64,000 bases of DNA, from positions 1 through 64,000 of the forward strand of contig DATAOI010000036.1 of NCBI GenBank assembly GCA_036265815.1. The letters are read 5' to 3'. The stretch comes from Gemmatimonadales bacterium (GTDB taxonomy: Bacteria; Gemmatimonadota; Gemmatimonadetes; Gemmatimonadales; GWC2-71-9). The notes under the pieces were generated by a model. The model was not told the origin of the DNA and ran no database searches. It was given only the letters and a program-made list of their open reading frames with translations. Positions 1 through 64,000 of this stretch are shown here, in pieces (position 1 is the stretch's first letter; the number at the start of each line of letters is the position of its first letter). The translations under genes and the position numbers were made by a program.

Positions 1-474
1 GATGCCGAAGTCCGCCACTAGCGCCTGCCCGGCGGAGAGGAGGATGTTTTCGGGCTTGATATCGCGATGAATCACGCCGTGGCTATGGGCGTAGTCCAGC
101 GCCCCCGCCACCTCCCGGGCAATGGTGACCGCGGCGTCCACACGGAGTTGCGACTCCCGATCCAGCCGGTGACGGAGGGATTCGCCCTCGACGTAGGGCA
201 TCACGTAGTACAGCACGTCGCCCGCGGTGCCGGAGTCGAGCAGGCCGAGGATATGAGGGTGCTGCAGTCGGGCGGCGAGCTCGATTTCCTTGAGAAACCG
301 GTCCGCGCCCAGTGCACCCGCGACCTCGGCGCGGAGCACCTTGAGCGCCACCTGGCGGGGATGCTTCAGGTCCTGCGCGAGGTAGACGGTCGCCATGCCA
401 CCGCGACCGATTTCCCGCACGATCTGATAGCGGCCCGACAGTGCATGCCGAACCGAATCGAGCAGATCAGTCAA
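1..474 (-). CDS. Ser/Thr protein kinase, N-terminal part (cut by window edge)
   Basis: This is the first 158 codons of a Hanks-type Ser/Thr kinase; the rest lies left of the window. The glycine-rich loop (GRGGMATVYLA), the HRDIKPEN catalytic loop and the DFG triplet are all visible, so the catalytic core looks active. No ATG fits. The best start is TTG at 474-472, preceded by an AAGGAG ribosome site five bases upstream. The protein then begins in register with the kinases at 486-2825 and 2826-5225, to which it is very similar. It starts 11 bases after its upstream neighbour ends, so the three kinases are probably one transcript. A TolB-like and TPR tail is expected by analogy but is not seen. 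Confidence 0.85.
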   Translation of the reverse strand, partial: MTDLLDSVRHALSGRYQIVREIGRGGMATVYLAQDLKHPRQVALKVLRAEVAGALGADRFLKEIELAARLQHPHILGLLDSGTAGDVLYYVMPYVEGESLRHRLDRESQLRVDAAVTIAREVAGALDYAHSHGVIHRDIKPENILLSAGQALVADFGI

Positions 475-485
475 AGCCGCTCCTT

Positions 486-2825
486 TCACCTGGGCAATCC
501 GACTCGCCGCGCCAGAGCCTGGAACCGCGGGTCGGACCGCAAGGGACCCCAGCGAGGGTCCCGATTGAGCCAGAACAGCCAGTGGACCCGCTGCTCCACG
601 CTCTGGTTCAGCAAGGCAAAAGCGCGGTCTTTGTCTCCCAGCGCAGCGTAAATCAGCGCGTTCAAGAGAGGAGCAACGTACGTGCGCGGGGCTGTGGCGA
701 GCGAGTCCAGCTCGGCGAAGGCCCGGGCCACCCCCTCACGATCACCTTCCTTGGCAGCCACGTATCCTGCTGAGGCTACAGTAACCGGCCAGTGAAGGAG
801 AGGGCCGGTCGCCTGGTACTCGCGCATGGCTTCGGGATAGCGGCCCTGGGCCTGGTAAGCCCGCCCGAGAAACAGGTGTGCGACCTTGTCCTTCTCATTC
901 AGAGCGAGCGCGCGTTGGACCCGGGCCACGGCACTGTCCTGGCGCCCGCTATAGTGCGCGATCCACCCGTACTCCCGTGCAATGGCCACCGACAGCGGGT
1001 CGAGCTGTATCGCGCGTCGCCCCTCCAGTTCCGCCTCGTCGAACCGGCCCATCGCAAGAAGGAATAGACTGTACCAGTTGTGCGCGGTTGCGGAGTTAGG
1101 GTTCAGGGTTATGGCCTTCCGGTATTCCCGCTCAGCCGTGGCCCAGTCCCAGTCATAGTACATGACCGCATAGGCCAGCGCGGCATGGGCCTCGGCATTG
1201 GTGGAATCGGCTTCGATGGCCCGGGCGGCATTCGCCTTCGCCACGGGAAAGGCATCAGCCGGGATAAGCTCTCCCGAATAGCCACGCTGATTGTAGATCT
1301 CTGCCCGCCCGGCGTAGGCCGGAGCGTAGGTGGGGTCGATGTCCAGCGCCGCGCTGAAGAAGCTATCGGCCGCCTGGAAGTCGGACGTGTTCTGGTGATA
1401 GCGGCCCTTCAGGTACGCGGCGAAGGCCGCCGGATCGATGGTACGGGCGGAAGACCCAAGCCGGGCGCGCTCAGCAGGCGTGAGATCGACTCCGATGCGC
1501 TCTGCCACCGTCCGGGCGACATCGAGCTGCAGCCGGCGAGCGTCTTGAACAGGGGCGTCGAAGCTCTGGGTCCACAGAGCATGCCCGTCCCTGGCTGAGA
1601 TCAACTGCAGCGAGACGTGCACAGAGTCCTTCGCTTGTTGCAGGGAGCCCGCAAGCAGGGCATCCACGTGAAGCTTCCCTGCGATTTGCTGAGGACTCTC
1701 CCGAGACCCCGCAAAGCCTAATACCGAGATGCGGCTGATGACTCGCAGCGCCTGGATCTGTCCAAGATCGGTGATGAACTGGTCGGTCATTCCGTTCGAC
1801 AGGTAGACAAGAGAGCTGTCGCCCGTGAGGTTCTCGACCGGTAGCACGGCGAGGGATCGGACCTGCGGCACCCGGGCGGCGATCCGATCAAGCAAGGACC
1901 GCCCGCCTATTCCGGCTGCCAGCGCCAGCACCGCGATCGCCACGCCAGCGTAGGAAAGCCGACGCGACATTCCCCGGCGCACTGGGGCGCGCTCCGGATG
2001 CGCGAGCGCTGTCGCAAAGTCGGCGGCGGTCGCGAAGCGGTCCGCGGGCACTTTCGCCATGGCCTTGGTGATGGCCCATTCGATGCCGACCGGCACCGTG
2101 CCCCGCAGCGTGTGAAGGCTGGGCACCGGGTCGACCGAATGACGGGCCAGGATCGCTTGCGCGCTAGGGCCGGTGAATGGCGGTGTTCCCGCGAGCATCT
2201 CGTAGAGCACACAGCCCAGGGCGTAGAGGTCGGCCCGACCGTCCAGCGAGGCAGTCGCGGAGGCCTGCTCCGGACTCATGTAGTGCGGCGTTCCAAGCGA
2301 CAGGCCCGTCTCGGTCAGCTTGTCGCCTGCCGCCGCGTCGAGCGCCTTGGCGATGCCGAAATCCGCGACCAAGGCATGTCCCCCGGAGAGCAGGATGTTC
2401 TCGGGCTTGATATCGCGGTGAACGATGCCGCGGTCGTGGGCGTATTGCAGCGCGTCGGCCATTTCCCGCGCCAAGGCGATCGCCTGGTCTACCGGCAGCT
2501 GTGATTCCCGAGCGAGCCGGTGGCGCAGTGATTCGCCGTCGATGTACGGCATCACGTAATAGAGGACATCGCCCGCGGTGCCGGAGTCGAGCAGGCCGAG
2601 GATGTGGGGGTGCTGCAGGCGGGAGACGACTTCAATTTCCTTGAGGAACCGGTCGGCTCCGAGCGCGCCGACGACTTCGGACCGAAGCACTTTGATCGCG
2701 ACCTGACGCGGATGCTTCAGGTCCTGCGCCAGATAGACGGTCGCCATGCCGCCCCGCCCGAGCTCGCGCTCGATCGCGTAGCGGTCCGCGAAGCCGGTCT
2801 TCAGAAGAGCGAGCGCGTCGGGCAT
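486..2825 (-). CDS. Ser/Thr protein kinase with TolB-like domain and TPR repeats
   Basis: A 779-residue receptor-like kinase that should phosphorylate proteins on Ser or Thr. The kinase domain spans about 16-275: glycine loop 23-28, ATP-anchoring Lys45, catalytic HRD 136-138, DFG 155-157. One membrane segment follows at about 290-308. A TolB/FlgO-like region comes next (about 325-430, from SLAVLPVENLTGDSS), then TPR-type helical repeats to the C-terminus. This arrangement puts the kinase in the cytoplasm and the repeats outside the membrane. The ATG lies directly against the TAG stop of the upstream kinase, so translation is probably coupled. The substrate and stimulus are unknown. Confidence 0.93.
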   Translation of the reverse strand: MPDALALLKTGFADRYAIERELGRGGMATVYLAQDLKHPRQVAIKVLRSEVVGALGADRFLKEIEVVSRLQHPHILGLLDSGTAGDVLYYVMPYIDGESLRHRLARESQLPVDQAIALAREMADALQYAHDRGIVHRDIKPENILLSGGHALVADFGIAKALDAAAGDKLTETGLSLGTPHYMSPEQASATASLDGRADLYALGCVLYEMLAGTPPFTGPSAQAILARHSVDPVPSLHTLRGTVPVGIEWAITKAMAKVPADRFATAADFATALAHPERAPVRRGMSRRLSYAGVAIAVLALAAGIGGRSLLDRIAARVPQVRSLAVLPVENLTGDSSLVYLSNGMTDQFITDLGQIQALRVISRISVLGFAGSRESPQQIAGKLHVDALLAGSLQQAKDSVHVSLQLISARDGHALWTQSFDAPVQDARRLQLDVARTVAERIGVDLTPAERARLGSSARTIDPAAFAAYLKGRYHQNTSDFQAADSFFSAALDIDPTYAPAYAGRAEIYNQRGYSGELIPADAFPVAKANAARAIEADSTNAEAHAALAYAVMYYDWDWATAEREYRKAITLNPNSATAHNWYSLFLLAMGRFDEAELEGRRAIQLDPLSVAIAREYGWIAHYSGRQDSAVARVQRALALNEKDKVAHLFLGRAYQAQGRYPEAMREYQATGPLLHWPVTVASAGYVAAKEGDREGVARAFAELDSLATAPRTYVAPLLNALIYAALGDKDRAFALLNQSVEQRVHWLFWLNRDPRWGPLRSDPRFQALARRVGLPR

Positions 2826-5225
2826 CTACAGTACCGCCTTCCATCGCTCCCATTGGGCCTTCAGATCCACCATGAGCGCAAGAAAGCCCGGGTCCTGCCG
2901 CAGGCTGTCCAGCATAGGATCGCTGGCCAGGAGCGGATAGCAGGGTAACCCGTCGTCCACAGCCCGCCGCAGCCAGTCGACGGCCAGGCGGGGCTGCCGC
3001 AGCAACGCGTAGGCCTCGGCGATGCTGTAGGCGGTGTGGTGGAAATGTCCGAAGCCTTGCCCCAGTTGCTCCGCGCGCTTGATATCCTCCTCCGCCCCGC
3101 GCCTGTTTCCGGCCTTGGCGCGGAGGAGGGCGCGGGCGCCGGTGATCACTCCGCCGGGGTCCTGAGGGTTGGTCCGCAGGTAGTCGTCGATGACGGCAGA
3201 GGCTTCCTCGCTTCGGCCGGACAAGACGAGGGTCCATGCGAAGTGATACGTCACGATCGAAGGATTGAACTCCCGGGGAACCGTGCGGAGAATCCGCAGC
3301 CCCTCTCCATACTTTCCCTCGTAATCCAGCACCACAGCCATCCGGTGCTCCGCCAACCGGTTCCCAGGATCGAGCGCCAGCACCTTCCGGAACTCCACGA
3401 GGGCCTTATCGAGGACGCCGATATGCCAGTACACAACCCCGAGCCAGTCGTGGGCGTCAGCCAGGTTCGGGTTCAGCGCGATCGCGCGACGTAACTCCTG
3501 GATCGCTTGCTCATAGGCCCAGTGGCTGGCGGGGGTGGCCAGCAACCAGCCGCGGGCGTAATGGCCCTCTGCGAGGTGGTGGTCGAGGCGTAAGGCCTTC
3601 TCCGCTGCCACCAGGGCTTCCTCCAACGCATTCCTGTCCCGAGGGGCGAACCAAAGAATCCTGAGGCCGTAAGCGTGCGCCAGCTCCGCGTACGCCGCGG
3701 CAAACTCGGGGTCAAGGGCCACGGCATGTTTGAACAACCCGATCGCCACCGAGTCTTCGGCCGGGGTCTCGGTCCGGGCGTGGATCTTTCCCCGCAGGAA
3801 GTAGTCATAGGCCTCGCCATTGGTGGTGGGCGGCGTATGGAGCTCGCGCTCTTCCGAGGATGTGACAGAGAGCTTGAGGGCCGACACCAGACTCCGCGAG
3901 ATCGCGTCCTCGACCGCGAAGCGCTTCTCCATCTCCTCGTCGAATCGCTGTGCCCACAGCTGGTACCCCGAAGTGGCGCTGATCAGGCGGACGTCGACCC
4001 GCAAGCTATCCCCCGCCCGCTGGATCCCGCCCTCGAGCACCGCGTCCACGCCCAAGGCCCGGGCGATCTCCGGCGCGCTCTTGGTAGTCCCCTTGTAGCG
4101 CATCACCGCCGTCCGAGAGATCACCCGCAACGCGCTGATCCGGCCGAGGTCGGTGGTCAGGGCCTCGGTCATTCCGTCGCCCAATTGCTCTGAGTCATTG
4201 GATGGATTCTCGAGCGGCAGCACCGCGAGCGACTGGATCCGGACCGGTGCCGCAGGACCCAGCCAGCGCTGATGCAGTCCCCACAGGTTGAAAACGACCA
4301 GGAGGAGCAGGGTCAGCCCAAGCGCGAGGCCGCTGCCGATCGCCAAGCGGGCTCCCCGGTTCCGGATCGCACCGACCGTCTCGGCGTCGGCGGTCGAGTC
4401 CTCCAGCGCTTCCGTGAACCCGATGACGCTGGCGTAGCGATCAGCGGGCACCTTGCTGAGCGACTTGGTGATCGCGCGCTCGACCGCAACCGGCGCCCCT
4501 GGGCGCACCGTGCGCAACGGTGGCACCGGATCCATTGAGTGCCGGGCCAGCACCGCGCGGGGCGTCGGCCCCGTGAACGGCGGCTCGCCCGCCAGCATCT
4601 CGTAGAGCACACAGGCCAGGCTGTAGAGGTCGCTCCGGCCGTCCACCCCCCGCTGTCCGGCCGCCTGCTCCGGACTCATGTAGGCCGGGGTGCCGAGGGT
4701 GAGCCCGGTCTCGGTGAGCCGCTCCCCACCCGCCGCGTCAATGGCCTGAGCAATGCCGAAATCCGCCACCACCGCCTGCTCCCCATCGAGCAGGATGTTC
4801 TCCGGCTTGATGTCCCGGTGAACGATTCCCTGCCGGTGGGCATACTCGAGCGCGCCGGCCACGTCCCGGGTGATCCGGAGGGCGGCATCTACCGAGGCTT
4901 GCTTCTCCCGGATCAGCCTTTGGCGCAACGACTCGCCGTCGACGAAGGGCATGGTGTACCAGAGCTGGCCCGAGCTCTCGCCCGAATCGAAGACCGGCAG
5001 GATGTGGGGGTGCCGCAGGCGCGAGGTGACCCGGATTTCCTGCAGGAAGCGAAACGGTCCGATGGTGGCGGCCAAGTCGGGATGGAGCACCTTGAGCGCG
5101 ACCTGCCTCTCGTGCTTGAGGTCGCGGGCCAGATAGACAGTGGCCATGCCGCCCCGCCCGAGCTCACGCTCGATCGCGTAGCGGTCCGCTATGGCAGTGC
5201 GGAGTAGAGCGATAGAATCGGCCAG
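2826..5225 (-). CDS. Ser/Thr protein kinase with TolB-like domain and TPR repeats
   Basis: About 799 residues, with the same layout as the kinase at 486-2825: kinase core, membrane segment near 290-310, TolB-like region and TPR tail. HRDIKPENILL and ADFG are intact. The first ATG (5147) falls inside the glycine loop at residue 27 and would destroy the ATP site, so it cannot be the start. Aligning with the neighbour puts the first residue at a CTG codon, 5225-5223, with a G-rich stretch just upstream. I annotate from there; a CTG start is unusual and the exact start is uncertain. This is the first gene of the three-kinase run. Confidence 0.87.
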   Translation of the reverse strand: MADSIALLRTAIADRYAIERELGRGGMATVYLARDLKHERQVALKVLHPDLAATIGPFRFLQEIRVTSRLRHPHILPVFDSGESSGQLWYTMPFVDGESLRQRLIREKQASVDAALRITRDVAGALEYAHRQGIVHRDIKPENILLDGEQAVVADFGIAQAIDAAGGERLTETGLTLGTPAYMSPEQAAGQRGVDGRSDLYSLACVLYEMLAGEPPFTGPTPRAVLARHSMDPVPPLRTVRPGAPVAVERAITKSLSKVPADRYASVIGFTEALEDSTADAETVGAIRNRGARLAIGSGLALGLTLLLLVVFNLWGLHQRWLGPAAPVRIQSLAVLPLENPSNDSEQLGDGMTEALTTDLGRISALRVISRTAVMRYKGTTKSAPEIARALGVDAVLEGGIQRAGDSLRVDVRLISATSGYQLWAQRFDEEMEKRFAVEDAISRSLVSALKLSVTSSEERELHTPPTTNGEAYDYFLRGKIHARTETPAEDSVAIGLFKHAVALDPEFAAAYAELAHAYGLRILWFAPRDRNALEEALVAAEKALRLDHHLAEGHYARGWLLATPASHWAYEQAIQELRRAIALNPNLADAHDWLGVVYWHIGVLDKALVEFRKVLALDPGNRLAEHRMAVVLDYEGKYGEGLRILRTVPREFNPSIVTYHFAWTLVLSGRSEEASAVIDDYLRTNPQDPGGVITGARALLRAKAGNRRGAEEDIKRAEQLGQGFGHFHHTAYSIAEAYALLRQPRLAVDWLRRAVDDGLPCYPLLASDPMLDSLRQDPGFLALMVDLKAQWERWKAVL

Positions 5226-5289
5226 GTACCCCCCTGCTGGGGAGGACGCCCCTTACGCTAGCGCCCTCCCTGAGGTGGCCCCCAGCCGC

Positions 5290-6402
5290 TCAGAACCGAT
5301 GCGCGTAGCCGGCGAGGACCTGCCACTTCGCGAGGTTGCCACCTCCCTGAACATTGACGATACGATCGTAGAGGTTTGCTCTCCGGTCGCCGTGTGCTCG
5401 CACTGGAACGTTCAAGGAGAACGTATTGGCGCCCCGGCTGAGCTCGAGCCCAGGATCGACGAAGATGCTGTATCCCGGCCGCCGGAAGTTGGCATCGCCA
5501 CCATCGATCAGGTCCTGCACCGGAACGCCATCGAGGCGCCCACCGAGACTGGCGGAAAGACCCAGGCTAGGCGCCACGGCATAGGACAGCCCGGTCCGCA
5601 CGGTGTAGGCGTCGGGAACCGAAAGGTTGTACGGCGTCCCCGCAGCCGGATCCCCCGGCAGCCCGATGGGTCTTCCGATCGTGGCCTCAGTCTGCACCCT
5701 TGGGTTCAGCAGATAGGAAGCCGACAAGTAAGCGAGCGCCCCCGGAACCACCTGTTGGAACGCCTGCAACTGCATGATGATGCCCCAGCCCCCGTCGCCC
5801 GGCTGAATGGCCGGATCGGCCACCCGCAGCGCCGGGCCGGTGGGGGTAAAGAACTCGACGCTGTCGCGATGGCTCCCCGTCGGCATCTTCAATCCCAGGC
5901 CGAGCATCACATTCCCGGTCGAGCCCGAGCGAGGGTTGATGAGCCAGGCGCTACCCGTAAGGGTTACATCACCGAGATCCGTCACCCTTTCAGGATGTCG
6001 CAGGCCGTCTCCCTCAATGAAGGAGACCCTGCCGGTCTGGATCGGCGCCGCCAGGCTGACCCTGAACCGGTCCGTCACCGCGTAGGTCAGGCCCAGGACG
6101 ATGGAATGGACGTCGATCCTAATCCCCTGCCCACCAGGTGGTTGCAGCGCGGGCGGCGGTGGCGTTCGCGAAGCACCGACGAAGAAGTCCCCATCGCGGG
6201 TATGCAGCCAACGGTAGTCCGCGCTGAGCTCCCAGTGGTGCGCCTGCAAGAACGAATTGCCCTGGACACCCAAACTGGATGTCAGCCGGAACGGCATTCA
6301 CCCCTGGCCGGAGGCCACCCGCGGGATGACCGAGAGTCCGATGAGAAGGGAGAGCCCGGCGAGCACCTGTCGGGATCGAGTCGAGCAGGGAGAATGGAAC
6401 AT
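5290..6402 (-). pseudogene. Outer-membrane beta-barrel-like protein with in-frame TGA after the signal peptide
   Basis: The reading frame from ATG 6402 encodes 34 residues that look like a secretion signal: a basic start, a hydrophobic core (VLAGLSLLIGLSVI) and a small-residue cleavage site ending VASGQG. TGA follows at 6300-6298, and the same frame then continues from ATG 6297 for 335 residues. That second part has alternating polar and aromatic residues, many Gly and Asn, and ends in Phe, like porin or transporter-type barrels. Without the leader the 335-residue part would stay in the cytoplasm, where a barrel makes no sense. It could be a fresh nonsense mutation, a sequencing error or read-through. 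The function is unknown. Confidence 0.6.
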
Positions 6403-6637
6403 AGACCACCCACTTTCCGGCGGGTCGGACTACGACATTCTGGTTTTCACAGGGAGCGGTGCCAAGTTACCTGTCCGTACAAAGGACTTCAAGAGCGGAT
6501 CTGCCATGGGGCTTGACAGGCGCCGTACCGGCCCGTAACTCAGACTCACCCGCCAATCTTCACACTGTCGGTTGATCCACCGCCGAGATGTCCACCCTGG
6601 ACGCTCGGCACGCCGGCGTTGGCGGTGAAGGAGCGAG

Positions 6638-7144
6638 ATGGCAAGCACCCAGCGATGGCTCTCTACGATCGGCATTGCGGCACTCGCCGTTGCGGTTCCC
6701 CTCCTTGCCCAGACCCCGGGGAAGACCGCCCCCGCTTTTACGCTCAAGACGCTCGACGGGACGCCTGCCAGCCTGAGCGACTTTGCCGGACATCCCGTCC
6801 TCATCAACTTCTGGGCGTCCTGGTGCAAGCCCTGCCGCGGTGAGATGCCCTCGATCATCGCCGCATACAATGCCCGCCGGCAGGCAGGACTGGCGGTCCT
6901 GGCCATCGATCTCACTGATCAGGAGGGCTCGACCAAGGACATCAAAAAATTCCAGACTGAATTTCAGATGCCATTTCCGGTGCTACTCGATGAGAAAGGG
7001 AAGGCTCGCAAGCTCTACGCGCTTCGCGGCGTTCCCACCTCGGTCTTCGTCGGAGCGGACGGTGTGGTGCGTGCCGTCAACCCAGGGCCGATCAGCGACG
7101 CGGCGTTGCAGCAGCACCTGTCGGAGATTTTGCCGGCACCCTGA
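6638..7144 (+). CDS. TlpA/ResA-like thioredoxin-fold protein, exported
   Basis: A 168-residue thiol-disulfide oxidoreductase of the TlpA/ResA/AhpC-TSA type. A signal peptide covers about 1-24 (hydrophobic IGIAALAVAVPLLA, then Q). The redox pair is Cys63-Cys66 in WCKPC, and the cis-proline loop appears as GVPTSVFV. It probably acts outside the cytoplasmic membrane, reducing disulfides, for example in cytochrome c or envelope-protein maturation. GGAG lies about five bases before the ATG. It is transcribed away from the interrupted barrel gene and followed by a hairpin, so it is probably a single-gene unit. The partner is unknown. Confidence 0.9.
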   Translation: MASTQRWLSTIGIAALAVAVPLLAQTPGKTAPAFTLKTLDGTPASLSDFAGHPVLINFWASWCKPCRGEMPSIIAAYNARRQAGLAVLAIDLTDQEGSTKDIKKFQTEFQMPFPVLLDEKGKARKLYALRGVPTSVFVGADGVVRAVNPGPISDAALQQHLSEILPAP

Positions 7145-7155
7145 TGGTCCCGTTG

Positions 7156-7173
7156 CAGCATCGGGTGATGCTG
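7156..7173 (+). terminator. Hairpin downstream of the thioredoxin-like gene
   Basis: A perfect seven-base stem (CAGCATC / GATGCTG) with a four-base loop starts 12 bases after the stop codon; G-T pairs could lengthen the stem. No T-run follows, so this is a hairpin consistent with a terminator rather than a classic intrinsic one. Confidence 0.45.
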
Positions 7174-7463
7174 TGATGAGCGACATTCTGAAGGGCCCGC
7201 ATGGCCTGCCTACCGTTTTACTCCCCGAAATTCCACACTACCGAAGTTTTCACGCTACCATCGCAGACTCGCTGAGAATCTCGGCCCCTTAAGCGTCCGC
7301 GTTCGGCGCGCCGCGGTCTCCGGAAGCCACCCCACCTTGTATCTGATAAGCGGTATGTCTAGCGTCCGACAATCAGTTGATCCTGCGACCCTCAGCCGGA
7401 TCGTTACGCAGACGCCGTCCGTTGCTTCGGCACCGATTTCAAGCTCGTGAAGGGAGCCGTCCG
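7174..7463. other. Intergenic region before the sugar-phosphate operon
   Basis: With the hairpin it forms a gap of about 319 bases between the thioredoxin-like gene and transketolase. It should hold the operon promoter, but I see no convincing -35/-10 pair and no recognisable riboswitch. A 38-codon ATG frame at 7176-7292 has no ribosome site and is not called. Confidence 0.5.
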
Positions 7464-9545
7464 ATGCCCCCGAACTCCAAAGACCCCGACCTCCTGGTCA
7501 TCAACACCATCCGCACCCTCGCCATGGACGCGGTGCAGGCCGCGAACTCGGGCCACCCGGGCACCCCCATGGCGCTGGCGCCCGTCGTCTATTGCCTGTG
7601 GCAGGACTTTCTCCGCTTCGATCCGGAAGATCCGATCTGGCCCAACCGGGACCGCTTCGTCCTCTCCAACGGCCACGCCTCGATGCTGCTCTATTCGATG
7701 CTGCATCTCACCGGGGTGAAGGCGGTGAACGCGAAGTACGAACGGCTCGGTGAGCTGTCGGTGAAGCTGGGCGATATCAAGCACTTCCGGCAGCTCGACA
7801 GCAAGTGCCCCGGCCACCCCGAGTACCGCTTGACCTCCGGAGTCGAGACCACCACCGGGCCGCTGGGCCAGGGCGTCGCCACCAGTGTGGGGATGGCCAT
7901 CGCCAGCCGCTGGCAGGCGGCCTACTTCAACCGCCCAGGCTTCGAGCTCTTCGACTACGACGTCTACGCGGTATGCGGCGACGGCGACATGATGGAAGGG
8001 ATCTCGAGCGAGGCGGCGTCGCTGGCCGGGCACCTCAAGCTCGCGAACCTGTGCTGGATCTACGACAACAACAAGATCACCATCGAGGGCCACACCGACT
8101 GGGCCTTCTCCGACGACACGGCCACCCGGTTCATCGGCTACGGCTGGAACGTGACTCGGGTGGGAGACGCCAACGACCTCGACATGCTCCGGCGCGCGCT
8201 CCGGGTCTTCAAGAGCACCGCCGATCGCCCGACCCTCATCATCGTCGACAGCCACATCGCCTACGGCGCACCCAACAAGCAGGACACCGGCGCCGCGCAT
8301 GGGGAGCCCCTGGGCGAGGAGGAGATTCGGCTCACCAAGCGGTTCTACGGCTGGCCGGAGGATGCCAGGTTTCTGATCCCCGACGGCGTGCGCGAGCGGC
8401 TGCGGGACGGAGTGGGCAAGCGCGGGCGGGAGCTGCGCGAGGCCTGGCTCAATCGCTTCGAGGCGTACCGGACCGAGCATGCGGAGCTGGCCGATCATCT
8501 CCATCGGATGCAGCACCGGCAGCTCCCTGACGGGTGGGACCGTGATCTGCCGAGCTTCCCGGCCGATCCCAAGGGAATGGCGGGCCGGGACGCGTCGGGG
8601 AAGGCGCTGAACGCCATTGCCAAGAACCTGCCCTGGCTGATCGGCGGCGCGGCCGACCTGGCGCCCTCCACCAAGACGCGGCTGACCTTCGACGGCGCGG
8701 GAGACCTGACCGCCGGCAATCCCGGCGGCCGCAACATGCATTTCGGCGTACGGGAGCACGCCATGGGCGCGGTAGTGAACGGGTTGGCCCTCTCCAAGCT
8801 CCGGGCCTTCGGCTCCACCTTCCTCATCTTCGTCGACTACGCCCGTCCCGCCGTCCGTCTGAGCGCCATCATGGAGATCCCGACCATCTACGTCTTCACC
8901 CACGACTCCATCGGGGTGGGAGAGGATGGCCCGACCCATCAGCCGATCGAGCAGCTCGCCTCGCTCCGGGCCCTGCCCGGACTCATCACCATCCGCCCGG
9001 CCGATGCCAACGAGGCGGTGGAGGCCTGGCGGGCGATCATGAAGCTGCAACACCAGCCGGTGGCGCTGGTGCTCTCCCGCCAGGCGCTCCCCATCTTCGA
9101 CCGCCGCCGCTATGCCGCGGCCAGCGGCGTGGCCAAAGGCGCCTACGTCATGGCCGACGCCGATGGGGGGAAGCCCGACGTGCTGCTGCTCTCCAGCGGC
9201 AGCGAAGTGTCGCTCTGCGTCGACGCGTTCGAGCGGCTGACGGCGGACGGCACCCGGGCCCGGGTGGTGAGCATGCCATCGTGGGAACTGTTCGAGCAGC
9301 AGAGCCAATCCTATCGTGACAGCGTGCTTCCTCCTGAGGTGACCGCCCGGGTGTCGGTCGAGCAGGCCAGCACCTTCGGCTGGGAGCGGTACGTGGGCCC
9401 GACCGGAGCCCGGATCGGCATGGAGACCTTCGGTGCGTCGGCTCCGCTCAAGGAGCTGCAGAAGAAGTTCGGCTTCACCGTCGATCACGTGGTCGAGGCG
9501 GCACGGGAGCAGCTCGCGCGTCGGGAGGCGGTGCCGGCTCGATGA
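7464..9545 (+). CDS. tkt: Transketolase
   Basis: A 693-residue thiamine-diphosphate enzyme that moves two-carbon units between ketoses and aldoses in the non-oxidative pentose phosphate pathway. The N-terminal [14 protein letters not shown] segment, the ThDP/metal motif [17 protein letters not shown] through [11 protein letters not shown], and the GVREHAMGA segment of the pyrimidine domain are all present; length is normal. I start at ATG 7464 because AAGGGA lies about eight bases upstream and the family start fits. An earlier in-frame ATG at 7377 would add a basic, non-conserved leader. This is the first gene of a plus-strand operon; its stop overlaps the rpiB start by four bases (ATGA). Confidence 0.97.
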
Positions 9546-9997
9546 GGGTCGGCATTGCCGCCGATCACGCGGGCTACGGGCTCAAGCAAGAGCTCATCCC
9601 CTCGCTCCGCGCCCTGGGCAACGAGGTGGAGGATCTCGGCACCCACAGCGCGGAGCCCGTAGACTATCCTGATGTGGCCGAACGGGTGGGGCGGGCGGTG
9701 CTCTCCGGCGCGGTCGAGCGGGGGATCCTCATCTGCGGGAGCGGAGTGGGAGCCTCGGTGGCGGCGAACAAGCTGCCCGGCATCCGGGCCGGCCTGTGCC
9801 ATGATACCTACTCGGCCCATCAGGGGGTCGAGCACGACGACATGAACCTGCTGGTGCTCGGCGCCCGGGTGATCGGCATCGAGTTGGCACGGGAGCTGGT
9901 GCGGACCTTCCTGCAGGCCAGCTTCACCCATGAGGAGCGCCACGAGCGGCGGCTCGGCAAGATCAGGGCGCTGGAGGACGAGGTGCGTCGGTCGTGA
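9542..9997 (+). CDS. rpiB: Ribose-5-phosphate isomerase B
   Basis: 151 residues, the usual length for RpiB/LacAB-type isomerases, interconverting ribose 5-phosphate and ribulose 5-phosphate in the cytoplasm. The [11 protein letters not shown] start, active-site Cys65 in [10 protein letters not shown], and the NKLPGIRA and [15 protein letters not shown] segments are typical. Its ATG overlaps the transketolase stop (ATGA), so translation is coupled. No other ribose-5-phosphate isomerase is in the window. Confidence 0.95.
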
Positions 9998-10004
9998 GCG
10001 AAAC

Positions 10005-10709
10005 ATGACGGAGCTGATCGTCGCATCACGGCCAGAGAATCTGGTGATCGCGGCAGCGGAGTGGCTGGAGGGCGAGGTGGCCAGCGCGATCGCCGAGCGG
10101 GGGTCCTGCGCGTTGGGCTTGGCCGGGGGCCGGACGCCCGAGCCGGTCTACCGGGCGCTCGCGTCGGAGTCCAGCATCGATTGGAGCCGGGTAGACGTGT
10201 TTTTCAGCGACGAGCGCGCGGTCCCCCCGAACCATCCCGAGAGCAACTATCGCATGGTCCACCTGGCCCTGCTTTCCCAGGTGCCGATTCCCGCCGGCCA
10301 GGTCCACCGCATGGAGGCCGAGCGGCCCGACCGGGAGGACGCAGCTCGGCAGTACGAGCGCGCGCTTCCGGTTCAGCTCGATGTCCTGCTTCTCGGCATG
10401 GGAGCCGACGGACACACCGCGTCGTTGTTCCCCGGCTCACCCGCCCTGGATGAATGGTCCCGGCTGGTGCTGCCCGTGATCGGCACCAAGCCGCCGCTCG
10501 AGCGCCTCACCATCACCCCTCCGGTGATCGAGGCCGCGCGCCAGGTGGCCGTACTCGCGGCCGGCGAGGACAAGGCGCCGATGGTGGCACGCGCCATCGA
10601 TGGCCCGCTGGCGCCGAGCGCCATCCCGGCGCAGTTGGCACGGCGGGGATTCTGGTTTCTCGACCAGGCTGCCGCGGCGCGGCTCACGGCCAGGAGGGTG
10701 GCCAGGTGA
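10005..10709 (+). CDS. pgl: 6-phosphogluconolactonase
   Basis: 234 residues, hydrolysing 6-phosphogluconolactone to 6-phosphogluconate, the second step of the oxidative pentose phosphate branch. Family landmarks are GLAGGRTPEPVYRAL near the N-terminus, the FFSDERAVPPNHPESNYRM block and LLLGMGADGHTASLFPG. I use ATG 10005, seven bases after rpiB; an upstream in-frame ATG at 9930 would run far into rpiB and adds non-conserved residues. The stop overlaps the glk start (GTGA). It sits with zwf and gnd, its pathway partners, but is separated from them by glk and the tal-pgi fusion. Confidence 0.95.
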   Translation: MTELIVASRPENLVIAAAEWLEGEVASAIAERGSCALGLAGGRTPEPVYRALASESSIDWSRVDVFFSDERAVPPNHPESNYRMVHLALLSQVPIPAGQVHRMEAERPDREDAARQYERALPVQLDVLLLGMGADGHTASLFPGSPALDEWSRLVLPVIGTKPPLERLTITPPVIEAARQVAVLAAGEDKAPMVARAIDGPLAPSAIPAQLARRGFWFLDQAAAARLTARRVAR

Positions 10710-11686
10710 TCGTGCTGGCCGCCGACGTAGGCGGCACCAACGCGCGGCTCGCCCTGGTGGACCTGGACGGACGAACCGCCCGGATCACGCGGGAGCACCG
10801 GTATCCCAGCAGGGATTACCCGGGACTCGCCCCGATCGTCCGCCACTTCAGCGAGCAGGCGCCAGGCCGCCCCGCCCGGGCTTGCCTGGCCATCGCCTGT
10901 ACCCTGGTGGGCGACGACTGCACCGCGCCCAATCTTCCCTGGACCATCAACGCCCGGCGCCTGGCCGCCGACATCGGCATCCCGCGCACGACGATCATCA
11001 ACGATTTCGCCGCGGTGGGCTACGGCATCGAGCTGCTGGGCCCGGCCGATCTGGCGACGCTGCAGGAGGGAACCACGGAGCCGCAGGGCCCGATCGCGCT
11101 GATCGGCGCCGGCACCGGCCTTGGCGAGGGACTTCTGGTCTGGGAGAGAGATCATTACCGGGTTCTCCCGTCCGAGGGCGGGCACGCCGACTTTGCCTCG
11201 CGCGGGAGGCTGCAGGCCGGCCTGCTCCAGTCCCTCGAGGGGCAGTTCAAGCGGGTCTCCTGGGAGCGATTGCTCTCCGGCGGGGGAATCGTCAACATCT
11301 ACCGGTATCTGCTCGCCTCCGGGGTGGCGCCGGAGCAGGCCGCAGTCCGGACCGAGATGGAGCAGGAAGACCCCGCCGCGGTCGTGGTCCGCCACGGCCT
11401 CGGCGGGACCGACCGCCTGTCCCAACAGGCGCTGGATCTCTTCTGTGACGTGTTCGGCGCGCAGGCCGGAAACCTGGCGCTCACCGTGGTAGCGACCGGC
11501 GGAGTGTACCTCGGCGGCGGCATCGCTCCGCGCCTCGTCGAGCGGCTCAAGAGCGGTCCCTTCCTGACTGCCTTTCGAGACAAGGGCCGGCTGTCCGGAC
11601 TGCTGTCCCGCATCCCGGTGCACGTGATCCTGAACCCGAACGTGGGCCTGCTGGGCGCGGCTGCCGTCGCGGCCAGGATGGACTAG
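10706..11686 (+). CDS. glk: Glucokinase (ROK-unrelated bacterial type)
   Basis: 326 residues resembling the E. coli-type glucokinase, which phosphorylates glucose with ATP to glucose 6-phosphate, the entry substrate for this operon. The phosphate-1 motif [16 protein letters not shown], the NDF catalytic segment ([13 protein letters not shown]), [12 protein letters not shown] and the SEGGHADFA sugar-binding block are present. The start is GTG 10706, overlapping the pgl stop; GGAGG lies about eight bases upstream. No membrane segment or signal peptide is visible, so it is cytoplasmic. Confidence 0.95.
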
Positions 11687-11700
11687 CGAAAGGATCCGCA

Positions 11701-14388
11701 ATGGCTAAACGAACCACTCAAACCGCCATGCAGGCTCTGCTGGAGCTGGGGCAGAGTGTCTGGCTGGATTATCTGCGCCGGGGCATGCTTCGCTCCGGGG
11801 AGCTCAAGTCCCTCATCGACGAGGGCCTCCGGGGCATGACCTCGAACCCCACGATCTTCGAGCAGGCCATCGGCGGGAGCAGCGACTACGACGACCAGCT
11901 CAGGGCTCTCGCCCCATCCCCCGGGAGCGACCTGGAGATCTTCGAGCGGCTCGCCGTGGAGGACGTCCGCCAGGCCGCCGATCTCTTCCGCCCGGTGTAC
12001 GACGCGACCGGAGGCCAGGACGGATTCGTCTCGCTGGAGGTCTCGCCGACGCTCGCCCGCGACACCGAGCAGACCATCGCCGAGGCGCGGCGCCTCTGGA
12101 GCGCGGTGGACCGGCCCAACCTGATGATCAAGGTGCCCGGCAGCGCGCAAGGCTGGCCCGCTATCGAGCGCCTCCTCACCGAGGGGATCAACGTCAACAT
12201 CACGCTGCTCTTTTCCCTGGAGCACTACCGTGAGGTGGCGGAGGCCTATCTGCGGGCGCTGGAGGCCCGGGTGCGCGCCGGAGCGGCGATCGACCGGCTG
12301 GCATCGGTCGCGTCGTTCTTCGTGAGCCGGGTGGACACCGAGACGGACCGCCGTATCGAGGCCAAGGGCGGAGCCCTGCTCGAGATCCGTGGCCGGGTCG
12401 GTATCGCGAACGCGCAGCTGGCCTACGTCTGGTTTCGCGAGCTGCTCCGGAGCAAACGCTGGCAACGGCTCGCCTCGACGGGCGCCCGTCCTCAGCGGCT
12501 GCTCTGGGCTAGCACCGGCACCAAGAACCCGGCGTACTCCGACGTCCTCTACGTCGACTCGCTGATCGGGCCCGACACCATCAACACGATGCCCCCCGCC
12601 ACGCTCCAGCTGTTCGAGGACCACGGGACCGTGCGGCCGACCCTGCCGGATGACGCGCGCGAGGCCCGCGAGATCATGTCGCGACTGGCGGCGGGCGGGA
12701 TCGATTTCGCCGACGTGACCCGCGCGCTGGAGGATGACGGGATCGAGAAGTTCGCCAAATCATTCGAAGCCCTGCTCGGCGTGATTCGCGACAAGCGGAA
12801 GGCACTCACGACCCGAGCGCAGCGGCGACATTCCGCGGTCCGGGCCCTGGAATCCGCCGTCGCGCTGCGGCTCGATGCGAGCGACGTCGCCCAAGTCCCC
12901 AAGCGCATCTGGGCCCGCGATCCGACGGTATGGAAGGACGACCCGAACACGGCGGAGATTCGGGATCGACTGGGCTGGCTCACCGTCGGAGAGGCGATGG
13001 CGCAGCAGGCCAAGGCGCTCGAGGTCTTTGCCGGCGAGATGGCTGGCGAGTTCGACCGCGTCGTGCTCTGCGGCATGGGTGGATCGAGCCTGGCCCCCGA
13101 GGTGCTGTGGCGCACCTTCGGGCCTGCGTCGGGCCATCCCTCGCTCCTCGTCCTCGACAGCACCGATCCTCGGGCCGTCGCGCAGGCCGAGCGGGGCGGC
13201 AATCTGGCGAAGACCCTCTTCATCATTTCCAGCAAGTCGGGAACGACCCAGGAGAGCGACAGCTTCTTCCGCTACTTCTGGGACCGCACCGGCGGGCGGG
13301 GCGCGCAGTTCGTGGCGATCACCGATCCCGGCACTCCGCTGGAGCAGCTCGCCGGCGAGCGCCGCTTCCGACGCACCTTTCTCAATCCGCCAGACATCGG
13401 CGGCCGCTATTCGGCGCTGTCGTACTTCGGTCTGGTCCCGGCGGCACTCATCGGGGTCGACATCGCGACCATGCTCCATCGTGCACATCGCATGACGGAG
13501 GCCTGTGCGGCCTGCGTGCCGGCCCCGGAAAACCCCGGCGCCCGACTCGGCGCCGTACTGGCCGAGGGCGCCCTGGCAGGGCGGGACAAGGTCACCTTCG
13601 TGCTCTCGCCCGGGATCGCGAGCTTCGGTCTCTGGCTGGAGCAGCTGATCGCCGAGAGCACCGGCAAGGAGGGCCAGGGCCTGGTACCTGTCGCGGACGA
13701 GCCGCTGGGCTCGCCCGAGGTGTACGGGCCGGATCGAGTGTTCGTCTCGATGGTCCTCGGCGGGGAGGCCGACGCCCGCGACGAATCGCGCCTCGCTGAG
13801 CTGGAGAATGCCGGGCACCCGGTGGTCCACCTCAAGCTGGACGACCGCAACGACCTCGGCCAGGAGTTCTTCCGCTGGGAATTCGCCACGGCGGTGGCCG
13901 GGGCGGTGCTCCGCATCAATCCGTTCGACCAGCCCAACGTCGCCGAGAGCAAGGCGAACACCAAGGCGGTGCTGGCCAGGAAGAGCGCGCCCTCGCCCGC
14001 GGCGTCCCCGGCGGAGCTGGCGGAGTTTCTGGGCGGGATCACCCCGGGGCACTACCTCGCCATCATGGCCTATCTGCCGCCCACACCGGAGAACGATCGC
14101 CGGCTCGCCGCCATTCGGCTCCGCCTCCGCGACCGGCTCCGGGTGGCCACGACCTTGGGTTACGGGCCGCGGTTCCTCCACTCCACCGGCCAGCTCCACA
14201 AAGGCGGCCCGCCGGTCGGGCACTTTCTTCAGATCACCGACCGGGCCACGGAGGATCTCCCCATCCCCGGGCAGCCGTTCAGCTTCGGTCAACTGGAGGC
14301 AGCCCAGGGGGAGGGAGACCTCGTGGCGCTCCGGTCCCGCGGCCGGCCCGCCATACGGATCGACGATCTCGGAATGCTCGAGCGGTGA
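11701..14388 (+). CDS. tal-pgi: Bifunctional transaldolase / glucose-6-phosphate isomerase
   Basis: An 895-residue fusion. Residues 1 to about 365 are transaldolase: [13 protein letters not shown] near the N-terminus and Schiff-base Lys144 in NLMIKVPGS. After a short linker, about 390-895 is phosphoglucose isomerase: [14 protein letters not shown], the sugar-phosphate loop [28 protein letters not shown] and the C-terminal [10 protein letters not shown]. One polypeptide thus moves three-carbon units between sugars and interconverts glucose 6-phosphate and fructose 6-phosphate, joining glycolysis to the pentose phosphate cycle. Such fusions are known in some bacterial groups. AAAGGA precedes the ATG. 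The stop overlaps the next start (GTGA). Confidence 0.95.
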
Positions 14389-14993
14389 CGCTCACCCACC
14401 TCTTCTTCGACATCGGCGGGGTCCTCGGCACCAATGGTTGGGACCGGGAGCAGCGCGCCGCGGCCGCGAAGCATTTCGAGCTCGATATGACCGAGCTGGA
14501 AGAGCTGCACGGCGAGACCATCGCGATGCTGGAGCAGGGGAGGATGACGCTGGATGAGTACTTGCAAAGCACCGTGTTCTATCAGCCGCGGTCCTTCGGG
14601 CCAGCGGATCTCAAGGCCTACATGCTGGGCCAGAGCGCGCCGTTCCCGGAAACGATCGATCTGGCTCGCGCGCTGGCCCGCACCGGGCGTTACCGCCTGA
14701 TGACGATCAACAACGAGTCGGATGAGCTGAACCGGCACCGGCTGGAGCGGTTCGGCCTGCGCGACATCTTCCTCGCCTTCTTCTCGTCCTGCTGGGTCGG
14801 GGTATTGAAGCCGGGCCGCCGGATCTACGAGCTGGCGTTGGCGATCTCCCAGGCCGAGCCGGCCGCCTCGGTGTTCATCGACGACCGGGATCGGAATCTG
14901 GAGCCGGCCCGGTCACTGGGAATGCGCACCATCCGATTTACCGACGCTCCCCGGCTGCGCCACGAGCTGGCGGCACTGGGGGTGCATCCTTGA
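14385..14993 (+). CDS. HAD-superfamily hydrolase (YihX-like phosphatase type)
   Basis: 202 residues with the four HAD motifs: nucleophile Asp9 in FFDIGGVLG, motif II around TINNES, the Lys of GVLKPG, and the acidic pair in FIDDRDRN. The second Asp of the usual DxD is Gly, as in the YihX/epoxide-hydrolase-like HAD-IA group, so it is a phosphatase-like enzyme by family. It starts at GTG, overlapping the tal-pgi stop. Its place among glucose 6-phosphate enzymes suggests a sugar-phosphate substrate, possibly a damaged or side product, but that is inference from context only. Confidence 0.85.
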
Positions 14994-15007
14994 GAGGAGG
15001 TCATTCG

Positions 15008-15907
15008 ATGCAGCTCGCCATGATCGGTCTTGGCCGGATGGGCGGCAACATGGTGCAGCGGCTGTTGCAGGGCGGCCAGCAGGTGGTGGTCTTCGACCGG
15101 AGCGCCGACGCGGTGAAGCCGCACGTCGCCATGGGTGCCAAAGGCGCCAAGGACCTGGCCGATCTCTGCCGCCAACTGGCCTCCCCCCGAGTCGTGTGGG
15201 TGATGGTGCCCGCCGGCGCGGCGGTCGAGAGCACCATCGACGAGCTGCTGCCGGGCCTGTCGCCCGGAGACATCATCATCGACGGCGGCAACTCGAACTA
15301 CAAGGACTCGATCCGCCGCGCGGCCCGACTCAAGGAGAAGGGACTCGAGTTCATCGATGCCGGCACCAGCGGCGGCATCTGGGGCCTCAAGGTCGGCTAC
15401 TGCCTGATGATCGGCGCATCGCCCGAGGCATTCAGGCAATGCGAGCCCATCTTCCAGACGCTGGCGCCGCTGGACGGCTATGCTCACGTGGGCCCCCCGG
15501 GCGCGGGGCACTACGTCAAGATGATTCACAACGGCATCGAGTACGGCATGCTCCAGGCCTACGCCGAGGGCTACGAGATCCTCCATGCATCGAAGAGCTT
15601 CACTCTGGACCTGCACCAGATCGCGGCGGTCTGGAATCGTGGCAGCGTGGTGCGCTCCTGGCTCAACGAGCTGGCCGAGCGGGCGTTCGCCAAGGACACC
15701 GAGCTCGGTGCACTCAAGGGCTATGTGGAGGACTCCGGGGAAGGCCGCTGGACGGTGCAGGAGGCGATCGATCTCGACGTGCCGGCACCGGTGATCACCC
15801 TCTCCCTGTTGACCCGGTTCCGCTCCCGCCAGGGCGACTCCTTCGGCGCCAAGGTCATCGCCGCGCTCCGGAACGAGTTCGGCGGCCACGCGGTGAAGTC
15901 CAGATGA
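15008..15907 (+). CDS. gnd: 6-phosphogluconate dehydrogenase, decarboxylating, short form
   Basis: 299 residues, oxidising 6-phosphogluconate to ribulose 5-phosphate and CO2. The Rossmann motif IGLGRMGGNM, the DGGNSNYKDS and GTSGGIWGL blocks and catalytic Lys171, Asn175 and Glu178 in VKMIHNGIEYG are present. It lacks most of the long C-terminal helical tail of the roughly 470-residue enzymes and belongs with the short GndA-type proteins. Cofactor preference cannot be read safely; Asp30 at the end of beta-2 (VVVFDRS) is compatible with NAD. AGGAGG lies about seven bases before ATG 15008. The stop overlaps zwf (ATGA). Confidence 0.94.
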   Translation: MQLAMIGLGRMGGNMVQRLLQGGQQVVVFDRSADAVKPHVAMGAKGAKDLADLCRQLASPRVVWVMVPAGAAVESTIDELLPGLSPGDIIIDGGNSNYKDSIRRAARLKEKGLEFIDAGTSGGIWGLKVGYCLMIGASPEAFRQCEPIFQTLAPLDGYAHVGPPGAGHYVKMIHNGIEYGMLQAYAEGYEILHASKSFTLDLHQIAAVWNRGSVVRSWLNELAERAFAKDTELGALKGYVEDSGEGRWTVQEAIDLDVPAPVITLSLLTRFRSRQGDSFGAKVIAALRNEFGGHAVKSR

Positions 15908-17475
15908 CCGCCCGCGCCTCAACCAGCATTGCCGCGGTCCCCGAAGCGGCGCCGGAGCCGGGACGCCAGCTCCGGAAGGCTGAACCCTGCACGCTCATCA
16001 TCTTCGGTGCGGGCGACCTGCTCCACCGGAAGCTGATGCCGTCCCTGTTCCATCTCATGACGGACGGCCTGCTCCCCGACGAGTTCGCGGTGATCGTCGT
16101 GGCGCGCGAAGCCATGGATGACACCGCCTTCCGGGCCCAGGTGGTGGGGGCGCTCAAGACCTTCCTGCCGGATCACTGCGAGTTTGATCCCAAGGCCGGC
16201 GAGAGATTCGCCGCCCGCGCGAGCTACATCTCGGGCGAGCTGACCGACCCCCAGACCTACGACGCGATCCGCGAGCGCCTTGCGGAGACCGACGCGCGGC
16301 TCCCGGGTGGCAGTGGGCGGCTCTTCTATCTGGCCATTCCTCCCAGCGTGTATGCGGAGACCATCAACCGGCTCGCCGAGTCGGGGATCGCGCCGCGGGT
16401 GCCGGACCCCAAGCAGCGGCCCTGGGTGCGGATCATTATCGAGAAACCGTTCGGCCACAGCCTGGGCAGCGCCGGCGCTCTCAACGCGTGCGTGCGGCGC
16501 GCCTTCGCCGAGCATCAGGTGTACCGCATCGACCACTACCTCGGCAAGGAGACGGTCCAGAACCTCCTGGTGTTCCGGTTCGCCAACTCGATCTTCGAGC
16601 CGGTCTGCAACCGGCAGCACGTCCACCACGTGCAGATCACCGTCGCCGAAAGCGTTGGGGTCGAGCACCGGGGCAAGTACTACGAGGAGGCGGGAGTGGT
16701 GCGGGACATGTTCCAGAACCATCTGCTCCAGCTGCTCACGCTGGTGGGGATGGAACCACCGGTCACCTTCAGCGCCGACGCCGTGCGGGACGAGAAGGTG
16801 AAGGTGCTCCGCGCCATCCGCCCGATCACACCGGAAGTCATGCACGACTACGCGGTGCGGGGTCAGTACGGGCCCGGAACCATCAACGGCAAGGCCGTCC
16901 CCGGCTACCGGCAGGAGCCCAACGTGGCGCCCGACAGCGCGACGCCGACCTACTGCGCGATCCGCTTCATGGTCGACAACTGGCGCTGGCACGACGTCCC
17001 GTTCTATCTGCGGTCCGGCAAGCGGATGCCGAGGCGGGTGTCCGAGATCGCCATCCAGTTCCGGAAGCCGCCGCACGTGATGTTCCCCCTGGCCGAGGGT
17101 CAGGGCATCGAGTCCAACACGCTGGCCATCCGGGTGCAGCCCCAGGAGGGCATCTCACTGCGGTTCGAGGTCAAGGTTCCCGGGGTCGAAGTCAAGATGG
17201 CGTCGGTGGATATGGATTTCAGCTACGCCGACGCGTTCGGCGAGCTGGAGCACGACGCATACGAAACCTTGCTGCTGGATTGCATGCTGGGGGAGGCCAC
17301 ACTCTTCACCCGAAGCGACGAGGTGGAGGCCGCATGGGCGGTGGTGGACCCCATCATCGACTTCTGGGCCAACAAGCGGCCCGACCACTTCCCCAACTAC
17401 GCGGCGGGCACCTGGGGGCCATCGGTTGCCGACGAGTTCATCGCGCGTGAAGGCGCCAAGTGGCGGGAGCCTTGA
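15904..17475 (+). CDS. zwf: Glucose-6-phosphate dehydrogenase
   Basis: 523 residues, oxidising glucose 6-phosphate to 6-phosphogluconolactone. The catalytic and substrate block RIDHYLGKETVQNLL, the IIEKPFGHSL segment and the C-terminal Zwf domain are intact and full length. One oddity: the dinucleotide-binding fingerprint, normally GxxGDLxxRKL, here reads GAGDLLHRKL (residues 35-44), one residue shorter. A 26-residue Ala/Pro-rich leader precedes it. The start ATG overlaps the gnd stop. It is the last recognisable pentose phosphate gene; the arginase-family gene starts five bases after its stop. Confidence 0.95.
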   Translation: MTARASTSIAAVPEAAPEPGRQLRKAEPCTLIIFGAGDLLHRKLMPSLFHLMTDGLLPDEFAVIVVAREAMDDTAFRAQVVGALKTFLPDHCEFDPKAGERFAARASYISGELTDPQTYDAIRERLAETDARLPGGSGRLFYLAIPPSVYAETINRLAESGIAPRVPDPKQRPWVRIIIEKPFGHSLGSAGALNACVRRAFAEHQVYRIDHYLGKETVQNLLVFRFANSIFEPVCNRQHVHHVQITVAESVGVEHRGKYYEEAGVVRDMFQNHLLQLLTLVGMEPPVTFSADAVRDEKVKVLRAIRPITPEVMHDYAVRGQYGPGTINGKAVPGYRQEPNVAPDSATPTYCAIRFMVDNWRWHDVPFYLRSGKRMPRRVSEIAIQFRKPPHVMFPLAEGQGIESNTLAIRVQPQEGISLRFEVKVPGVEVKMASVDMDFSYADAFGELEHDAYETLLLDCMLGEATLFTRSDEVEAAWAVVDPIIDFWANKRPDHFPNYAAGTWGPSVADEFIAREGAKWREP

Positions 17476-17480
17476 GCCAC

Positions 17481-18449
17481 ATGGACCGCCCGATCTCGAT
17501 CGTCGGGGCGCCCATCAACATCGGTATCAAGCCCTACGACGATGGCCAGCCGCGAGGCCTCGATCGGGCGCCCGGCGTCCTCCGCCGGCTCGGGCTGGCT
17601 GCGCGGCTCGATGCCGCTGACGAGGGCGACGTCGGCTCCCTTCCATACCGTGACCTCGTCAAACCCGAGGGGCGCCCCCGCAACGAGCAGGAGATGGTCG
17701 GCTACAGCCGCAAGCTGGCGAACCGGGTCGCGGCGGTCGTCGACACAGGCCGGTTTCCCCTGGTCCTCGGCGGGGACTGCAGCATCGTCCTGGGCTCGCT
17801 GCTCGCCCTCCGGCGCGGCCGGCGCCGCGTCGGCCTGGCTTACGTCGACGGCCATGCCGACTTCGCAACCCCGCTCGAGTCCCGGACCGGCTCGGTGGCA
17901 AGCATGTGTCTGGGGCTTGCCGTCGGCCGGGGAGACACACCGCTCTCCCGGCTTGCCGAAGGCCAGCCGCTGGTACGGGCGGAAGACGTGGCGCTGGTGG
18001 GGCGCCGGGACGAGCATGAACCATGGTCTGGCCACGTGGCCCTCCACGCCTCGGCGGTGCTCGATCTGCCCCATCGCGCGGTGCGCGAGGCCGGCTACGG
18101 TGCGGCCGCGGTAGCCGTGCTGGCGCGGCTCGGGGGCGCCGATCTGGAGGGGTTCTGGATTCACCTGGATGCGGACGTCCTCGACCCCGGCATCATGCCG
18201 GCGGTCGACTCGCCCGAGCCGGACGGGCCGGACTTGGGCCAGCTGGCCGAGCTCCTCGGCCCCCTGGTGCGCCATCCAGGGGCGCTGGGGATGGAGTTGA
18301 CGATCTACGATCCCCTGCTCGACCCGGAATACGCCTGCGGAGCTCGTCTCGTGAGCCTGCTCGAGATGATCCTCGTCAGGAAAGGCTCCCCGGTCGCACC
18401 GTACGCGCATCTCATGATCAATCAGGACCCGAAGCTGCTGGAGAAGTAG
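17481..18449 (+). CDS. Arginase/agmatinase-family protein, atypical metal site
   Basis: 322 residues of the ureohydrolase fold. Metal-binding blocks are recognisable but altered: LGGDCS at 97-101 where arginases have GGDHS, DGHADF at 123-128 where DAHxD is usual, and a normal HLDADVLDP. The His of the first block normally binds manganese and is Cys100 here. The substrate is therefore unknown; arginine, agmatine or another guanidine or amide are all possible. I choose ATG 17481 with GGAG upstream; a GTG at 17460 inside zwf is an alternative. The gene belongs to the sugar-phosphate transcript by spacing, although no functional link is obvious. Its 3' end overlaps the convergent exporter gene by 32 bases. 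Confidence 0.8.
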   Translation: MDRPISIVGAPINIGIKPYDDGQPRGLDRAPGVLRRLGLAARLDAADEGDVGSLPYRDLVKPEGRPRNEQEMVGYSRKLANRVAAVVDTGRFPLVLGGDCSIVLGSLLALRRGRRRVGLAYVDGHADFATPLESRTGSVASMCLGLAVGRGDTPLSRLAEGQPLVRAEDVALVGRRDEHEPWSGHVALHASAVLDLPHRAVREAGYGAAAVAVLARLGGADLEGFWIHLDADVLDPGIMPAVDSPEPDGPDLGQLAELLGPLVRHPGALGMELTIYDPLLDPEYACGARLVSLLEMILVRKGSPVAPYAHLMINQDPKLLEK

Positions 18450-19656
18450 CCGCGAACCCCGCGCCCCTCGGCCGCGCGCGGGCGCCGGTCTCCAGATCGG
18501 GCAGCAGCGCCGTGAGCAGCCCCAGCGCCGGCAGCCAGGCGCAGACGTGGTACACGAACTCGATGCTGGTGTGGTCGGCCACTTGGCCCAGCACCGCGGC
18601 ACCGATGCCGGCCACGCCGAAAGCGAGACCGAAGAACAGTCCGGAGATCATCCCCACCTTGCCCGGCACCAGCTCCTGGGCGTAGACCAGGATGGCGGAG
18701 AACGCAGAGGCGAGGACGAAGCCGATCAGCACGCTCAGCGCTCCGGTCCAGCGGAGATCGACGTAGGGGAGCGCCAGGGTGAATGGCAGGACGCCGAGGA
18801 TAGAACACCAGATCACCACTTTCCGGCCGAGCCGGTCGCCCACCGGCCCCCCGATGATGGTGCCCGCGGCCACCGCGCCAAGAAAGGCGAAGAGGTGGAG
18901 CTGGGCGCTACGGACCGGGACCCCGAAACGGTGGATCAGGTAGAACGTGTAGTAGCTCGAAATGCTTGTGAGATAGATGTACTTGGAGAAGATGAGGACG
19001 ATGAGCACCGCGAGCGCCGCCTGCACCTTCCTCGGCGGGAGCGCAGATTGCGTGCGGGCCGCGCCCGCGCGTGACCCAGCCGCGGCCGAGCGGCGGCGGG
19101 CGTACCAGCGGCCCACCTGCCAGAGGATCAGGATCGCGAGCAGCGCCGCCGCCGAAAACCAGGCGACGCTCGACTGCCCGCGCGGCAGCACCACGAACGC
19201 GGCGAGCAGGGGGCCGATGGCGGAGCCGGTATTCCCGCCGACCTGAAACAGGGACTGGGCCAGCCCGTGCTGCCCGCCCGAGGCCATGCGCGCCACCCGG
19301 GACGACTCGGGGTGGAACACCGCCGATCCCAGGCCGACCAGCCCCGCGGAGATGAGCAGGCCGGCGTAGCTCCGGGTCACCGACAGGAAGAGCAGCCCGA
19401 TCAGCGTAAAGCCCATGCCGCTCATGAGCGAGTACGGCTTGGGGTGGCGGTCGGTGTAGAATCCGATGAGGGGCTGCAGCAGCGACGCCGTGAGCTGAAA
19501 GGTGAGGGTGATCAGGCCGATCTGGCCGAAATCGAGCCCGAAGCTGCTCTTGAGCATCGGGTACATGGCCGGGAGCAGCGCCTGCATCATGTCGTTGAGC
19601 AGGTGGCAGAAGCTGATGGAGAAGAGGATCGCGAAGGCGGCTCGGGATGGCAGCAT
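18418..19656 (-). CDS. MFS transporter, fosmidomycin-resistance (Fsr) type
   Basis: 412 residues with about 12 hydrophobic segments and a charged loop in the middle (about 195-215). The start, with FCHLLNDMMQALLPAMYPML, GFYTDRHPKP and GLGSAVFHPESSRVA, is characteristic of the Fsr branch of the major facilitator superfamily; GDRLGRK appears in the second half. It is likely a proton-driven efflux pump of the inner membrane, with the drug or metabolite unknown. The in-frame extension upstream of ATG 19656 lies opposite the LuxR gene and is not membrane-like, so I reject it. It diverges from the regulator gene with a 45-base gap, so the regulator could control it. Confidence 0.9.
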   Translation of the reverse strand: MLPSRAAFAILFSISFCHLLNDMMQALLPAMYPMLKSSFGLDFGQIGLITLTFQLTASLLQPLIGFYTDRHPKPYSLMSGMGFTLIGLLFLSVTRSYAGLLISAGLVGLGSAVFHPESSRVARMASGGQHGLAQSLFQVGGNTGSAIGPLLAAFVVLPRGQSSVAWFSAAALLAILILWQVGRWYARRRSAAAGSRAGAARTQSALPPRKVQAALAVLIVLIFSKYIYLTSISSYYTFYLIHRFGVPVRSAQLHLFAFLGAVAAGTIIGGPVGDRLGRKVVIWCSILGVLPFTLALPYVDLRWTGALSVLIGFVLASAFSAILVYAQELVPGKVGMISGLFFGLAFGVAGIGAAVLGQVADHTSIEFVYHVCAWLPALGLLTALLPDLETGARARPRGAGFAATSPAASGPD

Positions 19657-19701
19657 GGGGCAAGGTATCCGGGGTCGTCGAAGGCGATCAAGAGAGGAGC
19701 C

Positions 19702-21345
19702 ATGCCCGCCGCCGCCGGTAATCTGATCGACCAGGGTCGCCTTGCCTTCCAGCGGCAGGCATGGGGGGAGGCATACAGCCAGCTCGCGGCCGCCGATCTG
19801 GAGGCGCCGCTCGAGCCGGAGGACCTGGAGCGGCTCGGCATGGCTGCCCATCTGCTCGGCCGGGAGGATGAGGCCGTCGACTTTGCGGCCCGGCTGCACC
19901 ATGAGTACCTGGCCCGGGGCGATGTCCCGCGGGCCGCCCGGTGTGCCTTCTGGGTGGCCATGCCATTGATGTTCAAGGGAGAAGGGGCCCAGGCGAGCGG
20001 CTGGTTGGGTCGAGGTCGCCGCCTGCTCGAGGCCGGGCAGCACGACTGCGTGGAGCGGGGCTACCTGGTCCTGCCGGAGGGGGTGCGGGCCATCTTCGGT
20101 GGCGACTACCCCGCGGCGCGGGCCCTCTTCGCCGAGGCGGCCGCGATCGCGGAGCGCTTCGGGGATGGGGATCTGCTCGCCCTGGCTCGCCAGGGCGAGG
20201 GTCGGGCGCTCATCCGGCTGGGGGAGGTCGCCCGCGGCGTGGCCCTGCTGGACGAGGTCATGGTCTCGGTCACCGCCGGCGAGGTCTCTCCGATCGTCGT
20301 GGGCGACGTCTACTGCAGCGTGATCGAGGCCTGCCACGAGGTGTTCGATCTGCGCCGGGCTCAGGAGTGGACCGCGGCGATGTCGCGCTGGTGCGAATCC
20401 CAGCCCGACCGGGTGCCCTATCGCGGCCACTGCCTGGTGCGCCGCGCCGAGCTTCTCCAGCTCCATGGCGCCTGGCCGGATGCCATGCAGGAGGCCGAGC
20501 GCGCCTGCGAATGGCTTTCCCGGCCGCCTCCCCAGCGGTCGATCGGTGCGGCATTCTACCAGCAGGCCGAGCTCCACCGTCTGCAGGGCGAGTTTGCCCA
20601 GGCGGAGGAGGAATACCGCCAGGCCAACCAGTGGGGACGCGAGCCTCACCCGGGCCTCGCGCTCCTGCGGCTGGCGCAGGGCCAGGTCGATGCTGCCAGG
20701 ATTGCCGTCTGCCGCGCGGTGGAGGAAGCGCGGGAGCGGCGGGCCCGTTCCAGAATGCTGGCCGCGTCGGTCGAGATCCTGCTCGCCGCGGGCGATCTCG
20801 CCGGCGCCCGCGCTGCGGCCGACGAACTACGCCGGATCGCGGCGCATCTGGATGCGCCGTTCCTGCGCGCGCTCTCCGCCCAGGCCAGCGGCGCCGTGGC
20901 CCTGGGCGAGGCGCATCCGCAAGCCGCGCTCGCCCTGCTGCGTGAGGCGTCGAGGGGCTGGGGCGAGCTCGAAGCGCCCTATGAGGCCGCGCAGGTTCGC
21001 GTCCTGATCGGCCTCGCCTGCCGGGCCCTCGGCGACGAAGAGTCGGCGGCGATGGAGCTGGCGGCGGCGCGGGAGAGCTTTCAACGGCTGGGGGCAGCGC
21101 CCGAGGTCACTCGGGTCGGCCAACTCTCCCGGCCGGCCGCGGCCAAGGCGGCGGGCGGACTGACGGCGCGCGAGCTGGAGGTGCTCGGGCTGGTGGCCCG
21201 CGGCATGACCAACCGTGCCATCGCCGGCGCGCTCCGGATCAGCGAGAAGACCGTTGCCCGCCATATCAGCAACATCTTCACGAAACTGGGTCTGTCGAGC
21301 CGGGCCGCGGCCACGGCGTACGCCTACCAGCACGAGCTCATCTAG
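19702..21345 (+). CDS. LuxR-type transcriptional regulator with TPR-like region
   Basis: 547 residues. The C-terminal 60 form a LuxR/GerE helix-turn-helix: LTARELEVLGLVARGMTNRA, then ISEKTVARHISNIFTKLGL. The long N-terminal part (about 1-470) is Ala- and Leu-rich repeated helices of TPR type with no receiver or ATP-binding motif, so the input is probably a protein or ligand bound by the repeats. GAGGAG lies just before the ATG. It diverges from the MFS exporter and is followed by the flavin monooxygenase, a grouping that suggests it regulates one or both. Confidence 0.88.
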   Translation: MPAAAGNLIDQGRLAFQRQAWGEAYSQLAAADLEAPLEPEDLERLGMAAHLLGREDEAVDFAARLHHEYLARGDVPRAARCAFWVAMPLMFKGEGAQASGWLGRGRRLLEAGQHDCVERGYLVLPEGVRAIFGGDYPAARALFAEAAAIAERFGDGDLLALARQGEGRALIRLGEVARGVALLDEVMVSVTAGEVSPIVVGDVYCSVIEACHEVFDLRRAQEWTAAMSRWCESQPDRVPYRGHCLVRRAELLQLHGAWPDAMQEAERACEWLSRPPPQRSIGAAFYQQAELHRLQGEFAQAEEEYRQANQWGREPHPGLALLRLAQGQVDAARIAVCRAVEEARERRARSRMLAASVEILLAAGDLAGARAAADELRRIAAHLDAPFLRALSAQASGAVALGEAHPQAALALLREASRGWGELEAPYEAAQVRVLIGLACRALGDEESAAMELAAARESFQRLGAAPEVTRVGQLSRPAAAKAAGGLTARELEVLGLVARGMTNRAIAGALRISEKTVARHISNIFTKLGLSSRAAATAYAYQHELI

Positions 21346-21363
21346 CTACATAGAAATACCCAT

Positions 21364-21383
21364 GGCGTCGCCGCGGCGGCGCC
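21364..21383. repeat. 20-base near-perfect palindrome
   Basis: GGCGTCGCCGCGGCGGCGCC is a palindrome with one mismatched pair. It lies 19 bases after the LuxR-type gene and 98 before the monooxygenase. It has no T-run. It may be an operator for the adjacent regulator or just GC-rich chance. Confidence 0.35.
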
Positions 21384-21480
21384 TGAATACTTCGGCCGAT
21401 GCGGCAGAGGGCCGTCCGACCTATCATCCCCTCTGGACCAAGGGTCGAAGGCAACTATCCAGCAGCGTGGGAGAATGAAC

Positions 21481-22635
21481 ATGCGTCAGCCGGAGCGGTT
21501 CGAGACCATCGTCATCGGAGGTGGCCAGACCGGTCTCTCGGTCGGGTACTACCTGGCCCGCCGGGGACTCCCGTTCGTGATTCTCGAGGCCAACCAGCGG
21601 ATCGGCGACACCTGGCGCAAACGCTGGGACTCGCTCCGCCTCTTCACGCCTGCTCGGTTCGATGGCCTCGCTGGCATGCGGTTTCCGGCGCCGCGGCACA
21701 CGTTCCCCACCAAAGACGACATGGCCGACTATCTCGAGCGCTACGCCGCCAGCTTCGAGCTGCCGATCCGTACCGGGGTCAAGGTAGACCGGCTCTTTCG
21801 GGAGGGAGACCGCTATGTCGTGACCGCCGGTGACCTGCGCTTCGAGGCCGAGAACGTGGTCGTGGCGATGGCGAGCTACCAGCGTCCGCGGGTTCCCCCA
21901 TTCGCCGCGGAGCTCGACGGCGGCATCATGCAGCTCCACTCCAGCGACTACCGCAATCTCTCTCAGCTGCGCGAGGGGGGTGTGCTGATCGTGGGGGCGG
22001 GCAACTCGGGATCGGAGATCGCCCGTGAGGTGGTGCTGGCCGGTCACCCGACCTGGATGTCCGGCAGGGACACCGGGCACGTTCCGTTCCGGATCGAGGG
22101 TGCGGTCGGCCGGTACATCCTGCCCCTGCTGTTCCGGATCGTCTTCCACCGGATTCTGACCGTCGACACCGCGATCGGACGGAAGGCGCGACCCAGGATC
22201 GTTTCCCGGGGGGCGCCGCTCATCCGGGTCAAGCCGAAAGACCTCGCGGCGGCAGGGGTCGAGCGCGTCCCCCGGACCGTGGGCACCAAGAACGGCCTGC
22301 CGGTGCTGGAAGACGGCCGGGTGCTCGAGGTGACGAACGTCATCTGGTGCACCGGATTCCATCCGGGTTTCTCGTGGATCGATCTGCCGGTCCTGGAGCA
22401 GGATGGAGAGCCGGTGCAATACCGCGGGGTGGTGACGGACCAGCCGGGACTCTACTTCGTGGGCCTGCATTTCCTCTACGCCATGTCGTCGACCATGATC
22501 CACGGCGCGGAGCGAGATGCGAAGCACGTCGCTGACGCCATCGCGTCACGCCGCGGGCAGAGCCCGGCCGCTCGTCAGCAGCCTGGCCAGTCTCCCGTCA
22601 GGGCACCAGCCACTGTCGCATCTGCTGGGCGGTGA
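21481..22635 (+). CDS. FAD/NAD(P)-dependent monooxygenase, CzcO/YUCCA-like
   Basis: 384 residues. FAD site IGGGQTGLSVGYYLARRG near the N-terminus, a second nucleotide site IVGAGNSGSEIA (around 170), and ICGT-type ATG motif near the end (IWCTGFHPGF). The WRKRWDSLRLFTPARFDGL block is typical of flavin-containing monooxygenases related to CzcO. It probably oxygenates a soft nucleophile or ketone using NADPH; substrate unknown. I choose ATG 21481 because GGGAG sits seven to eight bases upstream; ATG 21475 is too close to it. The 3' end overlaps the convergent PLP-enzyme gene by 38 bases. Confidence 0.9.
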   Translation: MRQPERFETIVIGGGQTGLSVGYYLARRGLPFVILEANQRIGDTWRKRWDSLRLFTPARFDGLAGMRFPAPRHTFPTKDDMADYLERYAASFELPIRTGVKVDRLFREGDRYVVTAGDLRFEAENVVVAMASYQRPRVPPFAAELDGGIMQLHSSDYRNLSQLREGGVLIVGAGNSGSEIAREVVLAGHPTWMSGRDTGHVPFRIEGAVGRYILPLLFRIVFHRILTVDTAIGRKARPRIVSRGAPLIRVKPKDLAAAGVERVPRTVGTKNGLPVLEDGRVLEVTNVIWCTGFHPGFSWIDLPVLEQDGEPVQYRGVVTDQPGLYFVGLHFLYAMSSTMIHGAERDAKHVADAIASRRGQSPAARQQPGQSPVRAPATVASAGR

Positions 22636-23581
22636 TGTTGCCGCCGCTCAGGATCGTGCCGATCGACTGGTCCCGGAATCGCTCGGGGTAGGTCAGCAGC
22701 GCCGCCAGGCCGGCGGCGCCAGCCGGCTCGAGCACGATGCCGAGCTCCTGATGCGCGAGCCGCATCGCGTCCACCATCGACGGATCGTCGACCAGGAGGA
22801 TGTCGTCCACCAGGCCGGTGAGGTCGGCCAGCGCCTCGCCGAACGGCATGCGCACGGAGATCCCGTCCGCGATCGTCTCCGCCCGTTCCAGCTCCAGCAC
22901 CTCGCCGGCTCGCCAGGAACGCTCCATGGCGGGCGCCCCGCTGGCGCACACGCCGATCATGCGGGTCTCCGGCCGGTGCGCCTTCACCCAGCGGGCCACG
23001 CCGGCCAGCAGGGCGCCGTCTCCCAGCGGAACCAGGATCGCATCGAACGGCTCCGGCCAGCGGAGCAGCTCGATCCCGATGGTGCCGGCGCCTTCGGAAA
23101 GCTCCGGGTCACGGCCGTCTTCCACCATCTGCGCATCATGCTCACTGGCGAACGCCTGGGCCGCGAGATGGGCGGCATCGAAGTCCTCCCCCACCAGCCG
23201 GACCTCGGCGCCGAGCCCGCGCATCCGCTCGATCTTGAGCGGGTTGGCGTGCTCGCTGGCGAAGATGGTGATCCGAAGCCCCCGCGACCGACCCGAGTAG
23301 GCCATGCCCTGACCGAAGTTGCCGGCGGTGGCGCACACCAGATGGGAGCTGCCGCTCAACGAGGCGGTCAGGTATTCGGTGCCGCGGCCTTTGAACGAGC
23401 GGATCGGGTTGACCGTCTCGACCTTCACCACGAGGCGGCAACCGAGCCGCTGCTCCAGCGACTCCGGCCGGAACTGCGGAGTGTCGAGAAATACCGGGTC
23501 GATGATGGTCGCGGCCTGGGCGATCCGGAGCAGCGACAGCCGATGGGTCTCGGCCGCGCGTCGCGGCTTACGGTGTGACAT
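22598..23581 (-). CDS. PLP-dependent lyase, threonine dehydratase-like
   Basis: 327 residues of fold-type II PLP enzymes. The PLP lysine is Lys64 in NPIRSFKGRG; the phosphate-binding turn is the ILSGGNIT block near the C-terminus, and CATAGNFGQGMAY matches the asparagine loop. Family members deaminate threonine or serine, racemise serine, or act in hydroxyectoine breakdown (EutB). There is no ACT domain, so it is not the allosteric biosynthetic IlvA. ATG 23581 overlaps the phosphatase gene by 14 bases; GTG 23596 is possible. An ornithine-cyclodeaminase-like gene in the same transcript recalls EutB/EutC pairs, but other ectoine genes are absent here. Confidence 0.83.
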   Translation of the reverse strand: MSHRKPRRAAETHRLSLLRIAQAATIIDPVFLDTPQFRPESLEQRLGCRLVVKVETVNPIRSFKGRGTEYLTASLSGSSHLVCATAGNFGQGMAYSGRSRGLRITIFASEHANPLKIERMRGLGAEVRLVGEDFDAAHLAAQAFASEHDAQMVEDGRDPELSEGAGTIGIELLRWPEPFDAILVPLGDGALLAGVARWVKAHRPETRMIGVCASGAPAMERSWRAGEVLELERAETIADGISVRMPFGEALADLTGLVDDILLVDDPSMVDAMRLAHQELGIVLEPAGAAGLAALLTYPERFRDQSIGTILSGGNITAQQMRQWLVP

Positions 23582-23996
23582 TGCCCATCTCTGCACCTCC
23601 CGGGGCCGGATGCCCGTTCAACACCTCGCGGACCCACCGGTTCCAGGAGGGGTATCCCTGCTCCAACTCGGCCGCGGGCCAGCCGTACCGGTCACAGAGC
23701 CCGAGCGCTACACCCGGCGAGCGACTCGCGCCCACGTGGCAATGGACCACCAGTCGCTGCGCCCGCCGCCACCGCTCCACGAACTCGACGACCGCCGTGG
23801 CGTGCTCCGGTGCGAAGAGCACATCCGTCGGCATCTCGACCGAGACGATATCACTGAAGTTGAGCCGCAGCACCGCGGCGAATCTCGGCGAGAGCCGGGC
23901 CGGCGGCGCGTCGGGGTCCGCTATCGAGATACAAATCTCGAGGCCGCGCGGCTCGTAGCGCTCCGCCGCCTCCCGAGAAAGAATGCACAGGTCCAT
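23568..23996 (-). CDS. Protein tyrosine phosphatase-like protein
   Basis: 142 residues with the signature VVHCHVGASRSPGVA: nucleophile Cys86, Arg92 (Cx5R) and a following Ser. The loop and small size fit the dual-specificity/tyrosine phosphatase fold. It could remove phosphate from protein Tyr/Ser or from a small molecule. No signal peptide is visible. It lies 24 bases after the sulfite-oxidase-like gene and overlaps the PLP lyase, so it is the third gene of a four-gene minus-strand run. Its role beside metabolic enzymes is unclear. Confidence 0.8.
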   Translation of the reverse strand: MDLCILSREAAERYEPRGLEICISIADPDAPPARLSPRFAAVLRLNFSDIVSVEMPTDVLFAPEHATAVVEFVERWRRAQRLVVHCHVGASRSPGVALGLCDRYGWPAAELEQGYPSWNRWVREVLNGHPAPGGAEMGNVTP

Positions 23997-24020
23997 GCCA
24001 CCTCCGCGCGTGGCTCCGGC

Positions 24021-25094
24021 TCATTCGGCGCGGATCTCCACCCGGTGCCACGCGTTGTTGTTGTAGCCTTTCACGTTCCATGTCGCGCTCAAAGTGGGCG
24101 GCTGCGTCTCGCCGCCGCTGTCGGTGGCCCGCACTGCCAGGGCATGACAGCCCGGGGCCAACTGCAGGGCAGCTTCCCAGAACGACCAAGTCCACGCCTT
24201 CTCGCCGGCCGAAATCGGTGCGTGTGCCCAGGTATCTCCTCCGTCGGCCGACAGCTCGACCGCGGTGACCGGCCGCCCCTCCGAGCCCATGGCCCAGCCG
24301 CGAGCCACCACCTCGCCCGCAGGTACGACCTGGCCAGCCGTCGGGTACAGGATGACGGCGTTGAGTGGAACGGCACTCAGTGCGACACCCGCGGTGACGT
24401 CGCGTGCATCGCTGGGATCGATCTGCCGCTGGAAGCGGTAGGCTCGGCTCTGGAAGTAGTTGGGCGAAGGCTCCGCCGAGAGCCGGATGTTGCCGAGCCA
24501 CTTCACGCTTCGCGCGCCGATCCAGCCCGGCACCACCGCTCGCAGGGGGAAACCGTGGGCTGGCGGCAGCGGCACCCCGTTCAGCTGATCGGCCAGGAGG
24601 ACCTCGGCGCTCAGTGCCTTGGCCAGGTCGATCGAGCCGCCGAAGCCGAACTGCTCTCCCTGCCGCTCCACTCGATCCAGCCCGATGAACTCCACGTGAG
24701 AGGCACCATCCGCCGGGCCGACCGCCTGGAGAATGTCGCGCAGGGCGACGCCGGACCACCGGCCCGTGCTGACCGGCTCGGGCCCCCAGGGAAGCTCTCC
24801 CGGCAACGGTCCCAGGGTCAGGAACTCATCCCGGCGGAGTCCGGCGCACACCAGTGTGGCGGTCACCTCCCGCCGGGGGAAGGTGCCGAGCTCCTCGAGG
24901 GAGAAGCTCCTGGGCCGGTCCACCAGGCCGCCGACTTGGAGCCGCCAGGTGGCAGAGTCGATCCGGGGAACCGGGCCGTGGCTGCGGGTGAAGAAGAGAT
25001 CGATCGGAGTGACGAGATGGTCGGTCCCGATGGGCCATGCCGCCGTGTTGAGGCCCTCGGGGTCGTGGACTAATCGGTGGCTGGTCGGATTCAT
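24021..25094 (-). CDS. Sulfite oxidase-family molybdopterin oxidoreductase
   Basis: 357 residues. The molybdenum-binding Cys83 lies in TLVCAGLRRDEF, followed by the PLPPAHGFPLRAVVPGWIGARSVKWL block that lines the cofactor. About 245-357 is the Ig-like Mo-co dimerisation domain (VELSADGGDTWAHA). This is the heme-free sulfite oxidase architecture; it oxidises sulfite or reduces a sulfoxide-like substrate. No Tat signal is visible, so it would be cytoplasmic unless the start is wrong. I use ATG 25094; an extension to 25259 would run into the upstream gene without conservation. Confidence 0.88.
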   Translation of the reverse strand: MNPTSHRLVHDPEGLNTAAWPIGTDHLVTPIDLFFTRSHGPVPRIDSATWRLQVGGLVDRPRSFSLEELGTFPRREVTATLVCAGLRRDEFLTLGPLPGELPWGPEPVSTGRWSGVALRDILQAVGPADGASHVEFIGLDRVERQGEQFGFGGSIDLAKALSAEVLLADQLNGVPLPPAHGFPLRAVVPGWIGARSVKWLGNIRLSAEPSPNYFQSRAYRFQRQIDPSDARDVTAGVALSAVPLNAVILYPTAGQVVPAGEVVARGWAMGSEGRPVTAVELSADGGDTWAHAPISAGEKAWTWSFWEAALQLAPGCHALAVRATDSGGETQPPTLSATWNVKGYNNNAWHRVEIRAE

Positions 25095-25188
25095 CGGTCC
25101 TTGGTGGTCGATCGCTGCTGAGTCGGTGAGACGGCGCCTGGATGCTATGTCGGACGCGCGGACGAAGCTAGAGGGAGCAATGACGGTG

Positions 25189-26091
25189 TCAGGTGTCGGC
25201 GGCTCGGGTCGCCCCTCGATACACCAGATCGGCCGCCACGACGTCCTCGACCGCCACACCCACGGACTTGAACAGCGTCACCTCGTCCGCCGACTGCCGG
25301 CCGGGCCGGGTGCCCGCCACGACCTCGCCGATCTCCGCGTACACCTCACCGGCAGCGATCACGTCCCCCGCCTCCCGCGTGGCCGCCTCGCGCGAGTCGA
25401 CGTAGAGCCGAGCCCGGCGGACCGTCTCGTCGTCCAGCTCCCGCCAGTCAGGCCGGACGGCGCCGACGGCGTTGAGGTGCGTCCCCGGTGAGAGCCATTC
25501 CCCGCGCATGACCGGCGTACGCGAGGTGGTGGCCACCACGATCACATCGGCTCCCCGGACCGCCTCCTCCGCCGAGCCGGCGGGGCGGACGCCGAACCGG
25601 CGGGCGAAGGCCCCGGCACTTCGCGGACTCCAGACCCGGACCTCGCGGAACCCGCGCACCAGCCGCAGCGCCTCCAGGTGGCTTCGCGCCTGGACCCCGG
25701 ATCCGAGGATCGCAAGCACGGCAGCATCGTGGCGAGCGAGGTATTGGCTCGCGACCGCGGACGCGGCTGCGGTCCGCATCTCGGTGATGAGCCGGCCATC
25801 CAGGATGGCGAGCGGCTCGCCGGTTTCCGGCCGGAACAGGAGCACCAGCGCATGATGGGTGGGCATGCCCTGGTTCGCGGGATAGAAGGTGACGAGCTTT
25901 GCACCCAGCGCCCCGGCGTACGCCGGCATGACCGCGAAGAAGCCTCCGTGGTCCACCACCGGCAACATGGTTCGGACCGGCTGCACGACCTGGCCCCCGG
26001 AGAGGTCCGCCAGGGCTCGCGCCACGGCCGGGATGAGCTCCTCCATGCGCAGGTGCCGGCGGACGTCCTCCTCAGCAAGGATCAGGTTCAT
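25189..26091 (-). CDS. Ornithine cyclodeaminase / mu-crystallin family protein
   Basis: 300 residues. EMRTAAASAVASQYLAR and the Rossmann block LAILGSGVQARSHLEAL are diagnostic, with TTSRTPVMRGEWL and GTHLNAVGAVRPD following. The family includes ornithine cyclodeaminase, alanine dehydrogenase, ketimine reductases and EutC, so the reaction is uncertain. It would bind NAD(P) and act in the cytoplasm. ATG 26091 is chosen; a TTG at 26103 would add four residues. It is the first gene of the run that continues with sulfite oxidase, phosphatase and PLP lyase. Confidence 0.87.
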   Translation of the reverse strand: MNLILAEEDVRRHLRMEELIPAVARALADLSGGQVVQPVRTMLPVVDHGGFFAVMPAYAGALGAKLVTFYPANQGMPTHHALVLLFRPETGEPLAILDGRLITEMRTAAASAVASQYLARHDAAVLAILGSGVQARSHLEALRLVRGFREVRVWSPRSAGAFARRFGVRPAGSAEEAVRGADVIVVATTSRTPVMRGEWLSPGTHLNAVGAVRPDWRELDDETVRRARLYVDSREAATREAGDVIAAGEVYAEIGEVVAGTRPGRQSADEVTLFKSVGVAVEDVVAADLVYRGATRAADT

Positions 26092-26140
26092 CAGGCCCCG
26101 CAAAGCTCGAGGAAGCCCCAGCGCGTCGGCCAGGTGGCGG

Positions 26141-26169
26141 TTGACAAGGTCTGCGCCGATGAGTACATG
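26141..26169 (+). promoter_or_regulatory. Candidate promoter upstream of the glycosyltransferase
   Basis: A perfect TTGACA (26141-26146) is followed after 17 bases by TACATG (26164-26169), a poor -10 match. A second TTGACA faces it on the minus strand at 26177-26172 without a good -10. If used, the leader before the glycosyltransferase would be over 300 bases. Confidence 0.3.
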
Positions 26170-26434
26170 TTTGTCAATCCAATTTCAGCGGGTCACGAGA
26201 GCCGATACGCCTGGTGAATTTCCGGGCGATTCAATGTCGTCACACTGGCTCCAGAGCCCAAGGCCGTTGGGCCACTTCGAGGGCCCGCAAGTTGCAGTGC
26301 TGCGGAATCATACAGACACCCAGGCTCACAGGTGTTTCAGCGGCAGTAATGCGCTAACGCTGCGAGCCACCACTACCTAGATCCACCCAGAGAACCGCGG
26401 CCCCGGGAAACGCCCCCGGTGGCCTGCGGTGCGT

Positions 26435-26453
26435 CCGCAACATGTTGTTGCGG
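26435..26453. repeat. Perfect inverted repeat before the glycosyltransferase
   Basis: CCGCAACA and its exact complement TGTTGCGG flank a three-base spacer, 46 bases before the glycosyltransferase ATG. It could be an operator for a dimeric regulator or a hairpin in the 5' leader. Confidence 0.45.
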
Positions 26454-26498
26454 CCGCTGTTGGCGCGGTCCGCCTGGCGATCGATTTCAGGATAGTCC

Positions 26499-27902
26499 AT
26501 GAAAGCACTGGTCGTCGCTCCTCACCCCTTCTTTACCCCCCGCGGGACGCCTTTCAGCGTCTACTACCGCACGCTGGTCACCGCCGAGTTGGGTGTCGAG
26601 GTCGACCTGCTGACCTACTGGGAGGGGCAGGAGGTCGCCATTCCCGGCGTCCGGGTGATCCGGATCCCCTGGGTGCCGTTCACGGCCAAGGTGCCGGTTG
26701 GACCGTCGCTGAAAAAGCTGGTGCTGGACCTGATGATGTTCCTGTGGACGGTCGGCCTTCTGGTGCGGAGGCGGTACGACTTCGTGCACGCACACGAGGA
26801 GAGCGTCTTCTTCTGCAGCTGGCTCAAGCCGATCTTCGGCTTCAAGCTGGTGTACGACATGCACTCGAGCCTTCCGCAGCAGCTCAGCAACTTCGAGTTC
26901 ACCAAATCGCAGCTCCCCATCCGGGTGTTCGAGCGCCTGGAGAGAACCGCCCTGCACTCCGCCACCGCCATCGTCACGATCTGTCCCGATCTCGCCGAGC
27001 AGGTCGAGTCGCAACTAGCAGATACCTCCCATCATTTCCTGATCGAGAACTCGATCTTCGAGGACGTGAAGCTGGCGCCTGCCAGTCCGTCCAGCACGGA
27101 CGAAACGGAGATCATGCAGTCGGTGCCGCTGGCGCCTCTGGTGGTGTACAGCGGCACGTTCGAGGCATACCAGGGTCTCGATGTGCTGATCGAGGCCTTC
27201 GCCGAGGTCCACCGGCACCGCCCCGATGCGTCGCTGCTGCTGGTGGGTGGCACCCCGGTGCAGGTGGCCCGGTACCGGGCCCTGGCAGATTCCCACGGGC
27301 TGAACGGCGGGTGCCGGTTCACCGGCCGGGTGTCCCAGGCTACCGCGCGGTGCCTGTCTCAGCGGGCCACCGTACTCACCTCTCCGCGGATCAAGGGCAC
27401 CAACACGCCGCTCAAGATCTACGAGCAGCTCGCCAGCGGCATTCCCCTGGTGGCCACCCGGATCCACTCGCACACCCAGGTCCTGGACGACGATGTCTGC
27501 TTCCTGGTCGAGCCGACCGCTGCCGGTCTGGCCAGTGGTATTCTCCAGGCTATCACCGACCCGGACAAGCGAGAGACGGTGACCCGCGGCGCCCTGGAGC
27601 TGTATGACCGGCGGTACGCCCGGCCGGTGTACGAGCAGAAGATGCGCAACATGCTCGAGCTGCTGCGGGTCCGTCTCGCGGCGGATCGCAGGGCCGAGGG
27701 ACGCCTGGATGCCCTGGTCGACGGGATCAACGGCTATGCCTTCACGCTCGTGGTGCTCGCTCTCCTCACTCCGGTGGTGATGATCCGTCCGGTGCTCATG
27801 CTTCTCACCCGGGTGACCAACAGCACGGCGACCACGGTGAGAATTCGGCTGGCGCGGCGGCGGCTGGCCCCCCGGGTGGCCTCGACCGTCGCGGTGGACT
27901 GA
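26499..27902 (+). CDS. Glycosyltransferase, GT4-like, with C-terminal membrane tail
   Basis: 467 residues. The N-terminus VVAPHPFFTPRGTPFSVYYR and the later GTFEAYQGLDVLIEAF and NTPLKIYEQLASGIPLVAT blocks (nucleotide-sugar site) mark a GT-B fold enzyme of the GT4 type. It should transfer a sugar from a nucleotide sugar to a lipid or glycan acceptor at the inner face of the membrane. A hydrophobic patch lies near 80-95, and residues 403-439 form a membrane-type tail (NGYAFTLVVLALLTPVVMI). That tail is copied as the next tiny gene. It leads a plus-strand unit with the tiny gene and an asparagine synthetase. Confidence 0.88.
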   Translation: MKALVVAPHPFFTPRGTPFSVYYRTLVTAELGVEVDLLTYWEGQEVAIPGVRVIRIPWVPFTAKVPVGPSLKKLVLDLMMFLWTVGLLVRRRYDFVHAHEESVFFCSWLKPIFGFKLVYDMHSSLPQQLSNFEFTKSQLPIRVFERLERTALHSATAIVTICPDLAEQVESQLADTSHHFLIENSIFEDVKLAPASPSSTDETEIMQSVPLAPLVVYSGTFEAYQGLDVLIEAFAEVHRHRPDASLLLVGGTPVQVARYRALADSHGLNGGCRFTGRVSQATARCLSQRATVLTSPRIKGTNTPLKIYEQLASGIPLVATRIHSHTQVLDDDVCFLVEPTAAGLASGILQAITDPDKRETVTRGALELYDRRYARPVYEQKMRNMLELLRVRLAADRRAEGRLDALVDGINGYAFTLVVLALLTPVVMIRPVLMLLTRVTNSTATTVRIRLARRRLAPRVASTVAVD

Positions 27903-27911
27903 GGCCAAGTC

Positions 27912-28049
27912 ATGGATGACCTGATCGACGCGATCAACGGATATGTGTTTACCCTCCTAGCTCTTACCCTACTGGCACCGATGCTGCTGATTCACTCAGT
28001 GCGCATCCTCCTCACCAGGACTCCGTCGGAACACCTTGACCAATTCTGA
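27912..28049 (+). CDS. 45-residue membrane miniprotein, copy of the glycosyltransferase tail
   Basis: A 45-residue frame with GAGG seven bases before its ATG and nine bases after the glycosyltransferase stop. It has one hydrophobic stretch of about 20-25 residues. It aligns without gaps to residues 403-439 of the upstream protein: DxLxDxINGYxFTL, then LL-P, I, V and LLTR shared, about 20 of 37 identical by my count. Codons are more AT-rich than the neighbours (CTA, CTT, TTT). I know of no family for it; a role in anchoring or partnering the glycosyltransferase is inference. Confidence 0.7.
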   Translation: MDDLIDAINGYVFTLLALTLLAPMLLIHSVRILLTRTPSEHLDQF

Positions 28050-28091
28050 CGGCTGTCACCGGTTGCCCATCCTGCTCAAGCGTTTCGACTG

Positions 28092-29978
28092 ATGTGCGGC
28101 ATTGCGGGCGTCGTGCCGCTCAATGGCGGCGCGGCGGCCGACGGCGTTCAACTGGCCGCGATGTGCTCCACCATCGTTCACCGGGGGCCGGACAGCGAAG
28201 GGTGCGACATCCGTGACGGGATCGCCCTCGGCATGCGGCGGCTCTCGGTCATCGACGTGTCCGGTGGCCGGCAGCCGATGTTCAACGAAGACCGCACGGT
28301 GCGACTGGTCTTCAACGGCGAGATCTACAACTTTCGTGAGCTCCGTGCCGAGCTGGTGGCGGCCGGCCACCGGTTCGCCACCGCAAGCGATACCGAGGTG
28401 CTGGTCCATCTCTGGGAAGAGCATGGATCGGGATTCGCCGCCCGGCTCAACGGCATGTTCGCCATCGCGCTGCACGATAGCCGCCGGCGCCGTTTCGTCC
28501 TGGTGCGCGATCATTTCGGGATCAAGCCGCTGTACTATGCCCTGACACGGCAGCACCTGGTCTTCGGGTCGGAGGTCAAGGCGGTCCTCGCCTCCGGGCT
28601 CACGGGACGAAGCCTCGACCTCGACGCGCTGGGCCAGTTCCTCGCCTGGGAATACGTCCCCGCGCCCGCGACGCTCCTCCAGGAAGTCCGCAAGCTCGGG
28701 CCGGCGGAGATGCTGGAGGTGGATCTCACCACCAGCCAGATCGCGCGGCATACCTGGTGGCGGCTGCCCGCCCCGGGAAACCCGCGCAATGGCGATCTGC
28801 CCCGCACCCCCGGCGAGTGGGAAGAGGCCATCGATGCCAAGGTCCACGAGTCGGTCCAGCGGCAGCTGGTCAGCGACGTGCCGCTGGGTGCCTTCCTGTC
28901 GGGCGGAGTCGACAGCTCTCTGGTGGTCGCGGCGATGGGGCCGGCCCACACCTACAGCATCGGCTTCGACGACCCCAGCTACAACGAGGTCGCCTGGTCC
29001 AAGCGGGTGGCTGAATCGCTCGGCGTCACCCATTCGGTCGAGGTGATCCGTCCGGACGTGGTGGGACTGTTCGAGCACCTGATGCCGTTCCTGGACGACC
29101 CCATCGGCGACTTCTCCATCTTTCCAACCTATCTGGTCTCCCGGCTCGCCCGGCGGGAGGTGACGGTGGTGCTGTCGGGCGATGGCGGCGACGAGATCTT
29201 CGGCGGCTACGATACCTATGCGGCCCAGGAGAAGGCGCGCGCCTGGCGCCGGATTCCCGGCTTTGTCCGCCAGGGGATGATGGAGCCGCTCATCGGCGCG
29301 CTCCGGCCGCGCCCGGCAAAGAAGGGGCTGGTCAACAAGGCGCGCCGTTTCGTCGAGGGACTGCAGAACGACGAGCGGCTGGGCCACGCCCGCTGGCGGC
29401 TCTTCGCCGGCTCGGCGCTCCGGCGCGAGCTGTTCGCCCCCGAGGCGCATGCCGCGCTGAGCACACCGGTCGAAGCCCACATCCTGGAGCTGGCCGGGGA
29501 GGTGGCCGGACGGTCGGAGGTGGACCGCGAGCTCTACATCGACCTCAAGAGTTACCTGAGCGACAATTGCCTGGTGAAGATCGACCGGATGGCGATGGCG
29601 TGCTCGCTGGAGGGCAGGGTCCCGCTGCTGGATCCCGAGCTGGTCGAGCTGGCCTTCCGGATGCCGGCCGAGCTCAAGGTGGGGCGCGAGGGCACCAAGA
29701 TCCTGCTCAAGCGGGTGGCGGCCCGCCATGTGCCGAAGGAGTGCGTCTACCGGCCCAAGGAAGGCTTCAGCATCCCGATCAAGAACTGGCTGGGAGGCGA
29801 GCTCCGTCCCCTGGTCGACGACCTGCTCTCCTCCGAGCGGCTCCGCCGCGAGGGCGTGTTCCGGGTGGAGACGATCGAGCGACTGCGGCGGGAACACGAT
29901 GCGGGCGTGGCGAACCACAGCCACGTGCTGTGGTCGCTGACGGTATTCGAGGACTGGCGCGCGAGGTGGGGGGTGTAG
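28092..29978 (+). CDS. asnB: Asparagine synthase (glutamine-hydrolysing)
   Basis: 628 residues with both domains. The class II glutaminase begins with the required Cys2 (MCGIAGVVPL) and has HRGPDSEG and FNGEIYNFREL. The synthetase domain has the ATP-pyrophosphatase loop FLSGGVDSSLVVAA, then LSGDGGDEIFGGYDTY and the KIDRMAMACSLEGRVPLLD block. It should make an amide from a carboxylate using glutamine and ATP. Members like this are common in exopolysaccharide loci, where they may amidate sugar acids instead of aspartate. It is third in the plus-strand unit and converges on the PaaK-like gene. Confidence 0.92.
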   Translation: MCGIAGVVPLNGGAAADGVQLAAMCSTIVHRGPDSEGCDIRDGIALGMRRLSVIDVSGGRQPMFNEDRTVRLVFNGEIYNFRELRAELVAAGHRFATASDTEVLVHLWEEHGSGFAARLNGMFAIALHDSRRRRFVLVRDHFGIKPLYYALTRQHLVFGSEVKAVLASGLTGRSLDLDALGQFLAWEYVPAPATLLQEVRKLGPAEMLEVDLTTSQIARHTWWRLPAPGNPRNGDLPRTPGEWEEAIDAKVHESVQRQLVSDVPLGAFLSGGVDSSLVVAAMGPAHTYSIGFDDPSYNEVAWSKRVAESLGVTHSVEVIRPDVVGLFEHLMPFLDDPIGDFSIFPTYLVSRLARREVTVVLSGDGGDEIFGGYDTYAAQEKARAWRRIPGFVRQGMMEPLIGALRPRPAKKGLVNKARRFVEGLQNDERLGHARWRLFAGSALRRELFAPEAHAALSTPVEAHILELAGEVAGRSEVDRELYIDLKSYLSDNCLVKIDRMAMACSLEGRVPLLDPELVELAFRMPAELKVGREGTKILLKRVAARHVPKECVYRPKEGFSIPIKNWLGGELRPLVDDLLSSERLRREGVFRVETIERLRREHDAGVANHSHVLWSLTVFEDWRARWGV

Positions 29979-29994
29979 GGCAAGGGTGCCCCGC

Positions 29995-31368
29995 TCACCC
30001 TCCCGCCGCCGCCATGTGCAGGCCCCAGCTCACCGGGATGTTCACCCGCGCCAGGTCCTCCGGTGAGAGCCGGTTGAAGCACTGACGGATCTTGCCGACC
30101 GGGTTCCGCTCCAGGTCCTCCAGCTGACAGAAGCGAAGATCGATCTGCATCCCCTCGCCGAGGCGGGCCCGGAGCGCGGCAAGCACGCTCTGGGTGTTCT
30201 CCGGCTCGCGGTACGCGGTCCCCTTGACGATCCGGACCTCGACCTTGCCAAGCTCGCGCTGGATGATCTGCGAATAGAGCAGATTGGGCAGCGGCCAGAG
30301 CGCCGCGGCGGCGAAGGTGCCGGAGATCAGCTTGCCATCCGCGGACACCAGGTAATCGGTCTGGCGTCCCTCGATCTTGGTGATCACCGGAAACGACTGC
30401 CCGCAGTCGCACCCCTCCAGCGACCAGCTCGCGATATCTCCGGTGCGATAGCGGATGAGCGGCATGGCCCGGTTGTGCATCGTGGTCACGGTGACGACCC
30501 CCGACACGCCTGGCGGCACCGGCTGGCCGTCCTCGCCCAGGATCTCGTGGAAGCCGTAATCCAGCTGCGCGTGCATCCGCCCCGACTTGCACTCCAGCAC
30601 CGAGGCGCAGCGCTCCCAGTGGGTGTAGTGGTTGTAGACCCGGGCGCCGAGCACGCTCTCGATCTCCTTGCGCTGGAAATCGTAGAGCGTCTCCGAGCCG
30701 GAGATGACCATCGGCACGTGGAGCTCGAGGCCGTTCTCCCGGAGCAGCCGGCTGAAGAGGAACATGGCCGACGGATACCCCCGCATGAAGCGCGGACGGT
30801 ACTTGAGAATCAGGTCCCGGAAGAGGCGCACGGTATCGGGGCCCACCCGGGCCGACGAAAGCTCCAGCGCCCGGATGGCGGGGCTGTACTTCCATCCGGC
30901 CTCGTAGAAGAGTCCCTTCATCACCGCGTGGCGCTGCCCCAGGTGGAAATAGCCGCCGCTGCCCCAGGCCCGCCAGAACAGGGCGAACGCCGCCGCGTTG
31001 ATGTTCTGGTCCAACCCGATCTTGAGCTGCATACCGGTGGAGCCCGACGTGGTGACCCACATGATCCGCTTGGGGTCGGCGGTGCGGGAGATCAGGTCGT
31101 CGGTATTGGCCCGGACGATCTCCTTTTCCATCAGCGGAATCCGGTTCCAGGTCTCCGGCCGCTTCAGGTCCTGGGAACGGATGCCGTGCTGGTCGAACGC
31201 GCGCCGGTAGTACGGCACGGTCTCGTAGGCGTGGGTCAGGATGTCCGCGCGCCGCGCGCGGGACCATTCCTCCAGCCGGTCGGCGCTCCAGTAGGGCGCC
31301 TCGGTGAAGAGCCGCCGGTACTTGAGCACCCCGAAGGGATAGAAGTAGTTCCGGAACTTAAATCGCAT
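29995..31368 (-). CDS. PaaK/CapK-like adenylate-forming ligase
   Basis: 457 residues related to phenylacetate-CoA ligase and the CapK proteins of polysaccharide loci. The phosphate-binding loop is VTTSGSTGMQLKI; ISGSETLYDFQRK and the RYRTGDIASW block (the Asp that binds ATP ribose) follow, and NPVGKIRQCF near the C-terminus carries the expected catalytic Lys. It should activate a carboxylic acid as an acyl-AMP, possibly on to CoA or an amine. It is the last gene of the six-gene minus-strand operon; its ATG lies 11 bases inside the upstream gene. Substrate unknown. Confidence 0.88.
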   Translation of the reverse strand: MRFKFRNYFYPFGVLKYRRLFTEAPYWSADRLEEWSRARRADILTHAYETVPYYRRAFDQHGIRSQDLKRPETWNRIPLMEKEIVRANTDDLISRTADPKRIMWVTTSGSTGMQLKIGLDQNINAAAFALFWRAWGSGGYFHLGQRHAVMKGLFYEAGWKYSPAIRALELSSARVGPDTVRLFRDLILKYRPRFMRGYPSAMFLFSRLLRENGLELHVPMVISGSETLYDFQRKEIESVLGARVYNHYTHWERCASVLECKSGRMHAQLDYGFHEILGEDGQPVPPGVSGVVTVTTMHNRAMPLIRYRTGDIASWSLEGCDCGQSFPVITKIEGRQTDYLVSADGKLISGTFAAAALWPLPNLLYSQIIQRELGKVEVRIVKGTAYREPENTQSVLAALRARLGEGMQIDLRFCQLEDLERNPVGKIRQCFNRLSPEDLARVNIPVSWGLHMAAAGG

Positions 31369-33256
31369 GGAATCGGGCCTGGAGTGGAGGTGCGCCCTTG
31401 AGTGAGCCCCGTCCCCGGAGCCAGAGCTGGAGCACGAAGACGGCCCAGAGCCGCTGGGAGTGATTGGCCCGCCGCTCACGATGTTCCCGGAGCATGCGGG
31501 CGATGGCCTCGGGCCGGAACAGACCCAGCTCCTCCAGCGCCTCCTGACCGCAGGCCTGGGTGAGATGCTCCGCGATGCGGCTCTCCTCGCGCAGCCAGTT
31601 CTTGAGCGGAATGGAGAGGCCGAGCTTGTCCTTCCGGTGGTTGATGACGTCCGGCAGCACGCCTTCCATGCCCTTCCGGAAGAGCCGCTTGGTGCGCTCG
31701 ATGCCCTCCAGCTTGAGCCGGCTGGGAACCCGGGCCCCGAAGTCGATCAGCTCGCGGTCGAGGAACGGCGAGCGCAGCTCCACCCCGAACGACCGCAGCA
31801 GCCGCGCGCGGTTGGCGAAGCTGGGCACCATGGTGGTGTAATCGTTGTAGATGCAGGGAGTGACCTGGTCGTCCGGCCCGTCATAGCCGTCGAAGCCGCG
31901 GCGGACGCACTCGAACGGGTCCGCTTCCCGCACCGCCGCCGCCACCTCCGGCGCCAGGAGCTCCGTGAGATCGCCGGGTGCGTAGTAGGCCTTCCAGCGG
32001 TAGTGCATGAGATCGCGGGAGAACGACTCCGGCGGCAGCAGACGCTTGAGGATCACCCGGAGGTCGCGCTTCCGGTCCGAGTCGGGGAGTGACCCGGCGA
32101 AGCGGATCAGCGCCCGGTTGACCAGCCTCGGCACCGGCAGCTTCTCGTACAGCCCGACGATCCGCTGGGCCGCGTAGACCGGATGGCTGGCCCAGACCTC
32201 GTCTCCGCCGGTGCCGGTGAGCACGTAGTCCACCTGCCCGCCCGCGGCCCGGGCGAGCAGCCAGGTGGCGACCTCGAGCCCCAGATCGCAGAACGGCAGC
32301 TCCATGGCGGAGACGACCTGGTCGATCTCCAGTGCGTCGTCGGGGCCGAAGAGCACCTCGGTGTGCTCGCTGCCGGCCGCAGCCGACATCGCGCGGGCGT
32401 ACACCGATTCGTCGAACGAGGCCGAGGCGCAGCGATACGAATAGGTGCGGATGGCGCCCGGCTGATGGCGGCGGAGCAGCGTCAGCACCGAGCTCGAATC
32501 CATTCCGCCCGAGAGGAACACCCCGGGCCGGAGATTCCCGGCGCGGCGCAGCACCGTGGCTTCCAGCAAAGTGCGGAACTGGTCCGCGATCGCCTGCTCG
32601 TCCGTGAGGTACGGTCCCGCGAATGAGACCCGATACCAGCGCCTCGTCTCCACGACGCCGCGCCCGGGCTCCACCACGAGCAAACCGCCGGCCGGCACCT
32701 GACGGACGTCCCGGTCGAGCGTCGCATCGCTGGGGATGTAGCAGTAGGTGAGATACTCCGCGAGGCCGCGGGGGCAGATACCGCCCGGCAGCGCTCCGGT
32801 GCCGTGCAGGTCGCGTACGCGGGAGCCGAACACCAGGTTGGGCCCCGACTGCGCGTAGTAGAGCCCCTCAGCTCCGATCCGGTCCCGAATGAGATGGAGC
32901 CGCTGCACCCGGCCGTCGTACCAGGCGATGGCGAACGAGCCGTCCAGCTGGTCCAGCGCCGGGATCCCCCGCTCGGTCAGCCGGGTCAACAGGAAGCCGG
33001 CAAGGCTCCTCGGCCGTCCCGACGGGGTTCCGGCCGTGTCGTGGAAGATGTGCCCCGATACGGCGAGCCATGAGCCGGTCGCCGAATCGACGGCCCAGCG
33101 CTGCTCCGCGTCCAACGCCGGCACCGCCCAGGGCCGGACGGCCGCCACGGCTTCCTCGCCGCCGACCCAGGAGACCTCGTCTTCCGCTTCGCCCCGCCAG
33201 CCCGCCAGGAGCCCGAACCGGTCCCGCGCAATGGATCCTGCCGCACCCAGAAGCAA
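31358..33256 (-). CDS. Asparagine synthetase-like protein lacking the glutaminase cysteine
   Basis: 632 residues with asparagine-synthetase layout, but the N-terminus reads MLLGAAGS and has no Cys2, so glutamine hydrolysis is not expected. The start is secure: TTG 33256 has GGAGG five bases upstream, and an in-frame stop lies only six codons before it. The ATP-pyrophosphatase loop FLSGGMDSSSVL is intact, as are LTGTGGDEVWASHP and the FRKGMEGVLPD segment. It should adenylate a carboxylate and let ammonia or an amine attack, as in beta-lactam synthetase and lasso cyclase, which also lost the Cys. It sits between epimerase and PaaK-like genes. Confidence 0.88.
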   Translation of the reverse strand: MLLGAAGSIARDRFGLLAGWRGEAEDEVSWVGGEEAVAAVRPWAVPALDAEQRWAVDSATGSWLAVSGHIFHDTAGTPSGRPRSLAGFLLTRLTERGIPALDQLDGSFAIAWYDGRVQRLHLIRDRIGAEGLYYAQSGPNLVFGSRVRDLHGTGALPGGICPRGLAEYLTYCYIPSDATLDRDVRQVPAGGLLVVEPGRGVVETRRWYRVSFAGPYLTDEQAIADQFRTLLEATVLRRAGNLRPGVFLSGGMDSSSVLTLLRRHQPGAIRTYSYRCASASFDESVYARAMSAAAGSEHTEVLFGPDDALEIDQVVSAMELPFCDLGLEVATWLLARAAGGQVDYVLTGTGGDEVWASHPVYAAQRIVGLYEKLPVPRLVNRALIRFAGSLPDSDRKRDLRVILKRLLPPESFSRDLMHYRWKAYYAPGDLTELLAPEVAAAVREADPFECVRRGFDGYDGPDDQVTPCIYNDYTTMVPSFANRARLLRSFGVELRSPFLDRELIDFGARVPSRLKLEGIERTKRLFRKGMEGVLPDVINHRKDKLGLSIPLKNWLREESRIAEHLTQACGQEALEELGLFRPEAIARMLREHRERRANHSQRLWAVFVLQLWLRGRGSLKGAPPLQARFHAI

Positions 33257-33271
33257 GCGGTCCTCCGAGAA

Positions 33272-34255
33272 TCAGTGACCGGTACTGTGGCGGCCCTGCT
33301 GCATGGCCGCCCAGACCCGTTGGAAGCCCTCTCCGATCCCGACGGTAGGCGCGAAGCCGAAGTCGCGCCGCGCTCGGGCGGTGAGGAAGGCGTTCCGATT
33401 GGTGAAGAACGCAAGGGTGCGTCGGGAGATCGGGGGTGCTACGCCGACGATCCGGCCAGCAAGTTCCGCACCTAGGCCGGCGGCATACCCCACCGCCAGG
33501 GGCACCCGGATCCTGGCCCTGCCGCCCGTGACCTTCTCGGCCGCCGCGATGAGCTCCCGGGAGGTGAGATAGGCCGGCCCGGCCAGGATATAGGTGCGTC
33601 CGAAAGTCTCGGGCTTGAGCAGGATCCTCTCGACCCCGGCGACGTAGTCGTCGATGTAGATGGGATGCCGGTGGTTCCTCCCTCCGCCGAACATGATGAA
33701 GCGCCCGCGGGACACGGCACTGAGGATCCGCTCGGTCCGCGGGTCGCCCGGGCCGTAGACCCAGGCCGGCCGCACGATGGTGACCCCCATGGAGCCGGCA
33801 TCCGCCAGGAAACCGCGCACCTCCACCTCTCCGGCCGCCTTGGTCTGCTCGTAGACGCTCTCGGGGGCGAGCGGGGCGTCCTCGTCTCCAGGCACGCTGG
33901 CCAGCGATCCGTGCACCCCGACGCTGCTGGTATGCACGAAGTGCTTGACTCCCGCATCGCGCGAGGCTTCGAGCAGGGGGCGGAGACTCTTGACGTTGGT
34001 CTCCCAGTACACACTTTCGGGCAGGTCTACCTGGAGGTGGGCGCTGGCCAGGTGGATGACGACGTCGGCACCGGCCAGCGCCGGGCGCCACTGCTCGGGC
34101 ACCCTGATGTCGGCGGTGGCAACGGTCACCCCGGCCGGCGGCTGGTCCGCCAGCGGCGTCAGGTCCATCGCTACCACGTCCCAGCCACGCTGGCTCAGGT
34201 GCACCACCTGCGACCGGCCGATGAACCCCCGCGCCCCGGTGACGAGGACCTTCAT
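33272..34255 (-). CDS. NAD-dependent epimerase/dehydratase (extended SDR)
   Basis: 327 residues of the extended short-chain dehydrogenase family. NAD-binding GARGFIG at 7-13, the HTSSVGVHG segment and the catalytic Tyr135-x3-Lys139 pair (YEQTK) are present, then RPAWVYGPGD. It probably modifies a nucleotide-linked sugar; 3-beta-hydroxysteroid dehydrogenase-type members also look like this, so the substrate is open. It lies 10 bases after the methyltransferase and 15 bases before the TTG of the asparagine-synthetase-like gene, in the same reading frame as the latter. Confidence 0.88.
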   Translation of the reverse strand: MKVLVTGARGFIGRSQVVHLSQRGWDVVAMDLTPLADQPPAGVTVATADIRVPEQWRPALAGADVVIHLASAHLQVDLPESVYWETNVKSLRPLLEASRDAGVKHFVHTSSVGVHGSLASVPGDEDAPLAPESVYEQTKAAGEVEVRGFLADAGSMGVTIVRPAWVYGPGDPRTERILSAVSRGRFIMFGGGRNHRHPIYIDDYVAGVERILLKPETFGRTYILAGPAYLTSRELIAAAEKVTGGRARIRVPLAVGYAAGLGAELAGRIVGVAPPISRRTLAFFTNRNAFLTARARRDFGFAPTVGIGEGFQRVWAAMQQGRHSTGH

Positions 34256-34265
34256 CGCCGCCGAC

Positions 34266-35105
34266 TCACTGCTTGGGCTTGCTGCCGACCACGGCCACGG
34301 CGTACCCGGTCGTGAACGGCGCCATCAACACGTCGAGCGACGAGACCGCGCGGCAGACCGGATAGATCAGGCTGTAGAGCTTGAGGGTCTTCTCGACTTT
34401 GCGCACCTGGTCGCCCGACGAGGGGGCGATGGGCCCATGCTCGGTGTTGCCCGCCGGCTGCTTGCGCCGGCTCAGCAGTTTGACGTAGGCGAGGTTGATC
34501 CCCAGCTCGATCATCTCGGTGGGAAACTGGGAGTAGCTGCCCGTGGCGCCTGCCCGGAACCCGGCCGACGCGAGCATCTGCCTCAGCTCGTCGATGGTAT
34601 ACCCTACCCGCACATGCCCATAGGTGTCCTTGGTCATACCGACCCGATCCTTGATCCGGACCGCCAGCTTGCCCAGGTCGCCATTGGGCGTGGTGATGAT
34701 GGCGCGGCCACCCGGCCGCACGATGCGGAACAGCTCGCGGTTGAGCGGCGCCGTCTCGGTGAGATGCTCGTGCACGTCGATCACGATGACGGCGTCGAAG
34801 CTCGCGTCGGGGAAGTCGAGCCGCTCGGGCGTGCAGTGCACCACCGGCTCGCCCAGGAACCTCCGCATCTCCGGAATCGCTGCCGCCTCGCATTCCCCCC
34901 AGCTCCAGCGGCCGCCGGACCGGCGCAGGACATAGTTCATGGCGCCGTTGTTGTCACCGTTGGTGAGCAGCAGCAGCCGGTTGCCCGGGTCCACCGGCCC
35001 CAGCAGGCGCCTCAGCAGCGCCAGTTTCTGCTTCTTCTTCAGGGTCTTGTCGAACAGGCGGAGCTGCCAGGGGCGCTCGCGCTCCGGGGAAGTCGGGCTC
35101 TGCAT
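34266..35105 (-). CDS. Class I SAM-dependent methyltransferase
   Basis: 279 residues. The SAM fold is weakly marked at motif I (LLLLTNGDNNGAMNYVL), with the stronger acidic and post motifs FDAVIVIDVHEHL and LFRIVRPGGRAIITTPNG. The sugar- or lipid-intermediate methylation suggested by the locus is inference. A helical C-terminal part (about 200-279) contains a hydrophobic stretch that may associate with membrane. ATG 35105 has GAGGAA about ten bases upstream. It starts 16 bases after the GlpD-like gene. Confidence 0.82.
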   Translation of the reverse strand: MQSPTSPERERPWQLRLFDKTLKKKQKLALLRRLLGPVDPGNRLLLLTNGDNNGAMNYVLRRSGGRWSWGECEAAAIPEMRRFLGEPVVHCTPERLDFPDASFDAVIVIDVHEHLTETAPLNRELFRIVRPGGRAIITTPNGDLGKLAVRIKDRVGMTKDTYGHVRVGYTIDELRQMLASAGFRAGATGSYSQFPTEMIELGINLAYVKLLSRRKQPAGNTEHGPIAPSSGDQVRKVEKTLKLYSLIYPVCRAVSSLDVLMAPFTTGYAVAVVGSKPKQ

Positions 35106-35121
35106 CAGGCGCAATTTCCTC

Positions 35122-36798
35122 TCAGCTCGAAGTGATGGCCAACCCCTGCCGAAGCATGGCTTCGGTCCGTGCGATCTCGCTCTCCCGGCGCTCCGGGCTC
35201 CATTCCAGCACCGAGCCCATCAGCTCGGCGCAGCGCCGCAATGCTTCGGGGCCGGGGTAGCCGCCGGCAGACAGCTCGGTCCGGCGAAGCACGACGTCAT
35301 CCAGCCGCTGCGCCATCTCCCGCTCGACCCCGAACACGATTTCGGCGCCGATCACCGGCGAGCCCGCCACCAGCTCGGCGCCCAGCGACGGGTCCGCGCG
35401 AACGTAGCCGAACAGCTCCCCGGCGATCGAGCCGTAGTTCTGCCGCAGGTGGTGCATGACGACGGTACTCACGCCCGCCGGCGCGGTCTCGCGGGCCGTG
35501 CCGTCCAGCTCCTCGATGTCGCCGCCGGGCAGCGGTCGCTCGGCTGGACGGCGGGGCGATTCGCCGGGACGGAGCCGACGCTCCACCAGGTCCACGGCCT
35601 CCTCGGCCGTGAGGCGCGCGGTGGTCCACTTGACGCCGACCGCGGAGAACAGGCTCACGGCTCCCTCGCCCGCGTGATCGTAGACCCGCGAGTGCTTCAC
35701 CAGCTGGACCTCGTGCGGGCCGGCTCGCGGCACTTCGGGCAGGAGCCCGCCCAGCACGGCGAGCACGTCCTTTCGGGACAGCGCCGCGCTGGGACACGCG
35801 GCGTTGATCTCGCCGAGGAAGACCTCGATGTCGTCCTCGGTGATCCGGAAATCGTCCGGATCGCCCTGATAGAGCAGGTGTCGGGTGCCGATCAGGGAAA
35901 ATTGCTTCCATGGCACCACGAAGAACAGGCGGGTGCCCTTGTTGAGCACGGCGTCGCTGTCGCGGAACTCGGTCGGGACGGTGAAACCGATGGCGTGGTC
36001 GCCGAAGAGCCGGCGGGTGACCAGGTTCATCCCTTTCGAGGGATGGAACCGCCTCACAGTGCGAGCGCCCGGGAGCGCTTGCAGCAGCCGGTCGGCCCAC
36101 GGTCCCGCGGCGTTCAGGACCGTCCGCGCTCGGATCTCGAAGACATCGCCGCCTAGACGGTCACGTGCCCGCACTCCCTGCACCCGGCCGTCCCGGAGGA
36201 GGAGTCCGGTGGCCTCGACGTAGTTGGCGCAGACGGCGCCATGGTCCACCGCGGAGCGCAAGTACGCCAGCGCGAGCCGCTCGGTATTGGCGATCTGACA
36301 GTCGTACCAGATCGCGCCGCCGGTGAGCCCGCGCGCATCGAGATCCGGCACCATCGCACGGACTTCCTCTCGTCCGATCACCCGGCCGGGCGGGATCCGG
36401 CGATCCTCTCTCACGCCCGCGCTGCGGTCGAATCCGACCAGGTCGTTCAGCAGGAGCGCGGTGCGCATCACGGCCTTGCTGCCGAGACCATGGCCATGGG
36501 TCGGGATCACGAACGGGAGCGGCCGCACCAGGTGGGGCGCGGTGCGCAAAAGCATGGCGCGCTCGCGGATCGACTCGCGCATCCGGCGGAGGTCGCCATG
36601 CTGGAGATAACGAAGCCCGCCGTGGACGGTCTTGAGACTGTTGGACGAGGTCGCCGAGACGAAATCCCCCCGCTCCACCAGGCAGACCGCGAGTCCGCGG
36701 CGAGCGGCTTCGTGCGCGGCGCAAATACCGTAGATGCCGCCGCCGACCACGGCCAGATCGAACTCCGAGCGGGCGAGAGCGGCAGGATCCCTGATCAC
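35122..36798 (-). CDS. glpD: FAD-dependent glycerol-3-phosphate dehydrogenase-like protein
   Basis: 558 residues. The FAD-binding start LAVVGGGIYGICAAHEAARR, SLKTVHGGLRYLQHGDL, the DCQIANTERL segment and the C-terminal helical domain match GlpD/GlpA. It would oxidise sn-glycerol 3-phosphate to dihydroxyacetone phosphate and pass electrons to quinone at the membrane. GTG 36798 overlaps the upstream stop (GTGA); the frame extends further upstream, but that part is an overlap shadow. Its position inside a glycoconjugate operon is odd for a catabolic enzyme, so a modified glycerol-phosphate substrate is conceivable. Confidence 0.87.
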   Translation of the reverse strand: MIRDPAALARSEFDLAVVGGGIYGICAAHEAARRGLAVCLVERGDFVSATSSNSLKTVHGGLRYLQHGDLRRMRESIRERAMLLRTAPHLVRPLPFVIPTHGHGLGSKAVMRTALLLNDLVGFDRSAGVREDRRIPPGRVIGREEVRAMVPDLDARGLTGGAIWYDCQIANTERLALAYLRSAVDHGAVCANYVEATGLLLRDGRVQGVRARDRLGGDVFEIRARTVLNAAGPWADRLLQALPGARTVRRFHPSKGMNLVTRRLFGDHAIGFTVPTEFRDSDAVLNKGTRLFFVVPWKQFSLIGTRHLLYQGDPDDFRITEDDIEVFLGEINAACPSAALSRKDVLAVLGGLLPEVPRAGPHEVQLVKHSRVYDHAGEGAVSLFSAVGVKWTTARLTAEEAVDLVERRLRPGESPRRPAERPLPGGDIEELDGTARETAPAGVSTVVMHHLRQNYGSIAGELFGYVRADPSLGAELVAGSPVIGAEIVFGVEREMAQRLDDVVLRRTELSAGGYPGPEALRRCAELMGSVLEWSPERRESEIARTEAMLRQGLAITSS

Positions 36799-37640
36799 GC
36801 CCGCGACCGCCGGCGCTTCCGCCGCTGCATGGCTATCTGGTTCCGGACGAAGGGTCCCAGCCGCTCGAGCCGCCCGAATGGCATCAGCCGCGAAGCCGAG
36901 TCGCGGAGCGCCGCCTTGATCCCTTCGGCGGGGGAAGTGAGATCGACGGCGCCGTCGAGGCGGAATCCGAAGCTTCCGGCCCGGCCGGTCTGGCGGGGGA
37001 AGGGCAGCGGGTCGGTCCCCGGGAGCACCCGAATGCCCTGCTGCTCCGCCTGCTGGAAGTGGCGGGGCTTGGTCCAGAAGAAGGGCCGGCCGGCGCCGTC
37101 GCCGAGGAAGAAGCCGTCGCCCGGGCGGGCCCCGGCAGTCAGCTCGGTCAGCAGCTTTCCGCGCCCGAACAGCCACTTCCCGGCGCCCCAGGGGATCACC
37201 CGGAGCGCGCCCAGCCGTGCCCCTTCCGCCAGGACGTCCTCGATCGGCCAGCCATCGGGAACGAGCGACCTGGTACCCAGCAACAGTACCTCCAGGCCTT
37301 CGCGCGCGACCACCTGGCGACCCGCTACGAGCAGGAGGCGACGGCCGCCGCTGGCGACCGCGAGGGCGGCCGGGTCGGGCGAGGACTCGATGCTCCAGGT
37401 GGTGGGGCGAGGGCGGTCCGCCCCTGGCGAGCCGGCGGCCATCCCGGCCAGCCGCCCGAACCAGTCGGCGCCTTCGGATTCGGTCAGCATCAACACGCAC
37501 TGTCCCGGCTCCCAGCCGTGCTCCCGCGCCGCCTGCTCGAAGTTGCGGTGAGCCCGCTCGAAGAAGGCGTCGAGCGGGAAGCAGTCGTGCAGGTGGACGT
37601 GGGCGTCGATCAGAAGAGCGGGCTGCTTGGGTTCAGTCAC
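36795..37640 (-). CDS. Metal-dependent hydrolase-like protein (PHP/amidohydrolase-like)
   Basis: 281 residues with a GTG start. The N-terminal IDAHVHLHDCF is a metal-binding His cluster like those of TIM-barrel amidohydrolases and PHP proteins. Later acidic or His-containing blocks (FFLGDGAGRP, VLPGTDPLPFP) could complete a site, but I cannot assign ligands. The C-terminus is very basic (RRKRRRSRA). It is first in the six-gene minus-strand operon and overlaps glpD by four bases. I do not recognise a named family. Confidence 0.68.
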   Translation of the reverse strand: MTEPKQPALLIDAHVHLHDCFPLDAFFERAHRNFEQAAREHGWEPGQCVLMLTESEGADWFGRLAGMAAGSPGADRPRPTTWSIESSPDPAALAVASGGRRLLLVAGRQVVAREGLEVLLLGTRSLVPDGWPIEDVLAEGARLGALRVIPWGAGKWLFGRGKLLTELTAGARPGDGFFLGDGAGRPFFWTKPRHFQQAEQQGIRVLPGTDPLPFPRQTGRAGSFGFRLDGAVDLTSPAEGIKAALRDSASRLMPFGRLERLGPFVRNQIAMQRRKRRRSRA

Positions 37641-37709
37641 GCCGGATCGGATTCCGATGCGTTCGGAGTGGGAGGATCGCCAGTGTTGTCAGCAGGAGGG
37701 GGAAACTTA

Positions 37710-37740
37710 AGACCGGCTGGACCCAGGGTCTAGCCGGTCT
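37710..37740 (-). terminator. Strong hairpin downstream of the 138-residue protein gene
   Basis: Two 15-base arms (AGACCGGCTGGACCC and GGGTCTAGCCGGTCT) pair with a single G-T wobble. On the minus strand the hairpin follows the gene ending at 37771 and is followed by TTAAGTTT, a weak T-rich stretch. It would insulate that gene from the operon that starts at 37640. Confidence 0.6.
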
Positions 37741-37770
37741 CTGGTGGGGGCAGTGGACGGTCCTGGTGCA

Positions 37771-38187
37771 TCAGGATCGCCGCGTGCCCGCCGGAACTTG
37801 GCCCGCCATGACGGCCAGCATCCTGCGATCCTGCTCCACCCGCTTCTGGAGCAGTGCCAGCAGCTCCTGCTCCAGGTTCACGAACCCCTCGAAGGCGGCC
37901 CGAATGCCGGGGGACGCCATCGCCTTGGGATCATGCCTGCCCATCGGCAGGTCGCGGTAGCCGGCCATCTGCCCGGCGGTCGTTCGGAGCTGCGTGGCCA
38001 TCTGCCGGTAGTTGCTTGCCAGCCCGTGATATGCCTCGCGCTCCCGCCTGGAGTTCTCGTCGGTCAGGTCGAGCGTCTCCAGGTGGAGCTCGAGGTTCTC
38101 GGCCATTGCCGCGGTCCACTCTCCCATCTTGGCGGGGAGGATGGAATGCTCGGCCAGGCCTTTTCCGCAGGTTTGTTGGGTGTCCAT
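37771..38187 (-). CDS. Uncharacterised helical protein
   Basis: 138 residues, not recognised. It is rich in Glu, Gln, Leu and Met and predicted by eye to be mostly helical, with heptad-like patches near 30-70 and 90-125 (GFVNLEQELLALLQKRVEQD). A single Cys lies near the N-terminus; there is no signal peptide. GGAGGAG six bases before ATG 38187 settles the start. It diverges from the ATP-grasp gene and ends before the hairpin at 37710-37740, so it is probably a separate unit. A small cytoplasmic four-helix protein is my best description. Confidence 0.7.
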   Translation of the reverse strand: MDTQQTCGKGLAEHSILPAKMGEWTAAMAENLELHLETLDLTDENSRREREAYHGLASNYRQMATQLRTTAGQMAGYRDLPMGRHDPKAMASPGIRAAFEGFVNLEQELLALLQKRVEQDRRMLAVMAGQVPAGTRRS

Positions 38188-38277
38188 GGGCGACTCCTCC
38201 GTATATTCACTCAGGCATATATTCACTCGACCGCGTGCGCTCCAGACCGCTCGAACCAGTCGGTCGGCGCCCTGTGA

Positions 38278-39495
38278 GTGACACTAATCGAGAGGGCGCG
38301 TGTGACGCCAGGACGTTCCGCACCGGCTCCGCACCGACTGCCTGCGAGACTCGGGAGATGGCGGCAGCGGCTCGTCCGGCACGCCAAAGGCGTCGCGAGC
38401 GCCTGGCGGGATTCCGGTGTGCTTGCGCGGGAGCAGGGGCTCAGCCGATTCGGCATGCTCGGCGAGGCCGCCGTGCTCGCCTTCAAGGGCCGCATGAGCG
38501 TCGACACCTACTTTCACTACCGGCTCTTCGATCCCACCCTCACGTCCGACGCGAAGCGACGCTACCTCTCGGAGGCACCCCGGGCAAACGACCGGCTCTG
38601 GTCAGCCCTCACCCCCGTTCGTTACCGCTTCCTGTACGAGAACAAGCTGATCTTCAACCGCTACTTCGCTTCCGCCGGCCTGCCCCTGGCCAGGATCTAC
38701 GGCGTGTTCGATCCTCTCGCGAGACGGACCGCGGGGGGCGAGACTCTCCGAAACGCGGCGGAGCTGGCCGGTTTCCTCCGGGGCCGCCGCGCGGATGGCT
38801 TCGTCTTCAAGCCGACCGAGGGCATCCATGGCCTCTCGATCCTGGTGCTCAGAGGCGCGGCGCCAGACGACCCGGACACCTTTCTGACGCTCGCCGGCGA
38901 GCGGTACGACGCTGCCGCATTGGTCGCGGTGGCCCGCGACACCGCCGCGCTCAAACTCCAGAATCCCGAGGCCGACGCCTCTTCCTTCCTGGTGGAGGAG
39001 CGGATTCGTCCGCACCCCGAGCTGGCGGAGCTCATCGGGCCCACGCTCTGCTCAGTCCGAGTCGTGACCGTCGTGGCCCTGGACGGGAGCCCGAAGATCG
39101 TGGGGTCGGTCTACAAGCTTCAACCCAAGCCGGTGGGGGTGGACCACCTGCTGTATGGGGCGTTGGGATGCTGGGTGGATCCGGACACCGGTGCTCTCGG
39201 TCCGGGTCGGAACCGTGACAGCTGCGAGTACACGTCGCTGATCCCGGGAACGGATCGTTCGTTCGTCGGATATCGGCTTCCCTGCTGGAATGAGGTGAAG
39301 GAGGTGGCGCTGCGGGCGGCGGCGGCGTTTCCGTGGGCCCGGGGGATTGGATGGGACATCGGGATTTCCGACCGCGGGCCGGTGATCATCGAGGGCAACC
39401 CACGCTGGTCGCCCTCGCTGATCCAGCTGCCGGCCCCGCGCGGGCTGATGGACGGGGAGCTGGAGGCGGTGCTCCGGACCAGTCGCAACAGATAG
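38278..39495 (+). CDS. Sugar-transfer associated ATP-grasp protein
   Basis: 405 residues of the ATP-grasp superfamily, closest to the group found in polysaccharide loci. FVFKPTEGIHGLSILVL is the ATP-binding Lys and glycine loop, SVRVVTVVALDG lies in the central domain, and GWDIGISDRGPVIIEGNPRW carries the metal-binding acidic and Asn residues. These enzymes form an acyl phosphate that is attacked by an amine or thiol. The start is GTG 38278; GTG 38302 with GAGAGG upstream is a good alternative. It is transcribed away from the 138-residue gene and converges on the lipoprotein operon. Confidence 0.85.
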   Translation: MTLIERARVTPGRSAPAPHRLPARLGRWRQRLVRHAKGVASAWRDSGVLAREQGLSRFGMLGEAAVLAFKGRMSVDTYFHYRLFDPTLTSDAKRRYLSEAPRANDRLWSALTPVRYRFLYENKLIFNRYFASAGLPLARIYGVFDPLARRTAGGETLRNAAELAGFLRGRRADGFVFKPTEGIHGLSILVLRGAAPDDPDTFLTLAGERYDAAALVAVARDTAALKLQNPEADASSFLVEERIRPHPELAELIGPTLCSVRVVTVVALDGSPKIVGSVYKLQPKPVGVDHLLYGALGCWVDPDTGALGPGRNRDSCEYTSLIPGTDRSFVGYRLPCWNEVKEVALRAAAAFPWARGIGWDIGISDRGPVIIEGNPRWSPSLIQLPAPRGLMDGELEAVLRTSRNR

Positions 39496-39505
39496 GACGA
39501 CGGAG

Positions 39506-41104
39506 TCAGGGTCCGGTGCCGTCCAGAATCCGACAATTCTCCTCGCTGCGGCCGGGAGGCAACAGGTCTTCTGGCCACGTGCCCCAGAGAGACCAGTGAT
39601 TGCATCCATCCGTCCAGCTCTGGGGATCGGCCCCGGGAACGATGGGGCCTTTGAGCGTCGTCGCGTAGAAGTGACCGGCCTCGTCCCGGTACGTGAGCCG
39701 GGCCGTTGCCTCCCCTCCACTGGAGCGAAGCCCCTCCGTGTAAGAATAGGGCCAGACCGCCGCAACATAGTGCCCGAACCGCTCGGGAAAGAGCGGAACA
39801 TCCTTGCCCGGGGGAACGCTCAGGAACCGTGCGGTGAGATTCCACCAGGAGTTCCCATAGGTGAGGCCTGGAATCGTGAGCATCTGGAAGCCGACGATCT
39901 CGAGCCCGCTCTCTCCCGGGGCATCCGCGACGACGAGCTGGGGGGCATAGTTCCAAAAGGCCGAACCCAACGGGTTCTCGAACTCGATGACCGTGAAGGA
40001 GCGCACGACGATGCGCGGCTGGGAATCCGGGGCGGCAAACGTCAGTGTCAGGGGCGCCGACGTTCCGCTGTTTCCGGACTCGTCGGCTACCGTCATTCGG
40101 ACGGTGTAGGTGCCGGGGTGGGGCTGCCGCAGCAAGTGAAAGTTGGAAGCCGAGGGGAGGATGTACCTCATGTCGAGATACCCCGCTGAGCCCCAGTTCG
40201 ACCGCCCGAAGCGCACCCGGAGTGGCGCATCGCCGCTTCGGTCATCGAACTCCCACTCGATATCGGCGATCTCGCGATCCTCCGTGATGGCTGCCCGGAA
40301 ACTGGGGTACTCGAAGGCTTCGGAGTCGCCGGCCACCGGCCTCAGGATGGTCACCAGGGGCGCCGTGACGTCCGGCGGCAGCGTGTCGGTGGTGAACCTG
40401 CTCGTCAGGAGCGCGCCGAGTGCCTGGCCATCGCGATCCCGGGCCGCGGTGCCGACCTGCAGCACGTAGGTCGTGCCCACTGCGAGCGGATCTGCCGGGA
40501 CAAAGGTGACCTGGAGGATGTCCCCCGTGTTGGCCGGAATCACCACAGTGCCGGGCACCGGGCTGCCACCGTCGGTCAGGGTCACCGCGTCGATCAGGCT
40601 GGCACTGTCCATCGGCTCGCTGAAGACCACGGTGATCGCCGGATTGAGCGACACGTCTCGCTTGTTGCTGGGCGGGTTGGTCCGCACCACGCTAGGTGAG
40701 ACGTTCAGATTGACGAGGATGCGGTATGATGACGAGAGGGCGGTCTCGCTGCGGACCAGGACACCCAGGGTATCGCCCGCGGCCGCAGTCACCCCGACCG
40801 GATCGAAGCCGCCATCCACCACGGGGACGGTGACGCCACTGCTGGTGCGCGGATCGGCGATGGTCGCCGCGGTGGCCCCGGGGATCTTCCCGGGCGACAG
40901 GGAGACGTAGACCAGGGACGTCCCGGCGGTCGCCGACGTGGACGAGAGCCTCGCGCGGGAGGCCGACATGGCAGGGCCCGGCACCGGATTCGACACCACG
41001 AACGGCGTCGGCGGAAGCAAACCTCCGGAATCTCGGGGCCCCGCTCCGTCCGAGCAGCCGAGGGTCATGCCAGCCAGCGCAATTGCCACGACGACCCGCA
41101 TCAT
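39506..41104 (-). CDS. Lipoprotein with bacterial Ig-like (Big_5) domain, paralogue 2
   Basis: 532 residues. A lipoprotein signal peptide ends at the lipobox TLGC near residue 17-18, followed by a Pro-rich spacer. The region around NPPSNKRDVSLNPAITVVFS through FTTDTLPPD is a Big_5/SbsA Ig-like domain; a second Ig-like stretch (about 255-355) and a C-terminal domain with Trp and Cys follow. It shares its full layout with the gene upstream, most strongly in the first 250 residues. ATG 41104 overlaps the neighbour's stop (ATGA). It is likely anchored on the outer surface; the ligand is unknown. Confidence 0.85.
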   Translation of the reverse strand: MMRVVVAIALAGMTLGCSDGAGPRDSGGLLPPTPFVVSNPVPGPAMSASRARLSSTSATAGTSLVYVSLSPGKIPGATAATIADPRTSSGVTVPVVDGGFDPVGVTAAAGDTLGVLVRSETALSSSYRILVNLNVSPSVVRTNPPSNKRDVSLNPAITVVFSEPMDSASLIDAVTLTDGGSPVPGTVVIPANTGDILQVTFVPADPLAVGTTYVLQVGTAARDRDGQALGALLTSRFTTDTLPPDVTAPLVTILRPVAGDSEAFEYPSFRAAITEDREIADIEWEFDDRSGDAPLRVRFGRSNWGSAGYLDMRYILPSASNFHLLRQPHPGTYTVRMTVADESGNSGTSAPLTLTFAAPDSQPRIVVRSFTVIEFENPLGSAFWNYAPQLVVADAPGESGLEIVGFQMLTIPGLTYGNSWWNLTARFLSVPPGKDVPLFPERFGHYVAAVWPYSYTEGLRSSGGEATARLTYRDEAGHFYATTLKGPIVPGADPQSWTDGCNHWSLWGTWPEDLLPPGRSEENCRILDGTGP

Positions 41105-42660
41105 CGGGAATCCTCGCTCCAGCCGCAGCCCGACAGGTCGCCTGGCTCCATGCCTTCCCATGACCAGTGATAGGCGCAGGCGCCCGTGAACGTCGTAGGC
41201 CAGTCTCCCGGCACGACGTCGCCCTTGACCGTCATCGTGTAGAAGTGACCGATCTCATCACGGTACGTGAGACGGGCAGTCGCTTCGCCTCCGCTCGAGC
41301 GACCCCCGGTGCCGAATGCTGGTTCGGGTTCGCCGTACCAGTCCTTGGGAAAGAGCGGGGTATCCTGGCCCGGCGGAACGCTCAGGAGGAAGGCGGTGAG
41401 TTTCCAGGGCGTGGACCAGGATGGTCGGGTCAATCCGGGAATCGTGAGCATCTCGAAGCCGACGATCCTGAGTCCGCTCTGCCCCGGAGCATCCGCGACG
41501 ACGAGCTGCGGGGTGTAGATCCACCCGGCCCAATTCGGATCATAGAACTCCACGACCGAGAACGAGCGCACCACGAGCCGCGGCTGTGAATCCGGAGCCA
41601 CAAACGTCATTGTGAATGGTGCCGACGATCCGATGTTCCCCGCGAAGTCCATCGCCGTCAATCGAACGTTGTAGATACCGGGGTGAAGCGACAAGTTGTT
41701 GTCGCTGTGGTCCGCAAGGACGTACCAATTGTCGAGGTGGTCAGACCAGTCGTTCGACCCCGAGTTCCACCCATAGGTGGGATTGCCGCTTCCGTCATCG
41801 AGCTCCCAGGTGACATCGACGATCTTGCGATCGTCATCGATCACTGCCCGGAAGGCAGGGTAATCGACAGCTTCCGAATCGATCCCTACCGGAGGGACAA
41901 TTCTGACCAGGGGCGCGGTGACATCCGGCGCCAGCGAATCGGTGGTAAACTCGGCGGTCACCGGCGCAGTGAGCCCCTGCCCATCCCGATCTTGAGCCGT
42001 GGTCCCGACCTGGAGCACGTAGGTGGTGAGTGGGGCCAGCGGGGCCGCCGGGATGAGGGTGACCTGCAGGATGTCGCCGCCGTTCGGCGGAATCACCACG
42101 GCTCCCGGCACCGGGTTGAGACCATCGGTCAAACTCAGTGCCCCGATCACACTCGCGCTGTCCATCGGTTCGCTGAAGACCACCGTGATCGCCGGATTGA
42201 GCGACACGTCGCGCTTGTTGTTTGGCGGGTTGGTCCGCACCACAGTGGGTGAGACGTTCAGGTTGACCAGAATCCGGTACGTTGCCGAGAGGGCAGGCCC
42301 GCTGTGGATCAGAACGTCCAGGGTATCCCCGGCGGCCGCGGTCACCCCGACTGGATCGAAGCCGCCGCTCACCACCGGGACGGTCGCGCCGCTGTTGATC
42401 CGGGGATTGACGATGGTCGCGAGACTGGCCCCAGGAATCTTCCCGGGTGCGAGGGAGACGTAGGCCAGGGATGTCCCGGCGGTCGCCGAGGTGGACGCCG
42501 AGAGTCTCGCGCCCGAGGCCGACACGGCAGGGCCCGGCACTGGATTCGACACCACGAACGGCGTCGGCGGCAGCGGCGTACCGCTGTCGGAGAGTCCCTC
42601 GCCCTCAGAGCAGGCGAGGGTCAGGCCGGCTAGTGCAGTGCCCAGGACGACGAATCTCAT
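41101..42660 (-). CDS. Lipoprotein with bacterial Ig-like (Big_5) domain, paralogue 1
   Basis: 519 residues. Lipobox LTLAC at about 13-17; then PPTPFVVSNPVPGPAVSAS, the Big_5-type domain with NPPNNKRDVSLNPAITVVFS, a variable second half and a common C-terminal motif RSSGGEATARLTYRDEIGHF. The next gene is a clear tandem copy. The ATG overlaps the stop of the beta-helix lipoprotein (ATGA). The second-half divergence between the copies suggests different ligands. No enzymatic motif is visible. Confidence 0.85.
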   Translation of the reverse strand: MRFVVLGTALAGLTLACSEGEGLSDSGTPLPPTPFVVSNPVPGPAVSASGARLSASTSATAGTSLAYVSLAPGKIPGASLATIVNPRINSGATVPVVSGGFDPVGVTAAAGDTLDVLIHSGPALSATYRILVNLNVSPTVVRTNPPNNKRDVSLNPAITVVFSEPMDSASVIGALSLTDGLNPVPGAVVIPPNGGDILQVTLIPAAPLAPLTTYVLQVGTTAQDRDGQGLTAPVTAEFTTDSLAPDVTAPLVRIVPPVGIDSEAVDYPAFRAVIDDDRKIVDVTWELDDGSGNPTYGWNSGSNDWSDHLDNWYVLADHSDNNLSLHPGIYNVRLTAMDFAGNIGSSAPFTMTFVAPDSQPRLVVRSFSVVEFYDPNWAGWIYTPQLVVADAPGQSGLRIVGFEMLTIPGLTRPSWSTPWKLTAFLLSVPPGQDTPLFPKDWYGEPEPAFGTGGRSSGGEATARLTYRDEIGHFYTMTVKGDVVPGDWPTTFTGACAYHWSWEGMEPGDLSGCGWSEDSR

Positions 42661-44081
42661 AATTGCCTCGCGGGGCAGCTCTCCGGGTCATAGAACGCGC
42701 GAGTTCTGTGCCCGATCTCGCGTCCGTTCACCAGCAGCGTGTTCCCGAATCCCGGCGGGTTGCTGAACCACGCGTCGCTGAATCGCCAGTCTCCGCTGAG
42801 CGTCAGCTTGTACGTCGAATTGAGCAGGTAAGGATCTCCGCCGGCGCCCAGATTGGTGTAGTGTCGGCTGAACCCCACGAGCAGATCCGCCTGGCAGCTT
42901 TCCCTCACGACGTTGCCGCTGGTCGTCACCTCGATGTCACCCCGGAGCCTCGTGTCGGGCTGGGGGAACAGGGCGTCGATCATCAGTCCGAAGTTGTTGT
43001 TCACCAGCAGATTGTCGCGAATCTTGATGTGGCTCGAACCGGGGACATTCGGCGCACCGAGGCCGACAGCCCCAACCCGGATGCCGGCGCTGATCGGCTG
43101 CTGCCGGACGTTGCGAACCTCGTTGTCGATGATATCGACGAAGACCTTGGAGAAACCGGGGCCGTCCGGCTCGGCGTCGATGGCGGGGCTGGTAAAGATC
43201 CCGTGCGTGCCCCCGGCCACAATCTTGTTGCCTTCGGCACGGTAAACGCCGGGCCCCGCGAGACACATGGCGCACTGCCCTCCCTCGCTGATGTGGTTCG
43301 TTTCGACGATGGCGTTGCTTCCGCGGAGGTCTATCGTCTCGAAGAAGCCCTCGAGCCGGTTGCCCCGAATGGTGAGACCTGTCACCGTGAACGAGATCAC
43401 GCCGGTCCCCGCGGTCTCCGTGCCCGGCGCCTGCCCCGACTGAAAGGCGAAGCCCTGCACCGTGAGCCCATTGCCGTCGCCATACGCCGCGAAGATCGCG
43501 GGGAAGCCCACCAGATCCGACAGCGGCTCGATTGGTGCGAGCGTCGTCGCCCGACCAGTCGTGCTGGTACCCGTGGCTCGTCCACTGGCATCCAGGCGCA
43601 TCACCAGCGCACCCCGGAGCGTGATGGCCGGCACGTCCACCTCGAACGGGAAACGCTCGAGACTCTCGTCGGTGTTGGCCAGGTCATCGGTTCCCCGATA
43701 CACCCCGGCGGCAACGGTGATGGTGATGCGACACGCGGCCGAGGCCAGCTCGCCCCGTGCCTTCCGGCCGTCCCGCGCCACGGTGAGAGCGTCTCCGATC
43801 CGGCGGAAGTGCGCGCCGTCCTTCGGCTGATCGCTCGCGTGGGATACCGCGAGGCTGGTGAGGTAGTCGCCGTGACCGAGATGAGTCGCGAGCTGGGACG
43901 GGGAGACGGTGATGATCCCGCCGCTGTGGCACACGGACAGCCGATCGGAGGACGTCTCGGTCAGAGACACCTTGGCCTGGTCCGGCGCGGTCGGCGCGTC
44001 GTCGGAGCACGAGGCAAGCAAAGCGATGATGCTCAGGCCGCCGAGCAGAGCGGCCGACGAACGTTGCAGGCGAGGACGCAT
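42657..44081 (-). CDS. Lipoprotein with parallel beta-helix repeats
   Basis: 474 residues. A signal peptide with lipobox LLASC (about 21-25) is followed by a short N-terminal motif HSGGIITVSPSQLATHLGHG seen in secreted proteins of related phyla. From about 170 the chain has beta-helix-like repeats (GLTIRGNRLEG, NAIVETNHISEGG, YRAEGNKIVAGG, HIKIRDNLLVNNN), the pattern of pectate-lyase-type right-handed helices. No catalytic set is evident. It leads the three-gene lipoprotein operon and was probably coexpressed with the two Ig-like lipoproteins through four-base overlaps. Confidence 0.83.
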   Translation of the reverse strand: MRPRLQRSSAALLGGLSIIALLASCSDDAPTAPDQAKVSLTETSSDRLSVCHSGGIITVSPSQLATHLGHGDYLTSLAVSHASDQPKDGAHFRRIGDALTVARDGRKARGELASAACRITITVAAGVYRGTDDLANTDESLERFPFEVDVPAITLRGALVMRLDASGRATGTSTTGRATTLAPIEPLSDLVGFPAIFAAYGDGNGLTVQGFAFQSGQAPGTETAGTGVISFTVTGLTIRGNRLEGFFETIDLRGSNAIVETNHISEGGQCAMCLAGPGVYRAEGNKIVAGGTHGIFTSPAIDAEPDGPGFSKVFVDIIDNEVRNVRQQPISAGIRVGAVGLGAPNVPGSSHIKIRDNLLVNNNFGLMIDALFPQPDTRLRGDIEVTTSGNVVRESCQADLLVGFSRHYTNLGAGGDPYLLNSTYKLTLSGDWRFSDAWFSNPPGFGNTLLVNGREIGHRTRAFYDPESCPARQL

Positions 44082-44218
44082 GGTCTCGTGCCCTCAGGCA
44101 GGTGTGGACTCGAGCGCGAATGGCCGGCCGGTATACCCCAGCGACTCGCATGACTGCTCATTGGATCGCGGACCATGAGTAGTACGGGCAGCGGGCGCCC
44201 GGTTGCTCAGCGCCCGAG

Positions 44219-47200
44219 TCAGCGCCCGCCGATCAGCTCGAATCCGGCCCAGTAATAGGGGCTCGCCGTCGCCGGGACCGACAACAGCGCACGCTGCGCC
44301 GCGGCCAGCGCCCGGCCCGGATCTGACCCTATCACGTATCCCTGGTAAAACCGCTCCATGAGCGCGGCGCTGGCTCGGTCCTGGACCGGCCAGAGCGTCG
44401 CCATCACCCGCGCCGTCCCGGCCGAGAGGAACGCGCGCGCCAGCCCCACCCAGTCGTCGCCGGCCGGCACGTCGGTGAGCGCGCCGGAGCCAAGTCCGGT
44501 CTGGCAGGCCGACAGCACCACCAGATCGGCCGCGAGCCGCAGACCGAAGACCTCGTGGACCTCGAGCCGGCCGTCGTCGGCTCCCTCGGGTGCCAGTGCG
44601 ACAAAGGAGAACAGCGGGTTCTGCTTGTTGAGCACGCCGTAGGTCGCGAGATGAATGACCCGGCGGGTGGGTGCTTCGCGCAGGAAGGCGGCCTCTGTCG
44701 CGGCATTCCCGACGACGACTCGCGCCTCCTTCCCTCCGAGCCGCCCGATGGCCGCCACTTCCTGGCGGGAGGCGGGCAGGGCGTCCGGTCGGGGTGCAAA
44801 GGCGAGGAGGCCGCTGGTGGCCTTCCCCGGGGCGCGGGCACCGAGGGCGAGCCACACGGATGCCGAAGGCGCCGCCATGAGCTGGAATCGCTCTATCAGG
44901 AAGTGTCCGTGGCCGTCCAGCAGCGCGGCGAACGGCAGGTAGTGCAGCTCGGCGTGGGGCACGATGACGAGTCGGGTCTTGCCGTCGAGGAGCCCGGAGG
45001 CCTCGATCGGTGCGACGAGATCGCGATAGAGCTGGCGCAGCGGAGCGCGCCAGAGCGAATCGAGACCCGGCGACCCCCGCGGCTGCAACGATCCTCGCAC
45101 GAAGTCGATCAAGCCGGCGAGCTCAGGGCGGCCCACCCCGAGCTGCAAGGCCACCGTGGTGTCGCGACTGATGACGAAAGCCAGCGAGCTCGCGTCGCTC
45201 ACCAGGTATTCGATCAAGACCCCGTCCGCCGGAAGCTGCCGGGCGACGTCGCGCCAGGTCGCGGTCTCACGCGACAGGAGCGCCGCGTGCCGCGGGGCCC
45301 GCTCGCGAATCTCCAGCAGCAGCTCGGCATAGGATTCCTGCGCGCTGAGCAGCGCTTCGCGTGTGACCGCACCCCCGCGTGACACGTCGGGGCCGCGGAA
45401 CGGCTGGTTGCCCGCGGGAGCTCCCTCCATCAGGCTGGTGAGCTCGTCGATGCGGTGGCGGAGATCCTGCTCCCTCACCACCAGTGCCATCGCCGTGTCC
45501 CGAGGCACCGCGACCCGCCCTTGCGCCAGAAGCTCCCGCATCTCGTTCGCCCGGATACGCTCGCTCACCTCGAACGCGGCAGCGACACGCCCCCTGGCGC
45601 GCTCCAGCAGCGCGAGCTGGACGTACACGTCCCACTTATCGGTGAGAAACCCCGAGCGTCGCTCCGCCAGCGTGAGCGAGCGGCCGGTGCGCTCGATGGC
45701 GGCGATGCCGGCTCGCAGCTCCTGAGCCGCCTCGTCCGTCGCGCCCCGGTCGCGCAGGGTCGTGCCCAAACCCGCGTGCAGCCGCCAGGTCACCTCGGGT
45801 GCCACCCGATCGCCCACGCCGGCAATCGCTGCGCGAAAGAGCGACTCGGCCGCGGCGGGGAAGCCAGCAGCCGCCTCGAGCGAGGCCCGCTTGCCCACCG
45901 CCTCGGCGGCCGCGACCGGATCGCCCAGCCGCGCCAGCTGCCTGCCCGCGCGGGCGAGCTGTTGCCGCGCACCGGTGGTATCACCCCGACGGAGGGAGAG
46001 ATCGCCGAGCACCATGCGGGTCAGCGACGCGGCGCGGCGGTTTCCGGTGGCGAGCTCGATGCGGAGCGCCCGATTGAGCAGGGGCTCCGCGGCCGCCGGC
46101 TTGTCAAGGTCGAGCAGCAGCATCCCCCGGCCCTCCTGCGCCTCGGCTTCGCCCACCCGATCACCGGCCCGCCGGAAGAGCAGCTCCGCGCTGGCATAGA
46201 GCCGCTCGGCCTCCTGCCGGGTGTTGAGCTGGGCCGCCAGATCGGCGCGGGCGAGCGCGATGCCCGCCTGAACGCCGGCCTCCGCGCCGGTGGAGTCGGC
46301 GAGACGCCGCGCCTCCCGCAATTCGTCCAGCGCACTCTGCAGCTCACCCTCGGCGGCGAGCGCACCGGCCATCTCTTGTCGCACCGCGAAGGCGTCCGCC
46401 ACGGGGCCGGTACGGTCGTAGATGGCGAGCGCCGCCTGCAGATCGATCCGAGCCGCGGGATAGTCTCCCCGACGCAACTCGAGCTCTCCCAGCCCCCGCA
46501 GGGCGTCGGCCATGTCGGCCCACTGCTTCCGTTCGCGCCAGGTCGCCAACGCGTCGCGGTAGAGGGTCGCGCCACGGGCAAAATCACCGGCCAGGCTGGC
46601 GAGCCCGGCAAGGTTGACCAGGTTGGTCGCGGCGACCTCCGCGCGGCCGTCCCGCCGATTGATCGCCAGCGCAGCCTCGAGCTGGCGGCGGGCCTCGTCG
46701 AGGTCGCCGGCGTCACGCGCCAGCCCGGCGAGATTGTTGTAATCGGAGGCGAGGCCGCGGGAATCGCCGATGCGGGTCCGCAACGCGATCGCCCGCGCGT
46801 AGGACTGGCGGGCACCCTCAACGTCGTCCCGGCTCTCGCTCACCCCCGCCAGCTCGGAGAGGGCATTGGCCTCGACCCGCATGTCGCCCAGCGCCACGGC
46901 CAGCAGCCGGGAACGCTCGAGATAGACCGCGGCGCTATCCGGGCTGGCATCACGGGAAAGGCCGGCGCCGATGTTTCCCAATGTCGCCGCCATCGAGGCG
47001 CTGTCGTCGATGGCGGCGGCCCCAGCCAGGGCACGCCGCCAGATCCCGATCGCAGCTGCCGCGCCATCGCGACCGAACGCCGTGACGCCTGCCCGGCGCA
47101 GGCTGTCGGCCCGGACCTTGGCGGCGCGGCGCGGCGTGGGCCAGCCGGTGAAGCGGGCCACCTCACGGACCAGGAACTCATCATGCCAGGCGGCGGCGTA

Positions 47201-48214
47201 GGCCGCGGCCAGCCGGCGGGCGAGCACGAGCTCTGCTTCACGCACCGCCGGCTGGCCGTGGACCGAGCTCGCGAGCGTCTCGGTCAGCGCCTCACGCACC
47301 TCGAGCGGCCGCGCCCGAACCTCGAGCACCAGGGCGGAGTCCGACAGGGTCGGCGCGAGGCGACGGAGTGAGTCCCGCGGCGGCGGCAGGGTGATGCGGG
47401 CGGGCAGAGATGCCGAGGGGCGGAGCGTATCGTTGGACTCCGCCGCCGGCCTGACCTGGAACTCGATCAGGTCCGACGAGGTCCAGCGATCCCACCCATT
47501 GCGGGCCTCGACCCTCCACAGATACAACCGTCCCGGAGCGAGCACGACCGAATCGGGAAGCGCCATCACCGTGTCCGCCACCTGGGTCTCGTACAGCGAT
47601 TTCCCCGAGGCGTCGAACAGCCTCACGCGATAGCGCTCCGCACCGGGCACCGCGGTCCAGCTGAGCTGGGTGGCTGCCGGGACCTCACCGATCGGCGACA
47701 GGGGCGTCGGCGCCGCCGAGGCCGTGATGGTAGGCCCGCGGTGCAGATCGGTGTCATGACCCCCGCGGTCCGGCCGGACCAGGACCAGCACCGCTGCCGC
47801 GGCGGCGATGAGGCCGGCCCCGGCGAGAAACCTCCGTCGTGCTCCCGGCCGATCGCGCAGCCGCTCGAGCGACCGCACCTCGGCCGCCACGCCGGGATCC
47901 GCCAGCACCTCGATCAGCGAAGCGAGCTGGCGGCGACAGCGTCCGCACCCGGCAAGATGGAGGATGTCAGCCTCCCGCTCGCTGGGGAGGGCGACACCAT
48001 CGACGAATCGGGCCAGCGCGATCTCGTCCAGATCGCCTGCGAGGTCGGTTCCCACTACAGCCTGAATCCCCTGCACCACGCGGCGGAGGTTGGCCACCCG
48101 GTCCCGGCACGACGCGCACCCGCCCAGGTGTCGAGCGGTGACGCCATCCGGCACGGAGTCATCGGCCAGCGCGAACAGGAGGATTTCCGCTTCCGAGGGA
48201 CAGGTCAGTGGCAC
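44219..48214 (-). CDS. Double anti-sigma zinc finger, membrane, TPR and CHAT protein
   Basis: 1331 residues. Two zf-HC2-type motifs sit near the N-terminus: His29-x3-Cys33-x2-Cys36 and His86-x3-Cys90-x2-Cys93. A membrane segment at about 129-146 separates them from an Ig/Fn3-like domain (about 165-255), long TPR-type repeats (about 440-900) and a C-terminal CHAT caspase-like domain (about 1010-1331). The CHAT cysteine is Cys1237 in VLSACQTG, but the usual catalytic His in HLATHG is Tyr1192. The start is GTG 48214, chosen because an upstream extension runs into the sigma gene in another frame. It follows the ECF sigma gene by 85 bases and is its probable anti-sigma factor. Confidence 0.87.
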   Translation of the reverse strand: MPLTCPSEAEILLFALADDSVPDGVTARHLGGCASCRDRVANLRRVVQGIQAVVGTDLAGDLDEIALARFVDGVALPSEREADILHLAGCGRCRRQLASLIEVLADPGVAAEVRSLERLRDRPGARRRFLAGAGLIAAAAAVLVLVRPDRGGHDTDLHRGPTITASAAPTPLSPIGEVPAATQLSWTAVPGAERYRVRLFDASGKSLYETQVADTVMALPDSVVLAPGRLYLWRVEARNGWDRWTSSDLIEFQVRPAAESNDTLRPSASLPARITLPPPRDSLRRLAPTLSDSALVLEVRARPLEVREALTETLASSVHGQPAVREAELVLARRLAAAYAAAWHDEFLVREVARFTGWPTPRRAAKVRADSLRRAGVTAFGRDGAAAAIGIWRRALAGAAAIDDSASMAATLGNIGAGLSRDASPDSAAVYLERSRLLAVALGDMRVEANALSELAGVSESRDDVEGARQSYARAIALRTRIGDSRGLASDYNNLAGLARDAGDLDEARRQLEAALAINRRDGRAEVAATNLVNLAGLASLAGDFARGATLYRDALATWRERKQWADMADALRGLGELELRRGDYPAARIDLQAALAIYDRTGPVADAFAVRQEMAGALAAEGELQSALDELREARRLADSTGAEAGVQAGIALARADLAAQLNTRQEAERLYASAELLFRRAGDRVGEAEAQEGRGMLLLDLDKPAAAEPLLNRALRIELATGNRRAASLTRMVLGDLSLRRGDTTGARQQLARAGRQLARLGDPVAAAEAVGKRASLEAAAGFPAAAESLFRAAIAGVGDRVAPEVTWRLHAGLGTTLRDRGATDEAAQELRAGIAAIERTGRSLTLAERRSGFLTDKWDVYVQLALLERARGRVAAAFEVSERIRANEMRELLAQGRVAVPRDTAMALVVREQDLRHRIDELTSLMEGAPAGNQPFRGPDVSRGGAVTREALLSAQESYAELLLEIRERAPRHAALLSRETATWRDVARQLPADGVLIEYLVSDASSLAFVISRDTTVALQLGVGRPELAGLIDFVRGSLQPRGSPGLDSLWRAPLRQLYRDLVAPIEASGLLDGKTRLVIVPHAELHYLPFAALLDGHGHFLIERFQLMAAPSASVWLALGARAPGKATSGLLAFAPRPDALPASRQEVAAIGRLGGKEARVVVGNAATEAAFLREAPTRRVIHLATYGVLNKQNPLFSFVALAPEGADDGRLEVHEVFGLRLAADLVVLSACQTGLGSGALTDVPAGDDWVGLARAFLSAGTARVMATLWPVQDRASAALMERFYQGYVIGSDPGRALAAAQRALLSVPATASPYYWAGFELIGGR

Positions 48215-48299
48215 GAGCGGCCGTCCGGAGAAGTGGCGTGGCCGGGATTGGCCACACGGTTGCGTGGTAGGGTACGGACCGAACTGCCGGAATTGCTCA

Positions 48300-49070
48300 T
48301 CAGAGGTCGCCGGGACCGATGCCCTCGAGCTCGAGCCGGGTCCGCAGCGCAGCGAGCGCGCGATACACCCGGTTGTAGACGGTCTTGGGGCCGGGCCAGC
48401 CAACCGCACGGGCGACGTCGGCAGCGGAAAGTCGTTCGACGACGAACAACTCCACGGCGAGCCGTACGTCCGGCGGGTGCGATGCCAGCGCCTCGGCAAG
48501 CCTTTGGACCGCCTCCGCCGTCTCCACCGGGTCCAGCTCGGGCACGGCTACCTCGATGGCCGACGGGTCGGACACCGGGTGCCGCGACGGAGCGCTGTCG
48601 GGGCACGGCGCGGTCCGAGCAAGGGAACGGACCTCCTGGAGAAATTCATGAAACGGCATCGACGATCCGGTGCGAGCGCGGATCAGCTCGTAGGCCTCGA
48701 CGTGCGAATGGCCCCCGATGCAGACGGCCGCGTAGATCTCCTGCTGCAGCGGGGAGAGGGTCGACGGCACGGTGAGGCGGCGACGACCATCGCGCTGGCG
48801 GAGCCAGTCGATGGTGAGGTTGCGTACCACGATGACCAGCCAGGTGGCGACGCTGGCGGGTCGGGCGGATCGATCGGAGTAGCGCTTGAGGCGAGCGAAA
48901 TCGTTGGCGGAGAGAGCCTGACAGGCCATGGAGAACACGTCCATGACATCGTCATGGTCCGGGACCAGGCGCCTGATGGTCGCAAGCATCAGCCGCCGAT
49001 AGCGGTCGGCGAACAGGTCCCAGGCGGCTTGAGGGTCGCCCGCGTCGAACTTGGCAAGCCAAGGCTCCAC
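48300..49070 (-). CDS. ECF-type RNA polymerase sigma factor
   Basis: 256 residues. Region 2 is visible from about 15-95 (DVFSMACQALSANDF, then VATWLVIVVRNLTIDWLRQR), and region 4 at about 190-250 has the helix-turn-helix LSAADVARAVGWPGPKTVYNRVYRAL. The linker between them is longer than usual, about 90 residues. It should direct RNA polymerase to alternative promoters when freed from the zinc-finger protein encoded next. I do not see an autoregulated promoter upstream with confidence. Confidence 0.85.
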   Translation of the reverse strand: MEPWLAKFDAGDPQAAWDLFADRYRRLMLATIRRLVPDHDDVMDVFSMACQALSANDFARLKRYSDRSARPASVATWLVIVVRNLTIDWLRQRDGRRRLTVPSTLSPLQQEIYAAVCIGGHSHVEAYELIRARTGSSMPFHEFLQEVRSLARTAPCPDSAPSRHPVSDPSAIEVAVPELDPVETAEAVQRLAEALASHPPDVRLAVELFVVERLSAADVARAVGWPGPKTVYNRVYRALAALRTRLELEGIGPGDL

Positions 49071-49190
49071 CGGGACTCCAGCTACGCCGGGAGGACGGCT
49101 GGCGGATAGAGGCAGGCGCTTGAGGAGGTACCGCCAGTTGATTGAGCAGGATGGGGAAAGCTACGCCCGGGGCGGCGAGTGGTCTAGAAG

Positions 49191-49222
49191 GGGGGAGCAG
49201 CCCCCAAGGGGCACGGCTGCCC
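49191..49222 (-). terminator. Two adjacent hairpins after the DUF5996 gene
   Basis: GGGGG-AGCAG-CCCCC (49191-49205) and GGGCA-CGGC-TGCCC (49209-49222) lie just beyond the DUF5996 stop on the minus strand. A T-run is lacking. They may terminate the dehydrogenase transcript before the sigma-factor gene. Confidence 0.4.
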
Positions 49223-49231
49223 GTGGCATGG

Positions 49232-50164
49232 CTACTTCGTGGTCCGCTCCAGTGCCGGGCGATCCCATCCCGCGAGCCCGGCAGCCGCCTCGTAGGTGTC
49301 CTGCAGAAACTCCAGCAGCGCCGTCTCCGGCGAGGGCGCCTGCCGGACCGCCTCGTACGGCAGCACGAACTCGCCGAGCGTGGAATGGTACTCCGCCCCG
49401 GCCGGCCCAATCGCGGCCCGCTTGAAGCCCTCCGGCTCGGGATACGCGTAGGCGTAGAAGACCGGCTCGGGCAGCGCCTCCCCGCCCGGCCAGAACCCGC
49501 AGCTGCTGACCTCGTGGGAGTAGGCTTCCCTAGCTACCCAGTCCGGTAGGTTGGGGACGCCGCCCGGGTGCGGCGGTGCCCGGCGGCCGGAGAACCGGGT
49601 CACCGCGAGGTCGAAGCCGCCCCAGAAGAAGTGCACCGGACTGGACTTGCCGAGGAAGCGCGAGCGGAAGGTGCGGAGGATACGGTCGGCCTGAACCAGG
49701 GCGCGCCAGAAGCGGGTGACCCGCTCCGCGTCGTACGCCGCATGCACTCGGTCCTGCTCGAACGGAATGGCATCCGGAATCTCGTTGGGGATGGTTCGGA
49801 TCTTGATGTCGAGGCCAAGCGCCTTCAGGCGGGCGAACAGCTCCTGGTAGAAATCGGCCACGCTACGTGGCGCCAGCTCGAGCAGCTCGACCTGTCCGTC
49901 CGTGGTCTCGATGGCGAGCCGGTGATCCAGGAAATCGAATCTGATCTCGAAGCTGCGAGCGCCATAGGGGACCGGCGACGTCGTGAGCCCTCGCGCCGTC
50001 ACGTACAGGGGCACGTGCCACGAATGGTTGACCCACGGCGTCTGGACCAGGCGGACCTTGCCAACGATCTGGGTCCACAGGTGCAGCGTGGCCAGGGTCT
50101 CCTTCCATTCTCCATAGGGTATCGAGGGCCAGGCCCGATGGCCGGCCTGTCTCGATCCGCTCAC
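49232..50164 (-). CDS. DUF5996 family protein
   Basis: 310 residues of a conserved uncharacterised family. The diagnostic blocks are WPSIPYGEWKETLATLHLWT, GKVRLVQTPWVNHSWHVPLY and VTARGLTTSPVPYGARSFEI near the N-terminus, then FFWGGFDLAVTRFSGR. No catalytic motif is known to me. There is no signal peptide, so it is cytoplasmic. GTG 50164 overlaps the stop of the SnoaL-like gene (GTGA), so the two are translationally coupled. Confidence 0.85.
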   Translation of the reverse strand: MSGSRQAGHRAWPSIPYGEWKETLATLHLWTQIVGKVRLVQTPWVNHSWHVPLYVTARGLTTSPVPYGARSFEIRFDFLDHRLAIETTDGQVELLELAPRSVADFYQELFARLKALGLDIKIRTIPNEIPDAIPFEQDRVHAAYDAERVTRFWRALVQADRILRTFRSRFLGKSSPVHFFWGGFDLAVTRFSGRRAPPHPGGVPNLPDWVAREAYSHEVSSCGFWPGGEALPEPVFYAYAYPEPEGFKRAAIGPAGAEYHSTLGEFVLPYEAVRQAPSPETALLEFLQDTYEAAAGLAGWDRPALERTTK

Positions 50165-50709
50165 GGCACCCGCTCCTCCCTGGCGACCCACGACGCCGGC
50201 AGCTTGTTGTCCGGCCGCTCATCGTCCCACACCGCCGAGCTGATCCACCAGCGGCTGCCGTCCCAATAGAGCAGCAGGTAGTTCACTCCGCGACCCAGCA
50301 GCGGCCCGGCAGTGGCCCGCCGGGTCTCGTACGCGCTGCGAACCTGGGCGACGTGGCCGAACCGCTCGATCCGGTGACCGATCTCCATCTCGAAGAAGCC
50401 CTGCTCCACGAACTCGCGGTCCGTGGCTCGGCGGAACTGCTCGGGAGTCATGATGTCGGGCGCGGGCTTGCCATCGCGCTCCTTCATGGCGACGAAGGTG
50501 GCGCCGGGCATGTAGAGGGTGCTGTCTCGCCGCCACTGGCGGGGAGTGCCCGCGGGCCCGTTGATCACGTCGTAATAGGCGTGGACGATGCCGTCGATCG
50601 TGCCGACGTCGGCGGGGTCGGCGCGGGGCATTTGCCCCCAGACGTGTACAGGCCAGGAGAGGGCGGAGATGAACCAGAGCGAAGCGAGAGCACGGGTGAG
50701 CGTTGGCAT
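50161..50709 (-). CDS. Exported SnoaL/NTF2-like protein
   Basis: 182 residues with a signal peptide (about 1-25, LASLWFISALSWPVHVWGQ). The mature part has the NTF2-like cone pattern: an N-terminal helix with IDGIVHAYYDVINGP, strands, and a C-terminal GRGVNYLLLYWDGSRWWIS hairpin. Family members bind or turn over small molecules; nothing here fixes a reaction. The in-frame extension upstream of ATG 50709 is a shadow of the dehydrogenase gene. The stop overlaps the DUF5996 start. Confidence 0.8.
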   Translation of the reverse strand: MPTLTRALASLWFISALSWPVHVWGQMPRADPADVGTIDGIVHAYYDVINGPAGTPRQWRRDSTLYMPGATFVAMKERDGKPAPDIMTPEQFRRATDREFVEQGFFEMEIGHRIERFGHVAQVRSAYETRRATAGPLLGRGVNYLLLYWDGSRWWISSAVWDDERPDNKLPASWVAREERVP

Positions 50710-50723
50710 GCCGCATCCAGAGC

Positions 50724-52136
50724 CTAGGGGAAGATTCCGAGCTGAAGATAGCTCGTCGCCACCTTGTCGATCGCCACGATCAGGGCCGCGGTTCGGAGAT
50801 CGATCTTGCCCTGACGCTTCCAGACCTCCCGGATCGGATGGTAAGCGCTGGTCATGGTTTCTTCGAGTCCGGAGTTCACCAGGTCCTCCTCGCCCGCGCC
50901 GTAGGTGACCCGCTCGATCTCCCCCGGCGCGAAGCGCCGGTCGGTGATCCCCTCGACGGCGTGCAGCAGGCGGCCGTAGGCGCCCTGCTCGAACCGCTTC
51001 TGCATCCGACCGAACCGCACATGGCCCAGGTTCTTCACCCACTCGAAGTAGGAGACGGTGACACCGCCCGCATTGATGAAGGCGTCGGGGATCACCATCA
51101 CGTCGCGCCGGGCGAGAATGTCGTCGGCCTCGGGCGTGGTTGGGCCATTGGCGGCTTCGACGACGATCTTGGCCTGGATTCGGGCCGCGTTCTCCGCCGT
51201 GATCTGTCGCTCCAGCGCGGCGGGGATGAGGATGTCGCAGTCGAGCTCGAGCGCATCCTCCCGGCGCGCGAGGTCGGTACCGCCGGGGAACCCGAGCAGG
51301 GTCCGGCGGTCCTTCCGATAGGCCATGACGCTCTCGAGGTCGAGCCCTTTCGGATTCGCGATGGCACCCTCCGACTCCGCGAGCCCCACCAGCACCGCAC
51401 CGCCCTCCTGGAAGAAACGAGCGGCGAAGTAGCCCACATTTCCCAGCCCCTGGATCACGACGCGCTTGCCCTGGAGCCCGGCCGACAGTCCCAACGCCTT
51501 CATGTCCTCGCCAATGCTTGCCACCTCGCGGACGCCATAGAACACGCCCCGGCCGGTGGCTTCGACCCGCCCCCGAATCCCGCCCTGCGTCACCGGCTTG
51601 GCCGTGACGCAACCGAGCGCATCGACCTCCCCGGGGCGCAGCTGGGTATAGGTATCGGCGATCCAGGCCATCTCTCGTGAACTGGTCCCGACATCCGGCG
51701 CCGGCACGTCGAGCCCGGGTCCGATGAAGTTCTTCCGCACCAACTCGAACACGTAGCGCCGGGTGATCCGCTCCAGCTCTGCCGGCGAGTAGGTCTTGGG
51801 ATCGAGCCGGATGCCGCCCTTGGCGCCGCCGAACGGCACGTCCACCAGCGCGCACTTGTAGGTCATCAGCGCCGCCAGCGCCTGGACTTCCTCGGCGTCC
51901 ACACTCGAGGCGTATCGGATGCCGCCCTTGCAAGGCAGCTTGTGATGGCTGTGCTCGGCCCGCCAGGCATGCATCACCTCGATAGAGCCGTCGTCGCGCT
52001 TGATGGGGAAGCTGGTGTAGAAGAGGTTCTTGCTGGCCTTGATGTTGGCGAGCAGGGTGGCGTCATGCTGGGTAAATCCGGCCGCGCGGTCGAACGACCG
52101 GTTCACCTGCTCGAGAAAGCTGGCGCCGATGGACAT
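50724..52136 (-). CDS. Glutamate dehydrogenase (Glu/Leu/Phe/Val family)
   Basis: 470 residues. Substrate-binding Lys70 (KLPCKGGIRY), Lys94 and catalytic Lys106 (VPFGGAKGGI) with PAPDVGTSSREMAW are in place; the Rossmann block is VVIQGLGNVGYFAARF. This matches glutamate dehydrogenase, which interconverts glutamate with 2-oxoglutarate and ammonia, in the cytoplasm as a hexamer. It is about 40-50 residues longer than typical, through insertions including one after the cofactor domain. I prefer ATG 52136, which has AGAGGAGA about eight bases upstream, over ATG 52142. Confidence 0.92.
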   Translation of the reverse strand: MSIGASFLEQVNRSFDRAAGFTQHDATLLANIKASKNLFYTSFPIKRDDGSIEVMHAWRAEHSHHKLPCKGGIRYASSVDAEEVQALAALMTYKCALVDVPFGGAKGGIRLDPKTYSPAELERITRRYVFELVRKNFIGPGLDVPAPDVGTSSREMAWIADTYTQLRPGEVDALGCVTAKPVTQGGIRGRVEATGRGVFYGVREVASIGEDMKALGLSAGLQGKRVVIQGLGNVGYFAARFFQEGGAVLVGLAESEGAIANPKGLDLESVMAYRKDRRTLLGFPGGTDLARREDALELDCDILIPAALERQITAENAARIQAKIVVEAANGPTTPEADDILARRDVMVIPDAFINAGGVTVSYFEWVKNLGHVRFGRMQKRFEQGAYGRLLHAVEGITDRRFAPGEIERVTYGAGEEDLVNSGLEETMTSAYHPIREVWKRQGKIDLRTAALIVAIDKVATSYLQLGIFP

Positions 52137-52233
52137 GGGCATTCTCCTCTGACGGGTCCTCCCTATCGAAACCGCGCCAGGACTCCGGCCGCCCCGTGCA
52201 GGGTCAGCGCGGACTCGGTCGCCTGGTAAGTCA

Positions 52234-52392
52234 TTACGGCCGGCAGCACGGCTCGGGGGCGGTTCGGTCGTGGAGAGTCGTGAGGACCCATTCGCGATCG
52301 GTGACCGCGGTCGCCGCGGAGGACGGCAGCTCGGGAGCCGTCGGTTTCGGGCCGCAAGCGAGCGCGGCGGCGAGGAGCAGGGTCAGACGCAT
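52234..52392 (-). CDS. Small putative lipoprotein (possibly a truncated gene)
   Basis: 52 residues beginning MRLTLLLAAALACGPKP, a good lipoprotein signal with lipobox ALAC. After about 15 Thr/Ala-rich residues comes DREWVLTTLHDRTAP, which recalls the first strand of META-domain lipoproteins; the frame then stops. A second frame continues past the stop to 52163. So it may be a remnant of a longer lipoprotein broken by a frameshift, or a genuine small protein. Confidence 0.4.
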   Translation of the reverse strand: MRLTLLLAAALACGPKPTAPELPSSAATAVTDREWVLTTLHDRTAPEPCCRP

Positions 52393-52425
52393 GGAGCGGG
52401 GGTTCGGCAAGGACGCCACCGTCCT

Positions 52426-52776
52426 TCACGGCTGGAATCGACTCTGCTCCTTGAGGACGGCCAGGCTCTTGGAGCCCAAGGTGATGAGGGCCTGAAACGT
52501 GCCTTTGACGCCGATGGTGGATCCGGTGCGGGGCGGGCTGGCGGTTTCGCTCACGACGGTGAGCGACCCGGTGGAGTCCTTCACCTGATAGGCGCCCCGT
52601 CCGAGCACTCCGGCCGACTCCTTCACCTCACCCTTGATGCGCACGGTCTTCCCGTTGTAGTGGGAGGAGTTGTCGAGCAGCTGGCCGATCGGGGTGACGG
52701 AAGCACACCCGGCGAGCATGAGGACGGTGGCAGCGAGCGGGAGGAGACGGCGGAAGCACCGAGGTTGATTGGACAT
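52426..52776 (-). CDS. Lipoprotein with OB-fold-like domain
   Basis: 116 residues. A lipoprotein signal with lipobox LAGC (at about 21-24) precedes a small domain with SSHYNGKTVRIKGEVKES and GAYQVKDSTGSLTVVSETA, the strand pattern of bacterial OB-fold proteins of the BOF/DUF-type. It is likely anchored in the envelope. The frame is open further upstream, but that section has no signal and ATG 52776 fits the lipoprotein. Function unknown. Confidence 0.75.
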   Translation of the reverse strand: MSNQPRCFRRLLPLAATVLMLAGCASVTPIGQLLDNSSHYNGKTVRIKGEVKESAGVLGRGAYQVKDSTGSLTVVSETASPPRTGSTIGVKGTFQALITLGSKSLAVLKEQSRFQP

Positions 52777-52996
52777 GGTCGACTGCTCCGGATCGGGACG
52801 CGTGGTGGGCCGGGCATGGTCACACCGAATGTACCGCGTCCACTGCTCCGCAACCAGCGACTCCAGGCGAGCACCTGCCGAGCCAGCCCCTGGACCATCG
52901 CGGTCACCCGCACGACGGCCGGCGATGGCGAGCGAGTCGCAGAGTCTTGTATAGTCCATACAAACGAATGGGCCCTGTTTGGGGAGGTACCTCGCT

Positions 52997-53515
52997 ATGG
53001 ACGATCGCGTGCTCACCCTGCTGCTCCGCCTGATCCACATACTGGCCGGCGTCTTCTGGGCCGGCTCGGCGTTCCTGCTGGCCGGATTCCTGGTCCCCAC
53101 CGTCCGCGAGATCGGGCCGGAGGGCGGCCGCTTCATGGCACACCTGGTGACACGCCGCCGGCTTCCCGTGTTTCTCGGCACTGCGATGGGGCTCACCGTG
53201 CTCTCTGGGGTGATACTGTACGCACGCACCGCGGCCGCGACTCACGGGACCTGGACCCGCACGGCGCCTGGGATCGCCTACGCTGTCGGGGCTCTGTCGG
53301 CCATTGTTGGCGGGGCCGTCGGGATGGGGATCACTGGCGCCGCGGGCAACCGGATGGCTGCCATCGGCCAGCAGGTGGCGCAGACGGGGAGGCCCTCTCC
53401 GGAGCAGCAGGCGGAGATCGCGCGGCTCCAGGGCCGCATGGCGCTGGGGGCGCGGGTTGCCGCGGGCCTGGTGGCGGTGGCGGTCGCGGCCATGGCGACG
53501 GCGCGATATCTCTGA
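52997..53515 (+). CDS. Four-helix integral membrane protein, CopD/DUF2269-like
   Basis: 172 residues with hydrophobic segments at about 5-28 (LLLRLIHILAGVFWAGSAFLL), 57-78, 90-115 and 148-170. RLIHILAGVFWAG, with a His in the first helix, resembles the CopD and DUF2269 groups. Its role is unknown; a small-molecule or redox function is possible. ATG 52997 is preferred over ATG 52979 because GGGGAGG lies about nine bases upstream. It is a single plus-strand gene between two minus-strand groups. Confidence 0.75.
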   Translation: MDDRVLTLLLRLIHILAGVFWAGSAFLLAGFLVPTVREIGPEGGRFMAHLVTRRRLPVFLGTAMGLTVLSGVILYARTAAATHGTWTRTAPGIAYAVGALSAIVGGAVGMGITGAAGNRMAAIGQQVAQTGRPSPEQQAEIARLQGRMALGARVAAGLVAVAVAAMATARYL

Positions 53516-53538
53516 GGCGCTCGGTCGTACGCCTGACG

Positions 53539-55428
53539 TCACCAGGCGATGCCGTAGTCCTCTCCGTGGTTGCTGGACGCCCCCCACATCGTCCCGTGCC
53601 GGCGGTCAAAGAGGATGGCGTTGATCGGTCCCGAGGTGCGCTCCTCGAACTCCAGCGTGTACCCCATCCGCTGGAGCGCGGTGCGGACGCTGTCCGGCGT
53701 GGCTGACGCCAGCAGCATGTGGCCCGGCCGAGCCTCGTGCTCGCCGAACGATGAGCGCATCTGGTAGCTGTTGATGTTGGGAGCCTCCGAGGCCTGCTGC
53801 GGCGTCATCCCGAACTCCACGATATCCAGGAAGAACTGGAGCAGGTTCTGATCCTGCGAGTCGCCGCCCTGCACGGCGAACGCCAGGAATGGGAGCCCAT
53901 TCTTGAGCGCCAGCGTGGGGGTGAGCGTGACGCGCGGGTGCTTGCCGGGTTGGATCACGTTGTAGGGCTCATCTTCCGGCCGGGTGACGAAGCTCTGGGC
54001 CCGCTGGCTCAGCCCCACGCCGGTGTGACCGGCGATCACCGCGGGCACCCATCCGCCGCTCGGCGTGATCGAGACGACCCACCCCGCCTCGTCCGCCGCC
54101 TCGATGGACGTGGTGCCGCGGTAGAACTGCTCACGAAATAGCGAGTCTGTCGCTGCCGGCGCCAGCGAGCTCTTGGTCTTTTCCCCACGCTTCAGCAGTG
54201 TGTCCGGCGGCGGCACCACGGTCCACCGGGCGAGCAGGTTCGCGAAGGGATTGGTCTGACCCTGGAAGGGATACGGGTCGCCGGGGCGCACGTCGGGGTC
54301 GTTCCGGGTCGAGTCGATCCGTTGGATCCGGCTCTTGGCGTACGCCTTCGAGAGCAGGCCGCGCACCGGCTCTTCGGGAGGAAACGCGGGATCGCCGTAG
54401 TAGAAGTCGCGGTCGGCATAGGCCAGGTTCATCACCTGGTACAGCGTATGGATGTACTTGGGCGAGTTGTAGCCCATCGGCTTCAGCTCGACGTTCTCCA
54501 GCATGTTGAGTGCCTGCAGCATGACCGGTCCCTGCTGCCAGATCGGAAGCTTGTAGACCTCGATCCCCTTGTAGGTGGTGCTCAACGGCGTCTCGGTCTT
54601 GACCCGCCAGTGCGCCAGATCGGCGGCGGTGATGAGGCCGCCCTCCTCCTGGACGCCGCGTACCAGCTCGCGGCCGATGTCTCCCTTGTAGAACCGGTCG
54701 TACGCGGCGTAGATCGCCTCCTTCCGGCTCTTTCCCGCCCGCCGGGCCGCGCGCTCAGCAGCCACCAGCTTGCGCAGGGTCACGGCGAGGTCTTTCTGAA
54801 CGAATACCTCGCCCGGCTCGGGCGCCTCTCGGGTCTCTCCCTGATGCGGCAGGAAGACGGCGCGCGAATACTTCCACTGCTTGATCCGCCCTTTCTCGCG
54901 TTCGATGAAGTCGGCGGTCTCCGCCTCGATGGGGTAGCCGTCGGCCATCTGGATGGCGGGCGCCAGCACGTCCGCCAGGCTGAGGGTGCCGTACTCGGCA
55001 AGCATGGTCATCAGACCGCCCGGGGTCCCCGGCGTAATCGCCGCGAGCGGGCCGTATTCGGGCGGGTACCGGTAGCCCTTCCCGCGATAGAATTCGACCG
55101 TGGCGCCGGCCGGTGCCACTCCCAGGGCATCGATCCCGATCACCCGCTTGAGGCCCGGATGATAGATGAGCGCCTGGGTCTCGCCGCCCCACGACAGCAC
55201 GTCCCACATGGTGGTGACCGCGGCCAGCATCGCACAGGCGGCGTCGACGGCGTTGCCACCCTTCTGGAACATGGCCGCGCCGGCGGTGGCGGCCAGCGGC
55301 TTCCCGGTGATGGCGAGCCAATGTCGGGCGTGGAGGGGAGGCTTCTCGGTCTGCTGAGCGGCGAGAGGCACCGATGAGAGAAGGCAGGTCAGGGCAGCAA
55401 CGTAGGCTGCTCGGCACCGAGGTGTCAT
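53539..55428 (-). CDS. Gamma-glutamyltransferase family protein, exported
   Basis: 629 residues with a signal peptide (about 1-24). The GGT fold is shown by MFQKGGNAVDAACAMLAA, WGGETQALIYH, GTPGGLMTMLAEYG and the small-subunit start. The nucleophile Thr is in YRGTTSIEAADEAGWVVSIT, about residue 440, where the proenzyme would cut itself. GGTs transfer or hydrolyse gamma-glutamyl groups of glutathione or peptides; the changed residues after the nucleophile (TTS, not TTH) leave the substrate open. It diverges from the S9 peptidase gene with a 176-base gap. Confidence 0.88.
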   Translation of the reverse strand: MTPRCRAAYVAALTCLLSSVPLAAQQTEKPPLHARHWLAITGKPLAATAGAAMFQKGGNAVDAACAMLAAVTTMWDVLSWGGETQALIYHPGLKRVIGIDALGVAPAGATVEFYRGKGYRYPPEYGPLAAITPGTPGGLMTMLAEYGTLSLADVLAPAIQMADGYPIEAETADFIEREKGRIKQWKYSRAVFLPHQGETREAPEPGEVFVQKDLAVTLRKLVAAERAARRAGKSRKEAIYAAYDRFYKGDIGRELVRGVQEEGGLITAADLAHWRVKTETPLSTTYKGIEVYKLPIWQQGPVMLQALNMLENVELKPMGYNSPKYIHTLYQVMNLAYADRDFYYGDPAFPPEEPVRGLLSKAYAKSRIQRIDSTRNDPDVRPGDPYPFQGQTNPFANLLARWTVVPPPDTLLKRGEKTKSSLAPAATDSLFREQFYRGTTSIEAADEAGWVVSITPSGGWVPAVIAGHTGVGLSQRAQSFVTRPEDEPYNVIQPGKHPRVTLTPTLALKNGLPFLAFAVQGGDSQDQNLLQFFLDIVEFGMTPQQASEAPNINSYQMRSSFGEHEARPGHMLLASATPDSVRTALQRMGYTLEFEERTSGPINAILFDRRHGTMWGASSNHGEDYGIAW

Positions 55429-55604
55429 GTTCGATCTCCACTACCTCGAAAGAAAATGCGTCAGCTCCCGGGCGACTCCTCCTGCGGACTGGCCCGCTTA
55501 TCAAGATGGACCTCAGCGGCCGGACCACAAGATCGTGCCCGCACGGGTTCGGTCCTGGCGGCGTGCAGGGATGCCGCCCGGTGGCGGTGCCTGTAGAATT
55601 GAGC

Positions 55605-57575
55605 ATGTGCCAGGACTTGGCCCGAGTCGCGCTCGCTCTCACCTTGCTGCTCTGCTGGACAGCCGCGCACGCCCAGGACTCCGCCACCATCTCGCCCAAC
55701 GAAAACCTGGTCACCGACGGCGTGCCGCCGATTCCCGCCGCCATCGCCCAGGCCGCCCGGCGCTACACCGAGTCGCGCTCGGCGTCGCTGCTGGACTGGC
55801 ACCCTGCCAGGCGGGAGATCCTGATCAGCACCCGCTTCGCCAACACGCCGCAGATTCACCGGGTGGTCTCGCCGGGCGGCGCCCGCACCCAGCTCACCTT
55901 CGCCGAGGAGCCGGTCTCCCAGGCGGTCTACGAGCCGCGGACCGGGCGCTACTTTCTCTTTCTCAAGGACGCGGGGGGCAACGAGTTCTCCCAGATCTAC
56001 CGGTTCGATCTCCCCGGCGGCGAGATCACCCTGCTCACCGACGGACGCTCGCAGAACGGCGGCATCGAGTGGTCCACCGCCGGCGACCGCATCGCCTACG
56101 GCTCGACCCGGCGCAACGGCACCGACCGCGACATCTACGTGATGAACCCGGCGGATCCGAAGACCGATCGTCTCCTGCTCCAGGTACAAGGCGGAGGATG
56201 GGGGGTAACCGACTGGTCGGCGGATGACCGGACGCTCATCGCCGAAGAGACCCGCTCGGTGACCCAGAGCTCACTCTGGCTGGTAGACGTGACGCGGGGA
56301 GAGAAGTCCCCGCTGATGCCGGCCGACACGGGCGACACCGCGGTCTACTCTGCGGCACGATTCAGCCGGGACGGGCGGGGCGTGTACCTGATCACCGATC
56401 AGGGATCGGAGTTCCGGCGGCTGGCCTTCATGGACCTGACCAGCCGGCGGATCACTCCACTGACGCCCCGGATCGACTGGGATGTCGACCAGTTCGAGCT
56501 CTCCTGGGACGGGAGCACGATCGCCTTCGTGGCCAATGAGGAAGGGGTCTCGAGGCTCTACCTGCTCGACACCAGGACGCGGCGCATTCGTAGCGTTCCC
56601 GGCCTCGCGTCCGGCATCATCAGCGGGCTCGTGTGGCAACGCGGCGGCGGGCGGCTGGGATTCACACTGGTGACGACCCGCTCCCCGGGCGACGCCTACT
56701 CACTCGATCCGGGCACCGGGAAGCTCACCCGATGGACCGAGAGCGAGACCGGCGGGCTCGATACCTCCGTCCTGCCCACTCCTGCGCTCATCCGCTGGCC
56801 CAGCTTCGACGGGCGCCAGATCTCGGGATTCTACTCTCGGCCACCGGCGCGGTTCTCCGGCAAACGGCCGGTGGTGATCAACATTCATGGGGGACCCGAA
56901 GGCCAGGCGCGACCGGGATTTCTCGGCCGGAGCAACTACCTCCTGAACGAGCTGGGCGTGGCGATCATCGCGCCCAATGTCCGGGGGTCGACCGGCTACG
57001 GGAAATCCTTCGTCAAGCTCGACAACGGGGTCAAGCGGGAAGACACCGTGAAGGACATCGGCGCGCTGCTCGACTGGATTGGCCGGCAACCCGAGCTGGA
57101 CGGCTCCAGGGTGATGGTGACCGGCGGCAGCTACGGCGGTTACATGACCCTCATGGTCGCGACCACGTACAACGACCGGATCTGCTGCTCACTCGACGTG
57201 GTGGGGATCTCCAACCTCGCCACCTTCCTCGCCCATACGGAGAGCTATCGGCGGGATCTCCGGCGGGTGGAGTACGGTGACGAGCGCGACCCGGAGACGC
57301 GTGCCTTCATGGAGCGCACCGCCCCGGCCAACAACGCCGCCAAGATCACCAAGCCGCTGTTCGTGGTTCAGGGGGCCAACGATCCCCGGGTGCCGCGGAG
57401 CGAGGCGGAGCAGATGGTCGCCACTGTCAAGCGGAACGCCAATCCGGTCTGGTACCTGCTGGCCAAAGACGAGGGGCACGGATTCCGGAAGAAGGCGAAC
57501 GCGGACTTCCAGTTCTATGCCAGCGTGGAGTTCATCCGAAATTATCTGCTGGGCGAGGGAGGAGCGCACCCCTAG
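55605..57575 (+). CDS. S9 family (prolyl oligopeptidase-like) peptidase, exported
   Basis: 656 residues. A signal peptide ends near AHAQD (about 24). The N-terminal two-thirds forms a WD/beta-propeller-like region, and the C-terminal alpha/beta-hydrolase domain carries Ser509 in GGSYGGYMT, Asp593 in GANDPRVP and His625 in DEGHGF, a complete triad. It should cut oligopeptides outside the cytoplasmic membrane. The reading frame extends back to 55374, but ATG 55605 is chosen because the signal peptide starts there. Its stop overlaps the start of the next, convergent gene by four bases. Confidence 0.92.
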   Translation: MCQDLARVALALTLLLCWTAAHAQDSATISPNENLVTDGVPPIPAAIAQAARRYTESRSASLLDWHPARREILISTRFANTPQIHRVVSPGGARTQLTFAEEPVSQAVYEPRTGRYFLFLKDAGGNEFSQIYRFDLPGGEITLLTDGRSQNGGIEWSTAGDRIAYGSTRRNGTDRDIYVMNPADPKTDRLLLQVQGGGWGVTDWSADDRTLIAEETRSVTQSSLWLVDVTRGEKSPLMPADTGDTAVYSAARFSRDGRGVYLITDQGSEFRRLAFMDLTSRRITPLTPRIDWDVDQFELSWDGSTIAFVANEEGVSRLYLLDTRTRRIRSVPGLASGIISGLVWQRGGGRLGFTLVTTRSPGDAYSLDPGTGKLTRWTESETGGLDTSVLPTPALIRWPSFDGRQISGFYSRPPARFSGKRPVVINIHGGPEGQARPGFLGRSNYLLNELGVAIIAPNVRGSTGYGKSFVKLDNGVKREDTVKDIGALLDWIGRQPELDGSRVMVTGGSYGGYMTLMVATTYNDRICCSLDVVGISNLATFLAHTESYRRDLRRVEYGDERDPETRAFMERTAPANNAAKITKPLFVVQGANDPRVPRSEAEQMVATVKRNANPVWYLLAKDEGHGFRKKANADFQFYASVEFIRNYLLGEGGAHP

Positions 57576-58396
57576 GGGCGCTCCGAAGCGAAGGCCCCGT
57601 TGATCTCGGAAAATGGAATGGCGCGGGCCAGCCCGGTGAATGTTCCACGCTCCGCGATCTCCTTCGCCGCCTCCAGGAAACCAGTCCATGCGACGCGGGC
57701 CAGTGCGCCGCCGACGCTGATGCGCCGCACCCCCGCCGCGGCGAGCTCTGCCACCGTGGCGAGCTCGCTGCCGACCAGCACGTTGACCGGCTTGGGAGCT
57801 ACGGCCGCGACCACCGCTCCGATCTCGCCCCGGCTACGCAGACCCGGTGCGTAGAGGCAATCGGCGCCCGCCTCCGCGTAGGCGGTGAGCCGTCGGATCG
57901 TTTCCGCCAGGTCGGGGCGGCCGACGATGAAGCCTTCCGATCGGCCGGTGAGCAGGACGCCCGAGCGGCTCGCGTCGATCGCCCGCCGCGCCGCCCGGAC
58001 GCGCTCGACGGAGAGAGCGAAGTCGAAGAGCGGATTGGACGGGTCGCCGGTCGAGTCCTCGATCGAGAGTCCGGCGACCCCAGTACCCACTGCGGCCGCG
58101 ACGTTGGCGGCTACGTCGGCCGGCTCGGTTGCGAATCCCCCTTCGAAGTCTCCGTTGACCGGCACCTCGACGCTCCGGGCTATCTCGCGAAAGTGGTCCA
58201 GGGCCTGGTCCAGCGACACCGCGTTGTCGGGCCGGCCCTGGGACCAGGCGAACCCCGAGCTGGTGGTGGCGAGCGCCTGGAATCCCAGGCGGGCCAGCAG
58301 GCGCGCGCTGCCCACGTCCCACGGGTTGGGGATGAGGAAGCAGCCGGCCTCGTGGAGTCGCCGAAACACCCGGCAGCGCTCGGACATCTGGCTCAT
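57572..58396 (-). CDS. Isocitrate lyase/PEP mutase superfamily protein
   Basis: 274 residues of the ICL/PEPM TIM-barrel family: FLIPNPWDVGSARLLARLGF, then VPVNGDFEGGF and LSIEDSTGD, with metal-binding acidic residues. Members cleave or rearrange C-C or C-P bonds of 2-hydroxy- or phospho-acids; the missing KKCGH-type catalytic loop means that it is not isocitrate lyase itself. Likely a carboxyphosphonoenolpyruvate or oxaloacetate-type hydrolase of unknown substrate. It is convergent with the S9 peptidase, with a four-base overlap. Confidence 0.85.
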   Translation of the reverse strand: MSQMSERCRVFRRLHEAGCFLIPNPWDVGSARLLARLGFQALATTSSGFAWSQGRPDNAVSLDQALDHFREIARSVEVPVNGDFEGGFATEPADVAANVAAAVGTGVAGLSIEDSTGDPSNPLFDFALSVERVRAARRAIDASRSGVLLTGRSEGFIVGRPDLAETIRRLTAYAEAGADCLYAPGLRSRGEIGAVVAAVAPKPVNVLVGSELATVAELAAAGVRRISVGGALARVAWTGFLEAAKEIAERGTFTGLARAIPFSEINGAFASERP

Positions 58397-58398
58397 AG

Positions 58399-59421
<1,023 letters not shown>

Positions 59422-59426
59422 AGCAT

Positions 59427-60110
59427 ATGACAGCGACACATACGACCTGGGTGGCCGCTCTAGTGTCCGCCGCCCTCGGAACGGCATGCAGCAGTGCATC
59501 CGGAGGAGCCCCGGCGCCGGCTCCCGCGCCGGCCCATGAGTCAGCCGCCCGCCGGCAAAGCGACCTGGCGGCCATGGCCAGGGCGAGGGCCGACAGCGTC
59601 CGTCATCCCTACACCGAGGCGGACGTTCGGTTCATGTCTCACATGATCGGCCATCATGCCCAGGCGATCGTGATGTCGGGCTGGGCGCCCACTCACGGTG
59701 CCAGCTCGTCAGTGCGCATCCTGGCCGAGCGGATCATCAACGCCCAGCAGGACGAGATCGCGACGATGCAGCGGTGGCTGGGCGACCGCCAGAAGCCCGT
59801 GCCGCAAGTGACGGACACTGGGATGGGGATGACGATGGCGGGTGGCGAGCAGATGTTGATGCCGGGAATGCTCACCCCGGATCAGATGAAACAGCTCGAC
59901 CAGGCCAAGGGCAGCGAGTTCGACCGCCGGTTTCTCAGGTTCATGATCCAACACCATCGCGGCGCCGTGTCCATGGTCAAGGACCTGTTCGGGACCTACG
60001 GCGCCGGCCAGGATGAGACGGTGTTCAAGTTCGCCTCTGACGTCAACGTCGATCAGACCACAGAGATTGCCCGAATGGAGAAGATGCTCGCGGTTCTTCC
60101 GCCCGGCTGA
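59427..60110 (+). CDS. DUF305-domain lipoprotein or secreted protein
   Basis: 227 residues. A hydrophobic start ends near GTACSS, a possible lipobox; a Pro/Ala spacer follows. Two DUF305-like halves share the FM-HMI-HH pattern: FMSHMIGHHAQAIVMS (about 70-85) and FLRFMIQHHRGAVSMV (about 170-185), giving paired His residues and Met-rich stretches suited to metal binding. This family is often linked to copper, which is inference here. The gene precedes the LVIVD-repeat gene by about 40 bases. No clear ribosome site precedes the ATG. Confidence 0.85.
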   Translation: MTATHTTWVAALVSAALGTACSSASGGAPAPAPAPAHESAARRQSDLAAMARARADSVRHPYTEADVRFMSHMIGHHAQAIVMSGWAPTHGASSSVRILAERIINAQQDEIATMQRWLGDRQKPVPQVTDTGMGMTMAGGEQMLMPGMLTPDQMKQLDQAKGSEFDRRFLRFMIQHHRGAVSMVKDLFGTYGAGQDETVFKFASDVNVDQTTEIARMEKMLAVLPPG

Positions 60111-60151
60111 CACTCCTCATGATTCCCTCTGCTCCCCCAAAGGACATCGCA

Positions 60152-62134
60152 ATGCGCTTCGCCGCCCCGATGCTTTCCCTGTCACTTGCCGCCGGGCTCC
60201 TGATGGCGACGGCATGCGCCCATTCGACCTCCAGCTCCAGCATGTCGTCGTCCGCGGCGGCGCCGAACCCCGACCCGCGCGTGGGGCTCCACGCCGGAGT
60301 CATGGATGCCGGCGAGGCGGTGTGGAACCTGAAGGTGGACTCCAAGAATCCTCCCTCGCCCAAGTTCGCGGGCGAGACCAATTCCGACCTCTCCTTCACC
60401 GGCCACTACGCCATCCAGGGCAGCTACAATGGGTATCAGGTCTGGGACATCGCCAACCCCAGCAAGCCCTCGCTGGAGACGGCGTACGTCTGCCCCGCGT
60501 CGCAGAGCGACGTCTCGGTCTACAAGAACCTGCTCTTCGTGTCGGGGGAAGGCCTCTCCGCGCGGCTCGACTGCGGGGCCGAGGGCGTGCCGGACACGGT
60601 GAGCAAGGAGCGGCTGCGCGGCCTTCGCATCTTCGACATCAGCGATCTCGCCAACCCCAAGAACGTCGGTAACGTGCAGACCTGCCGGGGTTCGCATACT
60701 CATACGGTGGTGGTCGATCCCAAGGATAGCGAGAACGTCTACGTCTACATCTCGGGCTCGGCCAGCGTGCGGTCGCCGAGCGAGCTCCCCGGCTGCTCCA
60801 ATGCGATGCCGGAAAGCGATACCAGCTCGGCACTATTCCGCATCGAGGTCATCAAGGTACCGGTGGCCCATCCGGAGCAGGCGGCCATCGTCAATTCCCC
60901 GCGGATCTTCGAGAACCTCGTGGCGCCCCCCAAGCACGGCGACACGCCGGAGGACAGCATCGCCAAGGTGAAGGAGCTCGCCGACGCGCGCGCTCACGGC
61001 GGGTTCATCGTGACGATGCACGGTGAAGACAGGGTCCTGTCGGACCAGTACACCGGCCCGATGCTCGACAGCATCGTCGCGGCCCGGAAGGGCACCGGCG
61101 CGCCGACCGCGGCCGACAGCGCCACGCTGCGCGAGGCGCTCCCCCACATCATCGCGGCGATGATGGGCCCCGAGCCCAAGGCGGAGAACGGCCCGCCTCC
61201 CGGCCCGACCCAGTGCCATGACATCACGGTCTATCCGGCGATCGGCCTGGCCGGTGGCGCCTGCGAGGGCTACGGGCTGCTGCTCGACATCAGCGATCCG
61301 GTCCATCCGAAGCGCATCGATGCCGTGGCCGACTCCAACTTCTCCTACTGGCATTCGGCCACGCTCAACAACGACGGGACCAAGGCGCTGTTCTCCGACG
61401 AGTGGGGTGGCGGCGGCCAAGCCAAGTGTCGCGCCACCGATAAGCGCGAGTGGGGCGCGGACGCAATCTTCACCATCGTCGATCGGAAGCTGCACTTCCA
61501 GAGCTATTACAAGCTCCCGGCGCCGCAGACCCCGGAGGAGAACTGCGTGGCCCACAACGGGTCGCTGATCCCGATTCCGGGCCGGGACGTGATGGTGCAG
61601 GCGTGGTATCAGGGCGGCATCTCGGTGTTCGACTGGACTGATGCCGCGCATCCCAAGGAGATCGCCTTCTTCGACCGCGGGCCGATGGACTCCACCAGGA
61701 TGGTCGGGGCCGGATACTGGTCCGCCTACTGGTACAACGGGGTCATCGTCACCTCCGAGATCGCCCGCGGTCTCGACATCTTCGACCTGACGCCCAGCGC
61801 GTTCCTCTCACAGAACGAGATCGACGCCGCCAAGTCGGTGCACTTCGACTACCTGAACGTGCAGGGACAGCCCCGGATCGTCTGGCCCGCCACCTTTGCG
61901 CTGGCGCGGGCGTACCTGGACCAGCTGGAGCGGTCGAAGGGGCTGGATGCGGGCCGGATCGCCGCCACGCGGTCGGCGCTGGCCGACGCCGAGAAGGCCT
62001 CGGGCACGGCGCGGCAGGACGCGTTGACCAAGGTGGCCACGGAGCTGGACGGAGAGTCGGGCGGGGCGGGGGATGCCGCGAAGGTGCGGACGCTCGCTGG
62101 CGCGGTCCGGCAGTTGGCGGGGGCGACGACCTGA
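60152..62134 (+). CDS. Exported LVIVD-repeat protein
   Basis: 660 residues. A signal peptide or lipoprotein leader covers about 1-23 (SLAAGLLMATACAH). The body repeats beta-propeller-like units containing LVIVD-type phrases: YQVWDIANPSKP, LRIFDISDLANPKN, YGLLLDISDPVHPKRI and ISVFDWTDAAHPKEI. The family is surface-exposed and uncharacterised. AAAGGA about seven bases before ATG 60152 sets the start. It follows the DUF305 gene on the same strand, an arrangement that suggests cooperation. Four Cys pairs in the body could form disulfides. Confidence 0.88.
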   Translation: MRFAAPMLSLSLAAGLLMATACAHSTSSSSMSSSAAAPNPDPRVGLHAGVMDAGEAVWNLKVDSKNPPSPKFAGETNSDLSFTGHYAIQGSYNGYQVWDIANPSKPSLETAYVCPASQSDVSVYKNLLFVSGEGLSARLDCGAEGVPDTVSKERLRGLRIFDISDLANPKNVGNVQTCRGSHTHTVVVDPKDSENVYVYISGSASVRSPSELPGCSNAMPESDTSSALFRIEVIKVPVAHPEQAAIVNSPRIFENLVAPPKHGDTPEDSIAKVKELADARAHGGFIVTMHGEDRVLSDQYTGPMLDSIVAARKGTGAPTAADSATLREALPHIIAAMMGPEPKAENGPPPGPTQCHDITVYPAIGLAGGACEGYGLLLDISDPVHPKRIDAVADSNFSYWHSATLNNDGTKALFSDEWGGGGQAKCRATDKREWGADAIFTIVDRKLHFQSYYKLPAPQTPEENCVAHNGSLIPIPGRDVMVQAWYQGGISVFDWTDAAHPKEIAFFDRGPMDSTRMVGAGYWSAYWYNGVIVTSEIARGLDIFDLTPSAFLSQNEIDAAKSVHFDYLNVQGQPRIVWPATFALARAYLDQLERSKGLDAGRIAATRSALADAEKASGTARQDALTKVATELDGESGGAGDAAKVRTLAGAVRQLAGATT

Positions 62135-62141
62135 CGCCTGG

Positions 62142-64000
62142 CTATCTCGCTCCTGCCAGCTGGAATGCCGCCCAGTAGCGGGGCTCAGCGAACTCCCTGT
62201 GCCGCCGTACCTGCGCCTGGGCACGCCGGAGCGCCTCAGCCTTGCCAGCCTGGGGCTCGGCCAGCCACTGGCGGTAGAAGGACTCCATCAGCAAAGCTGT
62301 GGCCTCGTCGGGCACGTTCCAGAGACTCACTAGAACGCTCCGGGCGTGCTTGGCGAGGAAAGCGCGTTGCAGGCCCACCGTGCCTTCCGCCTCCTTCAGA
62401 TTGCCGAGCCCCGTCTGGCAGGCGCTGAGCACGATCAGGTCGGCGGAGAGTGTGGGAAGCTGGTCCAGCACTTCGCCCACGGTGAGCAGGCCGTCGTCCG
62501 CCGGGGCGGGCTTGGCCTCCGGGCCGGGCGCCAGGGCCACGAACGACGCTCGCGCCAGCGCGTCGGTCTCGTAGGCGAAGCCGTGTGTCTCCAGATGCAC
62601 CACCGGTGCCTGCGCGATGCGGCTTCGGACGGCGCGCTCGGTGGCATCCCCGCCGATGAGTACCTCGGCCCCGAGCTGCGCGGCGACGTCCCGGCTCGAC
62701 CGCTCTGCCCCCGGGAGCGGAGACGGCGTGAACTCGACATCACAGAAGCGCACCTTGGGCATACGAGGATTTCCCACTACGAGCGCGCGGCGGAGCGCCG
62801 CCACCCGGGCCACCCCAGTGTCGAGGCCAGGGAGAGCGTCAGCTTCCCGCAACGTCGACAGGGAGGGCGCGTAACGAAGGGCATATCGCAGCCCCAAAGC
62901 ATCGTCAGATGCGCCGAGCGGTAGGGCGGCGAACGGAACCAGGTTGAGGGGCCCATGAGGTAGCACCAACAGCTCACCTGCCGGGGGCAGAAGGGCACGC
63001 GCGGCGGGTGGCAACAGGAGCTCGGACAGGGCACGAACTGCATCCCGGCCCGCTGCAGCGCTCGGCGTCGGCGCCCGCTCACAACGATCATCCGGCGCGA
63101 GAGCCGCACGGGCATCCCGCACGCGGGCCGCGAGCGTGTCTCGCGACACCGGCACCCGCAGGACCGACACCTCGCCCGGCGGGCGTACGACCCAGAGAAC
63201 GAGTGTATCGCGGGTGACGAGATAGACCAGGGCCGCTGCCGCCCCGCTGCGTTCGATCGTCGTGCCCCAGCCGCGGCCTTCGGAAGCGAGATCTCGGCCG
63301 GCTGGAAGCTCCGGCTCCCGCGCCGCGGCACCGCGCATCAGATCGAGGAGGGCGCGGGCCCGGCCCTTCTCGGCCGCGGCCAGCGCCGCCCACGCTGACG
63401 CGGGTGCACCGACCTCGTCGCCCCGGGCCAGCCACGCCAGCGCCCATTCCTCGTAGAGCCCGACGTCCTGCTCGGCGAAGCTGAGCCGGTCCGCATCTCC
63501 GCCCGATCGGCGACTTGTCTCACCGCGCAAAGCCGACGCCGAGTCGTAGTACGACGTTGCCACCCGGAGGTCCCGTCCCACCTTGCGGCGGTGAAAGGCG
63601 CTGGCGAGGTGGAAGAGGGTCTGCCCCGCGCGCGCGCCGTCGCCGGTTCGGTGGAGCAGAGCGAGTGCCGCGCGGTAGTTGGCGACCGCGCTATCCGACT
63701 GCCCGAGGGCCAGCTGGACCTGGCCCAGATCGTCGAGGCCCCAGCTCTGTCCGGTCAGATCCCCCACCTCCCGCTTGATGGCCAGCCCCTGCCGAACCGC
63801 CAGGAGGGCCGAGTCCAGCCGGCCCGACTCCGATTGCACCCTTCCCATGTTGATGAGGGTCAGGGCCGCGAAGGAACGCTGTCCGGCGGCGAGTGAGGTG
63901 GCAAGCGATCGGCGGAGATAGGTCAGGGAGGAATCGGGACGCCCCAGCAGGTCGAACGAGTACGCGATGTTGTTGAGCGTCGCCCCCTCGCCCGCGCGGT
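62142..64000 (-). CDS. TPR-CHAT protein (N-terminus outside the window)
   Basis: About 618 residues are visible; the open frame continues to the right edge. The first visible 170 or so are TPR-type repeats (LDDLGQVQLALGQSDSAVAN, then YRAALALLHRTGDG). A CHAT domain fills the C-terminal half: HLETHG carries the catalytic His and VLSACQTGLG the catalytic Cys, so this copy should be active, unlike that at 44219-48214. CHAT proteins are caspase-like cysteine proteases seen in conflict and cell-death systems. Convergent with the LVIVD-repeat gene. Confidence 0.85.
   Translation of the reverse strand, partial: RAGEGATLNNIAYSFDLLGRPDSSLTYLRRSLATSLAAGQRSFAALTLINMGRVQSESGRLDSALLAVRQGLAIKREVGDLTGQSWGLDDLGQVQLALGQSDSAVANYRAALALLHRTGDGARAGQTLFHLASAFHRRKVGRDLRVATSYYDSASALRGETSRRSGGDADRLSFAEQDVGLYEEWALAWLARGDEVGAPASAWAALAAAEKGRARALLDLMRGAAAREPELPAGRDLASEGRGWGTTIERSGAAAALVYLVTRDTLVLWVVRPPGEVSVLRVPVSRDTLAARVRDARAALAPDDRCERAPTPSAAAGRDAVRALSELLLPPAARALLPPAGELLVLPHGPLNLVPFAALPLGASDDALGLRYALRYAPSLSTLREADALPGLDTGVARVAALRRALVVGNPRMPKVRFCDVEFTPSPLPGAERSSRDVAAQLGAEVLIGGDATERAVRSRIAQAPVVHLETHGFAYETDALARASFVALAPGPEAKPAPADDGLLTVGEVLDQLPTLSADLIVLSACQTGLGNLKEAEGTVGLQRAFLAKHARSVLVSLWNVPDEATALLMESFYRQWLAEPQAGKAEALRRAQAQVRRHREFAEPRYWAAFQLAGAR

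Follow-up and report, generated by a model that had tools for sequence, protein, structure and literature searches.

A Cys2-less asparagine-synthetase homologue in a polysaccharide-type gene cluster of a Gemmatimonadales bacterium: a possible glutamine-independent amide synthetase

The window analysed here, which is the whole stretch of 64,000 nucleotides at positions 1 to 64,000 of contig DATAOI010000036.1 from a Gemmatimonadales bacterium, contains two asparagine-synthetase homologues that lie 1.4 kb apart on opposite strands. AsnB1 (28092..29978, plus strand) scores 458 bits against the AsnB family TIGR01536 (cut-off 267.1) and starts with MCGIAG; it is thus the nearby copy with the glutaminase cysteine, Cys2, to which an earlier note on this DNA had pointed. 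It is preceded by a GT4 glycosyltransferase gene (26499..27902, plus strand; PF13692, 74.9 bits), and a sugar-transfer ATP-grasp gene lies beyond these plus-strand genes. The second homologue, AsnB2 (31358..33256, minus strand; 632 residues), is devoid of Cys2 and sits in a run of minus-strand genes. In the order of reading, these encode a protein of 281 residues (36795..37640; no Pfam or NCBIfam match; two further genomes out of 101 have a homologue), a GlpD-like FAD oxidoreductase (35122..36798; PF01266, 162.9 bits), a methyltransferase (34266..35114; PF08241, 41.5 bits), an SDR/epimerase-type protein (33272..34255; PF01370, 126.7 bits) immediately upstream of AsnB2, AsnB2 itself and a CapK/PaaK-like AMP-forming ligase of 457 residues (29995..31368). 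The ligase has NCBIfam matches below the cut-offs and no Pfam match, and its ATG at 31368 makes it overlap AsnB2 by 11 nt. With a glycosyltransferase, a sugar-transfer ATP-grasp and an epimerase, the cluster looks set for the making of a surface sugar polymer.

The loss of Cys2 could be only apparent if the start of the gene were misplaced. This explanation was rejected. The ORF begins with a TTG at 33256-33254 on the minus strand, a GGAGG ribosome-binding-type site (33262..33266, minus strand) stands before it with a spacer of 5 nt, and a TGA occurs in frame six codons 5' of the TTG (33272..33274, minus strand). The TTG, the GGAGG and a close upstream stop had been claimed before and were confirmed. 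The TGA is also the stop of the SDR gene, which is read in the same frame as AsnB2, and hence no in-frame start exists between the TGA and the TTG. The codon-position GC of AsnB2 (0.72/0.49/0.89) agrees with that of AsnB1 (0.71/0.45/0.89), because of which AsnB2 looks like a real gene. Its first seven residues are MLLGAAG, and the alignment places Leu3 (33248..33250, minus strand) opposite Cys2 of AsnB1. Further, the sites of R50, N75, E77 and D100 (AsnB1 numbering), which we take from the AsnB literature to be the glutamine-binding residues, are occupied in AsnB2 by Pro, Ser, His and Leu, respectively. As these residues are gone as well, the missing cysteine is no start-site artefact, and the earlier claim of its true absence holds. 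There is no Cys near the Cys2 site that could take its place.

The erosion is concentrated in the N-terminal domain. When the columns conserved in at least 85% of 95 Cys2-bearing homologues were counted, AsnB2 had kept 20 of 49 in this domain against 41 of 57 in the C-terminal domain (Fisher p 0.0016), although some of the N-terminal losses may be misalignments, since this domain aligns poorly. Two glutaminase (GATase) Pfam models match AsnB2 in their C-terminal part only. The synthetase domain, PF00733, is recognised with 217.1 bits (gathering cut-off 21), and the ATP loop, LSGGMDSS (residues 248-255; 32492..32515, minus strand), is intact in its SGGMDSS core (249-255), in accordance with what had been noted earlier. 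The GGDE motif (350-353), Arg495 and Lys544 are likewise retained. Both domains are present in the AlphaFold model (pLDDT 88.4, pTM 0.91), which was built with an alignment of 65 sequences (A3, holding 63 of 75 references, AsnB2 and AsnB1). The two-domain fold of AsnB2 is thus predicted.

Just before GGDE, in the motif LTGTGGDE (346-353; 32198..32221, minus strand), alignment to 1ct9 puts Thr349 opposite Glu348 of E. coli AsnB, where Asp or Glu is common. Thr349 was considered as a private hallmark of AsnB2 and rejected, for Thr is found in 5 of 194 homologues, among them the Cys2-bearing L024 and L026. It may be noted that Thr349 and the altered GGY and DRxSMA motifs could also mean that the activity of AsnB2 has been lost.

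Absence of Cys2 is real and rare within the sampled genomes. In 61 related genomes, the search with AsnB2 (E<=1e-30) gave 78 distinct homologues; with five cut at contig edges set aside and L011 counted as Cys2-bearing after realignment, the cysteine is present in 72 of the 73 that could be scored, and AsnB2 is the sole exception. In a wider set of 194 distinct homologues, 184 have it. The remaining ten comprise five that are cut at edges, one (L248) with the Cys motif, and four Cys-less proteins, namely AsnB2, L103, L194 and L005. The last of these is encoded by the host genome itself, on contig C64; it is a more decayed paralogue with AGFGFDGL, and it and AsnB2 are the two without Cys2 among the five full-length Asn_synthase genes of this genome. 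A scan of a collection of genome contigs with the single AsnB2 protein gave no relative, and a plasmid search gave four distant matches only (27-30% identity). No Cys-less AsnB of polysaccharide loci was found in the literature by title and abstract opening, a search that covered mostly open-licence PMC papers.

The closest relative, L103, was found when contigs from about 85,000 species were scanned with a profile (A1). It lies on a 5.2-kb contig of an uncultured Desulfobulbaceae, that is, in another phylum, and at 331 bits it is the best among the matches listed (the next has 244). L103 also is without Cys2, as its N-terminus reads MISGFF, with SG where NG is expected. An ATGA overlap fixes the start of L103 against the end of a GlpD-like gene, which is itself preceded by an SDR gene. 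The domain bias is similar as well, with 25 of 49 N-terminal and 45 of 57 C-terminal conserved columns kept (Fisher p 0.0038). The phylogeny of the synthetase domain that had been asked for groups AsnB2 with L103, with an SH-aLRT of 99 in a quick tree of 99 rows built from this domain only. The pair has a value of 100 in a 52-row tree, in which every second Cys2-bearing row was taken, L003 was omitted and the two marked columns described below were removed. Apart from L103, the nearest relatives of AsnB2 are AsnB-type proteins with Cys2. The two are 37% identical in the synthetase domain, and the Cys-less clade that they make up rests on two genes at this identity. No further member of the pair was seen in 395 genomes of the window's own phylum, where mostly three candidates were scored per genome, or with a second profile (A2) in 297 genomes of the phylum of L103, where the nine matches at E<=1e-98 were eight Cys2-bearing proteins and L103 itself. 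The large scan used patterns such as GGDEx[FW][AG]GY, which favour genes with Cys2, and covers the matches listed; Cys-less relatives are therefore probably under-counted. AsnB2 and L103 thus make up a diverged lineage, with two members, within a known enzyme family; the function of this lineage we infer.

What AsnB2 and L103 have in common extends into the synthetase domain, at two positions. His358 (32183..32185, minus strand) stands at the Tyr of DExFxGY, Tyr373 in AsnB1 numbering, which is Tyr in 188 of the 194 homologues; His is common to AsnB2 and L103 only. Arg488 (31793..31795, minus strand) stands at the Met of DRxSMA, Met502 in AsnB1 numbering, which is Met in 183 of the 194; Arg is common to AsnB2, L103 and L194 only. 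All five Cys-less proteins seen are changed at both sites, the C64 copy having Gln for the Tyr and Ser for the Met.

These changes bear on whether AsnB2 works at all. Its synthetase motifs are diverged (GGY to ASH, DRMAMA to RARLLRS and DDP to ELP), and the same genome holds the more decayed Cys-less paralogue; both would suit a decayed or regulatory pseudoenzyme with the fold kept, for instance a partner of AsnB1 or of the CapK-like protein. We consider this unlikely, given that the ATP loop, GGDE, Arg495 and Lys544 are kept, that the ORF is full-length with normal codon use, and that specific substitutions recur in a Cys-less relative from another phylum.

If AsnB2 is active, the nature of its amine has to be considered. 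The enzyme might simply form primary amides, for example uronamides, with ammonia that is either free or produced by AsnB1 or a different amidotransferase. The nearest named family for AsnB2 is the XrtA/PEP-CTERM (EPS) amidotransferase family TIGR03108, including WbpS and WbqG (220.8 bits; 307.3 for L103), whose members likewise occur in polysaccharide loci, and for WbpS/eps_aminotran_1 PMC7468200 gives gene-deletion evidence of uronamide formation. PesC, a glutamine-using enzyme of the asparagine-synthetase type, can take ammonia instead of glutamine, according to PMC13060819, and in the window a Cys2-bearing AsnB1 is close at hand. However, a dead glutaminase would not by itself require the common changes at Tyr373 and Met502, sites that nearly all Cys2-bearing homologues keep. 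An ammonia-only enzyme is therefore a possibility to which we give a minor but not negligible weight.

AsnB2 reaches none of the curated cut-offs of TIGR03108, TIGR01536 and the lasso cyclase family. It stays below that of TIGR03108 (816.9), whose profile AsnB1 matches from residue 1 and AsnB2 only from profile position 110. With TIGR01536 it shares the two-domain architecture, the ATP loop (SGGxDSS) and GGDE; yet it is without Cys2 and the glutamine-binding residues, and it reaches 190.2 bits where 267.1 are needed. By structure, the best PDB match to the model is TsnB9 (7ylz; Z 32.1, rmsd 3.0, 537 aligned; VIA), which is also the top rank of Foldseek.

The earlier note had drawn a parallel with beta-lactam synthetase and lasso cyclase. 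Beta-lactam and carbapenam synthetases, which cyclise a beta-amino acid, retain a Cys-less N-terminal domain with a working synthetase and use a catalytic Tyr-Glu dyad; Thr349 of AsnB2 occupies what we take to be the site of this Tyr, as mapped by matched alignment ranges. The lasso cyclase is an AsnB-derived, amide-forming cyclase without Cys2, and in its loci a precursor peptide, a leader peptidase and a leader-binding protein adjoin the cyclase. That these enzymes lost Cys2 and retained the ATP chemistry would fit an intramolecular or peptide amide as the product of AsnB2, as would its predicted fold, which is equally near beta-lactam synthetase (1m1z; Z 27.9, rmsd 3.0, 438 aligned; VIA) and E. 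coli AsnB (1ct9; Z 27.9, rmsd 3.2, 449 aligned; VIA), with carbapenam synthetase at Z 26.4. Sequence scores, however, favour AsnB (40 bits, and 70 for TsnB9) over beta-lactam synthetase (26.5). The cut-offs of the lasso cyclase family NF033535 (114.9 bits against 525) and of the macrolactam cyclase (63.9 against 300) are far off, the neighbourhood is of the polysaccharide type, and no peptide-cluster gene was recognised among the scanned neighbours. A search for lasso cyclases in 150 genomes of the phylum gave no match, and as its controls were silent too, it is uninformative on their absence. Such a product is highly improbable for AsnB2, and kinship with either enzyme is not supported by the scores. 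The other part of the parallel, an altered amine chemistry, stands as a lead in view of the Cys-less sister and the two shared synthetase changes. AsnB2 may thus work like this group, while membership in it is not supported.

The neighbourhood gives a further clue. Homologues of the SDR gene (150.7 bits) and the GlpD-like gene (272.4 bits) adjoin the Cys-less gene in L103 as they do in the window. GlpD, SDR, GT4 and AsnB homologues occur together in L044, L106 and L173, while L111, L118 and L182 have a part of this set; in these six loci AsnB always has Cys2. The earlier note had suggested that the two copies may act in order; AsnB1, for its part, has a conserved neighbourhood of its own, as L044 shows. 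The module thus holds the glutamine-using type of AsnB in the six loci, the Cys-less type in its place in L103, and both in the window. SDR and GlpD genes as neighbours can go with either type of enzyme, since the module in L106, L173 and L182 carries an AsnB with Cys2. The CapK-like ligase was rejected as a constant partner; none lies beside L103, and where an AsnB gene is found close to another CapK homologue, as in 6 of 20 contexts, it always has Cys2.

With the ammonia-making half dead and the ATP half apparently intact, AsnB2 probably joins an acid either to free ammonia or to another amine. The other amine is favoured because the two near-invariant synthetase positions are changed in all the Cys-less proteins seen. 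We therefore propose, at roughly even confidence, that AsnB2 still works as an ATP-dependent amide synthetase, that it belongs to a pathway for a surface polysaccharide, and that glutamine is no longer its nitrogen donor. In such a scheme, the C-terminal domain would bind MgATP via SGGMDSS and adenylate a carboxylate, most likely that of a sugar acid or of an acyl group on a glycan building block. An amine other than glutamine-derived ammonia would then attack the acyl-adenylate, with the N-terminal glutaminase fold serving as a scaffold. A polysaccharide carboxylate is a reasonable choice of acid because TIGR03108 includes the uronamide-forming WbpS. The adjacent CapK-like ligase may prepare a substrate, a cooperation for which the gene of L103 offers no such neighbour. 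If active, AsnB2 would be a glutamine-independent amide synthetase of polysaccharide biosynthesis, and those AsnB enzymes that adopted other amines would gain a branch in glycan synthesis.

Similar proteins are met in exosortase loci. L194, the same gene as in L256 of Marinobacterium rhizophilum, is without Cys2, and its locus contains ACP, hydr1/hydr2, FemAB, XrtA and ligase_PEP_1. Another Cys-less protein (L258/L287), also of an exosortase locus, has Asn at the Tyr site and Glu at the Met site. Like AsnB2, the copies in L256 and L287 combine the absence of Cys2 with changes at the Tyr373 and Met502 sites; their setting is of the XrtA type, unlike that of AsnB2. In the host genome (99% complete) no match to the exosortase model TIGR02602 was found, in a search where one of 14 controls matched, below the cut-off. 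A ligase_PEP_1 gene is near both copies, but the idea that it regularly accompanies Cys-less AsnB was rejected, since such an AsnB occurs in only 2 of 22 ligase_PEP_1 loci (these two and 20 of 28 further matches). When AsnB2, L103, L194 and L287 were grouped as one clade, the likelihood was slightly above that of the free quick tree and the grouping was not rejected (p-AU 0.67), a value that is no proof of the clade because its members were chosen once the data had been seen and some of the branches are long. Parsimony on the unconstrained 52-row tree gives three changes of the Cys trait. It is a rather doubtful idea that the Cys-less homologues of glycan and exosortase loci are one subfamily, with Tyr and Met replaced, of glycan or glycan-linker amide ligases that use an amine other than ammonia. 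The exosortase-locus copies may be relevant to the still debated identity of the molecules to which exosortases link proteins, and the Tyr373/Met502 pair is a testable mark for such enzymes among AsnB genes annotated by name only. Of the two sites, the first is also changed in one protein with Cys2, L243, which has Asn in place of Tyr.

Asparagine-synthetase homologues lacking the N-terminal glutaminase Cys2 were also observed in 2 of the 22 ligase_PEP_1 loci examined, near ligase_PEP_1 and both of the exosortase type (L256:6085-7830, from Marinobacterium rhizophilum, and L287:7627-9465). An 82-aa acyl carrier protein adjoins one of these two genes. The genome that encodes AsnB2 holds a further Cys-less paralogue (L005/L049; G000:C64:5639-6700), in a locus accompanied by a glycosyltransferase and an SDR. 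As GFDG stands at the site of its GGDE motif, this paralogue looks catalytically decayed.

The 281-aa protein (36795-37640), with a DAHVHLHDCF stretch close to its start, had no match in either Pfam or NCBIfam. Its homologues are found at loci L041, L042 (the same as L044) and L106, the latter two inside polysaccharide-type clusters.

Directly after the GT4 gene lies a 45-aa small ORF (27912-28049), which by eye resembles the C-terminal membrane segment of GT4 (INGYxFTLxxLxLLxPxxxI) and is perhaps a partial duplication. The neighbouring genes 39506-41161 and 41101-42660 encode similar proteins with common stretches and lipoprotein-like starts, as judged by eye, and apparently represent a tandem duplication.
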